Shown here: positions 1-47,320 of the stretch, in pieces | Layout: each line of letters begins with the position of its first letter | How positions within the stretch are numbered: the first letter of the stretch is position 1 | Origin: a virus | Direction: 5' to 3' (one strand) | Length of the DNA: 47,320 nt | IMG/VR virus record: IMGVR_UViG_3300043496_000174 | Coordinates: 1-47,320 of that record | Notes under the pieces: model-generated | Seen by the model: the letters and a program-made list of their open reading frames with translations, nothing else | Told to the model about the DNA's origin: nothing | Databases searched by the model: none | Translations under genes and position numbers: made by a program

Positions 1-7
1 CATCGCC

Positions 8-241
8 ATGCAGGCACTGCTCGACGTCGCCGTCGACAAGCAGGCGCCGGCGGCGGCGCGGGCCGGCGCCTCGCGGACAATGCTGGAGGCGATCGGCGTG
101 ATCGGCCGCAACCAGGACCTGGCAAAATTGGACGAGCGCCGATCGCTGGCGGAGATGTCGCCGACCGAAATCAATGACGAGATCAGTCGGCTGTCGCGTA
201 AACTGCCGCGGCCGAAGATAACCAAGATCAACCTCGAATAA
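8..241 (+). CDS. Small terminase subunit-like protein, main part of a gene spanning the contig join
   Basis: This is the 3' part of a gene whose true start is the ATG at 47257. Joining 47257-47291 to base 1 adds 14 in-frame residues (MTKPKNPDEIKDIA) and gives a protein of 91 aa. The central helical segment (AAARAGASRTMLEAIG) followed by a short acidic helix (MSPTEINDEISRL) resembles the DNA-binding and oligomerising parts of small terminase subunits, which recognise packaging sites and load the large subunit. The similarity is a family impression, not a match I could test. It lies far from the large terminase (19683-21251) on the other strand, which is unusual for a TerS. The 166-aa product just upstream of TerL is a rival candidate. 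The next gene follows after 13 bp with an AAGGAG ribosome-binding site. Confidence 0.6.
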   Translation: MQALLDVAVDKQAPAAARAGASRTMLEAIGVIGRNQDLAKLDERRSLAEMSPTEINDEISRLSRKLPRPKITKINLE

Positions 242-254
242 GGAGCCTGCGCAC

Positions 255-539
255 ATGGCCGACGCGCCGCTGCCCGTCCTGGGCGAACCTGACTGGCATT
301 TCGACAAGCGCGACGGTGTTACCACCGAGATGCTACACGCCAGGCGCATCCACAAGCACCGCGAGGCGCTGCGCCTCGACCCCGGCATCTCACCGGAGGC
401 GATCGCCAATCTGCAGCGCGCCCACGACAACATCGCCGCCCTCAACATCACGCTGGCCGAGATTCGCGACATTATCCGCGATATGGCCGTCGTCGCGCGG
501 CCAAAGCCGGTCAAGAAGCCGAAGAAACAGCGGTCTTAA
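255..539 (+). CDS. Hypothetical protein, Lys-rich C-terminus
   Basis: This encodes 94 aa starting at an ATG preceded by AAGGAG (240-245). The protein is mostly helical with a run of Lys/Arg/Pro at the end (RPKPVKKPKKQRS), which could bind nucleic acid or charged surfaces. I recognise no family. It sits directly behind the small-terminase-like gene in the same direction and is probably co-transcribed with it. A 46-bp gap with an A/T-rich stretch separates it from the next gene. Confidence 0.7.
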   Translation: MADAPLPVLGEPDWHFDKRDGVTTEMLHARRIHKHREALRLDPGISPEAIANLQRAHDNIAALNITLAEIRDIIRDMAVVARPKPVKKPKKQRS

Positions 540-585
540 GTACCCTAAACCTAAAATAACCGAAAAATTTTTGGAGCGTAAAAGC

Positions 586-942
586 ATGACCAGTGAGCAG
601 GAAAAACTGATGGAAGACGCCGTCGAGCAGGCGGTCGAGCAGGCCGTCGAGGAGACGGTCAAGCCGTTTCCGCCACGCCATCACACGGCGACGCTGACGA
701 CGCAGTGGGAGACGCTGGCGCGCTATGACGCCGAGCTGCGCAACCGCGTCAGGCGCGAGCGCCTGGAGATCGTTGCCGAGTTCGAGCGGCTGGCGACCGA
801 AGCCAAGGGCGATTTCGACCGCCGCGTCGATGATGCCCTGGCGCAACTGGAGGCGCAGCGGACCACCGCCTTGCGGGTGCTGCGCGACCAGATGGAGGCC
901 AGGCTGCGCGAGCATGACCTGTTGAGCCAGAGGATGGGCTGA
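586..942 (+). CDS. Hypothetical coiled-coil protein
   Basis: This encodes 118 aa from the ATG at 586, chosen because TTTGGAG lies about ten bases upstream; the open frame runs further up but there covers the end of the preceding gene. The N-terminus is an acidic heptad-like repeat (EQAVEQAVEE). The second half is a long, highly charged helix rich in Arg, Glu and Leu, expected to form a coiled coil. There is no recognisable catalytic motif. The stop overlaps the next start (TGATG), so translation is probably coupled. Confidence 0.7.
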   Translation: MTSEQEKLMEDAVEQAVEQAVEETVKPFPPRHHTATLTTQWETLARYDAELRNRVRRERLEIVAEFERLATEAKGDFDRRVDDALAQLEAQRTTALRVLRDQMEARLREHDLLSQRMG

Positions 943-1133
943 TGACAACGCCCGAAATTACCGCCGTCTGGTTGAAACGCCTTGGTGACAGAGTGCTGGT
1001 CGAGGCCGAGATAGGCGGGCGCTGGGTGCCGCTGATCGAAGAACATTTCGACGGGGCGTTCAGTCACATCATTGAAACAGGGGGCATTCGCAAGCGACTG
1101 TCCGACAGCTTACTCAGGCAGAGGGTGGAGTGA
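942..1133 (+). CDS. Small hypothetical protein
   Basis: This encodes 63 aa and is coupled by TGATG overlaps to the genes on both sides. Its sequence (VWLKRLGDRVLVEAEIGGRWVPLIEEH) suggests a small beta-rich fold followed by a helix. I recognise no family. Its position inside a run of overlapping genes supports it as real. Confidence 0.65.
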   Translation: MTTPEITAVWLKRLGDRVLVEAEIGGRWVPLIEEHFDGAFSHIIETGGIRKRLSDSLLRQRVE

Positions 1134-1432
1134 TGACCCGCGCCAGCCGCGCCAAGATCATCGAGCGACTCGCCACCATCGGCGTCACCGACCGCCTGCG
1201 CGAGCCGATCATGCAGTTGATGCGCAAGTTGCTGCGCGACATCGGCGTGCGCCAGCACGACGACAAGCAGCGCCACTTCATGCTGCTGGTATTCACGGCG
1301 GACGCCCGCGACGCCGAAGGCGTCAGCGTCACCAGTGACGTCTATACGTCGCTGGATCCAGCTGTCGGGATGGAGTTCGCGCAAGACTGGATCGACCAGG
1401 CAAAGGCGGCGCGTAAGGAAGCCGGGCTGTGA
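1133..1432 (+). CDS. Hypothetical protein
   Basis: This encodes 99 aa. The start is the ATG at 1133, which overlaps the stop of the preceding gene (TGATG); a GTG at 1130 is possible but less likely. The N-terminal half is helical (RASRAKIIERLATIGVTDRLREPIMQL, too generic to assign). The C-terminal half ends in a helix (WIDQAKAARKEAGL). Function is unknown. The next gene begins at a GTG overlapping this stop (GTGA). Confidence 0.65.
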   Translation: MTRASRAKIIERLATIGVTDRLREPIMQLMRKLLRDIGVRQHDDKQRHFMLLVFTADARDAEGVSVTSDVYTSLDPAVGMEFAQDWIDQAKAARKEAGL

Positions 1433-1617
1433 GCGCCGAGATCCTGCCGCTGGTCTGCGACCGCACGGTCTGCCTGACCTGCTCCTTCTACAGTCGCGAC
1501 GGCTACTGCTGGGAGCAGGGCCGCCTTGTACCACCCAACTACGTCTGCCCGCTGTGGGAGCGCGCCCGGCTGCCGGTCAGGCTGTGGGTGGCGAGCCGGA
1601 ACGACGATGCCGACTGA
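1429..1617 (+). CDS. Small cysteine-rich protein, possibly metal-binding
   Basis: This encodes 62 aa from a GTG that overlaps the preceding stop. Five cysteines fall in the first 45 residues, in the pattern CDRTVCLTC, then a single Cys in DGYCW and one in YVCPLW, consistent with a small zinc- or disulfide-stabilised fold. I know no name for it. It is the last rightward gene: its stop lies only 5 bp from the end of the opposing leftward operon at 1623, with no room for a terminator. Confidence 0.6.
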   Translation: MSAEILPLVCDRTVCLTCSFYSRDGYCWEQGRLVPPNYVCPLWERARLPVRLWVASRNDDAD

Positions 1618-1622
1618 CCCTG

Positions 1623-2381
1623 TTAGCCGTATTGACGACGCCGTAGCGGCTGGCCCAGCTGGTCGACGTTGAGCGCCGCCGCCTGGCCGATGTCGCCGAC
1701 CTTGAACAGGTTAGCCAGGCCGGTTGGTGCTGCCGTTGTCATCTCCGGCATGTCGGTCTGAATCAGTTGCGACCTTTCGAAATTCGGAACCCCTAGCGAC
1801 GGACTGTTCGGCGCGTTCGACAGGCCGGTGGACTGCTTCTCGCTGACCACGCTGGCCAGCGTCTTGGCCAGGCTTGAGAACGGCGTGCCGAAGTCGCGGT
1901 CCTTGCCGAGTAGATCGCCGATGGCGTCCGCGGTGGTATCCGCCGCCGCCGCCGGAGGGGCGGCCACTGGTGGCGTGTAGAGCTGCGGCGCATCCTTGGC
2001 CGCCTCGTTACCGCCGCCGCCGCCGGCCGCCTCGACCGGGCCGCTGACGCGCGCCGTCGGCGCCGCGCCAAAGCCCTCGCCATTGGCCGCCAGGTTCTCG
2101 CCCAGCGTCTTGTTGGGGTCGACCTTCAGGCCGGTCGCCTGCATCTTGGCGACGGTGCTTTCGTCCCATCGTTTGAGCGGAATCTTCGAAGCGATGGCGG
2201 CCTGCTGCGCGTAGCTCGCCTGCATCGGGTTCGGCGCGTATTGCTGGCCGCCGAAGTCGTTCCAGGTGCCGGTGGTGATCTGGAAAAAGCCCTGCGCCTG
2301 GCCGGACGAGGTGCCCTGCGTGGTGTTGGCAATGTTGCGGCCGCCGCTCTCGTTCGCCAGTAGTGCCTGCAACAGACCCAT
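1623..2381 (-). CDS. Virion-associated lytic transglycosylase-like protein
   Basis: This encodes 252 aa. The N-terminal 70 residues carry a lysozyme/SLT-type signature: a Glu at residue 11 in ANESGGRN as probable catalytic acid, then GFFQITTGTWNDFGG, as in soluble lytic transglycosylases and Rpf-like domains that cleave the glycan of peptidoglycan. The remainder is Ala/Pro/Gly-rich linker. The last 33 residues (LANLFKVGDIGQAA ... PLRRRQYG) match the tail of the neighbouring M15 peptidase. Being last in the virion operon and next to internal proteins, it probably helps open the cell wall during DNA entry. It overlaps the upstream gene by TAATG. Confidence 0.75.
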   Translation of the reverse strand: MGLLQALLANESGGRNIANTTQGTSSGQAQGFFQITTGTWNDFGGQQYAPNPMQASYAQQAAIASKIPLKRWDESTVAKMQATGLKVDPNKTLGENLAANGEGFGAAPTARVSGPVEAAGGGGGNEAAKDAPQLYTPPVAAPPAAAADTTADAIGDLLGKDRDFGTPFSSLAKTLASVVSEKQSTGLSNAPNSPSLGVPNFERSQLIQTDMPEMTTAAPTGLANLFKVGDIGQAAALNVDQLGQPLRRRQYG

Positions 2382-3136
2382 TATCCCCTCCGTCGCAATG
2401 GTTTGGCCTGCGCCGCCACCCGCTCGCTCCCGCCCCGCGCCGCCATGCCGACCGGCTTGACGGTGAACAGGTCGGCGAGCTGGCTTGTCGCCGCGGCCGG
2501 AATCTGTGGGACGGGTAGCGAGGTTCCCACAGTTGGTACTGGTATGGCGCTGGCGACCTCGATCGTCGGCAACGGTGCGCTGCGCGGCGACCCCGACAGC
2601 AGGCTTTCGCGCGTCGCAATGGTCGACGGCTGGTTGACGGACGCGCTCAGCGATTCATACGGGTTGAAGGCGGGGTGCGGCGGGGGTGTTGGCCCGTCCG
2701 CCGGCCCCACCGCCGCCGCCATCGTGCCGCCGAGCGAACCGCCGCCGCCGTCGCCGCGGTACTGTATGTGCCACGGCTCGTGGCTCATGGGGAAGTACAG
2801 GCCGTACTTCTCGGCATTGCCGCGGACATAGGCCTTGGTGACGTCGCTGACCGAAGGGCCGCCGCTCAGCCCGAATCCGTAGAGGTCGGCGGCATTACCC
2901 GATTCATGCTTGGAGTGGCCTGGCCTTGCGACGCTGTGGCCAGTCCTGTCGGAGTTGGCGAACAGCTTTTCCTGCACGGCGCGCGAACGATAGCCGGAGT
3001 TCAGACCCAGCTCGCGCTGCACCTCTGGCGGGGCGTTGGTGTATAGCGCCGCCAGCGCCTGGCTGAAACCGGGGTTGAAGTTGAGGGCGTCCGGCCGGGT
3101 GGCACCGCCGTAGAGTCTGTAGGGCAGCGCCGCCAT
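2381..3136 (-). CDS. M15 family (VanY-like) peptidoglycan peptidase
   Basis: This encodes 251 aa, taken from the ATG at 3136, which forms a TGATG overlap with the upstream stop and has GGAG five bases before it. Residues 45-125 show the M15/VanY zinc peptidase pattern: SGYRS, then SKHESGNAAD (zinc ligands His77 and Asp84), then HEPWHIQ (Glu120 catalytic, His123 ligand). Such enzymes cut peptide bonds in peptidoglycan stem peptides. A Pro/Ala/Ser-rich linker follows, and a C-terminal tail (LADLFTVKPVGMAA ... PLRRRG) is shared with the adjacent transglycosylase. It is likely a particle-borne wall-penetrating enzyme rather than the main endolysin. Confidence 0.85.
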   Translation of the reverse strand: MAALPYRLYGGATRPDALNFNPGFSQALAALYTNAPPEVQRELGLNSGYRSRAVQEKLFANSDRTGHSVARPGHSKHESGNAADLYGFGLSGGPSVSDVTKAYVRGNAEKYGLYFPMSHEPWHIQYRGDGGGGSLGGTMAAAVGPADGPTPPPHPAFNPYESLSASVNQPSTIATRESLLSGSPRSAPLPTIEVASAIPVPTVGTSLPVPQIPAAATSQLADLFTVKPVGMAARGGSERVAAQAKPLRRRG

Positions 3137-3507
3137 CACGTCTCCATGTCGCGCCAGTTATTGCGCGGTGCTGGGTTGAGGCGGTGGAAGCGCGGCGCCT
3201 TGCGCGCCTTCGGGTCGTACCAGTCGGGGTCACCCTCGCCGGGTGCCAGCGGCGGCAGATCTGGGGGGTTCAGGTTGGCGCCCGGCGGCACCCAGGCGGG
3301 CGGCACATAGTTTGGCCCGGCCAGGAACTCGCGCTTGCGATTGGCTTCCCACTCGCTGCCGTACTGCGCCGGACCACCCATTGGGTTGTTGCCGCCGAGT
3401 AGCCCCGCCAGCAGCGGCAGCGCCTGGTTGCTCTGGCGGACTGCGCGCTTGCGTGGGTCGGCCTGCGCGTCGAGCGCGGCGGCGAGGATGTTTCCGAGAT
3501 CCGACAT
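3136..3507 (-). CDS. Hypothetical Pro-rich virion-operon protein
   Basis: This encodes 123 aa, starting MSDLGNILAAALDAQ with an amphipathic helix, followed by a Pro-rich segment (PPAWVPPGANLNPPDLPPLAPG). I recognise no domain. It lies 4 bp downstream of the 740-aa protein and overlaps the M15 peptidase gene, so it is probably translated with them. A structural or chaperone role in the ejection module is inferred from position only. Confidence 0.7.
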   Translation of the reverse strand: MSDLGNILAAALDAQADPRKRAVRQSNQALPLLAGLLGGNNPMGGPAQYGSEWEANRKREFLAGPNYVPPAWVPPGANLNPPDLPPLAPGEGDPDWYDPKARKAPRFHRLNPAPRNNWRDMET

Positions 3508-3511
3508 CTGT

Positions 3512-5734
3512 CTATCCTTCTACCCGATCGATGCGCGGCCCGCTCTCCTCGCGCCGGCGTGCCAGCTCTTCCTCGACCAGGCCGGCGGCGACGGCGCCGG
3601 TAGCGGCGAAGGCGGCAAGCCGGCTTGGGTTCAATCCGCGCAATTGCTGCCGCATCTTCTCGCGGCCAGCCGATAGCGGCACGTCCGCACCTTCGGCGAA
3701 CGGCACCGGCTGCACCGGCTGCAGCTTGCCGGCTTCGTCTTTACCGTAGTTCAGATAGCCGGCGTCGGCATGCGCGGCGAGTGCCTCTTTCTGCTGCTCA
3801 TGCGACATGCGCTGCAAGTCGATAAGGCCCGGCTGCATCACTTCATGCGGCTCGAACCGCTGCCGCTGCGGATCCCACAGATACCACTGATCGCTGAACA
3901 GGCCTGTCGAGCCTGGCCTTGCCGCCTGCTTGCTGACGTCCTGGAGGCCGCGCTTGTAGCCTGGCGACATCGCCGTCGCATGCAGCGGCTCCTTCACATA
4001 GTCGGCATTCTCCGGCTTCAGATGCTCTGGCACTGACAGGCTGACGTCGCCGGCGCGCGTTCGCATCTTCGGCTCGGCCGGGTTGTTGACGGTCTTGAAC
4101 ATCTCCTCGTTGAAGTACTCGGTGCCGCCAGGCGTCTTGGCCAGGTCGTCGATCGAGGTGATCGTCGCGCGCTTTGCCTTGTTCTTCGGGTCCTTGTTGA
4201 AGGCCTCGGCGCCCTTGTTCCATTTCTTGATGGTGTCGGCGTTCCATTTCGCGGCGGCCTCCGGCGTCTCGAAAACGTTGTCGCGGATGATCGCCAGCAT
4301 GTGCCGATCGATCGCCGATACGCCTGCTTTGGCGGGATCCTGCCAGACCGCCGAGAAGGCGCCGGTCTTCGCCTTGAGGCCAGGCACCTGGGTAATGATA
4401 CGATCGACGAAGTTTGCCCAGTTTTCTTCGTGGCTCTTACCGCCTTCGCCGGCGCCCTTGAATCGGAAGAAGTCAGGCTTCTCGCGCATCATCTGCGCCA
4501 TGTCGGAGATGCGCGTCCAGTCGCCGGATCCACCAACGCCCATGCCGCCGCGCGATCCGGCACCGACGCCGGTCTTGTCCATGATCTCCAGCGATTTGGC
4601 CTGGCGATCGTCCGAAGAGTATGGCGAGCCGCTCGTACCCGGCGCCGGCGCCTTCTGCGTGCCGAGATAGTTCGACGACTTGTCGTAATCCATGCCCGAT
4701 ACCTCGGCCAGGCGCTTGAGATCCTCCGGACCTTTGACATGGGCCGCGGCGACGGCGAACTCGTTCGGCGTCAGCGGATTGTTCGGGCTGGTCATGCCGA
4801 GCAGGAACTGATTCGCAATGTTTTCGTCGCGCCATCCTTCCGGCGGCTCGCCCTTGCCGGCGACCGTGCGGTTGTGGATTGCCGTGCGCGTTGCTTCATC
4901 CAGCGTCGCCGGGTTGATACCTTGGGATTTCATATAAAGGTCGTCCCAATAGGTGAACGGCGTTTTGTCTTCCAGGCCGCCTGGGATGTAGAACTGTCGG
5001 CCTTCGGTGTTGCTGAACGGCTTGAGCGAGGCGTACCAGGCATCCTCGTCGGCGGGTCCGATGTTGTGGGCGCCCATCGCCTCACCATAGCGACCCCATT
5101 GGCCTGGCGTGAACTGGCTCGGCGGCACGCCTTCGAACATCAGGTCTGGCCGATCGAGATCGCCCCAGGTGCCGTCGACATTGGGCTTGTTGCTGCCGAA
5201 CCGTGCCGGATTCGGCTCCGGTAATTTCGCAACCGCGTCAGCGAAAACGTCGCCAAGTTCGGCAGGCTGCACGTTGGAATTGGCCGCCGCCGCGGCGACC
5301 CTCGGCTCGGTGCGCGCGGCAGTGCGCTCGGCGCCGGTGACGGCGCCCGACAGGATTTCCGGCAGCTCTTTCGCCGCCTTTTCGACGGCGTTCTTCGCCC
5401 CCTTCTTGGCGGCGCCACCGCCCGGTATGGCGCCGATCGCCGCCATCGCCAGCGCGTCGGGATCTCCGGACGTCACCGCGTCGGCGACGTCGATCGCCGA
5501 GCCGGCGCCGGTCCAGTCCAGCCCCGACATGATGTCCTTTGCGCGCTGAAAACCAGAGAACGAATTGGTCGAGCCGGGCAGCACACTGGCGATCGCGCCG
5601 GTGATGTTGTCGCGCCAGGTCGGCTCATATGTCGACAGGCCCGGCCTGTTCGGCACCGGCGGCAGCAGCGGCGGCTTCGTCGATACGCCGGGGCCGCCGA
5701 AGGCAGCGCCAAGGATCTCGCTCAGGCTGGGCAT
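3512..5734 (-). CDS. Large internal virion or ejection protein (putative)
   Basis: This encodes 740 aa starting at MPSLSEILGAAFGG, with GGGGAGAGG just upstream. The first 120 residues are Gly/Ala-rich with a hydrophobic helix (ALAMAAIGAIPGGGAAKKGA). Residues of roughly 180-500 are a soluble mixed region containing GMTSPNNPLTPNEF and KTGAFSAVWQDP followed by SAIDRHMLAII, an Asp/His-bearing motif that could be enzymatic but which I cannot assign. The C-terminus has another Ala-rich hydrophobic helix and ends in charged residues. Its size and place between other internal proteins and the wall hydrolases suggest a T7 gp15/gp16-like ejection role. Confidence 0.7.
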   Translation of the reverse strand: MPSLSEILGAAFGGPGVSTKPPLLPPVPNRPGLSTYEPTWRDNITGAIASVLPGSTNSFSGFQRAKDIMSGLDWTGAGSAIDVADAVTSGDPDALAMAAIGAIPGGGAAKKGAKNAVEKAAKELPEILSGAVTGAERTAARTEPRVAAAAANSNVQPAELGDVFADAVAKLPEPNPARFGSNKPNVDGTWGDLDRPDLMFEGVPPSQFTPGQWGRYGEAMGAHNIGPADEDAWYASLKPFSNTEGRQFYIPGGLEDKTPFTYWDDLYMKSQGINPATLDEATRTAIHNRTVAGKGEPPEGWRDENIANQFLLGMTSPNNPLTPNEFAVAAAHVKGPEDLKRLAEVSGMDYDKSSNYLGTQKAPAPGTSGSPYSSDDRQAKSLEIMDKTGVGAGSRGGMGVGGSGDWTRISDMAQMMREKPDFFRFKGAGEGGKSHEENWANFVDRIITQVPGLKAKTGAFSAVWQDPAKAGVSAIDRHMLAIIRDNVFETPEAAAKWNADTIKKWNKGAEAFNKDPKNKAKRATITSIDDLAKTPGGTEYFNEEMFKTVNNPAEPKMRTRAGDVSLSVPEHLKPENADYVKEPLHATAMSPGYKRGLQDVSKQAARPGSTGLFSDQWYLWDPQRQRFEPHEVMQPGLIDLQRMSHEQQKEALAAHADAGYLNYGKDEAGKLQPVQPVPFAEGADVPLSAGREKMRQQLRGLNPSRLAAFAATGAVAAGLVEEELARRREESGPRIDRVEG

Positions 5735-5826
5735 GCCTCTCCCCTATTCAAGTTGGGCGGCTTTCTCCCGTCGATAACGCCGCCCCCGATTGCAGCCGCC
5801 ACGCCGGGGGCCACATCGGTTATCAT
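5722..5826 (-). CDS. Possible 34-aa coupled small ORF
   Basis: This short frame (MITDVAPGVAAAIGGGVIDG ...) fills the gap between the 692-aa and 740-aa genes. Its ATG overlaps the upstream stop as ATGA, and its end overlaps the start of the 740-aa gene. The overlap pattern matches other junctions in the operon, and without it the gap would be an unusual 88 bp. No clear ribosome-binding site is visible and the sequence is low in complexity, so it may be only a translational bridge or chance. Confidence 0.3.
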   Translation of the reverse strand: MITDVAPGVAAAIGGGVIDGRKPPNLNRGEACPA

Positions 5827-7901
5827 CGTACCGGTACCGGCGGCTCGAACCTGCGGTTGGCGGCGCCGACGCCACCGGGACCGAAGCGCAGGAGGTCGCC
5901 ATAGACGTTGCGCGCTAGCTCGGCGGCCGGGTCGCCCATCAGGCCGCGGCCCGCCATGCCCAGCAGTCTTGTCGCCAGCGGCAGCACGCCCGCGGTCGCG
6001 CCGCCGGTGACGGCGCCGGCCATCATATTGCCGAGCGGCGCGCCGGATCCGGACGGCCTCGCCGGGCTGCCGAGCGGTAGCGGATTCTTTGACAGCAAGG
6101 CCGCGTCGTCGAGATTGGCGCGCAGCTGCGTGCCGATCGGCGCGCGCAGGCGCTTGGCCTGTTCCGGCAGGCCAGCCCACCAGGCGCGGATGTCCGGCGA
6201 GATGGTGTCCTGCGTCGGCCCGCGCGTGCGCAGGTCGTATTGGCGGCCGAGCATCCTCTGGAATTCCGCCGGGTTGGCATCCTGCAGCATCTGCAGGCGC
6301 GCCGGCGCCTGGTCGCCGGCGGCGGTGAAGAAGTAGTCATAGGCGCCCTTCGGCCCCAAATCGCCCTGCCTCACCCTCGGGTCGAGCGTCTCCTCGATGT
6401 TGTAAGTCTCGGCCGTCTGCGCCTGGTGGCGCCGCCATTCGGCCTCGGTCATGCCGCCGCGCTGTGCCGCGTCGCGTCGCGTCTGCTCGATCGAGTCGCG
6501 CACCGGCGCGGTGTCGCGGCTCTCCAGCCGGCCGCCATGCTGGACCACCTGCTTCAACTCGGAATTGATCCTGCGTGCCATCGTCTCGTTGATGCCGAGG
6601 TTCGATTCGATCTCGGCATCGATCGAGTCGAGGCGTTGCTGCGCCTCGGCCGCCGACGCCGACGGCGCCCGGTCGGCTTCGCGCTGCGCCAGTTCGCGCG
6701 CCACCTGCAGGCGCTGGTGCCGGGCGGCATCGCGCGGCGTCAGATTGGCGCGCATGCGGTCCAGCTCGCCCTGCCACTGCGCGCGCTCCTCGACTGTGAA
6801 GCGCGGGTCGGTGGCGTGCTCCTGCAGCGTCTCGATGATGGCGGTCGGGTCGTGGATGGCGTCGGGTCCGCCGGCGCGGGTTTCCATCTCGGTCTGCAGA
6901 ATCTCGCGCTGCTGGATGGCGTTGTCGGTCGCCTGGCTGGCGAGGCCCTGCGCGGTCTGGCCGATCTCGCCGACGGTGGCGTTGGACAGCGGCTGGCTGG
7001 TGGCGTCGGGCGCCACGCCGGCAATGCCCTTGGCGTTGCGATCGAGCAGCCGCTTCATGGCCTCGGCCTGCGCCTGGATGACGCGCGGCGGCACGTAGGT
7101 TCCCTGGGCGCTTTCGTTGCCGAGCAGTGGCAGGCTGATCGGCACGCGCTGCCGGGTCGCCGCCGCCGATCGCGCCGCGGAGCCGCTGCGCTGGTCGTGG
7201 TCGCCATAGTTGCTGCGCACGCGGGCGCCGCGGCCGCCCTTGACCATGCCGGGGCCGAAGCCGCCGGCGAAGCCCAGTGTCTTTTCCCATCGGCGCGGCT
7301 GGTCCTCGTCCGGAAACACCTTGTCGACCTGCTCGCCGATCTTTTCGCCGATCAGCGAGGCGGTGGCGCTGGCGGCACCGCCGATGCCACCGATGATGGC
7401 GCCGGCACCCATGCCGGGCAAGCCGCCGGGCGTGCCTGCGATGGTGCCGCCGACGACGCCGGGCGTGATGGCGCCGCCATACAGCTCGCCGGTTTCGCGC
7501 CAGCCCTCCCAGCCAGGCTCGACCGGAACGGCATCCTCTATCTGCTGCGGGTAGCCGAACCACGGGTCCATCGTGTAGGGGTCGCCGCCCTGGCTATCGA
7601 ACTGGTCCTTGAGGTCGGTCGCGGTGTTGACCGTGCCGGGAATGATATCTGCGCTGCCGGCGCCACCCTGGACGAAGCCGGTGCCGAGTTCTTTAAGTCC
7701 GGTGCCGCCGAAATCGTAGAACTTTTCGTACCAGGGACGGTTGGCGGCGGCCACGCGGGCGTCGGCCTCCTGGCGCAGGCGTTCCTCCGCCGTCATGGTT
7801 GTCTGCGGCGCTTCGCTGTCTGCGGAGGCCGCTGGCGCGGTTTCGGTTGCGTCGGCATCTCTCTGCTCGGCCTCAAGCCGGAGCTGCTGCTCGCGCGTCA
7901 T
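5823..7901 (-). CDS. Internal virion protein, Gly-rich hydrophobic segments
   Basis: This encodes 692 aa. A charged helical N-terminus (QQLRLEAEQRDADATE) is followed by a Gly-rich hydrophobic stretch at about residues 135-190 (GGAITPGVVGGTIAGTPGG and on), which looks membrane-compatible. A long charged helical or coiled-coil body follows, then a second Gly/Ala-rich hydrophobic segment near residues 625-660. This alternation is typical of ejection proteins that form a channel across the cell envelope. The start overlaps the upstream gene by ATGA. No catalytic motif is visible, and the role is inferred from composition and neighbours. Confidence 0.75.
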   Translation of the reverse strand: MTREQQLRLEAEQRDADATETAPAASADSEAPQTTMTAEERLRQEADARVAAANRPWYEKFYDFGGTGLKELGTGFVQGGAGSADIIPGTVNTATDLKDQFDSQGGDPYTMDPWFGYPQQIEDAVPVEPGWEGWRETGELYGGAITPGVVGGTIAGTPGGLPGMGAGAIIGGIGGAASATASLIGEKIGEQVDKVFPDEDQPRRWEKTLGFAGGFGPGMVKGGRGARVRSNYGDHDQRSGSAARSAAATRQRVPISLPLLGNESAQGTYVPPRVIQAQAEAMKRLLDRNAKGIAGVAPDATSQPLSNATVGEIGQTAQGLASQATDNAIQQREILQTEMETRAGGPDAIHDPTAIIETLQEHATDPRFTVEERAQWQGELDRMRANLTPRDAARHQRLQVARELAQREADRAPSASAAEAQQRLDSIDAEIESNLGINETMARRINSELKQVVQHGGRLESRDTAPVRDSIEQTRRDAAQRGGMTEAEWRRHQAQTAETYNIEETLDPRVRQGDLGPKGAYDYFFTAAGDQAPARLQMLQDANPAEFQRMLGRQYDLRTRGPTQDTISPDIRAWWAGLPEQAKRLRAPIGTQLRANLDDAALLSKNPLPLGSPARPSGSGAPLGNMMAGAVTGGATAGVLPLATRLLGMAGRGLMGDPAAELARNVYGDLLRFGPGGVGAANRRFEPPVPVR

Positions 7902-9451
7902 GGCGTGCCTCCTGCAGGCCTACCGGCGCGCTCGTCGAGGATCTCCTGCTGCTCCGCCGCTGTCAGCCTATCCCACTTCGCCTGCGTCCAGCCTGAAGGC
8001 GGCGCACCAGGAACGACGACTGGCTGCGGGTTGGCCAGGCGGTCGAGATCCTCCTGCGAGACGACGTCGAGCGGGTTCCACTTGTTGCGCTTGGCGCGCT
8101 CGACATAGTCGCGCGCGGTCTTGTCGAACACGTCGCGATAGCCGCCGATGCGCGCTTGGGCGAGAGCCATCAGTTTTAGCCGCGTCGGCTTGTCCAGCGC
8201 AGCGCCGCCATTGACGGCGTTGATGCGGCCGAGAATCTCCGGCGACAGGCCGGCAGAGCGCGCGATATTGACCGCGTCAGTTTCGCGGACGACGGACCCA
8301 GGGTCGAGGATGGTGGCGATACCATAAACGAAGTCAAGGTCGCTGACGTGATCTGTGCGATCGAGCGAGGTTTCCAGCGACTTGTACAGCGGCTCGACCG
8401 TAGACAACATCTCGCGCGCCTTGGTGACTTCCCCGCGCATGCCCTTGATGTCGCTCTGCTTGGTCTCGCCGCCCTCGCCGCCGAGGTCAGTGGGCAGGTG
8501 TCTGGCGTCCTGGCCGAGCAAGATCATCGCCTTTTCGAGGTCCTTCGGGTCGTCGGAATAGGTCAGACCGAGCTGGCCCGCCAGTTTCTGCATCTGGCCG
8601 GCCGGGTCGTTGGAGCGCATGGCGACGATCGCCAATTTCTGGATCTCGGATTTCGACATGACCTTCCGCACCCCCTCGGGGGACTGCGTGGTGATCGTGT
8701 CGTCGCCATTGTCGACCGCCGGGCCGGTCGGAAATGGCCGCGGCTGTCGCGTCGCCGGCGTGGCGACTGTCGGCACTGTCGCCGCCGCTGCGGCGCTGTA
8801 GTCGTCGATCGGCACCGGCGCCGTGTCGGGGTCGTTGAACCAGCTCGACACTTCGGGCGTGTTGACCACCTGCGACGGGTCGGCGATGCGCGCGGCGGAG
8901 AGGTCCAGCCCCGGCGCCAACTGGTCGTATGTCTGCGGCAATGGCCCGCCATTGAGTTCAACCGGCACCGGCGGCTCGCCCACCGCCGGCCAGGTCGGCG
9001 GTTGCAGCTCGGCCGGCAACAGATGCGCTATGGTTGGGTCCTGGCCGGGGTCGACCGACAGTGTCGTCGGCGACGGCTGCGCGTAGGCGAAGGCTTCCTC
9101 CGCCTGCTGCTCCGGCGTCTTGACGAGGCCGAGGCCGGGTTCGACCACCACCGGCGCCTCGATCGGGACCCGCGGCCGGGCGCGGCCCATGTTGTCATAG
9201 ATGTAGTCGGTGGCGGCGCCGGCGGCGGTGGTCTGCTCGTCGAACGCCTGCCGGTCGCGCGCCGCCTTCTCGGCCTCCAACGCGATCAATCCCTGGGTAC
9301 GCTGGCGGTCGAGCTGGGCGCCCATCAAATAGGCTTCGGTCTTGGCCCTGTTGGCGGCGGCGTCGGGGTCGGGGGCGATGGCATTCATGAGGATCTTGGA
9401 GATATCGAGGCCGGTGCTCGAATCTTTGTACTTGACGCCGATCGTGCCCAT
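7898..9451 (-). CDS. Internal virion protein (putative)
   Basis: This encodes 517 aa. The N-terminal 100 residues are helical and charged. Residues of about 110-260 are a Pro/Ala-rich linker. From about 270 the protein is helical again and includes SLDRTDHVSDLDFVYGIATI and ILDPGSVVRETD, a segment I associate with conserved C-terminal regions of podoviral internal proteins. It lies between the gp14-like gene and the 692-aa protein with an ATGA overlap. It is probably part of the DNA ejection complex. Confidence 0.75.
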   Translation of the reverse strand: MGTIGVKYKDSSTGLDISKILMNAIAPDPDAAANRAKTEAYLMGAQLDRQRTQGLIALEAEKAARDRQAFDEQTTAAGAATDYIYDNMGRARPRVPIEAPVVVEPGLGLVKTPEQQAEEAFAYAQPSPTTLSVDPGQDPTIAHLLPAELQPPTWPAVGEPPVPVELNGGPLPQTYDQLAPGLDLSAARIADPSQVVNTPEVSSWFNDPDTAPVPIDDYSAAAAATVPTVATPATRQPRPFPTGPAVDNGDDTITTQSPEGVRKVMSKSEIQKLAIVAMRSNDPAGQMQKLAGQLGLTYSDDPKDLEKAMILLGQDARHLPTDLGGEGGETKQSDIKGMRGEVTKAREMLSTVEPLYKSLETSLDRTDHVSDLDFVYGIATILDPGSVVRETDAVNIARSAGLSPEILGRINAVNGGAALDKPTRLKLMALAQARIGGYRDVFDKTARDYVERAKRNKWNPLDVVSQEDLDRLANPQPVVVPGAPPSGWTQAKWDRLTAAEQQEILDERAGRPAGGTP

Positions 9452-9464
9452 GACTGCATTCCTC

Positions 9465-10280
9465 TCAATAGATCGGGCGCGGGGTCGGTAGCGGTGCCAC
9501 GCCCGGCAGCGTCACGTTACGCAGTCCGTTCCATGCGCTGCTCGTCGCGCCGCTGACGACGCCGGGCTTTATCGCGTTGCCGAAGATGCTGCCGAGTCCG
9601 CCGCCCGCCGCCTGGGCGCCGAGGCCCTGCATGCCGGCGCCGAGGAAGGACTGCGCGATATCGGCAATCGGATTGGAGTAGGATACCTGCACCGGCTGGA
9701 CGTCGTGCTCGGTCGAGTAGGCGGCCATTGACCCGCGGCGGTAATTGTTGGCGACGTCGATCGCCGAGCCGGCGCGCGACTGATTGATCGGATTAACGGT
9801 GCCGAGGCCTTCCCGGCTGCCGCCATAGGAGTTGATCGTCGCCAGCGCCTTGAGCCGCTGCTTGGCGGACGCCGTGGCGTCGTTGAGCCGGCGCGCCATA
9901 TCGGTCTGGAACACCTCGCCGCCGCCGCTCTGGCCTGTCAGCGCGGCGTCGGCGACCGATGTCGGCACTGCCGGGTCGGCGCTGGCCTGGATGTCGCCTT
10001 CGCCTCCGTAGAGCTTGCCGAGCCTCGCCTCTTCCGCGCTTTGCAGGTTCTGTTGGTTCTCGGCGCCGATGTCGGCCAGTCCCTTCTGCTGTGCGGCGGA
10101 TGCCTCCTGGCGGAATGATTCCTGGCGCTGCTTTTCGGCGGCGCGCGCCTTGTCCTGGTACGCCTTCCAGCTGTTGAACTCGGATTCCTGCTTCTTCTGC
10201 GCGCCGGCGCGGCCGATCGTATTAGCGGCGGTGCCGGCGGCACCGATGGCAAGCGAGGCGATGGTCAGCGGGTCGCACAT
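9465..10280 (-). CDS. T7 gp14-like internal virion protein
   Basis: This encodes 271 aa. The N-terminus, MCDPLTIASLAIGAAGTAAN, is a Cys-Asp-Pro start followed by a hydrophobic helix, a typical opening of gp14-like internal core proteins, which insert into the outer membrane at infection. Next come a Gln/Glu/Ala-rich coiled coil (residues 28-90), Ser/Gly-rich linkers, and a C-terminal Gly-rich hydrophobic region (SFLGAGMQGLGAQAAGGGLG). Gene order (GNAT-like proteins upstream, larger internal proteins downstream) agrees. It is named by resemblance and position. Confidence 0.75.
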   Translation of the reverse strand: MCDPLTIASLAIGAAGTAANTIGRAGAQKKQESEFNSWKAYQDKARAAEKQRQESFRQEASAAQQKGLADIGAENQQNLQSAEEARLGKLYGGEGDIQASADPAVPTSVADAALTGQSGGGEVFQTDMARRLNDATASAKQRLKALATINSYGGSREGLGTVNPINQSRAGSAIDVANNYRRGSMAAYSTEHDVQPVQVSYSNPIADIAQSFLGAGMQGLGAQAAGGGLGSIFGNAIKPGVVSGATSSAWNGLRNVTLPGVAPLPTPRPIY

Positions 10281-10281
10281 G

Positions 10282-11202
10282 TCACGCCCTCACGATGGTT
10301 GAGCCGGGGGTGTTATACCTGCGGCCCATAGCGTCATAGCCGGCGCTAGAGCGGGCGTTCTGGTAGCCGGTGGCGGCGTTGGCGCCGCCGACCAGGGCGA
10401 TTTTGAACATCTCACCGAGCGGCGACGTGTCGGGCTTCTCCAGTGACAGGTCGTGAACCGCGGCGAGCGCCTGGTTGACCACGGCATTGGGGTCTTCGAC
10501 CGTCTGCACCTGGCTTTCGGCGTTGGCGCGCTCCTTGTTGACGCGACTGCGCAGGTCGCCGGCGGCGGTGTCGGCCTTGGCATAGACGTCGCCGGTATTG
10601 ACTTCGTTCTGCTTGACCAGATCAGCCAGCGCCACGTTGCCGGCGGACGAGCGACCAGTGCCGGCGCGGGCCAGCCGGTAGGTCAGCTCGTCGCGGGCGT
10701 CGCCATATTGGTCGGTCACCTGCGGCATGTAGTAGTCGACGATGCCGCCGCCGTACTTGTCGTAGAACTCTTTGCCGAAGCCGCCCTCGATGGCGCCGGT
10801 CGGCGTCTCCGTGACGACGTCCTGTGTAGACCCCACGGCGTAATACTTGCCGTCCGGCCCGAGCACCTTCTTGACGCCGGGCGTACCCTTGATGAACTTG
10901 GCCGCCGTGCCGCCGCTCTTGGTGCGGTCGCCGCTGCCGCCGGTGTAGCCCGGCTTGGCGGCTATCTTCTTGTCCGGCGTGCCGCCGACGGTCTTGTAGC
11001 TGTAGCCGGTCGGCAGCGTGCCGGATAGCTTGGTGCTGGTCGTCGTGCTGGTCGTCGCCGGCTTGCCTTCGAAGGCGGCCTTGATGTTGGCCATGCCCTG
11101 CTGGATGCGGATCTTGCGCTGTTCTTCCTTCTTGCGCGCCTCCGCCGCCTCTTTCTTCTGCTGGCTGATCAGCTCGTCATTGCCCGAACTTTTGCCGCCC
11201 AT
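10282..11202 (-). CDS. Hypothetical virion protein with Lys-rich coiled-coil N-terminus
   Basis: This encodes 306 aa from an ATG with AAAGGAC eight bases upstream. Residues 8-50 are a strongly charged helix (QQKKEAAEARKKEEQRKIR). A Thr/Ser-rich stretch with STTTSTK follows, then a Gly-rich middle and a mixed C-terminal domain. There is no known motif. It lies between the GNAT-like pair and the gp14-like protein, where podoviruses often keep internal or tail-assembly proteins. Confidence 0.7.
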   Translation of the reverse strand: MGGKSSGNDELISQQKKEAAEARKKEEQRKIRIQQGMANIKAAFEGKPATTSTTTSTKLSGTLPTGYSYKTVGGTPDKKIAAKPGYTGGSGDRTKSGGTAAKFIKGTPGVKKVLGPDGKYYAVGSTQDVVTETPTGAIEGGFGKEFYDKYGGGIVDYYMPQVTDQYGDARDELTYRLARAGTGRSSAGNVALADLVKQNEVNTGDVYAKADTAAGDLRSRVNKERANAESQVQTVEDPNAVVNQALAAVHDLSLEKPDTSPLGEMFKIALVGGANAATGYQNARSSAGYDAMGRRYNTPGSTIVRA

Positions 11203-11220
11203 CGACGTAGTCCTTTCGAT

Positions 11221-11736
11221 CTATAGCGCGCGGCCCATGACGGTGCCGATCGGCTTGAACCCGTATTTTGCGAGCATGTTTTCCAGGCCGCGCGATGCCG
11301 CCGTCTCGGAGGTGATCGGCGCATGGAAGGCGCAGGCGCCATCGTGTATGGCGGCGTCAACGCCGAGGCCGCAGAGGATCGACGCCACCGCCGAGCGCCG
11401 GTGCTTTTTCGCGACGAAGAACTTGTCCAGCACGGCCACCGGCTTTTCCGAAAAGTTGTGATCGAGGCCATAGGAAAAGAACCCGACCACCTCGCCGTCG
11501 CATTCGGCCAGCAGGAAGGTTTCGGCGCCGTAGGTGATGACCTTGTCCAGCCACACGTCATAGCGCGCTGGATCCGGCACGATGCCGCGGTCCTTGTAGT
11601 GGACCTCGCCCCAATGCTCCGGCCACAATGCGGCTATCGCCGGCACGTCTTCCGGCGTAGCGGCGCGGAACGTGTAGCGGTCGACAGTGTCGGTAACGAT
11701 GCGGCGGCGTATGTCAGTGTAGGACATATGGCTCAT
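11221..11736 (-). CDS. GNAT-fold acetyltransferase-like protein
   Basis: This encodes 171 aa from the ATG at 11736 (MSHMSYTD; the ATG at 11727 is equally possible). The layout is that of a GNAT domain: TFRAATPEDVPAIAALW at the start, a central strand pair (FLLAECDGEVVGFFSYG), then VLDKFFVAKKHRRSAVASIL, the usual site of the acetyl-CoA pyrophosphate loop, here in the degenerate form KKHRRSAV. Acetyltransferase activity is therefore not assured. It overlaps a second GNAT-like gene upstream. In podoviruses such genes occur beside the tail nozzle, where they may act as virion or assembly proteins. Confidence 0.75.
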   Translation of the reverse strand: MSHMSYTDIRRRIVTDTVDRYTFRAATPEDVPAIAALWPEHWGEVHYKDRGIVPDPARYDVWLDKVITYGAETFLLAECDGEVVGFFSYGLDHNFSEKPVAVLDKFFVAKKHRRSAVASILCGLGVDAAIHDGACAFHAPITSETAASRGLENMLAKYGFKPIGTVMGRAL

Positions 11737-12184
11737 AATCGCGCTGGTAGAGCAGCAGCGGGGTGCCAATATCCCCAGGCGTGGCTTGGGCTTTGAACCC
11801 CAAACGTGACAGCCATAGACGCGAGCCGTGATTGTCCTGGTGGACCTGGCAGGTGGCTCGGTTGACCCCGATTGCACGTAAGGACGGGATCATTTCTTCG
11901 CGTAGGTAGCGCGTGACAGCCTTGATTGCGCGTGTGCCTTGCCGGGTCTTATAGCCCCAGACGCGGGCGCCGACAACGCCGGTCGGGTGAGCACCGAAGG
12001 CGAAGATCGGCAACATCGCGTGGTCGAGCGCCACCTTGTGAATCAGTGAGCGCTCGGCGTCCGCGGCCAGCGCCGTATAGTCGTCGGCGTCGCGGGTGCA
12101 GGACATCTCCATGCGATCGACCGGCGACATCCAGGCCGCCACATAGGCGAGGTCCTGGAAGGTGGCGGTGGCGATGGTGATCAC
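11714..12184 (-). CDS. GNAT-like protein (possibly T7 gp13 position equivalent)
   Basis: This encodes 156 aa from a GTG that overlaps the stop of the nozzle gene (GTGA). It has the GNAT pattern of an N-terminal strand and helix (ATFQDLAYVAAWM), a central strand (PIFAFGAHPTGVVGARVWGY), a helix, and C-terminal NHGSRLWLSRLGFKA, where the Asn-x-x-x-x-x-x-x-x-GF shape is typical of the acetyl-CoA-proximal helix and strand. The canonical Q/RxxGxG/A loop is not evident. It sits where T7-like phages carry the small internal protein A, which makes a structural use plausible. Confidence 0.7.
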   Translation of the reverse strand: MITIATATFQDLAYVAAWMSPVDRMEMSCTRDADDYTALAADAERSLIHKVALDHAMLPIFAFGAHPTGVVGARVWGYKTRQGTRAIKAVTRYLREEMIPSLRAIGVNRATCQVHQDNHGSRLWLSRLGFKAQATPGDIGTPLLLYQRDYEPYVLH

Positions 12185-13884
12185 TGTTCATCATCCGCCG
12201 TTTTGTAGTGGATGGCGATATTCGACAGCGTCGCCGGGTCGCTGTTGTGGCAGTGGAAGTGCAGCGAGATGTGGCTGCCGTAGCCCTGCAATTCGGCGCG
12301 GCCGTGGTTCCACGTCGAGGCGGAAAAGGTGCCGACGACTTCGGTGACCTCCGGCTGGTTGAAATCATAGCTGACGTGGACGTGCCATTCGCCGGTGATC
12401 GACATGTCGAGCGCCTCGAATGTTTTGTTGTGGCCCGGCTTCTTGCCGTTGAGATACGGCAGCCAGACGTCGACCTCGCAGTGGTCATAGGATGCCCCGT
12501 CAGGGCCGCCGTAGATGATCAGGTCATCGCCACTGCGGAAGAACAGGCGGCCGCCGCAGGCGACGGCGTGCTCGATGGTGAACGTCTCCATGTCGTCGCC
12601 CTGCGTCGTCTCGTATTTCGACCAGGCGGTGATGTCGGGGCCGGGGAAATACGACAGCACGTAGACCTCTTCCGGGAACACCATCCAGAACCGGCCGACA
12701 TAGGGTTCCAGCATGGCGACCGCCTTGTCGGCGTATTCCTGCCCGCGGTCCTGGCGGACGGAAGACATCAGCCGATCGATCGGCGAACCAATGTCGGACA
12801 CGCTGGCGGAGTTGGACGAATCCTTAGCCTTCATCGAGCGGATGCCGGACCTGTCGAGGTAGAGAACGTCGCCGGATCCATACTGTGATGTCGATCGCGG
12901 CGCCGTGGTGCCGGCGCCGCGCAGCAGCTGCACGTAGGCGTTCTGCAAAGGATCCGGGTCGACCGCCCATAGCTGGATGGCCTCCGACGAGAGGATCGCC
13001 AGCTTGTCGTAATAGACTTCAATCGAGGTGAGCTTTTCCGAATCGGAATCTTGCAGCGACAGATTGATGAAGCCGGCGCCGGTGGCCGGCTTCGGGTTGA
13101 CCTTGACGCCGGTGGTCTGCGCCGCGGTAGCGGCGGCGGTATTGACGTCGCCGAGCGTGAAGGTATTGGCGACCGCGTCGACGGCGGTGACCTGGTGCGG
13201 TCCATTGGCGGCGGCGTGGGTGGTGTCGGCACCGGAAATCACCACGACCCTGTCGACGGCAAACTTGCCCATGTCGGCGGGCGACACCGTGCAGACGGCG
13301 GGAAAACTATTCGACAGGCTGGTGACGGTAACCAGGTCGGCGCTGGTCGGCAGGTCCCACAGCAGCGGGTCGTTGATAGCCGAGAAATACAGATACTTGC
13401 CGCCGATCGAATAGACCTTCGACTGATAGGTGCGGATGTAGTAGCCCTTGCCGGACCCCTGGGTGCGGACGGCATCGTAATAATGCGGGTTCTTGTCCGC
13501 ATCGGTGGCGCCCGACGGTTGCGCGCAGACGACGTATAGCTTGCCGTCGAAACTATCATAGTCGATCTGGGTGAGGTCGGTCGCGGCGTTCGGCAGTTTC
13601 TGTATCTTCATCGCTATATTGGCGATGCCGTATGCCGCCAGGTCCGGCGGCGGCACGTCGACGTTGCGGCTGAAGGCGTATAGCGTCGCCTCGGTCGACG
13701 CCAAACCAAACGTGCCGGCGAGAAGATTGTCGCCCACCTTGACGAAGGCGCGGCGCTTTTCGATCTCGCCGCCGGGCGAGATGGCTGCGTTGGTTAGCCT
13801 GGTAAGCGTGCCGCCGGGCGCCGTCAGCGGCGACTTGCGGACGTCCAGCCCCGCGGCGAAGTTGTCAACGACCTCGTATGTCAT
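12181..13884 (-). CDS. Tail nozzle protein (tubular protein B / gp10-like)
   Basis: This encodes 567 aa. It begins with VVDNFAAGLDVRKSPLTAPG and then GGEIEKRRAF, an opening common to podoviral nozzle or stabilisation proteins, which are beta-propeller-like proteins at the distal end of the short tail that hold DNA and connect fibres. The rest is strand-rich with repeated Tyr/Asp/Gly motifs (YFSAINDPLLWDL, YLDRSGIRSMKA, RFWMVFPEEVYVLSYF). It follows the adaptor gene by 3 bp. The assignment rests on family resemblance and the conserved order adaptor to nozzle to internal proteins. Confidence 0.8.
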   Translation of the reverse strand: MTYEVVDNFAAGLDVRKSPLTAPGGTLTRLTNAAISPGGEIEKRRAFVKVGDNLLAGTFGLASTEATLYAFSRNVDVPPPDLAAYGIANIAMKIQKLPNAATDLTQIDYDSFDGKLYVVCAQPSGATDADKNPHYYDAVRTQGSGKGYYIRTYQSKVYSIGGKYLYFSAINDPLLWDLPTSADLVTVTSLSNSFPAVCTVSPADMGKFAVDRVVVISGADTTHAAANGPHQVTAVDAVANTFTLGDVNTAAATAAQTTGVKVNPKPATGAGFINLSLQDSDSEKLTSIEVYYDKLAILSSEAIQLWAVDPDPLQNAYVQLLRGAGTTAPRSTSQYGSGDVLYLDRSGIRSMKAKDSSNSASVSDIGSPIDRLMSSVRQDRGQEYADKAVAMLEPYVGRFWMVFPEEVYVLSYFPGPDITAWSKYETTQGDDMETFTIEHAVACGGRLFFRSGDDLIIYGGPDGASYDHCEVDVWLPYLNGKKPGHNKTFEALDMSITGEWHVHVSYDFNQPEVTEVVGTFSASTWNHGRAELQGYGSHISLHFHCHNSDPATLSNIAIHYKTADDEQ

Positions 13885-13887
13885 CGA

Positions 13888-14589
13888 TCACCTGGGGTGG
13901 AAGGATGAGTATGCGCCATTGCCCGGCGACATCGAGCCGAGCGTCGACACCTTGTTCTTGGCGGTCACCTGGTTGCCGAGCAATTTGGTCAGGTGCCGCT
14001 GCGCCTTCTGCATTTTGTTCGCCGCATCTTCCGCCTTGGCGCGGGCCAGCAATTCGGACGCGGCAAATAGGATGATGCAGGTCGCGTCGAGTGTGCTGCG
14101 ATCGGTGCTGTTGATCAGCGGCTCCAGTTCGCGATTACCCTTGAAGCGCAGCCAGCCGCCGCTCTGTGGCGTCGGCCAAACCCGAAACTTGTAATTGCTG
14201 CCGCCGATATCGCGGCCGCTCGCCTCCCAGCACGCCACCGGGTCTCCGTCAGAGCTGTTGGCGCCGCCGACGGATATTTTATCCTCGCCAATGCCATAGT
14301 TGACGGGCGCCCAGCTGGTGCTCGCGGTCTGCGCCGACCATGCTTCGCGGATGGCGTCGAAGCTCATATTGGGGGTGAATTCATAGGTGTAGATCCCCGG
14401 CGTCAGCGGCACGTCCTCGCGGGCGGTCAGCTCCGGCCATATGAACGCCGTCCACATCTCCTCCTGCGTGCGCTTGAGCAGGTATTTCAACGTCGTCTCG
14501 GCATTGACACCCTGCGCCACGGCGAGGCTGTGGCCGGCCTCGGCGCGCAGACTGGCGACCATTTCCTGTAGCGTCTGGGTGCGTGCCAT
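13888..14589 (-). CDS. Head-to-tail adaptor protein
   Basis: This encodes 233 aa. It is helical at the start (MVASLRAEAGHSLAVAQGV, then LKYLLKRTQEEMWTAF). A strand-rich middle (TPGIYTYEFTPNMSFDAIREAW) follows, then a C-terminal helical region (CIILFAASELLARAKAEDA) and a flexible Gly/Ser tail. This plan matches the podoviral adaptor family (gp11/SU10-type), a dodecameric ring joining portal and nozzle. It lies between the capsid group and the nozzle gene, as expected. Confidence 0.8.
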   Translation of the reverse strand: MARTQTLQEMVASLRAEAGHSLAVAQGVNAETTLKYLLKRTQEEMWTAFIWPELTAREDVPLTPGIYTYEFTPNMSFDAIREAWSAQTASTSWAPVNYGIGEDKISVGGANSSDGDPVACWEASGRDIGGSNYKFRVWPTPQSGGWLRFKGNRELEPLINSTDRSTLDATCIILFAASELLARAKAEDAANKMQKAQRHLTKLLGNQVTAKNKVSTLGSMSPGNGAYSSFHPR

Positions 14590-14595
14590 CGATTT

Positions 14596-15000
14596 TTAAG
14601 CCTCTGCTGCGGCAGGCTCAAACCGGCCGGTGCGCGCATTCTTCACCGACTTGACGGCCGGCGGCGCCACGCCTTCGGTGATCTCGGCTTCCTGGCTGAT
14701 CGGGTTCTTCCACTCCAGGCCCTGCGCCAATGTGGCTTGCGGCGCCTCCATATCGGTCGGCCCGCTGCGCGGGAATACCTCCGATACCTTGTCCTCGCCA
14801 TACTTCATCACCAGGCGCTCGCGCTCGGCGCGGGGGTGCTGGTCGACGCGGACGAACGGCTCGACGCGGTCGATGGCGTCGGCGCCGTGGATGAACTGAA
14901 TCATCTGCACCTCAGGCCAGGAGATCGGCGCGTACTGGTCTGCGTAGTAGATCTGTTGCGGGTCGCCGCCGATGGAGATCATTGCCCTGCAGAAATGCAT
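14596..15000 (-). CDS. Hypothetical protein downstream of major capsid
   Basis: This encodes 134 aa from the ATG at 15000, chosen for the GGGAG seven bases upstream; the open frame extends higher but would overlap the capsid gene. It starts MHFCRAMISIGGDPQQIYYADQ. The C-terminal half is Pro/Ala-rich and ends with a basic patch (VKSVKNARTGRFEPAAAEA). Being placed directly after the capsid gene and a strong hairpin, it could be a head-decoration or head-completion protein, but no motif proves it. Confidence 0.7.
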   Translation of the reverse strand: MHFCRAMISIGGDPQQIYYADQYAPISWPEVQMIQFIHGADAIDRVEPFVRVDQHPRAERERLVMKYGEDKVSEVFPRSGPTDMEAPQATLAQGLEWKNPISQEAEITEGVAPPAVKSVKNARTGRFEPAAAEA

Positions 15001-15019
15001 TAGTCGCTCCCATGAAAAT

Positions 15020-15053
15020 GGGGTGACAAAATCCGTACGGAAAATGTCACCCC
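15020..15053 (-). terminator. Hairpin after the major capsid gene
   Basis: On the leftward strand the arms GGGGTGACA and TGTCACCCC pair over 9 bp, with a second small stem (TCCG/CGGA) at the tip, followed by ATTTTC. This is a plausible partial terminator or RNA-processing site just behind the capsid stop. It would let capsid mRNA accumulate above downstream genes. The U-run is short, so read-through is expected. Confidence 0.6.
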
Positions 15054-15059
15054 GCTTAG

Positions 15060-16175
15060 CTAGACGATGTCGATGACCAGGCTGGAATTGAACTGCTTGC
15101 CGATGAGCTGGCAGGTCGAGGTGATCGAGCGGTACATCAGGAACTGATTGTGCGGGCGGGCGGGCGTGTGCTTGTGCATCCACTCGTCCTCCATCACCAT
15201 CAGCATGATTTTCTTGGTGTCGATCCAGTAGCCGCGCTTCGACAGTCCCATCTGGTCGAGCGTCGGGTCGTAGATCACTTCGGCACCGGCAAAATACATG
15301 TCACCCATTGCGCCATCCTGCGACTTCGTGAAGCCGGTCATCGAGTACGTGCCGTTAGCGCGCATCTCTTTTTCCATAGCCCCCAAGAAATCACTGCCGA
15401 CCAAGAATAGGTCAGGCTTGCCGCCGTACTTGCTCAGCTGACGCAGTTCGCTCTGCAACACGGCCAGAAGCGCGCCGCCGTCAGCGACGTTGCTGGTGAC
15501 CGCGCCGCCGCCGTGAACGCCGAGCGCCGGCGTGCCGGTTACCTTGGCGCCAAAGGCCGCAGTGCGGGCGCGGTTGCGCCACCACTCATTGCCAACCACG
15601 GCCCGGTCAAGGCCGCCGACAACGCCGACCGACGGGTCGTCGGCAACCAGCAGCTTGAGGCCGGCGATCGCCTTCGGATCGGCGACACCGTCGCCATAGA
15701 GCAGCGCGTTGAAGTCGCGCGCGTATTTCTCACCCAAATCGAACAACTTGTCTTCCAACAAGCCGACCAGGATGGTCATTTCACGCCGCGAATGCTCGGA
15801 AGTGCGCTCGCCATTCGAACCGGGATCGACGACACTGATGCCGTCGATCTTCAGCTCGGTGTGGGTCAGCTCAAGACCGAGATGCATTTCACGCCAAGGA
15901 TAATTGGCGCGCTTAATGTTAGCCGGCGTATAAAATACGACCGTGTCATTATGCGTGTAGCCTTTGAGCGTATCGTTGACGCCGCCGTTGCCAAAAGCAC
16001 CGGAAACCGCGATCGAAATATTGCCCTTGCCGCCCGGAAAGTACTTCTTCCGCGCGACCATCTTGTCCATCATCGGACGCTTGATGAGCGTCTGCCGCCA
16101 CTGCTCGCCCTGGTCTAAGTAATAGTCGAGCGAAGCATTGGCGATGTTGGTGATCTCGCCTGCTGTGAATGCCAT
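15060..16175 (-). CDS. Major capsid protein
   Basis: This encodes 371 aa from an ATG with GGGGAG upstream. The sequence (MAFTAGEITNIANASLDYYL, YFPGGKGNISIAVSG, then late segments YMSITSTCQLIG-like and KKIMLMVMEDEWMHKHTP) fits a HK97-fold coat protein. It lacks a long N-terminal delta domain but has a separate scaffold gene immediately upstream. Position between scaffold and adaptor, length and balanced composition support the call. It forms the icosahedral shell around the packaged DNA. The strong hairpin just behind the stop fits a highly expressed gene. Confidence 0.85.
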   Translation of the reverse strand: MAFTAGEITNIANASLDYYLDQGEQWRQTLIKRPMMDKMVARKKYFPGGKGNISIAVSGAFGNGGVNDTLKGYTHNDTVVFYTPANIKRANYPWREMHLGLELTHTELKIDGISVVDPGSNGERTSEHSRREMTILVGLLEDKLFDLGEKYARDFNALLYGDGVADPKAIAGLKLLVADDPSVGVVGGLDRAVVGNEWWRNRARTAAFGAKVTGTPALGVHGGGAVTSNVADGGALLAVLQSELRQLSKYGGKPDLFLVGSDFLGAMEKEMRANGTYSMTGFTKSQDGAMGDMYFAGAEVIYDPTLDQMGLSKRGYWIDTKKIMLMVMEDEWMHKHTPARPHNQFLMYRSITSTCQLIGKQFNSSLVIDIV

Positions 16176-16189
16176 TTAGGCTCCCCTTT

Positions 16190-17248
16190 CTAGGGATGCC
16201 CGGCGCCGTTCCTTGCCCTCGCCAGCCCCTGCAGGGCGGCCTCCATGATGGATTTTGGCTCAGCGGTAACCGGAGATGTTGTACCGTTACCGTTCGGTGT
16301 TCTGGACGTCGGCACGGGTGCCGGACGCTGCCTGCGCATTGTGGCGTTGACCTCTTCGTAGGCCGCCCTGGTGATCGACAGGGCGTCCTCTACGGTCTGG
16401 ATCGTGCCACCACGCTCAAGCAGCATAGCTTGTGCCGTCCTGCGAACGGAGGCTGCTTTTGCCTTGTAGTCGGGATCGCTGGCGGCAAGCCGCTGCTCGA
16501 AGGCGGTGACCGATCGCGCGACGTTGTTCTGCGTGCTGTGGAGCTGTTGCGTAGCGATCTGCTGCTGCGCGACCGTGAACTCCTGGCGCCCGCGTTGTTC
16601 GTCCATGCGCGTCCGCGCAAACTCCCGCGCCGTCTGCTCGGACATATGGCCGGCCTGCACACGATCGCGGAGGTCCTTCGGCAAGGCGATGCCCAAATAT
16701 TCCTGGGCTGTCCTGACGTAGGGGGATACGGCCGAGTAAAACGATGCGTAGTCACCTTGTCGCAACATCGCGGCGAGCTGCATTACTTGCGCCACGTCGT
16801 CGCCGGTGAGATCGTTTACTCGCGCGAACTCCTGCATCTGCTGGCCGATTTCGGCCGCCGGCCGCAGCTCTTCGAGCTGCTGCACGGTATCGCGGAGTTC
16901 GTGCCTATCCTTCAAAAGTTTGCGGATCTTCTTGCGGAGCAGTGGGTTACCGGAATCTTCCGGCGGCTCCGCATCGTCATCGTCTTCGGGCTGGGCTTCC
17001 GCCGTCCCGTCTTCAGGCGTGTCTGCTGGCGCTTCGGGGTGCGCCTTTTCCTCGGATGCGAGAACGTCCTTCTGATTGTCGGCTGGGACAACTTTTAGGA
17101 CGGCATCAAGCATGGACTCCTTGGAGGTGCCCGATTGCCCCGCAGGCGGCTCGGCCGTCGGGGTAGATGGTGCCGGAGCTTCGGTCGCCGGTGCCGGCGT
17201 CGACGGAGCTTCGGAAACGGTGCTGATGCTTTCGGATTCGTCTGCCAT
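16190..17248 (-). CDS. Capsid scaffold protein
   Basis: This encodes 352 aa, strongly acidic and low in complexity. The N-terminus is Glu/Ser/Pro/Thr-rich (STVSEAPSTPAPATEAPAPS), followed by an acidic region (EDDDDAEPPEDSG) and a long helical, coiled-coil-like body (KLLKDRHELRDTVQQLEELR; ARTRMDEQRGRQEFTVAQQQ). Such proteins direct capsid assembly and are then lost or cleaved. Its place between portal and major capsid genes is the usual one for podoviruses. Confidence 0.85.
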   Translation of the reverse strand: MADESESISTVSEAPSTPAPATEAPAPSTPTAEPPAGQSGTSKESMLDAVLKVVPADNQKDVLASEEKAHPEAPADTPEDGTAEAQPEDDDDAEPPEDSGNPLLRKKIRKLLKDRHELRDTVQQLEELRPAAEIGQQMQEFARVNDLTGDDVAQVMQLAAMLRQGDYASFYSAVSPYVRTAQEYLGIALPKDLRDRVQAGHMSEQTAREFARTRMDEQRGRQEFTVAQQQIATQQLHSTQNNVARSVTAFEQRLAASDPDYKAKAASVRRTAQAMLLERGGTIQTVEDALSITRAAYEEVNATMRRQRPAPVPTSRTPNGNGTTSPVTAEPKSIMEAALQGLARARNGAGHP

Positions 17249-17255
17249 CAGGGTC

Positions 17256-19682
17256 TCACTGCATCATGCCTGGCGGCGGCCCGGCGGGCGCCGATGGCGT
17301 TGGGCTGTCTGGCTGGGGCGTTGGCGCCGCCGGCGCGTTACTCGCGCCCATAGGCCCCTGCGCGGCCGGGTTAGCCTGACCCGGCATGCCTGGAAGCTTG
17401 CCGCCGTTCATTGCGGTGATACTCGGTAGGCCCTCTGCGACGGCTTCGTCAACATCGACCTTGTCGTCCATCCTCTTGAGGGCTTCTTTTGCCAGGAATT
17501 GAGGCTTGATGCCGGGTATCTGCATCAGCACCGGCGCCAGACGCTCGAAATTCTGCAGCTCCTGCGCCTGGTTGGGTCGGCCGGAGCTGCCCGCCTCGAT
17601 CTCTAGATAGACCTCTTTCGCCACGTCCGCCTTGGTCAATACCGGCCACATGGCGCCTGGCCCGACGATCTCTTTGACCATTTCCTCGGACATGTTGAGC
17701 AACAGAATCTGTCCGGCGGCGCGGGCGATCGCCGACAAAGTGTCATCAATGTCATCGATCGACGACCCCATTGCCGAAGCCTTGGAAGACTCCGCGATCG
17801 ACGTTTCGGTGGCGGTGGCGCCGGAGGTGCCGCCGAGATTGGCCTCCTGCTGACCGACGGCGCGCATCAGGTCTTCGAAAATAGGGTTCACTTCGTAGAG
17901 GTTAGGATCGACCGGCACGCCTTTGATCGCCTGCAACACCGCGTTGATGTCCTGGCCCGGCTGCAGGCCTGAGATGCCGATAACCGCGTTGACCGGGTGC
18001 GTCTGCAGGGCGGCGATATCGTCTTCCGACAGCGTGCCGTCGGCATACGCCATCTTCGGCCTGTTCGCGAACCTGTGCTCACGCAAACCCTGGCGCGAGC
18101 GGTTCATCTCGCGCTGCATCGGCCTTACCAGGGCGACGTCACTCGGCGGGTAGACCTTGCCGTCGATCTCGTTGAGGGCCGTTAGGAACCACGGCCAGAA
18201 ACGGTCGGTGTATACGTCGGGAACGCTTGGTTCTTTAAGGAAATCGGGGTAGCCATCGCAGAGCACGTACACAAGGCCGTCACGCTTGTTGTACAGCTCC
18301 CATACCAGGCAATTATCGCTGTCGCCGTCGTCGATGTGCGGGGCATCGGACTTGCTGCTGTCCGACCACGTGGTGCGAGCGCGCTCGTAGTCGGTGCCGG
18401 TGTCAGTCCTGCTGTAGGTGGTGTGGTTCTTGCCGACGTCAACCTGGTAGGTTTCCTTGATCTCGTTGACGGTGAGAAGGTATTCCTCCGCCACCCAATC
18501 GCAGCCAAGGAAGTCGCGCAGCTGAATGCAGCGCGGATCCGGAATGATGGCGCTAGGCTTCGGCCAGGTAAAGTGCAGGCCCTCCCTTAAAACGATGTCG
18601 CCCTCTTCCTTTATCGCCTGCACGGCGAGGCGCATCTGTTCGGCGCTGGCGCTGTCGATGGTCGTCTCATCATCGGCGATGTCGGCGGAGATTCTCTCGA
18701 TCAGGTCGAGCTGCGCCTGCATGTCGGCAATGCGTGAATCGCGATCGGGCGACGCTCCCATGATCCGCTGAAAGCCGAGACGGGTCCAGCCGACGCCTGA
18801 CGTGCAGGCGCGGCGAACCGTCATTTTCATCATGCTCTTGAAGTTTTGTTGCTGTTCGCTGATCTCGTAGTTGTAGAGAATCTCCAAAGTTTTGCCGATC
18901 TTGTTGAGCTGATCGAGCTGCTGTTTGACCATCTGCGCGTCGTTTATGACCGCCTGCGCCTGCATCAGCTCTTCCGGCGCCGGCATCTGCGGTGGCGGCG
19001 GCGGCATGCCTGGAAGAGCACCAGCCGGGCCAGGGGGTGCCGGGGGCGGTTGTTCTGGCCCGGCTGGGCCGCCAGGCGCCGGTGAGGGTCCACCTGGAAC
19101 CGGGGAGGGCGGTATCCCTGGTGACACACCGGGCATGCCCGTAGGCATGCCCATCAACGCGGCGTTGGCCTGCTGCATTGTCTGCTCGGCTTTCGCCAGC
19201 GTGTCCAGCGACCCGTCCCAAACGGTGGCGAGCAGGCGTGTGCGCTTGCGCGCGACCACCCGCGGGTTCTTTGCGTACAACGCCGCCGTGCGTTTCTGGA
19301 TGTGATTGAGGGTGATATTCGCGACGTAGAGGTCGTCGTCATAGGTGTCGTTGTAGGCGGATTTCTTCGGGTCTTCTGGCCACTGCCTGCCTGCGGCGAA
19401 GCGTTGGTCGTCCTCCATCTGCTTGAAGGTCTTGTCCCAATGGTTTTTAGCGTACTTGACCATATCCGCGAAGGCGGTGACTAGGCGCTTGCGACGCTCA
19501 TCTGGCTCCGGCGGGTCGCGACGCATCATCTGCTGACCGTCGGGCGTAAGCCGCGTATATTCGTCGCCGTCTCCGGTCGGCGGGTTCGGCCCCATCGGCG
19601 GGGCGTCCGTAGTCCCTAATGCTCCAAGCGCGTCGACCAGGGGTGAACCGGAGACCGATGGAACAATGGGCGGCAATGCCAT
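17256..19682 (-). CDS. Portal protein
   Basis: This encodes 808 aa. The core begins at about residue 60 (AFADMVKYAKNHWDKTFKQM, then RFAAGRQWPEDP), resembling large podoviral/P22-like portals, which form the dodecameric DNA channel at one capsid vertex. There is an unusually long Pro/Gly/Met-rich insert at about residues 175-235 (PTGMPGVSPGIPPSPVPGGP and on) and a Pro/Ala-rich C-terminal tail, which account for the extra length. It lies directly behind TerL (TAA and ATG nearly touching) and ahead of the scaffold. Confidence 0.85.
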   Translation of the reverse strand: MALPPIVPSVSGSPLVDALGALGTTDAPPMGPNPPTGDGDEYTRLTPDGQQMMRRDPPEPDERRKRLVTAFADMVKYAKNHWDKTFKQMEDDQRFAAGRQWPEDPKKSAYNDTYDDDLYVANITLNHIQKRTAALYAKNPRVVARKRTRLLATVWDGSLDTLAKAEQTMQQANAALMGMPTGMPGVSPGIPPSPVPGGPSPAPGGPAGPEQPPPAPPGPAGALPGMPPPPPQMPAPEELMQAQAVINDAQMVKQQLDQLNKIGKTLEILYNYEISEQQQNFKSMMKMTVRRACTSGVGWTRLGFQRIMGASPDRDSRIADMQAQLDLIERISADIADDETTIDSASAEQMRLAVQAIKEEGDIVLREGLHFTWPKPSAIIPDPRCIQLRDFLGCDWVAEEYLLTVNEIKETYQVDVGKNHTTYSRTDTGTDYERARTTWSDSSKSDAPHIDDGDSDNCLVWELYNKRDGLVYVLCDGYPDFLKEPSVPDVYTDRFWPWFLTALNEIDGKVYPPSDVALVRPMQREMNRSRQGLREHRFANRPKMAYADGTLSEDDIAALQTHPVNAVIGISGLQPGQDINAVLQAIKGVPVDPNLYEVNPIFEDLMRAVGQQEANLGGTSGATATETSIAESSKASAMGSSIDDIDDTLSAIARAAGQILLLNMSEEMVKEIVGPGAMWPVLTKADVAKEVYLEIEAGSSGRPNQAQELQNFERLAPVLMQIPGIKPQFLAKEALKRMDDKVDVDEAVAEGLPSITAMNGGKLPGMPGQANPAAQGPMGASNAPAAPTPQPDSPTPSAPAGPPPGMMQ

Positions 19683-21251
19683 TTACCAACCCCCTCGAAC
19701 GGACCGCCGCTGACGGTCCTCTTCAGCTTTCGCCTGCGCCTTTACCCAGCCCAGGGTTCCTGGCCGGGTTATTTTGGTGGGCGATTTTTTGCGCTCTTTC
19801 GGAACCTGGTAGGTAAGTCCCAGGCCGATATAGCTTATTGCGTCGACCAAGTCATCCCGCGCGCCGTGCGGGAACTGCAACAGCTCGCGCTGGGCGTTCA
19901 TCCACCAGGTTGCGTGTCGCGGCCAGAATACTTTGCCCATCGCGATTCTTGCCATGATGCTCTGCGCGCGAGCCTGTTTGTCGGTCATCGGCGTGATTTC
20001 GAAAACGGCGCAGAAAATGCCGCGCTCCAGCATACGTTTGCGGAGAAAAGGTCCAATGCTCTTGGTGATGTGGCCGCGCTCCGCCCACCAGTGCAGTGGC
20101 TTGTATTGCGCCATCAGGTCGATCATCCGCTCGACGATCTGGTCGGTAGGGTAGCGGCCCCAGACGCAGTCCGGCATCACCCAGACGTTGTCATCCTCAT
20201 CGACGCCGACGACAATCAGGCAGGTTTTGTCACGCTCCTGGCGCGACGAAACTGCGTGGTCGGAGGCCGCGTAAAAACGCAGTCGGTCGATCGGCGGCAA
20301 CTCGGCGCGATTGTAGGTGATGAGCTTGTCGGCGGGGAAGAAATTCCCCTTATCCGGCGTCGGACTGCCCTGGTAGAGCGACTGGAAGCCGCGCGGGTCA
20401 GCCGCCTGCAGCTCAGCCAGATAACTTGCCGGAAAACGCGACGGCCACAGCGCCTCACCCTCCTTGCGGCCAAGCGGGTCCTTTTCGCCGGCAATGGCTG
20501 GAAGGTCGAGGATCTTCCATTTCGGCCCCTCTATGGGGGAGTAGCTCGGGTTCTGCGGGTCGGTTAACCTGCCAATCAGATCGTCTTCCGACCAGCGCGT
20601 GGTGATAATGACGATCCAGCCGATGTGAGACATCAACCGGGTCTTGGCAACTTGGTTGAACCAGGTCCAAAGCTTTTCACGTGTGACAACGGAATCGGCC
20701 TCGGTGCGGTCCTTGAGCGGGTCGTCGATCAGCAGGCCGTGGGCGCCGCGGCCGGTAATGCTCGATCCGCGGCCGACGAAGAACACCTTGCCGCCCTCTT
20801 CGGTCTCGATGCGATCGACCGACGCCGTCTTGACGTTGAGGGCGGGAAACACCTGGCGGTAGAGATTATCCTCCAGGAAGCCGTTAACCTCGCGGCCAAA
20901 GTCCCAGCTGAGCTTGTCGGCATACGTCGCCAGAATCAGTGAGCGATCGGCGTGGCGGCCGAGATACCAGGCCGGAAACAGCCGGCTGGATAGCTGCGAC
21001 TTACCGTGGCGCGGCGGCACGGTAATGATCAATCTCTTGATCTTACCCTTTTCCACATCCTCCAGCGCCGCGGCGATCACCCGGTGGTGACGGGCGATCT
21101 CGTAGAGTGAGCGGCTGACATTATCCGGCTCATCCGGATCCGGCATCATGAACTGCGCGAAATCGAGCAGATCGTCATGCGCCAGCGCCGCCTTTTGACG
21201 GCGCTGCAATGCCTGGAGATAGCGTTTTTCGTGGGCGGTTAGACGCGCCAT
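19683..21251 (-). CDS. Terminase large subunit
   Basis: This encodes 522 aa. The ATPase domain carries a Walker A of the terminase kind, VPPRHGKSQ, at residues 78-86, and Walker B GLLIDDP at 172-178, followed by the TTRW coupling motif near 217-220. The C-terminal nuclease domain has FYAASD with Asp331, a strand VVGVDEDDNVWV, and DDLVDAI near residues 463-470 as the probable metal-binding acids of the RNase H-like fold. It drives DNA into the prohead and cuts it. Its start overlaps the upstream gene (TAATG). Confidence 0.95.
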   Translation of the reverse strand: MARLTAHEKRYLQALQRRQKAALAHDDLLDFAQFMMPDPDEPDNVSRSLYEIARHHRVIAAALEDVEKGKIKRLIITVPPRHGKSQLSSRLFPAWYLGRHADRSLILATYADKLSWDFGREVNGFLEDNLYRQVFPALNVKTASVDRIETEEGGKVFFVGRGSSITGRGAHGLLIDDPLKDRTEADSVVTREKLWTWFNQVAKTRLMSHIGWIVIITTRWSEDDLIGRLTDPQNPSYSPIEGPKWKILDLPAIAGEKDPLGRKEGEALWPSRFPASYLAELQAADPRGFQSLYQGSPTPDKGNFFPADKLITYNRAELPPIDRLRFYAASDHAVSSRQERDKTCLIVVGVDEDDNVWVMPDCVWGRYPTDQIVERMIDLMAQYKPLHWWAERGHITKSIGPFLRKRMLERGIFCAVFEITPMTDKQARAQSIMARIAMGKVFWPRHATWWMNAQRELLQFPHGARDDLVDAISYIGLGLTYQVPKERKKSPTKITRPGTLGWVKAQAKAEEDRQRRSVRGGW

Positions 21252-21751
21252 TATCGCTTTTTGGACTTCTCCTTAGCCTCTTCCCGGCTGTCGGCCGTCG
21301 CCTCTTCCCGCGCCTTGGCGCTGGACCTGGCGTCTGCCGTACCCTCATTGCGGCTCGCGTCTGCGCCTGGATCCCAGGGCGTTTGCGGGTCGGCGACGAT
21401 GCGGTCGGCATTATAGTTTGGCAGCGGCTCCATATCTTCGGGTGAGGCCGGCGCCTTGACGTCCGTCTCCAGGCCGAGATTACGGCCGCCTTCAAGCGCC
21501 TCGTTGGCGGCGAGCGCGTGCTTCATCTCAGATTCAGTCGGGCGGGGGTCCTGGATGCCCAAACGCTTGCGCTCTTCCTTCGCCGCCTCGCTGTTGAAGC
21601 CCCAGGTGTCGTCGCGACGCAGCAACGCCGCCTGCGTCTCCAGCGCCATCGCCAGATTTTCTTGGTTGTAGTTGACGCCGTCCTTGCGGTAGCCGTCGAT
21701 GACCTCGCGGATCGCCAGCTCAAAATCTTTCCTTTTGTCTATGTCGGCCAT
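21251..21751 (-). CDS. Hypothetical protein upstream of TerL
   Basis: This encodes 166 aa from the ATG at 21751, chosen for the strong GAGGAGG ribosome-binding site; an upstream in-frame ATG at 21802 lacks one. The protein is helical and acidic (KDFELAIREVIDGYRKDGV, NLAMALETQAALLRRDDTW), with a charged low-complexity tail (AKAREEATADSREEAKEKSK). By position it could be the small terminase subunit, with the gene across the contig join as a rival. No DNA-binding motif is evident, so I leave it unnamed. Confidence 0.75.
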   Translation of the reverse strand: MADIDKRKDFELAIREVIDGYRKDGVNYNQENLAMALETQAALLRRDDTWGFNSEAAKEERKRLGIQDPRPTESEMKHALAANEALEGGRNLGLETDVKAPASPEDMEPLPNYNADRIVADPQTPWDPGADASRNEGTADARSSAKAREEATADSREEAKEKSKKR

Positions 21752-21798
21752 GCTTGCCTCCTCTGTGGTTGGGCTGTTCTGCACGTCTCTCAGTGTGA

Positions 21799-21999
21799 TC
21801 ATGCTGTAAGTCTCGGCATGCCGGTATCGATCCCGAACAGCCCTGCGACAATGCCGATGATCAGCAGGATGGCGATGCCGATGATCACCACCCGCGCCAC
21901 CCGGTCGATCGGCGAGGGTGGGGCCAGCTCACGAACGGCCCACATCGCCAGCGCCGCCACGGCGCAGATGATGATGACCCAGACCAGTGCAGACAACAT
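21799..21999 (-). CDS. Holin-like small membrane protein
   Basis: This encodes 66 aa with two predicted membrane helices, at about residues 3-22 (ALVWVIIICAVAALAMWAV) and 36-57 (VVIIGIAILLIIGIVAGLF), separated by a short loop containing charged residues. This is the shape of a two-helix holin, which makes the timed membrane lesion that releases or activates the endolysin. A GGAGG site precedes the ATG, and the endolysin gene is next upstream in the same operon. Confidence 0.7.
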   Translation of the reverse strand: MLSALVWVIIICAVAALAMWAVRELAPPSPIDRVARVVIIGIAILLIIGIVAGLFGIDTGMPRLTA

Positions 22000-22000
22000 G

Positions 22001-22066
22001 TCAGCCTCCTGTGTAGACCAGCCACCCCATGTACACCAACGCGGCGATGGCCAACAGCGTCAGCAT
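22001..22066 (-). CDS. 21-aa single-span membrane peptide
   Basis: A short ORF (MLTLLAIAALVYMGWLVYTGG) lies between the endolysin and the two-span holin. Nearly the whole peptide is one hydrophobic helix. It could be an accessory holin or antiholin. The gene ends one base before the holin start and contains the holin's GGAGG site within its last codons, which suggests coupled translation. Its own ribosome-binding site (GTGGGAAA) is modest. Confidence 0.45.
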   Translation of the reverse strand: MLTLLAIAALVYMGWLVYTGG

Positions 22067-22079
22067 GATTTCCCACGCC

Positions 22080-22682
22080 CTAGGCAGACGGTTCACTAAA
22101 CCTGAACCTGTCCGTCTCCTGGGAGGCCTCCAGCGCCGCCAGGAATGTGTCGTGGTAGGCGGCGATCAGCTCGTCGTCGTCGTGGCCGTTAATAATGGTC
22201 CTGGCGTCAATCGGATTGTCTTCCGTCTCATTGAAGAACTGCCCGAGCTTAGCCCCGGTAAAAAACCCCTCGGCCATGCCCCTAAACATCACACGGGCAG
22301 AAATCAGACTATCGAGGGCGACCTCCGGGTGCTCGACAAGATCACGATCATCAATCAGTCCGAGCAGCGAACTCATTTTCCGATAGTTTTCTTCGTGAGT
22401 CAGCTGAACGAATCCGCGGCCTATGTAAGGCCAATAGTACTTTCCCTCTAGGTATTCGGTACTACCGTACTCCGTCGTCGGCCACATTCGGGTGGCGCAC
22501 TCATGGTAGACAGTCGCAAGTATGTAGGCCAACCAGCGGATGTCCTCCATCGGAGTGCCGGTCGCCTCATACTCCCAAAGCCCGAGAATCACATTCTGAC
22601 CATCGACCTGTTGCTGGCTAAGAGCGCCGGCGAAAAGCGTGTCACGGACCTCGTTGAAGTACACGTTTCGGTCGAACCTCAT
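22080..22682 (-). CDS. Endolysin, GH19 chitinase-like muramidase
   Basis: This encodes 200 aa. It has a GH19-type core: ATVYHECATRMWPTTEYG, with Glu61 as likely catalytic acid, and GRGFVQLTHEENY at residues 88-100, the conserved family motif. GH19 phage lysins hydrolyse the glycan strands of peptidoglycan. No signal peptide is visible, so it would need a holin, and two small membrane proteins lie immediately downstream. The gene starts 4 bp inside the end of the FlbD-like gene. It is single-domain, without an extra wall-binding part. Confidence 0.85.
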   Translation of the reverse strand: MRFDRNVYFNEVRDTLFAGALSQQQVDGQNVILGLWEYEATGTPMEDIRWLAYILATVYHECATRMWPTTEYGSTEYLEGKYYWPYIGRGFVQLTHEENYRKMSSLLGLIDDRDLVEHPEVALDSLISARVMFRGMAEGFFTGAKLGQFFNETEDNPIDARTIINGHDDDELIAAYHDTFLAALEASQETDRFRFSEPSA

Positions 22683-22912
22683 GGCTTTGCCTCGATCAGC
22701 TTACGTACCTCGTCGCAGGTCTCGGTCGTCGACAGGTAGCGGCCGCTGGGGAAGAAGATGACGCAGAAGACGCCCTTGATCAGCAGCCTCTTGGGGTCGT
22801 CGTCGGGACGCCCCGCCCGCAGTTCCGCGATGGCCGCAGTGTTGACCTGCACCTCGCGGCCATCGAGCATATGCACCGTGATCATTTGCACGGCGACCAG
22901 CAGGTGCTCCAT
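22679..22912 (-). CDS. Small FlbD-like protein
   Basis: This encodes 77 aa from the ATG at 22912; an ATG at 22882 (MITVHMLDG) would give the canonical start of the fold, and TTG at 22915 is also open. The core MITVHMLDGREVQVNTAAIAEL ends in a strand and helix (LIKGVFCVIFFPSGRYLSTT, ETCDEVRKLIE). It resembles small beta-hairpin FlbD-like proteins seen in alphaproteobacteria and their phages. The biochemical role is unknown. It shares an overlap with the endolysin gene. Confidence 0.65.
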   Translation of the reverse strand: MEHLLVAVQMITVHMLDGREVQVNTAAIAELRAGRPDDDPKRLLIKGVFCVIFFPSGRYLSTTETCDEVRKLIEAKP

Positions 22913-22925
22913 CAATCATCGTGCT

Positions 22926-23069
22926 TCATTTTTTGCCTTTGGCCTTGGTCTTGTCGGCGGCGACGAACTCTTTCGCTACACCGGGCTTGATGCCCGCCTT
23001 TTTGGCGAAGCCGGGATTATGGGCTGCCGCCTTCATGAACTTTGCCTGCTTCTTCGATTTCGATGGCAT
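22926..23069 (-). CDS. Small basic phage protein
   Basis: This encodes 47 aa from the ATG at 23069, overlapping the upstream stop as TGATG. It starts MPSKSKKQAKFMKAAAHNPG and ends in a Lys-rich tail, with VAKEFVAADK in the middle. Small proteins with this same start and core (KxxQxKFMxAxAHNP ... KEFxxAD) occur widely in podoviruses near tail or lysis genes. I know of no established function. The very high Lys content suggests DNA or acidic-surface contact. Confidence 0.7.
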   Translation of the reverse strand: MPSKSKKQAKFMKAAAHNPGFAKKAGIKPGVAKEFVAADKTKAKGKK

Positions 23070-23548
23070 CAGCTTCTTCCTCTCCGCGCTACCGGCTCCG
23101 TGAACGTGAAATCAAGCGGTTCCGACGCCAGACTGCCGTTCCTGACGTAAACCGGCACGGTAACCGCACCCCAGGGGAGCGACGGTTTGACGCCGGTGGT
23201 CACCTCGGTGTCCGAAACCAGTGTCGTCGGCTCGTCCTGGTCGGCGAAGTAGATCACCGATTCTGCGGTGAAGCCGGTGCCGATGCACGACATGACGATG
23301 TCAGGGTCACCAAGAACGGCAGTATCGGGCGACAGCGACGTGAGCGTCGGCGCCGGCGGCGGGGCCGGTCCACCTTCGTAGGTTGTCCATGTCTCGTCCT
23401 TGGCCACCATATCGGCCTGGAGCGCCACGACCTTGCTTGCCCGGTCACGGTGCAAGACGTTGCGGAACGGATCGATTGCGGCGCCCAGGGCGTCGTAGAG
23501 CGCCTGCTCGGTTGCGTCGGCCCCTGCTACAGTTTTGTTATCAACCAC
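23069..23548 (-). CDS. Protein with IPT/TIG-like Ig domain
   Basis: This encodes 159 aa. An N-terminal helical segment (residues 1-60) leads to a Pro-rich hinge (PAPPPAPTLTSLSP). An IPT/TIG-type Ig fold follows (residues 68-150: SLSPDTAVLGDPD, GTGFTAESVIYF, TTLVSDTEVTT, TVPVYVRNG). Such domains occur on virion surfaces, where they bind carbohydrates weakly. It lies right after the spike gene, so it is probably an accessory tail or capsid-surface protein. Confidence 0.75.
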   Translation of the reverse strand: MVDNKTVAGADATEQALYDALGAAIDPFRNVLHRDRASKVVALQADMVAKDETWTTYEGGPAPPPAPTLTSLSPDTAVLGDPDIVMSCIGTGFTAESVIYFADQDEPTTLVSDTEVTTGVKPSLPWGAVTVPVYVRNGSLASEPLDFTFTEPVARRGRS

Positions 23549-23573
23549 GGTGTTATCTCCTCGTTGTTAAATT

Positions 23574-26093
23574 TTACGGCGCCGTCCACGCGACAGTTGG
23601 AATAAACTTGGCCGGAGCGTTCAGGTACGCGGGCGCCACCGAGCCATAGACGCGACCGCCGAGGGTGAATACGTCGGTACAGGTGCCGCCATAGAAGGCG
23701 ACGAGGTATGGAGTGCCGCCTGGATAGTTCCAACCACGTGCGCCATCGCAGACAATCGAGATGCGTCCATAGTTGAACCCGGTCAGGGTGATGCCGATGG
23801 CACTATGCCCTGCGCAGGATCCGGTCAGCCGGCCGATGTGGATGTCGTAGCAGCTGCCGCCGAACGTGGCGGTGCCATCGACGTCGCTATCCTTATCGAA
23901 GGAGATGAAGCCGGCGTTAAAATTGTCACCCCCAAGCTCACCGATATAGACGTTAAACGAGTCGTTGATGATCAGCCCGGTCTGGCCCGACACGGCGTCG
24001 CCCTCGATAAAGCAGTAAGCCCTGTCGATGGTCAGGCCACGTGCGTGGGTGATGCGGAGAAACTCTTCGTTGCCCTGATTAGCCGGGTCACCGATGTCGA
24101 TGCCGATGACTGCATCGACGTGGCCGCGATAGCATTTCTCGGTGACGCCGGCGGATGTCAGCAGCGACGGGTTGACCTTGAAGGCACAACCGCCGGTGCG
24201 AATGGCGGTGACGGTGCCGACCGACCAGTCCTTGGTGACAAAATTGATATTGCTTGAGCCGCCACAACGGAAGGCGTGTTCGCCGGCGTCCTCGATCCAG
24301 CAGTCGCCCATCGACCAGTTGGCACAGCCGGTGATCAGGACGCCGTTGTTGCCCGGCAGCTTGCCTCCGTTCGGCGAGCGGACGCGTGCCCTCATGCCAT
24401 CGACGCGGAAGGATGCGTATGTGCCGGCGAAGGCGCGCCGGTAAGACTCGCACTCGAAGAAGCCGATCCAGATGCCGTCGATCTGAGCCGTCGTGCTGGT
24501 GCTGAAAAACGATAGCGCATTGTCCTGCCGGTAGGTACGGACGTAGCCGATGCGAACATCGCTACCGGTAATGAGAACGCTCTCGTTAAAGTACCACTGG
24601 CTGTCCGACACCACCTCCAACCGCTCGCCGACGACGCGGTCCTTGATGATCACCGCGTTAGTCACCGGCTGCACGGCCTGGGTCCCGCCCGGCGACGACA
24701 AATAGAGGCTATCGAAGCGCGTATCGGCGTTGAGCGTGATCATCGCGCCGCTCGTCAGTGCCCCGGCATAGCGCAGCTTGGCGCCTTCGGCTTTGATCAC
24801 CAGGCCGGCCGGCAGGTTGAGCTGCGTAAATTTGTAGGTCTTGCCGGGACTGAGCCACAGCACCTTCTTGTCGGCGATCGCCACGTTGGCCGCCGACAGG
24901 ATGGCGGCCGTGTCGTCAGCGCTACCGTTGCCGGCGCCGCCATACTGTTCCGGCATGACGGCGCCCATCTGGTCCCTGACGAACGCCGAGGTGGCGATCG
25001 AGGTGTCGTTGTCGCCAATCGGCGGCGTCACGGCGCGGGCGTCGCCGGTGAACACCGGGGCGTTGAGGGCGGCGCGCGACGTGTCGGTCGGATGCCTGTG
25101 GTCGCCGCGCGCATAAAGCGCCGACGTCCCGGCGGCGGCGGTGCCGTCCACCAGGGGCACGGCGTTGCTCGGCGAGGCGCCGGGTATGTCGGCGATGGCG
25201 GCCTGTACAAAGGCGGTGGTGGCGACACTGGTGTCGTTGTCGCCGGCCGTCGGCGTCGGCGCGGTGACGCCGCCGCTGGCGGACAGATTTATCGGCCCGG
25301 TGCCGAGTTGGGCGATATCCAGCGAGCCATTGGCGCCGGGATTGCGGATGATGCGGGCGCTGCGATCGACGGCGTCCTGCGCGTGCAAGTCGATATAGGC
25401 GGCCCGGTTACCCGCCAGGCCCTGGCCCAGTTCGAAACTGGCGACCGACGTCAGCAGGTCCTGCTTGTTGGCATAGGCGCCGGCGACAAACGCCGTGGTG
25501 GCGAGCTGCCTGGTGTTGGTGCCGTTGGCTGCCGTCGGCGCCGTCGGTACGTTGGTAAAGTCGGGGGATGAGATATTGGCCTTGAGCGCGATGCTGGCGT
25601 CCTGGTCGTCGTTCCATTCCTCGATGGCTGTCATCCGCGTCTCGGCGGCCGTCATATCGGAATCTTTGGCATAGTAGGCGCCATGCTGGCCGTCGAGCAG
25701 ATCGGCGTCGAGCAGGCTGCCGGCGCCGTCGACATTCTTGACCTTGGCGAGCACGTCGAGGTCTTCGTAATCGGTGACGTTGACCTTTGTCGCCAGGGCG
25801 GTGACCAGGTCGGGCGAAGTGAGAAACGTATCCCACTGCGCCGGGTTGAAGGGTGCGGCGGCGACCGCCACCTTGGCCTGGTATACCTTACTGGCCTGGA
25901 CGACGAAGTCGCCGACGACGTAGTCGGTGGCGGGGGAGAAAAACCGGATGGCGACGAGGTCCTGGGCGGCGCCGGACGGGTTGACGACGCCGACCTGCAG
26001 ATCGGCAAAATTGACGTAAAGTTCGCCCGTCTGGCGGCCAGTCGGCCGCTGTTTCTTGACGGATGATCGTATGGTTTGAACTCGGCTCGTCAT
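23574..26093 (-). CDS. Tail spike with pectate-lyase-like beta-helix
   Basis: This encodes 839 aa. The N-terminal 100 residues contain a small binding-like module (YVVGDFVVQASKVYQAKVAV, residues 59-78). Next come fibre repeats: LATTAFV and its variants at about residues 197, 290 and 367, and a HRHPTDTSRA collar at 332-341. From residue 380 (PEQYGGAGNGSADDTAAIL) begins a pectate-lyase-3-like right-handed beta-helix, the usual start of depolymerase spikes. The remaining 430 residues are strand-rich with many Gly/Asn turns. It probably binds and cuts a host surface polysaccharide. Active-site residues cannot be named from sequence alone. Confidence 0.8.
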   Translation of the reverse strand: MTSRVQTIRSSVKKQRPTGRQTGELYVNFADLQVGVVNPSGAAQDLVAIRFFSPATDYVVGDFVVQASKVYQAKVAVAAAPFNPAQWDTFLTSPDLVTALATKVNVTDYEDLDVLAKVKNVDGAGSLLDADLLDGQHGAYYAKDSDMTAAETRMTAIEEWNDDQDASIALKANISSPDFTNVPTAPTAANGTNTRQLATTAFVAGAYANKQDLLTSVASFELGQGLAGNRAAYIDLHAQDAVDRSARIIRNPGANGSLDIAQLGTGPINLSASGGVTAPTPTAGDNDTSVATTAFVQAAIADIPGASPSNAVPLVDGTAAAGTSALYARGDHRHPTDTSRAALNAPVFTGDARAVTPPIGDNDTSIATSAFVRDQMGAVMPEQYGGAGNGSADDTAAILSAANVAIADKKVLWLSPGKTYKFTQLNLPAGLVIKAEGAKLRYAGALTSGAMITLNADTRFDSLYLSSPGGTQAVQPVTNAVIIKDRVVGERLEVVSDSQWYFNESVLITGSDVRIGYVRTYRQDNALSFFSTSTTAQIDGIWIGFFECESYRRAFAGTYASFRVDGMRARVRSPNGGKLPGNNGVLITGCANWSMGDCWIEDAGEHAFRCGGSSNINFVTKDWSVGTVTAIRTGGCAFKVNPSLLTSAGVTEKCYRGHVDAVIGIDIGDPANQGNEEFLRITHARGLTIDRAYCFIEGDAVSGQTGLIINDSFNVYIGELGGDNFNAGFISFDKDSDVDGTATFGGSCYDIHIGRLTGSCAGHSAIGITLTGFNYGRISIVCDGARGWNYPGGTPYLVAFYGGTCTDVFTLGGRVYGSVAPAYLNAPAKFIPTVAWTAP

Positions 26094-26127
26094 CGGCTCA
26101 TTTGGCCTTTCTCGACCGCATATGCGG

Positions 26128-28617
26128 TCAGTGAGCGGTTACTGATTCCAGCGCCGCGAGGCGGGCTTTCAGGTCGTCGATATCGTCAAGTGCCTTGGCA
26201 AGCGCGGCCCACAGATACGGCGTGCGCTTCGACAGGTCCATGCCCCACGGCTGGTATCCAGGCTCACCCGGCAGCGGCTCGGTCTTGATGCCGCGGATCT
26301 CGGGATTGTCAGGGTCGTCGGCCTCCGGCACCCAGGGCGGTGGCGGCGTGGCGAGGTCAGGGCTGAGTGCATGGGATGTCTGCGCGCCCCAGCCGACAGC
26401 ATGTTCGCCCGACGCGTTCCAATCGAACTCGCGCGCCGGGTCGGCACGGATCAGGTCGATCGCCCGCTGCCCATCGAGCGGGCCGGTGAAGGTCTTGAGG
26501 TTCTCGTCGGAGGTGGTGTTGTAGGCGACTGTGGTGGCGTTGGTCGCCTTGATGCTGCCGATCTCGGTCGAGGTCACCGTCGCATTGTTGCAGAACGACA
26601 CAAACTGCGTCGCGGCAGTACCGGGATTCTTGAAGTAGGCGACGTTGTTCTCGTTGAAGACAACACCAGCCGTGGCGTTCGACGGCACCGCCGAGGCGCA
26701 GCGGGCAATCAGGTTACCGCCGGCACGCATGTAGGCACCGGCCGCGACCTGTGAAATGTTGCCAGCAGTGGCGGCGAGGCCGCTGGCGGCAGTGACTATG
26801 CCGCCGACCGTCATGTCGCCATTGGCGTCGATCACCGTCTGGTTGGTTGCCGAGTTGTAGGCGACCGGGCGCAGGACGACGCTGCCGCTGCCACCTGCGG
26901 CGGTGCCGAGATAGACAGCAGTCGTGCTGCCGACGTAGTTGCCACCTGTTGGAGACGTGAACCCGTTGGTCGCGGTCAGCCAGCTTGTGCATGTCGAACT
27001 GGGGAAGGTGATCGCGCCGGAAAAGGTGACGTCGCCGCTGGCCCAGAAGCGGGTCTGGTTGGTCGAGTTGCCGTTGGGCCGCATGTAGATATTGCCGACG
27101 CCAGTGGTCTGCAGGGTCATGGTGGCTGTCGTAGAGAAGAAATCCTGCGATGAAGCAACCGAACCGCCGAAGGTGGCGATACCATCTCGGGTCACCTTCA
27201 TCGCCATCTTGGCGTAGGGTGCGGCACCGTTGCCATACGACACGATGCCGAAGCAGTCGGTGGCGTCATTGTCGCGCAGGCCGATGGTGATATTGCCGCT
27301 CGCATTGCCTTCAATGAAGGCGCCCCCGGCGGTGGATGTGCCGAGCAGCGTGTCGATCGGGTCGCCCAACCACTGACCGAGCACCAAGGCATTGGGACCG
27401 CCAAGCGTCATCGTGCCGCTAAAAGCGGGATCGGCCTTCGTCGGCGACAGCGCATCTTGAGCATCGACATAGGTCTTGTTGGCCGCATGGGTGCCTGATG
27501 TCGGCGCACCGGGAACGATCAACACGCCGGTCGATGGCGTGTAGGTCATCTGGCTGCCGGCACCCGTCTCGTCCCGGAAAGAATGCAGCGAGGCATCGTA
27601 GTAATTGCGATTGGCAAACGAAGCGTGGGCTTCGCCGAACATCTGGATCTTGCCACCGAGGCCAACTGCGGAACCACCATGTAGTCGTACCGAGCCGTTC
27701 GTGCCTGAAGCAATGACAGTTGGCGGTAGCGTCACCGTGCCGGTGAAGATCGGGCTGGCCTTTGGTGCCAGCAGGCCGAGTGCAGTGTCGAGGCCGGTGA
27801 CATCGGCGGTGACGTGGCTGTGAACCGTCGGTGCCTTCCCGGCCAGCGCAGTGTCCAGCCCGGTCACCTGCGCCGTTGTGTGGGTATGGCTGACGGGGGC
27901 GCGGCTGGTGTCGGTCGGGTGGACGTGGTCGCCCCTCGAATAGAGCGCCGAAGATCCAGCCGCGGCGGTGCCGTCCATGCCCGGCGCCGTGTTCGACGGC
28001 GACACGCCGCCGACGACGCTGACGGCGTTGGCGACAAACGCCGTGGTCGCCAGCTTGGTGCTGCTGTCGCCGGCCGTCGGCGTCGTCGCCGTCGTCGGCG
28101 TGCCGGTGAAGGCCGGGCTGGCGATCGGCGCTTTCGCCGCCAGGTCGGCGACCAGGCTGGTGACATCACTTTGCGGGTGGCTATGGGCGGCCGGCGCGAA
28201 TGTCGCCGGGATCCCGGTGAGCGACGAATAGCTATGCGTGTGGCTGGCCGCCGCCTTGCCGTCCAAGGCCGTCTGCAGCCCGGTGACGTCGGCGATCACG
28301 TGGCCGTGTGTGGCGGCGGCGAAGCCGGTCGAATTGATGCCGTCGAGAAAATCCGCGTCGAGGCCGCTGCCGGCGCCGTCCACCGTCTTGATGGCGTTGA
28401 GCAAATCCAGCGGCGTCTGGTTGGCGGCGAGCGCCCACGTCTCATTCTTGCGGCCGTATAGCTTGCCGTCGATCGGCGCCTCCGGCACGCCGCCCGGCGT
28501 CAGCCACGCCGACACATACTCGTCGCCCGGCGTGGTGACCGTGACCGCCCTGCCCGGTACCGTCGGGTCGTCGGTCGGGACGTGCAACGCATTGCGAAAC
28601 GCCTGTGTGCCGGTCAT
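26128..28617 (-). CDS. Tail fibre with C-terminal S74 autoproteolytic chaperone
   Basis: This encodes 829 aa. The N-terminal third consists of fibre repeats with histidine-bearing collars (AASHTHSYSSLTG, VSHTHTTAQVTG, VHSHVTADVTG) and LATTAFV repeats. The middle is strand-rich. The C-terminus is an intramolecular chaperone of the endosialidase type (peptidase S74), with the Ser-Asp motif in TSDENLK at residues 702-708 and a terminal coiled coil (ALAKALDDIDDLKARLAALE). These domains trimerise the fibre and then cut themselves off. It overlaps the upstream stalk gene. Confidence 0.85.
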   Translation of the reverse strand: MTGTQAFRNALHVPTDDPTVPGRAVTVTTPGDEYVSAWLTPGGVPEAPIDGKLYGRKNETWALAANQTPLDLLNAIKTVDGAGSGLDADFLDGINSTGFAAATHGHVIADVTGLQTALDGKAAASHTHSYSSLTGIPATFAPAAHSHPQSDVTSLVADLAAKAPIASPAFTGTPTTATTPTAGDSSTKLATTAFVANAVSVVGGVSPSNTAPGMDGTAAAGSSALYSRGDHVHPTDTSRAPVSHTHTTAQVTGLDTALAGKAPTVHSHVTADVTGLDTALGLLAPKASPIFTGTVTLPPTVIASGTNGSVRLHGGSAVGLGGKIQMFGEAHASFANRNYYDASLHSFRDETGAGSQMTYTPSTGVLIVPGAPTSGTHAANKTYVDAQDALSPTKADPAFSGTMTLGGPNALVLGQWLGDPIDTLLGTSTAGGAFIEGNASGNITIGLRDNDATDCFGIVSYGNGAAPYAKMAMKVTRDGIATFGGSVASSQDFFSTTATMTLQTTGVGNIYMRPNGNSTNQTRFWASGDVTFSGAITFPSSTCTSWLTATNGFTSPTGGNYVGSTTAVYLGTAAGGSGSVVLRPVAYNSATNQTVIDANGDMTVGGIVTAASGLAATAGNISQVAAGAYMRAGGNLIARCASAVPSNATAGVVFNENNVAYFKNPGTAATQFVSFCNNATVTSTEIGSIKATNATTVAYNTTSDENLKTFTGPLDGQRAIDLIRADPAREFDWNASGEHAVGWGAQTSHALSPDLATPPPPWVPEADDPDNPEIRGIKTEPLPGEPGYQPWGMDLSKRTPYLWAALAKALDDIDDLKARLAALESVTAH

Positions 28618-29954
28618 GCGCCACTGCCTTCAAACCAGGTGAGGAAAATAACCGAATCGGCCGGGTAGGCCGCCGCAAAAGTAATGCTGGCGCCGCTGGC
28701 GGTAAAATCCGCGCCTGGCTCCTGCATGACGCCGTCGACCGAGACGACCAGCTCCTCGCTCTTGGCGACGTACACCGTCTTGCCGGCGGCCTTGGTTTCC
28801 AGCGCGAACGTCACCTTGACGCCGTCCGGGACAAGCCGCTTGAGGCTCCACGAACTGACCTTGCCGCCGACCATTGCCTCGGCGCTCGCCAAGATATCGA
28901 CCTGCAGGATGCCGCCGCCGGTCAGCGGCCGCTTAAACGTCACGACCGACGTCGCCTCGTCGACCGTGAAGTCGCCGATGCCGCCGCTGCCGACCCTGAC
29001 CAGGCGGACGCCGTTGAGGTGCACATCCAGCCCCTCCGGCGTGACCGGGTCGATCGTCCATATCTCGGTGTTCAAATCCGGACTTGTGAGCGCCTGGCTG
29101 AGCTGGCCGGCAGTCGTATTGTACAGCAATGTCGACATGGCGCTGCGCTGCGGCGCCCACAAGCTTTCCCAGCCGCTGCCCGTCCACACGTACATCTGGC
29201 CGTTGTCGGTATCATAATAAATCGCGCCCTCCTGGATTTCGCCGCCCTCCAGATTGGTCAGCGGCGGGTCCGGCCAGGCGCCGAGATACATATCCGTCAG
29301 CCGGCCAAAAGCATTATCGGCGCGGTTGGCCCACCACCTGGCCGACCAATGCTCGCCACTGATGCCCATCCACGCCAGCGTATTCGGCGGGATGGTATCC
29401 GGCATGTATTCGGCCCAGTCCTGGCTGACTTCCGCCCACAACAGCGCGTTGTTGTTGGCCTCGTCGGCGCGGTTGGCGGCGTTCAACTCGTCGAAGGAGA
29501 GTTTCTCGGCCTTGGCCAGCGTCTCGCGGGCGATCGTCAGCAGGCGGTCGGTCTCGGCCAGCGCCGCGACCTGGGCCGGCTGCAGCCGGTCGGCCAGGAT
29601 GCCGGCCTGCGCCTGCAATTGCTCGGCGCGGATCAGCGCGGCGTCGGCCTGGTCGCGGGCGGTGGCCGCCAGTTTGGCGGCGCGGTCGACCGTGTCAATC
29701 TGCGCGCGCATGCGCTGCAGCACCGTAAACTCGACCGATTCTGCGAGGTGCGGCACCATCGTCTTATTGTCGATGGCGCCGGGCGCGATCTTGCCCTCGT
29801 CGGTGATGGCGCTGCGGACGCGGTCGTCCCACCTATCGATGCGATCGATGATTTCGTCGAACTGCGCGTCGATCATGTCGCCGGGGTGCGGCTCGCGCGG
29901 GTGGCTGCGGCTCCAATCGGCAAAGGAGAACACGCGGCGGATAATCTTGAGCAA
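28614..29954 (-). CDS. Tail fibre stalk or anchor protein
   Basis: This encodes about 446 aa if it starts at the TTG at 29954 (MLKIIRRVFSFADWSR), which has GGAGAGG just upstream; an ATG at 29981 is open but lacks a ribosome-binding site. The opening FADWSRSHPREPHPGDMIDA is typical of podoviral fibre anchors that attach to the tail. Residues of about 80-180 are a long Ala/Gln-rich coiled coil (AATARDQADAALIRAEQLQA). The C-terminal half is strand-rich, with YYDTDNGQMYVWTGSGWE, a common virion-surface motif, and small Ig-like repeats. It is the first gene of the virion operon. Confidence 0.75.
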   Translation of the reverse strand: MLKIIRRVFSFADWSRSHPREPHPGDMIDAQFDEIIDRIDRWDDRVRSAITDEGKIAPGAIDNKTMVPHLAESVEFTVLQRMRAQIDTVDRAAKLAATARDQADAALIRAEQLQAQAGILADRLQPAQVAALAETDRLLTIARETLAKAEKLSFDELNAANRADEANNNALLWAEVSQDWAEYMPDTIPPNTLAWMGISGEHWSARWWANRADNAFGRLTDMYLGAWPDPPLTNLEGGEIQEGAIYYDTDNGQMYVWTGSGWESLWAPQRSAMSTLLYNTTAGQLSQALTSPDLNTEIWTIDPVTPEGLDVHLNGVRLVRVGSGGIGDFTVDEATSVVTFKRPLTGGGILQVDILASAEAMVGGKVSSWSLKRLVPDGVKVTFALETKAAGKTVYVAKSEELVVSVDGVMQEPGADFTASGASITFAAAYPADSVIFLTWFEGSGA

Positions 29955-30085
29955 TTGCCCTCTCCGATCGCAGTGATGCATCCGTCTGGCGTGGCGGCAG
30001 GCAGATCACTAGCACAGGCGGGGCTGGAACGTCACGTCATCCTGGTGGTTCTTACCTTGCGGCAGCACGCCGCGGAGGAAACGAC

Positions 30086-30277
30086 ATGGCATATCCAGGA
30101 CAAGGCGGCTCTTCGGGCGGCTCGGGTGGATCCGGCGGCTCGCAGGGCGGTTCGGGCGGCCAACAGGGCGGCCAGGGCGGCTCGGGCGGCAACAAGCCGG
30201 GTACCGGCGGGCAGTCTGGCGGCCAATCGGGCGGTCAGAGCAATCCGAAGCCCGGCCAGGGTTCCGGTCGCGACTGA
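30086..30277 (+). CDS. Gly/Gln/Ser-rich small protein, isolated and rightward
   Basis: This encodes 63 aa made almost only of Gly, Ser and Gln (GGSGGSGGSQGGSGGQQGG) with a basic, Pro-containing end. It has a strong GGAGGAA ribosome-binding site and a perfect hairpin downstream at 30321-30347. It is the only rightward gene between two leftward operons. Both signals argue that it is expressed, although low-complexity frames can arise by chance in such GC-rich DNA. It might be a flexible, disordered virion or host-surface factor; the function is unknown. Confidence 0.5.
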   Translation: MAYPGQGGSSGGSGGSGGSQGGSGGQQGGQGGSGGNKPGTGGQSGGQSGGQSNPKPGQGSGRD

Positions 30278-30320
30278 ATCTCGATCTAACGCCCTCCGTT
30301 ATCGCGATTCAGCGTCGAGG

Positions 30321-30347
30321 GGGCGCCGATTTCCAAAATCGGCGCCC
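30321..30347 (+). terminator. Perfect 12-bp hairpin behind the Gly-rich gene
   Basis: GGGCGCCGATTT and AAATCGGCGCCC pair completely around the loop CCA. Only TTG follows on the plus strand, so it is a weak intrinsic terminator or a bidirectional structural stop between the two transcription units. Confidence 0.55.
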
Positions 30348-30427
30348 TTGTCCGGAGACATTCGGCTAAATTGACCTGCTCTTTCGCAATAGCGCGAGAA
30401 TAGCGCGCGATGGCGCTGTTTCAACCG

Positions 30428-30469
30428 AAAAACCCCCGACAAGCGTAAGCGTTGACTTACGTTAGGGGG
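30428..30469 (-). terminator. Leftward intrinsic terminator of the replication operon
   Basis: Read leftward, CCCCC and GGGGG enclose an inner stem CGTAAG/CTTACG and are followed at once by TTTTTC. This is a good rho-independent terminator placed downstream of the leftward replication genes and before the virion operon. Confidence 0.7.
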
Positions 30470-30660
30470 AGCTAACGTTTAAAAAAGTGGAAATTTTGTA
30501 ACTGACGGTGGAACCGCCGGCGCCCTGCCCACGCGGGGGCGGGCCGGGGGGCGGATCGCGCCCATCGAAGGCGCCGCGCGGCCGAGCATACCCTTAGGCA
30601 GAGTAAGCTCTCTCACCCTAACCCTTTGAAATCGTTGATGTTTCTTCGTGCTCACCTACG

Positions 30661-30682
30661 CTGGTGCATCACTGGTGCATCA
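30661..30682. repeat. Tandem 11-bp repeat
   Basis: CTGGTGCATCA occurs twice in perfect tandem. Its position in a gene-free region near the origin candidate suggests a protein-binding site, but no known consensus matches. Confidence 0.6.
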
Positions 30683-30782
30683 CAAGGATGGAGGTCGATC
30701 GAGGCCGATTCGAGGCCGATCGGCGCCCCCTGCGCGAGGCGCGCGCCGCTAAAACATGCGTGTTGTCGGCATGGTCTGTCAC

Positions 30783-31226
30783 CTAATGACGGATCCGCTG
30801 CCGTGTCCATTCCCTCTTCCACGTCTCAGGATCCATCTCGCGGTTATACCAAGCCTCGAACAACACGCCTCTCGCCTTCGGGCCGAGCACGTCGAGATCC
30901 TCCCGATGCGGTAGCCCACCAGGCCACGGTCCCGCGCCGAGCTTGCCAAGCGCAGCTGGCCTGGGTCGCCTCAGGCGAACGATCGGCTTGCCATACCTCT
31001 CCGCTTCAGCGCGCTCCGCTGCATGCCTGCCGCCGTGCATATGGCACAAGTGGGCGCCGCGCATGGCAGGGTTCTGGCACCGCTTGCCTGTCGTCCTGGC
31101 GATCGCCGTACACTTCGGAAGGGTCGCAAGGATGACGCGCCTTGCCGCCTTGAAAGCCTCAGACTGGACTGGGTTCTTCAGGCTGCCCCTCTGCAGGGGA
31201 AGGCGCCACTTCGGTCGATAGCCCAC
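30783..31226 (-). CDS. Cys/His-motif protein of the HGG type
   Basis: This encodes 147 aa from the GTG at 31226, which has GGAGG eight bases before it; a TTG at 31241 is open but lies on the ribosome-binding site itself. The central motif CTAIARTTGKRC, then NPAMRG and CHMHGG, gives Cys, Cys, Cys, His, as in small zinc-binding HGG proteins common in alphaproteobacterial phages and prophages (often written HGGxSTG; here HGGRHAAE). The rest is basic. It is the last gene of the replication operon. Its DNA-related role is inferred from motif and location. Confidence 0.7.
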   Translation of the reverse strand: MGYRPKWRLPLQRGSLKNPVQSEAFKAARRVILATLPKCTAIARTTGKRCQNPAMRGAHLCHMHGGRHAAERAEAERYGKPIVRLRRPRPAALGKLGAGPWPGGLPHREDLDVLGPKARGVLFEAWYNREMDPETWKREWTRQRIRH

Positions 31227-31300
31227 AGGTTCACCCTCCAATGCCGTGCGATACCACCCTTCAGGCCGTGCCAGCTACCCTCTGGGCCGAGGCCTGTTTC

Positions 31301-31467
31301 GTGACGGTAGTGACGGTAGTGACGGTACTTTACGTCTTTAGCGCTTCTAGAGAAATATTACCTGTAATATTAAAAGTTGTGAAGTACCGTCACTACCGTC
31401 ACTTCCCAGCATTACCAAGGCTTTGAAGCCTCCGGCAGTACCGTCATCTACCGTCACGTACCGTCAC
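31301..31467. repeat. Iteron cluster with AT-rich core, candidate replication origin
   Basis: Eight copies of the 9-mer GTGACGGTA occur: three perfect tandem copies at 31301-31327 on the plus strand, two inverted perfect copies at 31385-31402, and three more inverted at 31439-31447 (one mismatch), 31449-31457 and 31459-31467. Between the arms is an AT-rich core (31328-31384) with its own palindrome AATATTA-CCTG-TAATATT (31354-31371). The arms make a perfect 21-bp inverted repeat (31310-31330 with 31382-31402). The last copy overlaps the stop of the helicase gene. Iterons, an AT-rich core and an adjacent initiator helicase are the usual parts of an origin. Confidence 0.75.
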
Positions 31468-32876
31468 TCGGAAAACTCGTTTTTAAGCCTTATCCCACTG
31501 TAATGCTTGCCTTTATTGTCCGCAAACCATTTCACGCCCGGCGCGGCGCGAAGCAACCTGGTCTTGAATCCGGCGGGCGTCGCCGGCCGGCCGACCTCGC
31601 TCGCATACGATTTCCACGCCATCAAAAGCGCGCCCGCATCGACGACCCACGGGGCCTGTTTTTGCTCCCCGGCCGGCCGGTTATCCACCTCGCAGCAATC
31701 ATCGACAAACTGCTTCATCACGTCCTGCTCTTCGAAGTACTCGGCCGTCGCGGCGGCGACCGCCGGCGGTATCACCAGCCCGCCCGCCCCATTGAGGCAT
31801 TCCACGGCGCCGTCGATGATCCAGCGCATGATCGCCGGCCCCTCGGCATTGACCAGCACGTCGTGATAGCGCGGCACCCGCTCGCTCTCGGGGATCATAT
31901 AATCCAGATGCACCATCAGGAACCGGCGCACGATGCCCGGATCCACATCGCGCAGGTTCGGCATGTAATTACCGGTGATGGTCAGCGAGCATTGCACCCG
32001 TGACGTCGCGAAATTCTGGTGCATGAAGCGCGCCGATATCTCATCCTCGCCGGTCACCATCTTCAGCTTCGCCATGTCGAAAGTCGTATTATCTGGCGCT
32101 TCCACGGCGAACGCCATCGGCGCTGATATCGCCCGCGCCAGGCCGGCTGGGTGCTGCGCCGAACGCTGCTGCAGGAACGTGTCGATATCCACCCGGACAC
32201 AATAGTCCCCCACCAGCCGGGCGATCGTATCGACAAGCGTGTTCTTGCCGTTGGCCCCAAGCCCGTAGATGAACACCAGCCGCTGGTACACCACCTCGGC
32301 GACCAGGCTGATGCCGAACCACAATTGCAGGAATTTCTGCAGCTTCTTGTCGCCGCGCGTGATCTTGTCCAGGAATTCCAGCCACAGCTTCGCCTTCGTA
32401 CCCTTGGGATCGATCGGCCACCGCGTCACACGCGTGATCATATCCGTTGCCACCCCGGCCTTGAGCTTGCCGGTGCGCAGGTCGACAACACCATTCGGCG
32501 CCGCCACCAGGTATGGGTCCCTGTTCCAATGGTCGCGCGTCACCGCCAGGCGCGCATCGGTGCGCATGATCTTCTCGATGCTCGCCATCATCTTGGCGCT
32601 CAGCATCTGCCGCTTCTGCCCGATCTTCATCGTATCCCGGCGCCGCTCGACGATCTTGCCGAGAAACACCTTGACCATCGTATCGACGGCGACCTGGGCC
32701 AGTTTGCCGCCGGCCCAGATATTGCCGGTCCAATTGAACCAGCCCTTGTGGTCGAGGTCATATCGGAGATTGTGCACCGCGATTCCGGCGAGCGCGAAGG
32801 CGATGGTCTGTTCGAAAGTGTCGGACTGACCGAGTTGATTCAGCACCTGGTCGAGGATCTTGTCGGCTGCGGTCAT
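31464..32876 (-). CDS. SF3 / D5-type replicative helicase (primase-helicase C-terminal part)
   Basis: This encodes 470 aa. The N-terminal 190 residues resemble the D5_N region of phage and plasmid primase-helicases (GWFNWTGNIWAGGK, PYLVAAPNGVVDLRTGKL). The helicase core has Walker A GANGKNT at residues 207-213, an SF3 sensor (SLTITGNYMP) and the arginine-finger segment VRRF. It unwinds DNA as a hexamer. The primase domain normally fused to its N-terminus is in the preceding gene, so this is a split primase-helicase. The origin-like iterons lie at its 3' end. It overlaps the primase gene by 4 bp (ATGA). Confidence 0.9.
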   Translation of the reverse strand: MTAADKILDQVLNQLGQSDTFEQTIAFALAGIAVHNLRYDLDHKGWFNWTGNIWAGGKLAQVAVDTMVKVFLGKIVERRRDTMKIGQKRQMLSAKMMASIEKIMRTDARLAVTRDHWNRDPYLVAAPNGVVDLRTGKLKAGVATDMITRVTRWPIDPKGTKAKLWLEFLDKITRGDKKLQKFLQLWFGISLVAEVVYQRLVFIYGLGANGKNTLVDTIARLVGDYCVRVDIDTFLQQRSAQHPAGLARAISAPMAFAVEAPDNTTFDMAKLKMVTGEDEISARFMHQNFATSRVQCSLTITGNYMPNLRDVDPGIVRRFLMVHLDYMIPESERVPRYHDVLVNAEGPAIMRWIIDGAVECLNGAGGLVIPPAVAAATAEYFEEQDVMKQFVDDCCEVDNRPAGEQKQAPWVVDAGALLMAWKSYASEVGRPATPAGFKTRLLRAAPGVKWFADNKGKHYSGIRLKNEFSE

Positions 32877-33835
32877 TGCTCAAATGCCTCCATCATCTTG
32901 AGAATATCGGCGAGACTACCATCGTCGATGGTCTGCTGCGCATCGACCGGATGGTGCGATCGGCCAGTCTTGAAATCGTGCACGCAGACCCGATCGAAGC
33001 GCGAAATGCTGACATTGCAGCGCAGCGAACCCTCACTGAAGCGATCGCCGGTGAACGACCCCGTCACCTTGATCTGGCGCCCGTCCTTGACCCTGGCGGC
33101 GCGCGCCGCCGATTCGAGCGAAGCCAGGTCATAGTCCACGCCATCGCCGCGGAACACCATTTCGGGGGTGAGATCGAACACATGCTCGACCTTATGCTCG
33201 CCGCCGCGCGTGTACTCATCGAAATGCCAGCCGCGCTCCTTGAACAGCGCCTCGGCCGTGTTGACGATATGCAGCACGGCATCGAAGGTGATCACCGGTA
33301 AGCTATCCAGCCGCGCGTTGGCCGGCGACCGGCCATCCGGCCAGTCATACCAACTCAGCACCTCCCCAGTCTTGTCGTCAGTCTTATGCGGCCCGAAGGC
33401 GCCGAACTGCTTGCCGCCGCCGCCGCCGGCAAACACCTCGACCGCCGACCACTGCGGCTTGGCCACCGAAACATCCGGCGCCCACCGGCGCGTTGCGATT
33501 CGGTGAAACGCATCACCCGCGAAACGCAAAAAGAACGCCACCTTCGGCGCCTTGCCGATGCGGCGTAGCGCCCCTGGCGGGGCCATAGACGCGATTTCAT
33601 CGGCGAGGCCAGCATCCAGCACATCGACATCGATAACGATCAGCGGAGGCGCCACACGCAGGCCTATGGCAGGCCACTTGCCAGACCGCGCCCACAACCG
33701 AACCTGGCGCTCGGTGACGGCCACGCTCGGCCAGCCCTTGAGCATGCAACGCTTGTCGAGATTGGGGATCGGAACGTAGCCGTTCGCAAACACTTGCGGA
33801 AACAGCCGTTGGACCTTATCACTTGGCCTGTGCAT
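32873..33835 (-). CDS. Bifunctional primase-polymerase (AEP family)
   Basis: This encodes 320 aa from an ATG with AAAGGAAC upstream. Features of the prim-pol fold are KGWPSVAVTERQVRLWAR, the metal-binding motif VIDVD at residues 67-71, and VEVFAGGGGGKQFGAFG near residues 130-150 as the nucleotide site. Such archaeo-eukaryotic type primases make primers and can extend them. The last 120 residues are a separate acidic or helical region. The gene is uncoupled from its helicase partner, which follows with a 4-bp overlap. A rightward-reading terminator hairpin lies just upstream. Confidence 0.85.
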   Translation of the reverse strand: MHRPSDKVQRLFPQVFANGYVPIPNLDKRCMLKGWPSVAVTERQVRLWARSGKWPAIGLRVAPPLIVIDVDVLDAGLADEIASMAPPGALRRIGKAPKVAFFLRFAGDAFHRIATRRWAPDVSVAKPQWSAVEVFAGGGGGKQFGAFGPHKTDDKTGEVLSWYDWPDGRSPANARLDSLPVITFDAVLHIVNTAEALFKERGWHFDEYTRGGEHKVEHVFDLTPEMVFRGDGVDYDLASLESAARAARVKDGRQIKVTGSFTGDRFSEGSLRCNVSISRFDRVCVHDFKTGRSHHPVDAQQTIDDGSLADILKMMEAFEQ

Positions 33836-33878
33836 GAGCGGTTCCTTTGGCGAGGGTTGTGATTGTGCGTTTCAAATC

Positions 33879-33919
33879 GGCCGGGCGCGTTGACGGACGC
33901 GACCCGGCCTTTTGTGTTT
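33879..33919 (+). terminator. Intrinsic terminator reading rightward (antisense to flanking genes)
   Basis: GGCCGGGCGCG pairs with CGCG-A-CCCGGCC (one bulge) and is followed by TTTTGTGTTT on the plus strand. It therefore stops rightward, not leftward, transcription. Flanking genes run leftward, so it may block stray transcripts entering the rightward early operon. Confidence 0.6.
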
Positions 33920-33925
33920 AGGCGG

Positions 33926-34213
33926 CTACCCGATTAGAGTCGACAGCCAATCCGCCAGCTCCAGTTCACTTCTGACAACAACCACATTTGCCCCCGCCGC
34001 GCGGTACGCCGCATGCAGCTCGACCTGGTGTTTCGACAGCTTTCCGCCTCGCGGCCGCTTGGTCTCGATCAGATATGTCACGCCGTTCAGCACGGCGATG
34101 CGATCGAAGAAGCCGCGCCGCGAAAGTGACGTCACCTTGTCGATCACACCGCCGCGTGCCAGGATGGCTTTGACAACCGCATTCTCGATAACTGATTCCC
34201 TGGGGCCAACCAA
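33926..34213 (-). CDS. VRR-NUC domain nuclease
   Basis: This encodes 95 aa from a TTG at 34213, the only start in frame, with AAGGAG eight bases upstream. The domain shows IENAVVKAILARGG, then FFDRIAVLNGVTYLIETKRPRG, where Asp and Glu-x-Lys are the PD-(D/E)XK catalytic set, and VVVVRSELELADWL at the end. Stand-alone VRR-NUC proteins cut branched or flapped DNA in phages. Its start codon touches that of the divergent DUF2800 gene at 34214, and its ribosome-binding site lies inside that gene. It heads the leftward replication operon. Confidence 0.85.
   Translation of the reverse strand: MVGPRESVIENAVVKAILARGGVIDKVTSLSRRGFFDRIAVLNGVTYLIETKRPRGGKLSKHQVELHAAYRAAGANVVVVRSELELADWLSTLIG
34170..34198 (+). 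promoter_or_regulatory. Possible rightward early promoter
   Basis: TTGACA (34170-34175) is a perfect -35, followed after 17 bp by TGATTC (34193-34198), a weak -10. It lies inside the VRR-NUC gene and points at the DUF2800 start, giving a very short leader of about 10 nt. Confidence 0.3.
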
Positions 34214-35449
34214 ATGTCATCTCCTTCTCGCCATTCCAGCGTCGTCGGCGGCTCGACCGCCGCGCGCGTCATCAATTGCCAAGGTAGCGTCGCCATCCTT
34301 CAATCGCTACCGAAACAAATCAACACGACGTCCGAATATGCCGAGGAAGGCACCGACCTCCATACGTTGATATCGGCAATGATCGACAGCGACGGCGCCA
34401 CATTTCCGGTTCCCGGCGAAACGGTGATCGGCACCACGCTGATCACCCAGGAGCTGATGCACGACTGCGTCCAGCCGTGCTGGGAATACTGGCTCGACCT
34501 GCGCGCGCCGCTCGACGAGGTGGCGACCGAGGTCGAGGCGCCGTTCCCCGGCATCCCCGGCGCCTTCGGCACTTGTGACCTGTCCGGCCGATCGGAAAAG
34601 CTCAACACCACCTGGCTGACGGACTGGAAGATGGGTGCCGGCGTCGGCGTTTCCGCCTCTTACCCCGACCCCGACGACGACCGCTACATCATCATCAACG
34701 AGCAACTTCTGTTCTACGCCTGCTGCCTGCGGGCGCTGTTCCCGGACTGGTTTCCGGCCGATGTGAAAATCGTGCTGACCATCGTCCAGCCGCGGCATCA
34801 GGACCCGGCGCAGCGTACCAGTACGGTCGAGGTCGAGAATGCCGACCTCGACGCCTTCGAAGCCGACCTGCAACAGGCCGTGAAGACCGCGCAGCAGCCG
34901 AAGGCGCCGATGAAGATCGGGCCGTGGTGCCGCTTCGCCGCCTGCAAGCCGGTATGCCCGCTGCACGACGCGCCGCTGCTCGACCTCGCGGCGATCGAGG
35001 TGCTGCCGGAAGCCGGCGCGGCGGAGCACGCCGCCGCCCTGGCGCGGGTCATGGACCTGGCCCCCTTGGCCGAGGCGATCATCGCCGAGGCGCGCAAGCA
35101 GGCGATCGAGATGCTGGAGGCCGGCAAGCCGGTGCCGGGCTGGAAATTGGTCGCCAAGCGCGGCGTCCGCAAGTGGAACCAGGACGACACCACGACGATG
35201 AAATTGCTGCGCAAGCAATACAAACTGCTCAAGCACCAAATCTACGAGGCGCCGCCACTGAAGTCGCCGGCGCAGGTCGAGAAGGTGCTGCCTAAGGGCG
35301 TCACCATCCCCAGCGAACTGGCTGCGGTGGTCTCGTCCGGCTCGACGCTGGCGCCCGACTCTGACAAGCGGCCGGCCGTTTCGGGTCGGCATGAGAATTT
35401 AGCGGACTTATTGCGCTTATCGCTTGCCAACGGCGATAACCAAGCCTAG
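34214..35449 (+). CDS. DUF2800 / Cas4-like PD-(D/E)XK nuclease
   Basis: This encodes 411 aa. The opening SPSRHSSVVGGSTAARVINC and then SEYAEEGTDLHTL are the hallmark start of DUF2800, a phage group of RecB/Cas4-type nucleases. The catalytic set is likely Glu in EVEAPFPG, Asp in GTCDLSG and Asp-x-Lys in TDWKMG. A late cysteine cluster (CRFAACKPVC) could bind an iron-sulfur centre as in Cas4. It probably processes DNA ends in replication or recombination. It is the first gene of the rightward arm and abuts the VRR-NUC start. Confidence 0.8.
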   Translation: MSSPSRHSSVVGGSTAARVINCQGSVAILQSLPKQINTTSEYAEEGTDLHTLISAMIDSDGATFPVPGETVIGTTLITQELMHDCVQPCWEYWLDLRAPLDEVATEVEAPFPGIPGAFGTCDLSGRSEKLNTTWLTDWKMGAGVGVSASYPDPDDDRYIIINEQLLFYACCLRALFPDWFPADVKIVLTIVQPRHQDPAQRTSTVEVENADLDAFEADLQQAVKTAQQPKAPMKIGPWCRFAACKPVCPLHDAPLLDLAAIEVLPEAGAAEHAAALARVMDLAPLAEAIIAEARKQAIEMLEAGKPVPGWKLVAKRGVRKWNQDDTTTMKLLRKQYKLLKHQIYEAPPLKSPAQVEKVLPKGVTIPSELAAVVSSGSTLAPDSDKRPAVSGRHENLADLLRLSLANGDNQA

Positions 35450-35504
35450 CAATGACCTGTCGCCTTCAAGGCGAAGAGCAAGCGAAACCGAAGAGGAAGC
35501 GTCC

Positions 35505-36239
35505 ATGGCCAAGAAGCCAACCAACGGGACAACTACGCAATCAACCGACATACTGCCCTGGGAAGACCCAGGCGCCAACGCCGTCGCCACCGAAGCCGAT
35601 AACCAGATGGTCGCCGAGATGCTGGCGGGGTTCAAGAACCTCGAAGGCATCAGGTCCGCCGGCGGCCTGCCGTTTCTCGGCCTCGACAAGGGCGGCAACT
35701 GGAAATACGGCCAGGACGCCACCGAGCCGGAACCTGGCGCCTATTGGGCCGTGGACACAAAGACCGCCCAGCACGGCTGGATCGCCTGGGTCGACGGCAA
35801 GGTTGCCGGCGAGCGCATGGTGTCGATCGGCGAGGAGCGCCACGCCCGCACTTCGCTCGATGCCGGCCTACCCTGGCAGGACCAGGTCGGGGTCGAGCTG
35901 GTCTGCGTGTCGGGCGAGGACAAGGGCACCAAGGTGCTGTTCAAGCACTCCAGCGTCGGCGGCGTGAAGGCTTTCATGAGCTGGAAGGATGCCGCCAAGC
36001 GGGCCATTCCGAACGACCCGGCCAAGCCGATCGCCATCGTCCAGCTCGAAACGACGTCCTACACCAACAAATACGGCAAGATCACCAACCCGGTCCTGAA
36101 GATCTGCGGCTGGGCTTCGCAGGCTATCCTCCAGGGCCAAGCGACGCCGGACGACGTCAAGCCGGCGGCGCAGCGCGCACCGAGGCCGGAGCCGGAAGTC
36201 GCGGCCGCGGGGAACCGTCGCCGCCGCGTCGGGGGCTGA
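35505..36239 (+). CDS. Putative single-stranded DNA-binding protein
   Basis: This encodes 244 aa from the ATG at 35505 with AAGAGGAA upstream; open codons further up overlap the preceding gene. The core is strand-rich (YWAVDTKTAQHGWIAWVDGK, VGVELVCVSGEDKGTKVLFK, PIAIVQLETTSYTNKYGKI), suggesting an OB-like fold. The C-terminus is Pro/Arg-rich. It lies between the nuclease and the DNA polymerase, where phages often keep a ssDNA-binding or recombination protein. No motif proves the role. Confidence 0.7.
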   Translation: MAKKPTNGTTTQSTDILPWEDPGANAVATEADNQMVAEMLAGFKNLEGIRSAGGLPFLGLDKGGNWKYGQDATEPEPGAYWAVDTKTAQHGWIAWVDGKVAGERMVSIGEERHARTSLDAGLPWQDQVGVELVCVSGEDKGTKVLFKHSSVGGVKAFMSWKDAAKRAIPNDPAKPIAIVQLETTSYTNKYGKITNPVLKICGWASQAILQGQATPDDVKPAAQRAPRPEPEVAAAGNRRRRVGG

Positions 36240-36244
36240 CCGCG

Positions 36245-36472
36245 ATGAGTGTCGCCAAGCGCATGATCGAGCATTCGTGGCTGGTCGACAACATCGACAC
36301 GCTTCTCGGCGAGGGTGACCTCGACGAAGAAGAGGACGCTGAGCTTATCGCAGCGTTCAAAACCTATCCCTGGGACCGGACGCCGGCGCAGGATGCAATT
36401 GTCGAGGACAAGATCGCTTGGGTGTACGAGCGGGTCGACGTCGCGGAGAACGGCTCTTACGGGCCTGACTGA
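36245..36472 (+). CDS. Small acidic hypothetical protein
   Basis: This encodes 75 aa, 5 bp after the previous stop. It is acidic and helical (EGDLDEEEDAELIAAFKTYPWD) and without a known motif. It is likely co-transcribed with the DNA polymerase that follows after 40 bp. Such small acidic proteins beside replication genes can act as DNA mimics or accessory subunits, which is conjecture here. Confidence 0.7.
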   Translation: MSVAKRMIEHSWLVDNIDTLLGEGDLDEEEDAELIAAFKTYPWDRTPAQDAIVEDKIAWVYERVDVAENGSYGPD

Positions 36473-36512
36473 CAGGAGGGGGCCTCGTTCGGCGGGGTCC
36501 CTTTTCATAATC

Positions 36513-38750
36513 ATGAACGTGTACTTTGATTTCGAGTCGAAATCCGGCGCCGAGGCGCCGGACCTCCGCAAGTGCGGAGCCTATCGCTATGCCAATCACG
36601 CCACGGCGCTGATCCTGTCCTACGCGATCGACGACGGGCCGGTGCGGGTTGTCCACAACAATGGCGCGCCTCTGTGCTGGGCCGACCTCCCCGAATTGCA
36701 CGACATTTTCGACGCGGCGACGTTCATTGCCTGGAATGCCGGCTTCGACCGCGCCATCTGGAACTACGCGCTGCTGGATTCGCCCTTCCTCGCCCCAGAG
36801 AAGGCCCGTGACGCGATGGCGGCCGCCCTGGCGAACAATCTACCGCCCGACCTCGAACGCGCTTCCACGACGCTTACAGGCAGCGGCAAGATGAAGGACG
36901 GCAAGCGGCTGATCGGCCGATTCTGCGCGCACGACTCGGCGCCGATCGAAACTGACGAAGACCGCGAGGATTGGATCAAGTTCGTCACCTACGCCGCAAT
37001 CGACACGAAGCGGCTGCGCGACAATTGGAAGCGCCTGCGGCCGCTGCCGGATGAGGAGTGGGCCGTCTACGTCGCCAACGAAGCTGTGAATGACCTGGGG
37101 ATACCGATCGACCTGGTCTATGTCGAGAAGGCCGCGGCGCTCGCCGCCCAGGACCTCGGCCGCACCAATGCCCGGCTCGCGGAGATCACCGGCGGGGATG
37201 TCATCTCGGTCTACGAGCATGCGCGCATCGCCAGCTGGGTCTACAACCGCCTCGACGACCCCGAAGCCCGCGAGATCCTGGTGACCTACACCGCCGATGC
37301 GGAAACCGAGGAATTCGAAGGCGAGGCGGAAGAGGCCCCCAAACAGACGACCGTGCTGTCGTGCCGGCGCACCAATGTCGTCCGGCTGCTGGACTATCTG
37401 CAAAGCAAGGGCGGCGCCGACCCGGCCTTGATCGAAGTGCTGCAGCTGCGCGAATTCGGTGCCGGTTCCGCCCCGAAAAAGTTCAAGGCGATCCTCGACC
37501 AGCACATTGGCGGCCGGCTTTACGGTCAGTTTCTGTTCAACGGCGCGCATTCCGGAAGATTCAGCGGCAAAGGCGTCCAGCCGCAGAATCTCACACGCTC
37601 GATCCTCGGCGAAAGCAAGGACGACGATTACGGAAAGTTCGAGGCGCCGACCGTGGACCTGATTGCTGACGGCTGCGACCTGGAAACGCTCGCCGCGCAC
37701 GGGCTGGGTGAGCCGCCCGCGAAGAAGCTGGCCCTGGTGGTTCGGCCCGCGGTGATGGCGCCGATCGGCCGGACGCTGGTCAAGGCGGACTATTCGCAGA
37801 TCGAGGCGCGGGTGTTGCCGTTCCTCACCGGCGGCACGATCGACAGCATGCCGCTATTGGCGGCATTCCAGCGATCGGACACCGACCCGACCGCCCCCGA
37901 CCTCTACCGTGTCACTGCCGCAGCCATGCTGCACAAGCGGGCGGAAGACATCGGCACGGCCGAGCGCCAACGAGGGAAAGTCGCGATCCTGGCGTGCGGG
38001 TTCCAGGGCGGAAAGAACGCGCTGATGTCGATGGCGACCAATTACGGCATGTATCTGTCGCCGGCCGAGGCGCAAATCATCGTCGACCAGTGGCGCGCGG
38101 CGAACCTTTGGGCCGATAAACTGTGGGGCAAGCACAGCAAGGACGTATCCTACGGCCTCTATGGCGCCGCCTGCCGCGCCGTGCAGGCGCCAGGCTCGGG
38201 ACAACGGGCCGGCAGGATCCTGTTCACTTTCGCCAAGAACTATCTCGGCGGCTCGCTGCTGATGATGCTGCCGAGCGGCCGTATCATGACCTACCCCTGG
38301 TGCAAGTTCCGTGATTACGAGATCAAGGACAAGGTCACCAAAGCCGTGGTCGATGTCCGCCACGGCCTGACCTTCCGGCGCACGTCCGGCATTGTCGCGC
38401 TCTATGGCGGCCGCTTCGCCGAGAACGCCACCCAGGCGGCTGCCGCCGACCTGCTGCGCGATTCCATCGTCGAGGCGCGGAGCCAAGGCCTGCCATTGGT
38501 CATGCACGCCCATGATGAGCTTGTTATTGAGCCGGAAGAATCGGAGGCGGAGGAAATGACCGCGCGGCTCGAATCCATCATGAAGCGCGAACGTCCGTGG
38601 ACGGCTGGCCTGCCGCTCGCCGTCGACCTCACCGAGCGGTTCTACTATTCCGCCTGCAAAGTCCCGAAGAAGCGATTGGCGTTGCCATCCCAGGCTGTTA
38701 GCTTTGCTAAACAGCCTGGAGAAAACCATGTCGTCGCGACGCAAGCTTAA
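36513..38750 (+). CDS. DNA polymerase, family A with 3'-5' exonuclease
   Basis: This encodes 745 aa from the ATG at 36513; upstream open codons belong to another frame. The exonuclease domain has MNVYFDFES (Asp6, Glu8), AWNAGFDRAIWN and YAAIDTKRL. The polymerase domain shows motif A LVKADYSQIEARVLPF, motif B RQRGKVAILACGFQGGKNAL, and motif C MHAHDELVIE with catalytic Asp. Motif B has GFQGG in place of the usual F/Y-G, a variant seen in phage-type polymerases. It replicates the phage genome. The next gene starts inside its 3' end. Confidence 0.95.
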   Translation: MNVYFDFESKSGAEAPDLRKCGAYRYANHATALILSYAIDDGPVRVVHNNGAPLCWADLPELHDIFDAATFIAWNAGFDRAIWNYALLDSPFLAPEKARDAMAAALANNLPPDLERASTTLTGSGKMKDGKRLIGRFCAHDSAPIETDEDREDWIKFVTYAAIDTKRLRDNWKRLRPLPDEEWAVYVANEAVNDLGIPIDLVYVEKAAALAAQDLGRTNARLAEITGGDVISVYEHARIASWVYNRLDDPEAREILVTYTADAETEEFEGEAEEAPKQTTVLSCRRTNVVRLLDYLQSKGGADPALIEVLQLREFGAGSAPKKFKAILDQHIGGRLYGQFLFNGAHSGRFSGKGVQPQNLTRSILGESKDDDYGKFEAPTVDLIADGCDLETLAAHGLGEPPAKKLALVVRPAVMAPIGRTLVKADYSQIEARVLPFLTGGTIDSMPLLAAFQRSDTDPTAPDLYRVTAAAMLHKRAEDIGTAERQRGKVAILACGFQGGKNALMSMATNYGMYLSPAEAQIIVDQWRAANLWADKLWGKHSKDVSYGLYGAACRAVQAPGSGQRAGRILFTFAKNYLGGSLLMMLPSGRIMTYPWCKFRDYEIKDKVTKAVVDVRHGLTFRRTSGIVALYGGRFAENATQAAAADLLRDSIVEARSQGLPLVMHAHDELVIEPEESEAEEMTARLESIMKRERPWTAGLPLAVDLTERFYYSACKVPKKRLALPSQAVSFAKQPGENHVVATQA

Positions 38751-39009
38751 GCCTTTCACTGCAACGCATCTTAACGGCGCCGGCTACGCCATGATCATGC
38801 GCGAACTCGGCTACGACCACGCCCGCATTGCCGCCGCCCTGGGGGTCACCCGGTGGACGTCGATCGCCTGGAAGATGGGCCGCCGCAACATCTCGCCGCT
38901 GGCCGAGAAAGCCATCCACGGCCTGCTCCTGGCCCGCTATGCCGGCGACCTGGCGCAGGCCGAGGTCGAGCGCGTAATAAATCGCGCCAAACAGCGCGGC
39001 AGGGCTTGA
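38728..39009 (+). CDS. Helix-turn-helix DNA-binding protein, Cro-like
   Basis: This encodes 93 aa from an ATG with CTGGAG upstream, overlapping the polymerase end. Residues 20-55 (YAMIMRELGYDHARIAAALG, then VTRWTSIAWKMGRRNISPLAEK) form a clear helix-turn-helix of the Cro/CI type. A basic tail (VINRAKQRGRA) follows. The gene lies directly upstream of a promoter with a 7-bp inverted repeat (39012-39029), so it is a strong candidate for the protein that binds that site and its second copy at 39973-39990. Confidence 0.75.
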   Translation: MSSRRKLKPFTATHLNGAGYAMIMRELGYDHARIAAALGVTRWTSIAWKMGRRNISPLAEKAIHGLLLARYAGDLAQAEVERVINRAKQRGRA

Positions 39010-39034
39010 TTAGTGGACATAGGTCCACTACCTA
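39006..39034 (+). promoter_or_regulatory. Promoter P1 with operator-like inverted repeat
   Basis: TTGATT (39006-39011), a 17-bp spacer and TACCTA (39029-39034) form a sigma70-type promoter. The spacer holds a perfect inverted repeat AGTGGAC-ATAG-GTCCACT (39012-39029). The predicted +1 at about 39041 is exactly the first base of the closing stem of the structured RNA. Confidence 0.75.
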
Positions 39035-39040
39035 GTTTGT

Positions 39041-39294
39041 TGTGCAAGGGAGAGTACAGAGCCGAAATCAAGGGAAAGCAGGCGCGCCCCCGAGGCGGAC
39101 GAAAGAAAGTAGCGAGCGATTCCCGAAGGCTTCACGCCGTTAGTAGGGACGGGTTACCCGGTAGCGAAACGAGTAGTCGGGATCACGGTGGAATTAAAAG
39201 GCGGGCGAGTAAAGCCACCCTACCGACACTTTAGCTGGGTGGTATCGCCGACGAACTGCTGAACGAATTGGCTACGCAGCCACTCTCTTGCACA
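39041..39294 (+). ncRNA. Structured RNA of about 254 nt, unknown class
   Basis: A 12-bp closing stem pairs 39041-39052 (TGTGCAAGGGAG) with 39283-39294 (CTCTCTTGCACA, one G-U pair). Inside, clear hairpins are CGCC-CCCGA-GGCG (39085-39097), CGGG-TTA-CCCG near 39150-39160, CCACCC/GGGTGG (39226-39242) and TGGCT/AGCCA (39269-39282). There is no credible coding frame: the open frames lack starts or show codon use unlike the neighbours. It has its own promoter, P1. I match it to no known RNA class. It could be a free RNA or a long 5' leader for the gene at 39323. Confidence 0.65.
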
Positions 39295-39322
39295 CCGAAT
39301 TTAAGGGAACAGGATCCTCAAA

Positions 39323-39523
39323 ATGACCTACGACGACAACGACGCCGCCATCGACGCCTGGAACAACGGCGCCATCGACGGCATCCGCGGCAACGCTCAA
39401 GCCAGCGACGATCGTGATTACCTGCACGGCTACATTCACGGCGCCGAACAGCGCAAGGTCCGCCCGGTCATGCCGGTGCGGCCCGAGGGCTACTACCACA
39501 GCGCCCCCGAGGTGCTAGGATGA
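39323..39523 (+). CDS. Small protein, RMF-like spacing of glycines
   Basis: This encodes 66 aa with AGGA about nine bases upstream. The pattern AAIDAWNNGAIDGIRGNAQ followed by YLHGYIHGAEQRK is that of small two-helix proteins such as ribosome modulation factor, with A-x-x-x-G-x-x-D-G repeats. The similarity is short and I do not claim the function. It lies downstream of the structured RNA and is probably on the same transcript from P1. Confidence 0.6.
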   Translation: MTYDDNDAAIDAWNNGAIDGIRGNAQASDDRDYLHGYIHGAEQRKVRPVMPVRPEGYYHSAPEVLG

Positions 39524-39534
39524 CCACATCCGTA

Positions 39535-39602
39535 GGGGATAGGGGATGCTAAAGCTCACCCAGCTACCCTCGTCCCCGACAAGCGCAGCCGGACAGACTG
39601 CG
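39535..39602 (+). promoter_or_regulatory. Two structured hairpins in an intergenic leader
   Basis: The first hairpin (39535-39577) pairs GGGGATAGGG with CCCT-C-GTCCCC, one bulged base, and an inner GCT/AGC. The second (39584-39602) pairs CGCAG with CTGCG and is followed by TTTCCCC, resembling a weak terminator. Both lie within the 114-bp gap before the gene at 39638, which suggests attenuation. Confidence 0.5.
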
Positions 39603-39637
39603 TTTCCCCTGCGGACAAAGCCCACGGAGTGGCTAGC

Positions 39638-39871
39638 ATGGTAAAGCTCGACCCACCCGATACCATGCCCGCCGCCGAACACGCCGCGCTCGACGTCGCG
39701 CTGCAGGCAGTCAAGGCGATCGCCGACCTGTACGGAATCTGCCCGGTCTGCCTGACCTACGCCGTCGCCGACACCGTCGAGAAGGCGGTCGCCGAGGGCG
39801 TCATCCACCATGATGGCGAAGACGACGACTCGGTCGCCCCCACTCACGACGCGCCGCGGGCCAGGCAGTGA
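39638..39871 (+). CDS. Small hypothetical protein with CPVC motif
   Basis: This encodes 77 aa from the ATG at 39638 with GGAG eight bases upstream; a GTG at 39629 lies too close to that site. A helical body (AALDVALQAVKAIADLYGIC) carries a CPVC pair that might bind metal or be redox-active, followed by an acidic tail. No family is recognised. It overlaps the next tiny membrane gene by GTGA. Confidence 0.6.
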   Translation: MVKLDPPDTMPAAEHAALDVALQAVKAIADLYGICPVCLTYAVADTVEKAVAEGVIHHDGEDDDSVAPTHDAPRARQ

Positions 39872-39963
39872 CCCAGATGACCCCCAAGACCCTCGCCATC
39901 GCCCTGGCCCTCGCCCTGCTGCTTTGGTTCGGCATCGGCGCGGTTCTCATCTTCTACATCTAA
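39868..39963 (+). CDS. 31-aa single-span membrane peptide
   Basis: A GTG start overlaps the previous stop (an ATG at 39877 would give 28 aa). After a short basic start (MTQMTPK) comes one hydrophobic helix (TLAIALALALLLWFGIGAVL) up to the stop. Such small membrane peptides in early phage operons can modulate host membrane proteins. Promoter P2 begins 3 bp after its stop codon. Confidence 0.5.
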   Translation: MTQMTPKTLAIALALALLLWFGIGAVLIFYI

Positions 39964-39966
39964 GAT

Positions 39967-39995
39967 TTGACTAGCGCACATAGGTCCACTATATA
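39967..39995 (+). promoter_or_regulatory. Promoter P2, second copy of the operator-promoter
   Basis: TTGACT (39967-39972), a 17-bp spacer and TATATA (39990-39995) make a near-consensus promoter. The spacer repeats that of P1 (AGCGCAC-ATAG-GTCCACT at 39973-39990), with the right half identical and the left half degenerate. The predicted +1 is about 40002, the first base of a 9-bp stem. Confidence 0.75.
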
Positions 39996-40001
39996 GGTCG
40001 G

Positions 40002-40084
40002 ACCGGGGCGGGGCAGCCCAAGGCGCAGCCAGGGGGAGTTCTGGCCGGGCCATTGAAGCCGCGCGCTACGAGCCTCGCCCCGGT
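40002..40084 (+). ncRNA. Structured 5' leader behind promoter P2
   Basis: ACCGGGGCG (40002-40010) pairs perfectly with CGCCCCGGT (40076-40084), closing a domain with an inner GCCAG/CTGGC hairpin. The stem starts at the predicted +1, as in P1. The first gene starts 22 bp further at 40107. It may be an attenuator, a stabilising 5' structure or a protein target; no known riboswitch matches. Confidence 0.5.
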
Positions 40085-40106
40085 GCCGAAACAGGAAACC
40101 TCTGAA

Positions 40107-40328
40107 ATGAAACGCGTACAGATACCCGCCTACACCGACCGCTGGATGATGGGCGACCGCTTCGGCGAGATCGTCAAGATCACCTGGGCGAGCAAGGCAA
40201 AGTCCGCCGGACTTCGTGCCGCGATCCTCTCCGAGGTACGCAGCACCGACGCCGAGATCGCCCACGTCAAGCTCGACAAGAGCGGCAAGACCGTGCGCGT
40301 CGTCCTCGCCGACTGCGAGGCGGCGTGA
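40107..40328 (+). CDS. Small hypothetical protein, first gene after P2
   Basis: This encodes 73 aa from the ATG at 40107 with AGGAAA upstream; an upstream TTG at 40053 would sit inside the structured leader. The sequence KRVQIPAYTDRWMMGDRFGE, then ITWASKAKSAG and VKLDKSGKTVRVVLADCE suggests a compact strand-rich fold. The family is unknown. It begins a series of ten small genes joined by overlaps, ending at the SNF2-like helicase. Confidence 0.7.
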   Translation: MKRVQIPAYTDRWMMGDRFGEIVKITWASKAKSAGLRAAILSEVRSTDAEIAHVKLDKSGKTVRVVLADCEAA

Positions 40329-40516
40329 TGCGCCTCGCACCGATAGCTGACCATGTCGCCAAGCACCTTCCGGATTGCCGAAAGGAAGATGCCTGGGAGG
40401 ACAGGCTAAACGATCATATCGACATCGCCAGCGGTGGCGAACTCGACTGGCATCAAACTGGCCTAGTCATCGACATGGTCATCGCCCGCTGGAACAAAGC
40501 AAAGGCGGTGGCGTGA
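40328..40516 (+). CDS. Small hypothetical protein
   Basis: This encodes 62 aa, joined to its neighbours by TGATG overlaps on both sides. It is helical (DAWEDRLNDHIDIASGGELD, then GLVIDMVIARWNKAKAV), with no known motif. It is supported mainly by the operon-like coupling. Confidence 0.65.
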   Translation: MRLAPIADHVAKHLPDCRKEDAWEDRLNDHIDIASGGELDWHQTGLVIDMVIARWNKAKAVA

Positions 40517-40734
40517 TGGCGTGGAAACCGCGTGTAAAAACGCTCGGCGACCCGAATACCTGGTCGACCAATGCGCTGGTGTTCGCCACCAAGGAAGAGG
40601 CCGAAGCCAGCGCGCGAGAACTGTTCTCGCGCTGGTTCGCCTGCATCGACCACGGCGCCGTCGAGGTCGATGCCGAGGCCACGCACGCCTTCGCCGACGG
40701 CGAGAACAAGCCGATCGCCAAGGTGGTGCCATGA
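40516..40734 (+). CDS. Small hypothetical protein
   Basis: This encodes 72 aa from the ATG at 40516. Segments such as WSTNALVFATKEEAEASARE, then LFSRWFACIDHGAVEVDAEA resemble a family of small phage proteins with a strand followed by a helix containing T/S-KEEAE. The function is unknown. The stop overlaps the next start as ATGA. Confidence 0.65.
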   Translation: MAWKPRVKTLGDPNTWSTNALVFATKEEAEASARELFSRWFACIDHGAVEVDAEATHAFADGENKPIAKVVP

Positions 40735-41042
40735 TCCGCTTCACCATCTTCCGGCCCGACGCCGAGCAACTGCTCGGCTACCTGCCGAGCTTCCTAGATG
40801 AGCAGGACGAGCGGCCGATCGCCGAGCAGCTGGACAGCCACTACCAGCACGGCGGTGGCTGGCGGCCGATGTCCGGTTGGCAATACGACGCCGATTCCGG
40901 CGTGATCGAGTATCCCGGCGACGAGCCGTTGGCGCCGATCGCCAGCACCGAGATCCGCGACGAGACCATGCTCGTCTACGACTACGCCTGGGTGGTCATC
41001 GCCCAGAAGGATGGTTCCTTTCAAATTGCTCGGATGGATTAG
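40731..41042 (+). CDS. Hypothetical protein
   Basis: This encodes 103 aa from the ATG at 40731, overlapping the previous stop. It is strand-rich and acidic (MIRFTIFRPDAEQLLGYLPS, SGWQYDADSGVIEYPGDEPL, LVYDYAWVVIAQKDGSFQIA). I recognise no family. The codon use fits the rest of the phage. The next gene follows without a gap. Confidence 0.7.
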   Translation: MIRFTIFRPDAEQLLGYLPSFLDEQDERPIAEQLDSHYQHGGGWRPMSGWQYDADSGVIEYPGDEPLAPIASTEIRDETMLVYDYAWVVIAQKDGSFQIARMD

Positions 41043-41261
41043 ATGGCCCAGCGCATCGAGTTTCGCTTCGGCAAGAACAGCTCTTTCGAATGCGACGTCG
41101 AGCAACTGGACGGACCACTCACCATGACGCTTCGACCTGACGGTCCCGGTCTTTACGGTCCGTGGGCGAAGATCAACACCGTGAACGGCGGAACCCGCTG
41201 GATCAACACAGCCCGCTGCACGCAGATCATCCTCGGCCTGCCCGACAAAGAGGCGACATGA
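41043..41261 (+). CDS. Small hypothetical protein
   Basis: This encodes 72 aa, beginning at the base after the previous stop. The sequence is probably a small beta-barrel (IEFRFGKNSSFECDVEQLDG, MTLRPDGPGLYGPWAKINTV, WINTARCTQIILGL). The function is unknown. It overlaps the next gene as ATGA. Confidence 0.65.
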   Translation: MAQRIEFRFGKNSSFECDVEQLDGPLTMTLRPDGPGLYGPWAKINTVNGGTRWINTARCTQIILGLPDKEAT

Positions 41262-41500
41262 CCCTACCGAGCAAGAACGCCTACCTGTCGCGCGCCGCCC
41301 GGCGCGCCGCAAAGTGGGACAAGACCCAGGCTGAGGAGCCGCCGAGGCTCAAGACCTACGACATCGTCGTCAACGGCGCCCAGCTGGCGAAATACCGGAA
41401 GAGAATCACGCTGGCGAAAGTCAGCATCCAGCAGAATGGACTTATGGACACGAAGTCCGGCGACACGGAAATTTTTTCGGAGGATAACGACCATGATTGA
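41258..41500 (+). CDS. Small basic hypothetical protein
   Basis: This encodes 80 aa from the ATG at 41258. It is basic at the N-terminus (KNAYLSRAARRAAKWDK) and mixed afterwards (YDIVVNGAQLAKYRKRITLA). Its end overlaps the start of the zinc-ribbon gene. No known family is evident. Confidence 0.6.
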   Translation: MTLPSKNAYLSRAARRAAKWDKTQAEEPPRLKTYDIVVNGAQLAKYRKRITLAKVSIQQNGLMDTKSGDTEIFSEDNDHD

Positions 41501-41708
41501 GCGAAAACACTGGCCCGAATCCATCACCGACGAGCGGCTGCTCGCCGCCGCCGAACAACGCATGTTCGGTTTAGACTCGACCGGATTCTGCATCGCGTGT
41601 GGCAATGAGCAGGGCGGCTGCGAACCCGATGCGAGGCGCTATCGCTGCGAAGCCTGCGACACTCGCCAGGTCTATGGGGCAGAAGAGCTGCTCATGGTGT
41701 CGATGTGA
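41493..41708 (+). CDS. Small zinc-ribbon protein
   Basis: This encodes 71 aa from the ATG at 41493 with a strong CGGAGGA site. The pairs CIAC and CEAC, separated by an acidic Cys-bearing segment (GGCEPDARRYRC), form a zinc-ribbon-like metal site. A helix (ESITDERLLAAAEQRM) precedes it. This type of small zinc protein is frequent in phage early operons and often binds nucleic acid or a polymerase; the specific partner is unknown. Confidence 0.7.
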   Translation: MIERKHWPESITDERLLAAAEQRMFGLDSTGFCIACGNEQGGCEPDARRYRCEACDTRQVYGAEELLMVSM

Positions 41709-41950
41709 CCCGCGACGAGGCACAGCCCTGGATCCGCCAAGCCGAGCGCGAGAAGTTCGAAGCGCACAAGCGTGAACTCAAGGAGACGTCAGACCGCCGC
41801 GCCGACGAGTGGTACAACAGCCGGATGCGGCAGCAGCGCGAAGAGCGGCGCGTATTGCAGCACCATTTTATCGGCGGCTGCTTCCTGATCACGCTGTTCG
41901 GCATCCTGCCGGCGTACTGCTACCTGCTCAAGACATGGTGGCTAGCATGA
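41705..41950 (+). CDS. Small charged protein with one C-terminal membrane span
   Basis: This encodes 81 aa from a GTG that overlaps the preceding stop. A highly charged helix (WIRQAEREKFEAHKRELKE, then RRADEWYNSRMRQQREERRV) is followed by a membrane helix (FIGGCFLITLFGILPAYCYL). It is probably an inner-membrane anchored protein with a cytoplasmic coiled coil. The function is unknown. Confidence 0.6.
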   Translation: MTRDEAQPWIRQAEREKFEAHKRELKETSDRRADEWYNSRMRQQREERRVLQHHFIGGCFLITLFGILPAYCYLLKTWWLA

Positions 41951-42273
41951 GCGACGAACCTGAAAACAAACTGCCGTTCGACATCGACGAAAAGCTGTGG
42001 GCCGCAATGCAGAAGAACGCTGCCGCGCACCAGGTCGAGTACCGCAAGATCAAGAAGTCGGTCAGCGACAGATATGAAAAGTTCGACAAGGCGCGACTCA
42101 AACTGACCGCTGCTTATGAAAAGGCGACGACGCCAAAGGCGCGGCTCAAGGCGCTGGCGAAGATCGTCCGCCAGCACGGCGAGTACACGCATCACGGCCT
42201 GATGGCGAGCTGGCAGACCGAAGCCGTCATCATATTTGCCAACCACATCGACGCCATCGCCGAGGATCTGTGA
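41947..42273 (+). CDS. Hypothetical coiled-coil protein
   Basis: This encodes 108 aa from the ATG at 41947, overlapping the previous gene as ATGA. It is helical and charged (DEKLWAAMQKNAAAHQVEYR, KIKKSVSDRYEKFDKARLK, TTPKARLKALAKIVRQHGE). There is no catalytic motif. It directly precedes the SNF2-type helicase with a TGATG overlap and might be a helper of it. Confidence 0.65.
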   Translation: MSDEPENKLPFDIDEKLWAAMQKNAAAHQVEYRKIKKSVSDRYEKFDKARLKLTAAYEKATTPKARLKALAKIVRQHGEYTHHGLMASWQTEAVIIFANHIDAIAEDL

Positions 42274-43694
42274 TGCGTAAGAAATCCGAATTGCGCTCAT
42301 ACCAGACCCGCGTCGTCGATTTCCTTTACGAAAACACCGAAGCCTTCGCTGTGCTCAAGATCGGCGCCGGCAAGACCGTCAGCACGCTCACCGCGATCGA
42401 CGACCTCATCGAAGCCGACGAGATCCGCCACGCTTTGGTGGTGGCGCCGAAGCGCGTCGCCAATCTGGTCTGGCCAGACGAGATCGATGGTTGGGAGCAT
42501 CTGTGCGAACTGGAATATGACGTGCTTAATGGCACGCCCAGTCAACGTTTGGCACTGTTGAACAAGACCGATCACCGCGACATCACCCTCATCGGCATCG
42601 ACAATGTCCAATGGCTGCTCGACACCATCAAGGATTGGCCGGCCGATCACCCGATCTACGACTGCCTGGTGATCGACGAGACGTCGAAGCTGAAGAACCC
42701 GACGAGCAAACGCGCCAAGATCCTGGCGAAGTTCGCGGGTCGATTCAAGAATCGATGGGGCCTGACCGGAACGCCGCGGCCGAATTCGCTGCTGGACCTG
42801 TTCACCCAGGTCAAGGTGATCACCAACGGCCGGCTGTGGGGGAAGTCATTCTACAAATGGCGGGCCGACAATTTCTATCCCGACCCTCGCGACTACTCCG
42901 GCTACAAGTGGATCGAAAACCCGGCGCGCGTTCCGCAACTGCTCGCCGACGTCGCAACGGTTTCGATCGCCCTCGGCGAGGGCGAGATGCCGGACCTGCC
43001 GGAGCTGTCGATCATCTATGACGAGGTCACCCTGCCGGCCGACGCCAGGGCGGCGTATGACGACATGGAAGCCAAACTGCTCGCCGACCTGCCGGAAACC
43101 TCCATCATCGCGCTGTCGTCGGCGGTGGCGACCGGCAAGCTGGCGCAGATGGCCAATGGTTTCGTATACGACGCCGATGGCGTCGCCGGCACCCACGCCC
43201 TGCATCAGGAGAAAGAATCCTGGCTGGCCGATATGATCGAGCAACTCGACGGCGAGCCGCTGCTGGTCATCTACCAATATCAGGAAGACCTGGCGATGAT
43301 CCGCCGCATCTGCGGAACGGACGTCCCCTATCTCGGGTCAGGTGTCAGCGACGTCCAGGCGGCCCGCCACATCGATCTATGGAATCGCGGCGAGCTGCCG
43401 GTGTTCGCATTACACCCGGCATCCGGCGGTCACGGTTTGAACCTGCAGCACGGAGGCTCACGCATGGCCTGGATCGCGCCGACGTGGTCGCCGGAGCAGT
43501 GGGACCAGACGGTCGGCCGCCTGCACAGGCCGGGCCAGACAGCGCATGTCATGCTGCATGTTTGCATCGCGGCCAACACCGTCGACGACCTCAAGCGGCT
43601 TCGCGTGTTTTCGAAGCTCGGCGAGCAGGCCGCTTTCGAGCGCTACTTGGCTTCACGTAGCCAGGCCGGTCGGCCTTCCGCTGCAGCTGCCTGA
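42273..43694 (+). CDS. SNF2/DEAD-like superfamily 2 helicase
   Basis: This encodes 473 aa from the ATG at 42273. The start RSYQTRVVDFL is the Q-like motif, Walker A is KIGAGKT at about residues 29-35, the Walker B/II motif is VIDETSKLKNP (Asp-Glu-Thr-Ser variant), then LTGTPRPNS, and motif VI is QTVGRLHRPGQTAHV. This is a compact phage helicase of the SNF2 group, without extra domains. It remodels or unwinds DNA-protein complexes in replication, repair or early transcription. Its 3' end overlaps the opposing HTH gene by about 100 bp. Confidence 0.9.
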   Translation: MRKKSELRSYQTRVVDFLYENTEAFAVLKIGAGKTVSTLTAIDDLIEADEIRHALVVAPKRVANLVWPDEIDGWEHLCELEYDVLNGTPSQRLALLNKTDHRDITLIGIDNVQWLLDTIKDWPADHPIYDCLVIDETSKLKNPTSKRAKILAKFAGRFKNRWGLTGTPRPNSLLDLFTQVKVITNGRLWGKSFYKWRADNFYPDPRDYSGYKWIENPARVPQLLADVATVSIALGEGEMPDLPELSIIYDEVTLPADARAAYDDMEAKLLADLPETSIIALSSAVATGKLAQMANGFVYDADGVAGTHALHQEKESWLADMIEQLDGEPLLVIYQYQEDLAMIRRICGTDVPYLGSGVSDVQAARHIDLWNRGELPVFALHPASGGHGLNLQHGGSRMAWIAPTWSPEQWDQTVGRLHRPGQTAHVMLHVCIAANTVDDLKRLRVFSKLGEQAAFERYLASRSQAGRPSAAAA

Positions 43695-43860
43695 TGTCGA
43701 CCTGTCCCTCGGAGAAATCAACGATCTTGAGCGCGGTTCTGAGGCTCACATCCACCTCGCCGTTGCGGATGCGGCCGAAATATCCGCGGGTGATGCCGAT
43801 GCCGTCGGCGACATCCTGGTCGATCAAGTTGAGCGACGACATCCACTTTTCGAGATCCAT
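43591..43860 (-). CDS. Leftward helix-turn-helix regulator
   Basis: This encodes 89 aa from the ATG at 43860, which has CGGAG seven bases upstream; the ATG at 43887 has none. Residues 14-40 (LIDQDVADGIGITRGYFGRI, then RNGEVDVSLRTALKIVDFSE) form a helix-turn-helix as in CI/Cro or YdaS-like regulators, and the tail is basic. It is the only leftward gene in the rightward arm and it overlaps the helicase 3' end. It may repress the rightward arm or its own promoter. Confidence 0.7.
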   Translation of the reverse strand: MDLEKWMSSLNLIDQDVADGIGITRGYFGRIRNGEVDVSLRTALKIVDFSEGQVDIRQLQRKADRPGYVKPSSARKRPARRASKTREAA

Positions 43861-43891
43861 TAGGAACTCCGTTCGGTTTGAATTCATAGGG

Positions 43892-43920
43892 GAAGTAAGA
43901 TGGACTTAAACACTAGTCAA
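43892..43920 (-). promoter_or_regulatory. Possible leftward promoter of the HTH gene
   Basis: Read leftward, TTGACT (43915-43920), a 17-bp spacer and TACTTC (43892-43897) form a weak promoter. The first ten bases (TTGACTAGTG) match the start of P1 and P2, and a partial operator half (AGTCCA) follows. It overlaps the start of the methyltransferase gene. Confidence 0.4.
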
Positions 43921-44481
43921 GTTCCAGCGAAGCGGCGGGCGCAGATCCGGGTCTCGGCGCTCCCCCGCAACGAGCATGACCGCTACTTCACCCCGTCGAA
44001 GCTGACTGACGCCCTCGCCAGGCACGTGCCCGCCGGCACACTGTTCTATGAGCCGTGCGTCGGTGACGGCAGCTTGATCAACCACCTGGCCGTCCACGAA
44101 ATTCACTGCATCGGCGCCAGCGACATCGCGCCTTTGAAAGGCTTCAACCAACGGAACCTGTTCGATGTCCGCGAGACTCATATCGTCAGCGTCGACTGTT
44201 TCATAACCAATCCGCCCTATGGCGATCCCGGCAACCCGCGATCGCGCAAGCAGATGCGGGCGATGATCGCCCACATGCTGGCGCTGCGGCCGACCTGGGT
44301 GCTGCTGCATTTGGACTTCGCCGCCAACGTCAGCTCGCGGCCGCTGATGCGGCAGTGCTCCGACATCGTCAGCGTCGGCCGCTGGCGCGACCCAGGCACC
44401 AAGTCGGGCGGCTATTTCAATTTCGCCTGGTTCCGCTTTCAGCGCGAGCCGCCGGCTCTCACTGTCTTTCACGCGGGGTGA
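43900..44481 (+). CDS. DNA adenine-type methyltransferase
   Basis: This encodes 193 aa from the ATG at 43900 with GGGGAAG upstream. It has the SAM-binding motif EPCVGDG (residues 51-57) and the N6-adenine catalytic motif NPPY (residues 104-107) in FITNPPYGDP. The protein is short for the family, and no target-recognition domain is obvious. It could protect phage DNA from host restriction or mark DNA for regulation. It is divergent from the HTH gene. The stop overlaps the next gene as TGATG. Confidence 0.8.
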   Translation: MDLNTSQVPAKRRAQIRVSALPRNEHDRYFTPSKLTDALARHVPAGTLFYEPCVGDGSLINHLAVHEIHCIGASDIAPLKGFNQRNLFDVRETHIVSVDCFITNPPYGDPGNPRSRKQMRAMIAHMLALRPTWVLLHLDFAANVSSRPLMRQCSDIVSVGRWRDPGTKSGGYFNFAWFRFQREPPALTVFHAG

Positions 44482-44825
44482 TGGAAATGAACGAAGACGC
44501 GCGAGACGCCAAACAATCCTCGATGGCGCAGGTCGACGATGCCGCGAACCCGATATGGAAGGAGGCCGCGTACGACGCGGTGGTGAGCGTCGCCAGTGAG
44601 CAGCCGACGCTGAACGCCGACCATGTCCTGGCTAGGATCCCCGATAACATTCGCACCCATGAGTTGCGTGCGCTCGGCCCGATCATGCGGCGCGCCGCCC
44701 GTGACAACATCATCATCAAATCGCTGCGGCCGTGGGTGTTCAGCGCGCGCCGCAGTCGCCACGCGGCGCCGCTACAGGTGTGGGACAGCCTGATCTACAC
44801 GCCGAAGGGGGGAGAGACGCCGTGA
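44481..44825 (+). CDS. Hypothetical protein, winged-helix-like
   Basis: This encodes 114 aa from the ATG at 44481. The segment IWKEAAYDAVVSVASEQPTL, then LARIPDNIRTHELRALGPIM and DNIIIKSLRPWVFSARRSRH resembles a small winged helix of the replication-initiation or DnaC-loader type seen in phages; this is a guess. It ends with GGAGAGACGCCGTGA, the junction form repeated later in the coiled-coil array. Confidence 0.6.
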   Translation: MEMNEDARDAKQSSMAQVDDAANPIWKEAAYDAVVSVASEQPTLNADHVLARIPDNIRTHELRALGPIMRRAARDNIIIKSLRPWVFSARRSRHAAPLQVWDSLIYTPKGGETP

Positions 44826-45181
44826 GTGACGAACTCAAGGCCGAGATCGCGGAACTCAAGCACCGCCTTGATATAGCAGCGGAGGAAAGACACGCGAGGC
44901 TCGGCCAACTGGAACGGCTTCGCGAAGCCAAGGACACATTCTTCCGAAACGCCGAAGCTTGGGAAGCCAAGTACGACGAAGCCAAGGCCGAGCTAGAAGA
45001 GTGGCGGCGCGACTACGACCGAGGCACGCGGATGAGCGATTTGAGTGCCGAAGTTCGCAGCGAGATCAACCACTGGCGGGAGCGCGCCGAGATTGCAGAG
45101 GCCGAAATAGCGCGGCTGCACCAAGCCTATCGGGATGAGGCGCAGTTGCGTGTCGCCCTCAAGCTCGACACAGGAGAGTGA
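44822..45181 (+). CDS. Coiled-coil array protein 1
   Basis: This encodes 119 aa from a GTG that overlaps the preceding stop. Almost the whole protein is a charged coiled coil (LKAEIAELKHRLDIAAEERH, then AEIARLHQAYRDEAQ), ending in LKLDTGE. It is the first of four tandem genes that share the AEIARL core and the PDTGE-type tail. The 3' end carries the repeat element at 45158-45178, whose CAGGAGAG serves the next start. No enzyme motif is seen. Confidence 0.65.
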   Translation: MSDELKAEIAELKHRLDIAAEERHARLGQLERLREAKDTFFRNAEAWEAKYDEAKAELEEWRRDYDRGTRMSDLSAEVRSEINHWRERAEIAEAEIARLHQAYRDEAQLRVALKLDTGE

Positions 45182-45182
45182 C

Positions 45183-45404
45183 ATGACAGATGTGTCGATG
45201 CTTGTCGCGGAGTGGGAGGCCGAGATCGCTGGGCTGCGTGCATCATGGGAACAGGCTGTAGCCGAGCGCGACGCAGCCAAGGCCGAAATCACGCGGCTGC
45301 GGAAGGCGCTTAAGGAATACGTCAGGGTAACCACGCCTCTGCTAGGCGACACCAAAGCCTTGGCCGCTGCTGTCAACGCCCTCAAGCCAGACACGGGAGA
45401 GTGA
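45183..45404 (+). CDS. Coiled-coil array protein 2
   Basis: This encodes 73 aa. The start MTDVSMLVAEWEAEIAGLRA is followed by a heptad region (AVAERDAAKAEITRLRKALK) and ends LKPDTGE. The ATG is two bases behind the previous stop, and CAGGAGAG of the repeat element lies before it. It is a likely duplicate of its neighbours, shortened in the middle. Confidence 0.65.
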   Translation: MTDVSMLVAEWEAEIAGLRASWEQAVAERDAAKAEITRLRKALKEYVRVTTPLLGDTKALAAAVNALKPDTGE

Positions 45405-45406
45405 CC

Positions 45407-45796
45407 ATGATGGACACTGGCGAAGATGCCTATATCGACAGTCTCTTGGGCGAGATTGGTAGTGACGAAATAACCCCTAACGATTTGCGAAAAGCCTTCC
45501 TTGCTGGGGCTAGCCAAGCCAACGCCGAAATAGCGCGGCTGACCCATGAGCGCGACGTATGGCAGGGCAAGGCAAAATACTACGGCAGCGAAGTGGGCAA
45601 AGCCGAGGCCGAGCTAACCCGCCTTGCAGCGGAGAACCAGAAATTTAAGGCGCTTATCGCCTCCGAAACAGCGTGGCTGCGTTCGCTACAGCCCGACACA
45701 GGAGAGCAGCCGTCCCCGCTGCAAGCGATTGCCGATATCCTCAAGCCGTTCACGTTCAAAGGCGTCGTCAAGCCCGACACAGGAGAGACGCCGTGA
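45407..45796 (+). CDS. Coiled-coil array protein 3 (double)
   Basis: This encodes 129 aa from the ATG at 45407; a GTG at 45401 is possible. The N-terminus is acidic (MDTGEDAYIDSLLGEIGSDE), then come two AEIARL-type units (ASQANAEIARLTHERDVWQG and EAELTRLAAENQKF). It carries both an internal PDTGE (residue about 100) and a terminal VVKPDTGETP, so it looks like two array units fused after loss of a stop. Confidence 0.65.
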   Translation: MMDTGEDAYIDSLLGEIGSDEITPNDLRKAFLAGASQANAEIARLTHERDVWQGKAKYYGSEVGKAEAELTRLAAENQKFKALIASETAWLRSLQPDTGEQPSPLQAIADILKPFTFKGVVKPDTGETP

Positions 45797-46167
45797 CCCG
45801 CGATTTTGTCCGCGAACTCTCCGACGCCAAGGCCGAGAAGGAAGGCTGGTACGACATGTACATGGCGGCCAAGAATGAAACTGGTCAAGCCAAGGCCGAG
45901 ATCGCGCGGCTGACGGCAGAGCGGGACGAGGTTCGCACTATTCTCGCAGGCACTGACATCAACAGCCTGCCATATGATTATCCAACGTCGCGCATGGCTC
46001 AAAGGCGTATGGACGACCGTGAGAAATTCATACGGATGCGGGAGGCGTTGCAACGCATTGCCGATGCCCCCGCTTGGGGTGCGCCACACAGGTGGGAAAC
46101 AACGCCCTCCGAGGTGCGACAACTTGCTAGCGCCGCCCTCAAGCCCGACACAGGAGAGGGCACATGA
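45793..46167 (+). CDS. Coiled-coil array protein 4
   Basis: This encodes 124 aa from a GTG overlapping the preceding stop. It has the shared core (GQAKAEIARLTAERDEVR), then a different middle region (GTDINSLPYDYPTSRMAQRR) and a helix, and ends LKPDTGEGT. The repeat element at 46138-46158 brings the ribosome-binding site for the following gene at 46164. Confidence 0.65.
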   Translation: MTRDFVRELSDAKAEKEGWYDMYMAAKNETGQAKAEIARLTAERDEVRTILAGTDINSLPYDYPTSRMAQRRMDDREKFIRMREALQRIADAPAWGAPHRWETTPSEVRQLASAALKPDTGEGT

Positions 46168-47165
46168 CGACAGCCACACAGTCGATCATCATGGGCGGGC
46201 TGCTGCCGGTCTTCGATGAGTACGAGATCAATCTCAGGGTCGAGTTGGCCACCCGCCTGACCGAGGAAAAAGTGCAACTCGATGGCACAGGCGTAGAGCG
46301 TATCCCTTGGTACTATTACGACCGGGCGCTGATCCTCTACCGGCAGGGACACCGCACCGACGACAGCGACTTGATCAGCAGAGGGCACAAGGCTGCGGTG
46401 ATGTACCGCGACCAGCTTGGAGCCGGTGAGTACCCCATGAATTGGCAGTTCCCGCGCGGTCTAGCGATGCATCATGCGCTGACCGGCAGCGCCGAGACTT
46501 TGGAGTGCCTGAAGGCGATGACCGCCAACTGCTACGCGCCCTACTACCTCGACTACCTCGACGGTTCGCAGCCGGATCGCAATAATCCGAGGGGCACCGA
46601 CAACCGCATCCAGGCGTATATCCTCACCCACTTCTGCGTCCTGCACGGCATGCGGGTGATCGACATCCCCAACCCCTATGGAGACCAGAGAACCTCCACC
46701 GAGATGGCAGTGTTTGTCTTGAACGCCATCCTTGCCAGTCAGGACGCCTACGGCAACTTCGCCGCACACATGAAACAGAAGAGCCCGTTCATGACTGGGC
46801 TGCTGCTCGATGCGCTGCTGCTCTACTACAATCTGGTCGAGACCGACTCCCGCATTCCCAGGGCAGTTGAAAGAAGTGCCGTTTTCATGTGGGACAACTA
46901 CCGCCGGAATGATGCATTCATCTACGATCCCGGCACGATGGTTCCCGGCGATTACAATCGGTTCCCGGCGCCCGATCTCAACATGCTGATCTGTCCGGCA
47001 ATGGCTTGGCTTGGCGGTCCCGGCGGCCTTGATCCTTGGGTCAGTCAGGGCGACACGATCTTCAAGGGCGGGGTCAGGTCCGGTGCCCATGCCGGTGACG
47101 CCAAGCACTTCAACCAGCAGTATTTCCTTGGACCGCAGTACATAGGTTGGCGGGTCAATTCATAA
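46164..47165 (+). CDS. Putative alpha/alpha-barrel protein of unknown function
   Basis: This encodes 333 aa from the ATG at 46164, with GGAGAGGG from the repeat element just upstream. It consists mostly of paired helices (ATRLTEEKVQLDG, IQAYILTHFCVLHGMRVI, FVLNAILASQDAYGNFAAHM, GLLLDALLLYYNLVETDSRI). This recalls an (alpha/alpha)6 toroid such as glycosidases or epimerases. Aromatic and acidic clusters (IPWYYYDRA, YYLDYLDGSQPDR) might form a sugar cleft. I know no named phage family. It is the longest unassigned gene of the rightward arm. Confidence 0.7.
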   Translation: MTTATQSIIMGGLLPVFDEYEINLRVELATRLTEEKVQLDGTGVERIPWYYYDRALILYRQGHRTDDSDLISRGHKAAVMYRDQLGAGEYPMNWQFPRGLAMHHALTGSAETLECLKAMTANCYAPYYLDYLDGSQPDRNNPRGTDNRIQAYILTHFCVLHGMRVIDIPNPYGDQRTSTEMAVFVLNAILASQDAYGNFAAHMKQKSPFMTGLLLDALLLYYNLVETDSRIPRAVERSAVFMWDNYRRNDAFIYDPGTMVPGDYNRFPAPDLNMLICPAMAWLGGPGGLDPWVSQGDTIFKGGVRSGAHAGDAKHFNQQYFLGPQYIGWRVNS

Positions 47166-47239
47166 TGGAAAAGTTGCTGGTAGGCCTGCCGATCTACCTG
47201 ATCCTCGCAAGCCTGATCTACATGTTATTGGCTCTATGA
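47165..47239 (+). CDS. 24-aa single-span membrane peptide
   Basis: The ATG overlaps the previous stop (TAATG). The peptide is MEKLLVGLPIYLILASLIYM followed by LLAL, one membrane helix. It is followed after 17 bp by the gene running across the contig join. Its tight coupling supports expression, though no function is known. Confidence 0.5.
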   Translation: MEKLLVGLPIYLILASLIYMLLAL

Positions 47240-47256
47240 TGAGCCAAGGAGACGCT

Positions 47257-47320
47257 ATGACCAAGCCCAAGAACCCGGACGAGATCAAGGACATCGCCAT
47301 GCAGGCACTGCTCGACGTCG
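47257..47320 (+). CDS. 5' end of the small-terminase-like gene (continues at base 1)
   Basis: The ATG at 47257 has AAGGAG at 47246-47251. The frame reads MTKPKNPDEIKDIA and then into MQALLDV, identical to the frame at 8-241 once the 29-bp terminal repeat is overlapped. It is the true start of the 91-aa product described at 8-241. Confidence 0.75.
   Translation, partial: MTKPKNPDEIKDIAMQALLDV
47292..47320. repeat. 29-bp terminal direct repeat (copy of bases 1-29)
   Basis: The last 29 bases equal the first 29 and allow circular closure. A repeat this short is more likely an assembly overlap of a circular or circularly permuted molecule than a phage terminal repeat, which is usually longer. 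Confidence 0.85.

Follow-up and report, generated by a model that had tools for sequence, protein, structure and literature searches.

A 254-nt stem-closed interval behind a repeated operator-promoter block in a tailed phage: a candidate structured 5' leader

The interval designated E1, 254 nt of non-coding DNA closed by a 12-bp stem, is best explained as the leader at the 5' end of a phage mRNA under operator control; we give this reading an even chance of being right. It is favoured because no terminator follows the stem, because a small ORF begins 28 nt after it, and because the same promoter-then-stem layout recurs at 39967-40106, ahead of a 73-aa ORF. The original prediction had left three options for this interval, namely a phage regulatory RNA, a host-factor sponge or a long controlled leader, and the last of these fits the evidence best. 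E1 is an orphan; it is probably a leader of a common type, set in a repeated layout that is unusual, and to give it the status of a new RNA class would go beyond the present sequence evidence.

The window is the entire viral-contig record IMGVR_UViG_3300043496_000174 (47,320 nt, positions 1-47,320). It encodes a tailed phage with terminase and portal genes, and its further genes include a primase-helicase, a PD-(D/E)XK exonuclease (DUF2800), a family A DNA polymerase and a helicase. The E1 locus lies in a stretch of small ORFs between the polymerase, which ends at 38750, and the helicase, which starts at 42270. No reverse transcriptase or similar RNA-guided partner was found among those window proteins that were scanned. 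The features of the locus are as follows:

38728-39009, plus strand: small ORF of 93 aa just upstream of E1; codon-position GC 0.64/0.52/0.82, gene-like
39006-39034, plus strand: operator-promoter 1, TTGATT - 17 nt - TACCTA; the palindrome overlaps the spacer and the -10
39041-39294, plus strand: E1, non-coding interval of 254 nt, closed by a 12-bp stem (39041-39052 with 39283-39294)
39295-39322, plus strand: linker with a putative ribosome-binding site, ACAGGA, ahead of the 66-aa ORF
39323-39523, plus strand: small ORF of 66 aa downstream of E1; codon-position GC 0.69/0.43/0.85, gene-like
39529-39615, plus strand: E2, a predicted three-way junction closed by an 11-bp stem (pair probability 0.95)
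39638-39871, plus strand: small ORF of 77 aa downstream of E2; codon-position GC 0.76/0.44/0.86, gene-like
39967-39995, plus strand: operator-promoter 2, TTGACT - 17 nt - TATATA, aligned with copy 1
40002-40084, plus strand: E3, closed by a 13-bp stem (40002-40014 with 40072-40084; pair probability 0.96)
40107-40328, plus strand: small ORF of 73 aa downstream of E3; phrog_5546, E 3e-7

The 93-aa ORF gave only a sub-threshold Pfam match (Sigma70_r4_2, E 0.089) and no relatives in the phage homologue search, and its product is a possible DNA-binding protein that could be the operator binder. The 66-aa ORF had no match in PHROGs, Pfam or NCBIfam and no phage homologue, and no family was found for the 77-aa ORF. 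The 73-aa protein carries the motif YTDRWMMGDRFG and is widespread, with 40 homologous loci in viral contigs. Elsewhere in the record, the region 31300-31468, beside the primase-helicase gene, contains iteron-like repeats (GTGACGGTA / TACCGTCAC) in both orientations, together with a 26-bp inverted repeat (31309-31334 with 31378-31403), and is a candidate replication origin. The region 44800-46167 holds related small ORFs in tandem, with common repeats such as GCCAAGGCCGAGATCGCG and a recurring junction, CCTCAAGCCCGACACAGGAGAG, that resembles a gene end plus a ribosome-binding site; the arrangement suggests serial gene duplication.

The operator-promoter block in front of E1, TTGAYTAGYGSACATAGGTCCACTA, is found in two copies only in the whole record, the second being that at 39967, with 0.02 matches expected by chance. 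The first copy contains the perfect palindrome TAGTGGACATAGGTCCACTA at 39011-39030, which is imperfect in copy 2; since it is perfect in copy 1 only, the comparison of the two copies points to an operator acting at the DNA level rather than to an RNA hairpin. The dedicated operator-promoter that had been proposed was thus borne out by the palindrome and by the second copy, although its -10, TACCTA, is weak (two of six positions as in TATAAT) and that of copy 2 is better. Because of this weak -10, the start of transcription at 39041 can be placed only from the promoter spacing and the second copy; a consensus promoter scan found no promoter at copy 1. Among viral contigs, the operator pattern gave two chance matches with no common context on inspection, and the longer promoter block gave no match.

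The 12-bp stem that encloses E1 was confirmed. It includes one G-U pair, and its predicted mean pair probability is 0.96-0.99 in several sequence contexts. This GC-rich record has many stems of at least 12 bp within 350 nt, so that local shuffles are the fair control: when the 331-nt local sequence was dinucleotide-shuffled 1000 times, a stem of the same length, quality and span appeared in only 5 cases, and in a tighter local test the closing stem was matched in 0/300. These and the other shuffle controls were chosen after the sequence had been seen, and the counts are to be read as support and not as strict probabilities. The further hairpins that had been described within the stem fared less well: four terminal hairpins do appear in the minimum energy fold, yet the whole of E1 is of ordinary stability (z -1.3, with 22/200 shuffles as stable), and interior 150-nt windows (z from about -0.3 to +0.8) are no better than shuffles. 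Hence, it is mainly the closing stem, which we regard as supported, that justifies calling E1 a structured RNA; the interior fold is a prediction. Unpaired positions are not enriched in A, as might be expected of a genuine fold (0.45, against 0.48 in shuffles), and this argument for the fold was rejected. The claim that no credible ORF fills the interval held, as codon-position GC across 39010-39322 is flat (0.59/0.52/0.52, against about 0.64/0.47/0.82 in neighbouring genes) and no gene-like reading frame was found there.

Two further elements extend the pattern. E2 folds better than shuffles (z -3.44), and its closing stem, like that of E3, was found in 0/300 local shuffles; the fact that the closing stems of E1, E2 and E3 all exceed their local shuffles supports the leader reading. 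So does the register, as both operator copies are followed by a stem, and those of E1 and E3 start alike, 11 nt downstream of the operator and 7 nt downstream of the -10. The distance to the ATG of the following small ORF is 28 nt for E1 and 22 nt for both E2 and E3, all three ORFs being gene-like in codon-position GC, and the linkers after E1 and E3 are similar (15/500 shuffles as similar). A common origin of the three elements was considered and rejected, no sequence similarity above shuffles being found among them. Finally, E1 positions 39232-39242 and E2 positions 39556-39566 are complementary over 11 bp (9/300 shuffles). This complementarity, which might reflect contact at long range or between loops, we take as a weak lead to a function beyond that of a 5' clamp.

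The original prediction had recognized no known RNA class in the interval, and the searches agree. Rfam 15 at gathering cut-offs gave no match in the whole window, and at permissive thresholds the best local matches were at chance level and on other spans or the other strand; the covariance search that had been proposed was run against Rfam without any family being matched. No tRNA or tmRNA was found by the ARAGORN gene model, and no riboswitch match was found in Rfam. Nor does the interval fit a group I or II intron: it sits between genes, and the intron models of Rfam matched nothing in 38950-39400, even at E up to 10. A blastn search of E1 against phages and plasmids, at E up to 10, returned only short chance matches of about 22-31 nt, and the E1 loop motif was not found in viral contigs.

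The homologue search by which compensatory changes in the stem were to be sought was likewise carried out, and it yielded no homologue to compare. In relatives identified by their DNA polymerase and helicase, nhmmer found none of E1, E2 and E3, and a blastn search of the whole records gave no E1 either. Over 72 sources and 48 whole records, a covariance model built from the single E1 sequence, which can miss distant homologues, matched at chance level only. The absence of E1 homologues holds for the records searched and is not absolute. In the nearest record found (L021/L022) the helicase is 63% identical; in another relative (L007) the helicase directly follows the polymerase, and in nine others ORFs take up most of the space between these two genes. 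The 40 homologous loci of the 73-aa ORF are without the elements, and scans of genome contigs with the polymerase and the 73-aa ORF gave none that was confirmed. A TTGAC-type promoter-like match precedes several homologues of this ORF, which speaks for the leader reading; the leader in these loci is only about 20-48 nt, however, which indicates that such an element is not generally needed. As a separate observation, the polymerase genes of three relatives seem to be interrupted (L012 at 6122-7124, L017 at 2015-2346 and L020 at 6278-7638) by unrelated sequence of 0.3-1.4 kb, possibly introns or inteins.

These observations can be integrated in a model which, starting from stems, spacing, linkers and ORFs seen in the sequence, proposes start sites, processing, message stability and the identity of a regulator. 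A DNA-binding regulator, perhaps the 93-aa product, would control the promoter through the operator that overlaps its spacer and -10. Transcription would start at about 39041, so that the first RNA base would be paired in the 12-bp stem predicted to close the 254-nt leader, with the ribosome-binding site lying in the 28-nt linker and being followed by the 66-aa ORF. In E. coli, RppH and RNase E require 5' ends that are single-stranded, and 5' pairing stabilises mRNA (PMC3997798). A paired 5' end would be a poor substrate for either enzyme, so that the likely effect is a message that lasts longer and whose ribosome-binding site is insulated: the clamp may keep the message stable and the leader structure away from the ribosome-binding site. 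The same plan would recur in the unit from 39967, where E3 is an unrelated insert; E2 would be an internal version between two ORFs.

That E1 is instead a discrete regulatory RNA, acting on host or phage RNA or protein, appears rather unlikely to us; such an RNA would either be released from a longer transcript by cleavage of the long stem, as a site of RNase III type, or end near 39294. The interval is compact, non-coding and purine-rich, and if transcription came from upstream the stem would extend outward with weak, G-U tolerant pairs (39034-39039 with 39296-39301, probability 0.94 if transcribed), as would suit a transcript that reads through and is then processed. With a start at 39041 this pairing would go unused, which counts against the leader. 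However, no terminator is found after 39294, the sole plus-strand match in 38600-40400 being the operator palindrome at 39011-39030, a ribosome-binding site and an ORF (from 39323) immediately follow, and there is no conservation in any related phage searched. A discrete RNA of about 254 nt is thus unsupported, and the dedicated free regulatory RNA and the host-factor sponge that had been envisaged found no positive evidence. Leaders that exert nascent-RNA control on the small ORFs, as antiterminators similar to HK022 put, attenuators or ligand-sensing leaders, are in our judgement unlikely. Two units do have an element at the head of a regulated transcript, much as HK022 putL lies just downstream of PL (PMC9378689), and the E1-E2 complementarity would suit such a role; yet E1, E2 and E3 have no common sequence, whereas put sites resemble each other, no attenuation terminator occurs on the plus strand in 39294-40400, and the riboswitch search of Rfam was negative.

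An equally unlikely explanation is that E1 is unselected, being either spacer DNA or what is left of an insertion, and that its stem arose by chance or as an inverted repeat at the DNA level. The ordinary fold energy, the interior windows at or above shuffle level, the abundance of comparable stems in this GC-rich record and the absence of the region from all relatives are consistent with it, but they are opposed by the rarity of the stem in local shuffles, by three separate elements each exceeding their shuffles and by the same offset of two elements from the same promoter block. More improbable still is that E1, E2 and E3 are unrelated closed modules set in register behind a common regulated promoter or ahead of small phage ORFs, E1 being a new class of phage regulatory RNA that has a fold and a partner of its own.

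Should the leader reading be right, the phage would use at least twice within 1.1 kb a modular plan consisting of a regulated promoter, an RNA closed at its first transcribed base, a ribosome-binding site and a small ORF, and the locus would provide a clean natural test of 5' clamping and of large leaders controlling phage messages. As a free RNA, E1 would instead be a newly found orphan. At present it is a well-defined candidate, and the sequences searched contain no relative of it.

Among known systems, GOLLD, ROOL and OLE share with E1 a multi-branched fold (predicted in this case), a non-coding nature and a location in phage DNA, but E1 is much smaller and has neither an Rfam match nor conservation. 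An sRNA with an intrinsic terminator does not describe it, given that its 3' end has no terminator hairpin plus U run. The put RNA of HK022 is about 70 nt long, with a pair of stem-loops and copies that are similar to one another (PMC9378689). As in that system, structured RNA would stand at the start of regulated phage transcripts in two transcription units; E1 is 254 nt and E3 is 83 nt, however, and their similarity is not above shuffles, so that the elements do not fit the pattern of an HK022-type put RNA. The leaders of the E. coli ompA type have a 5'-terminal stem that protects bacterial mRNAs. E1 would be like them in that its first base is predicted to be paired, the stem would lie at the very 5' end and the putative ribosome-binding site of the unit is located downstream in a less structured linker. 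No unpaired base would precede the first stem if the starts are those predicted from promoter spacing, 39041 and 40002. The difference lies in size, with 254 nt held in one closing stem, far larger than needed. A 5' clamp requires just a short hairpin, so the clamp leaves the size of E1 unexplained and leaves room for a further role, such as put-like antitermination, ligand control or a processed RNA.
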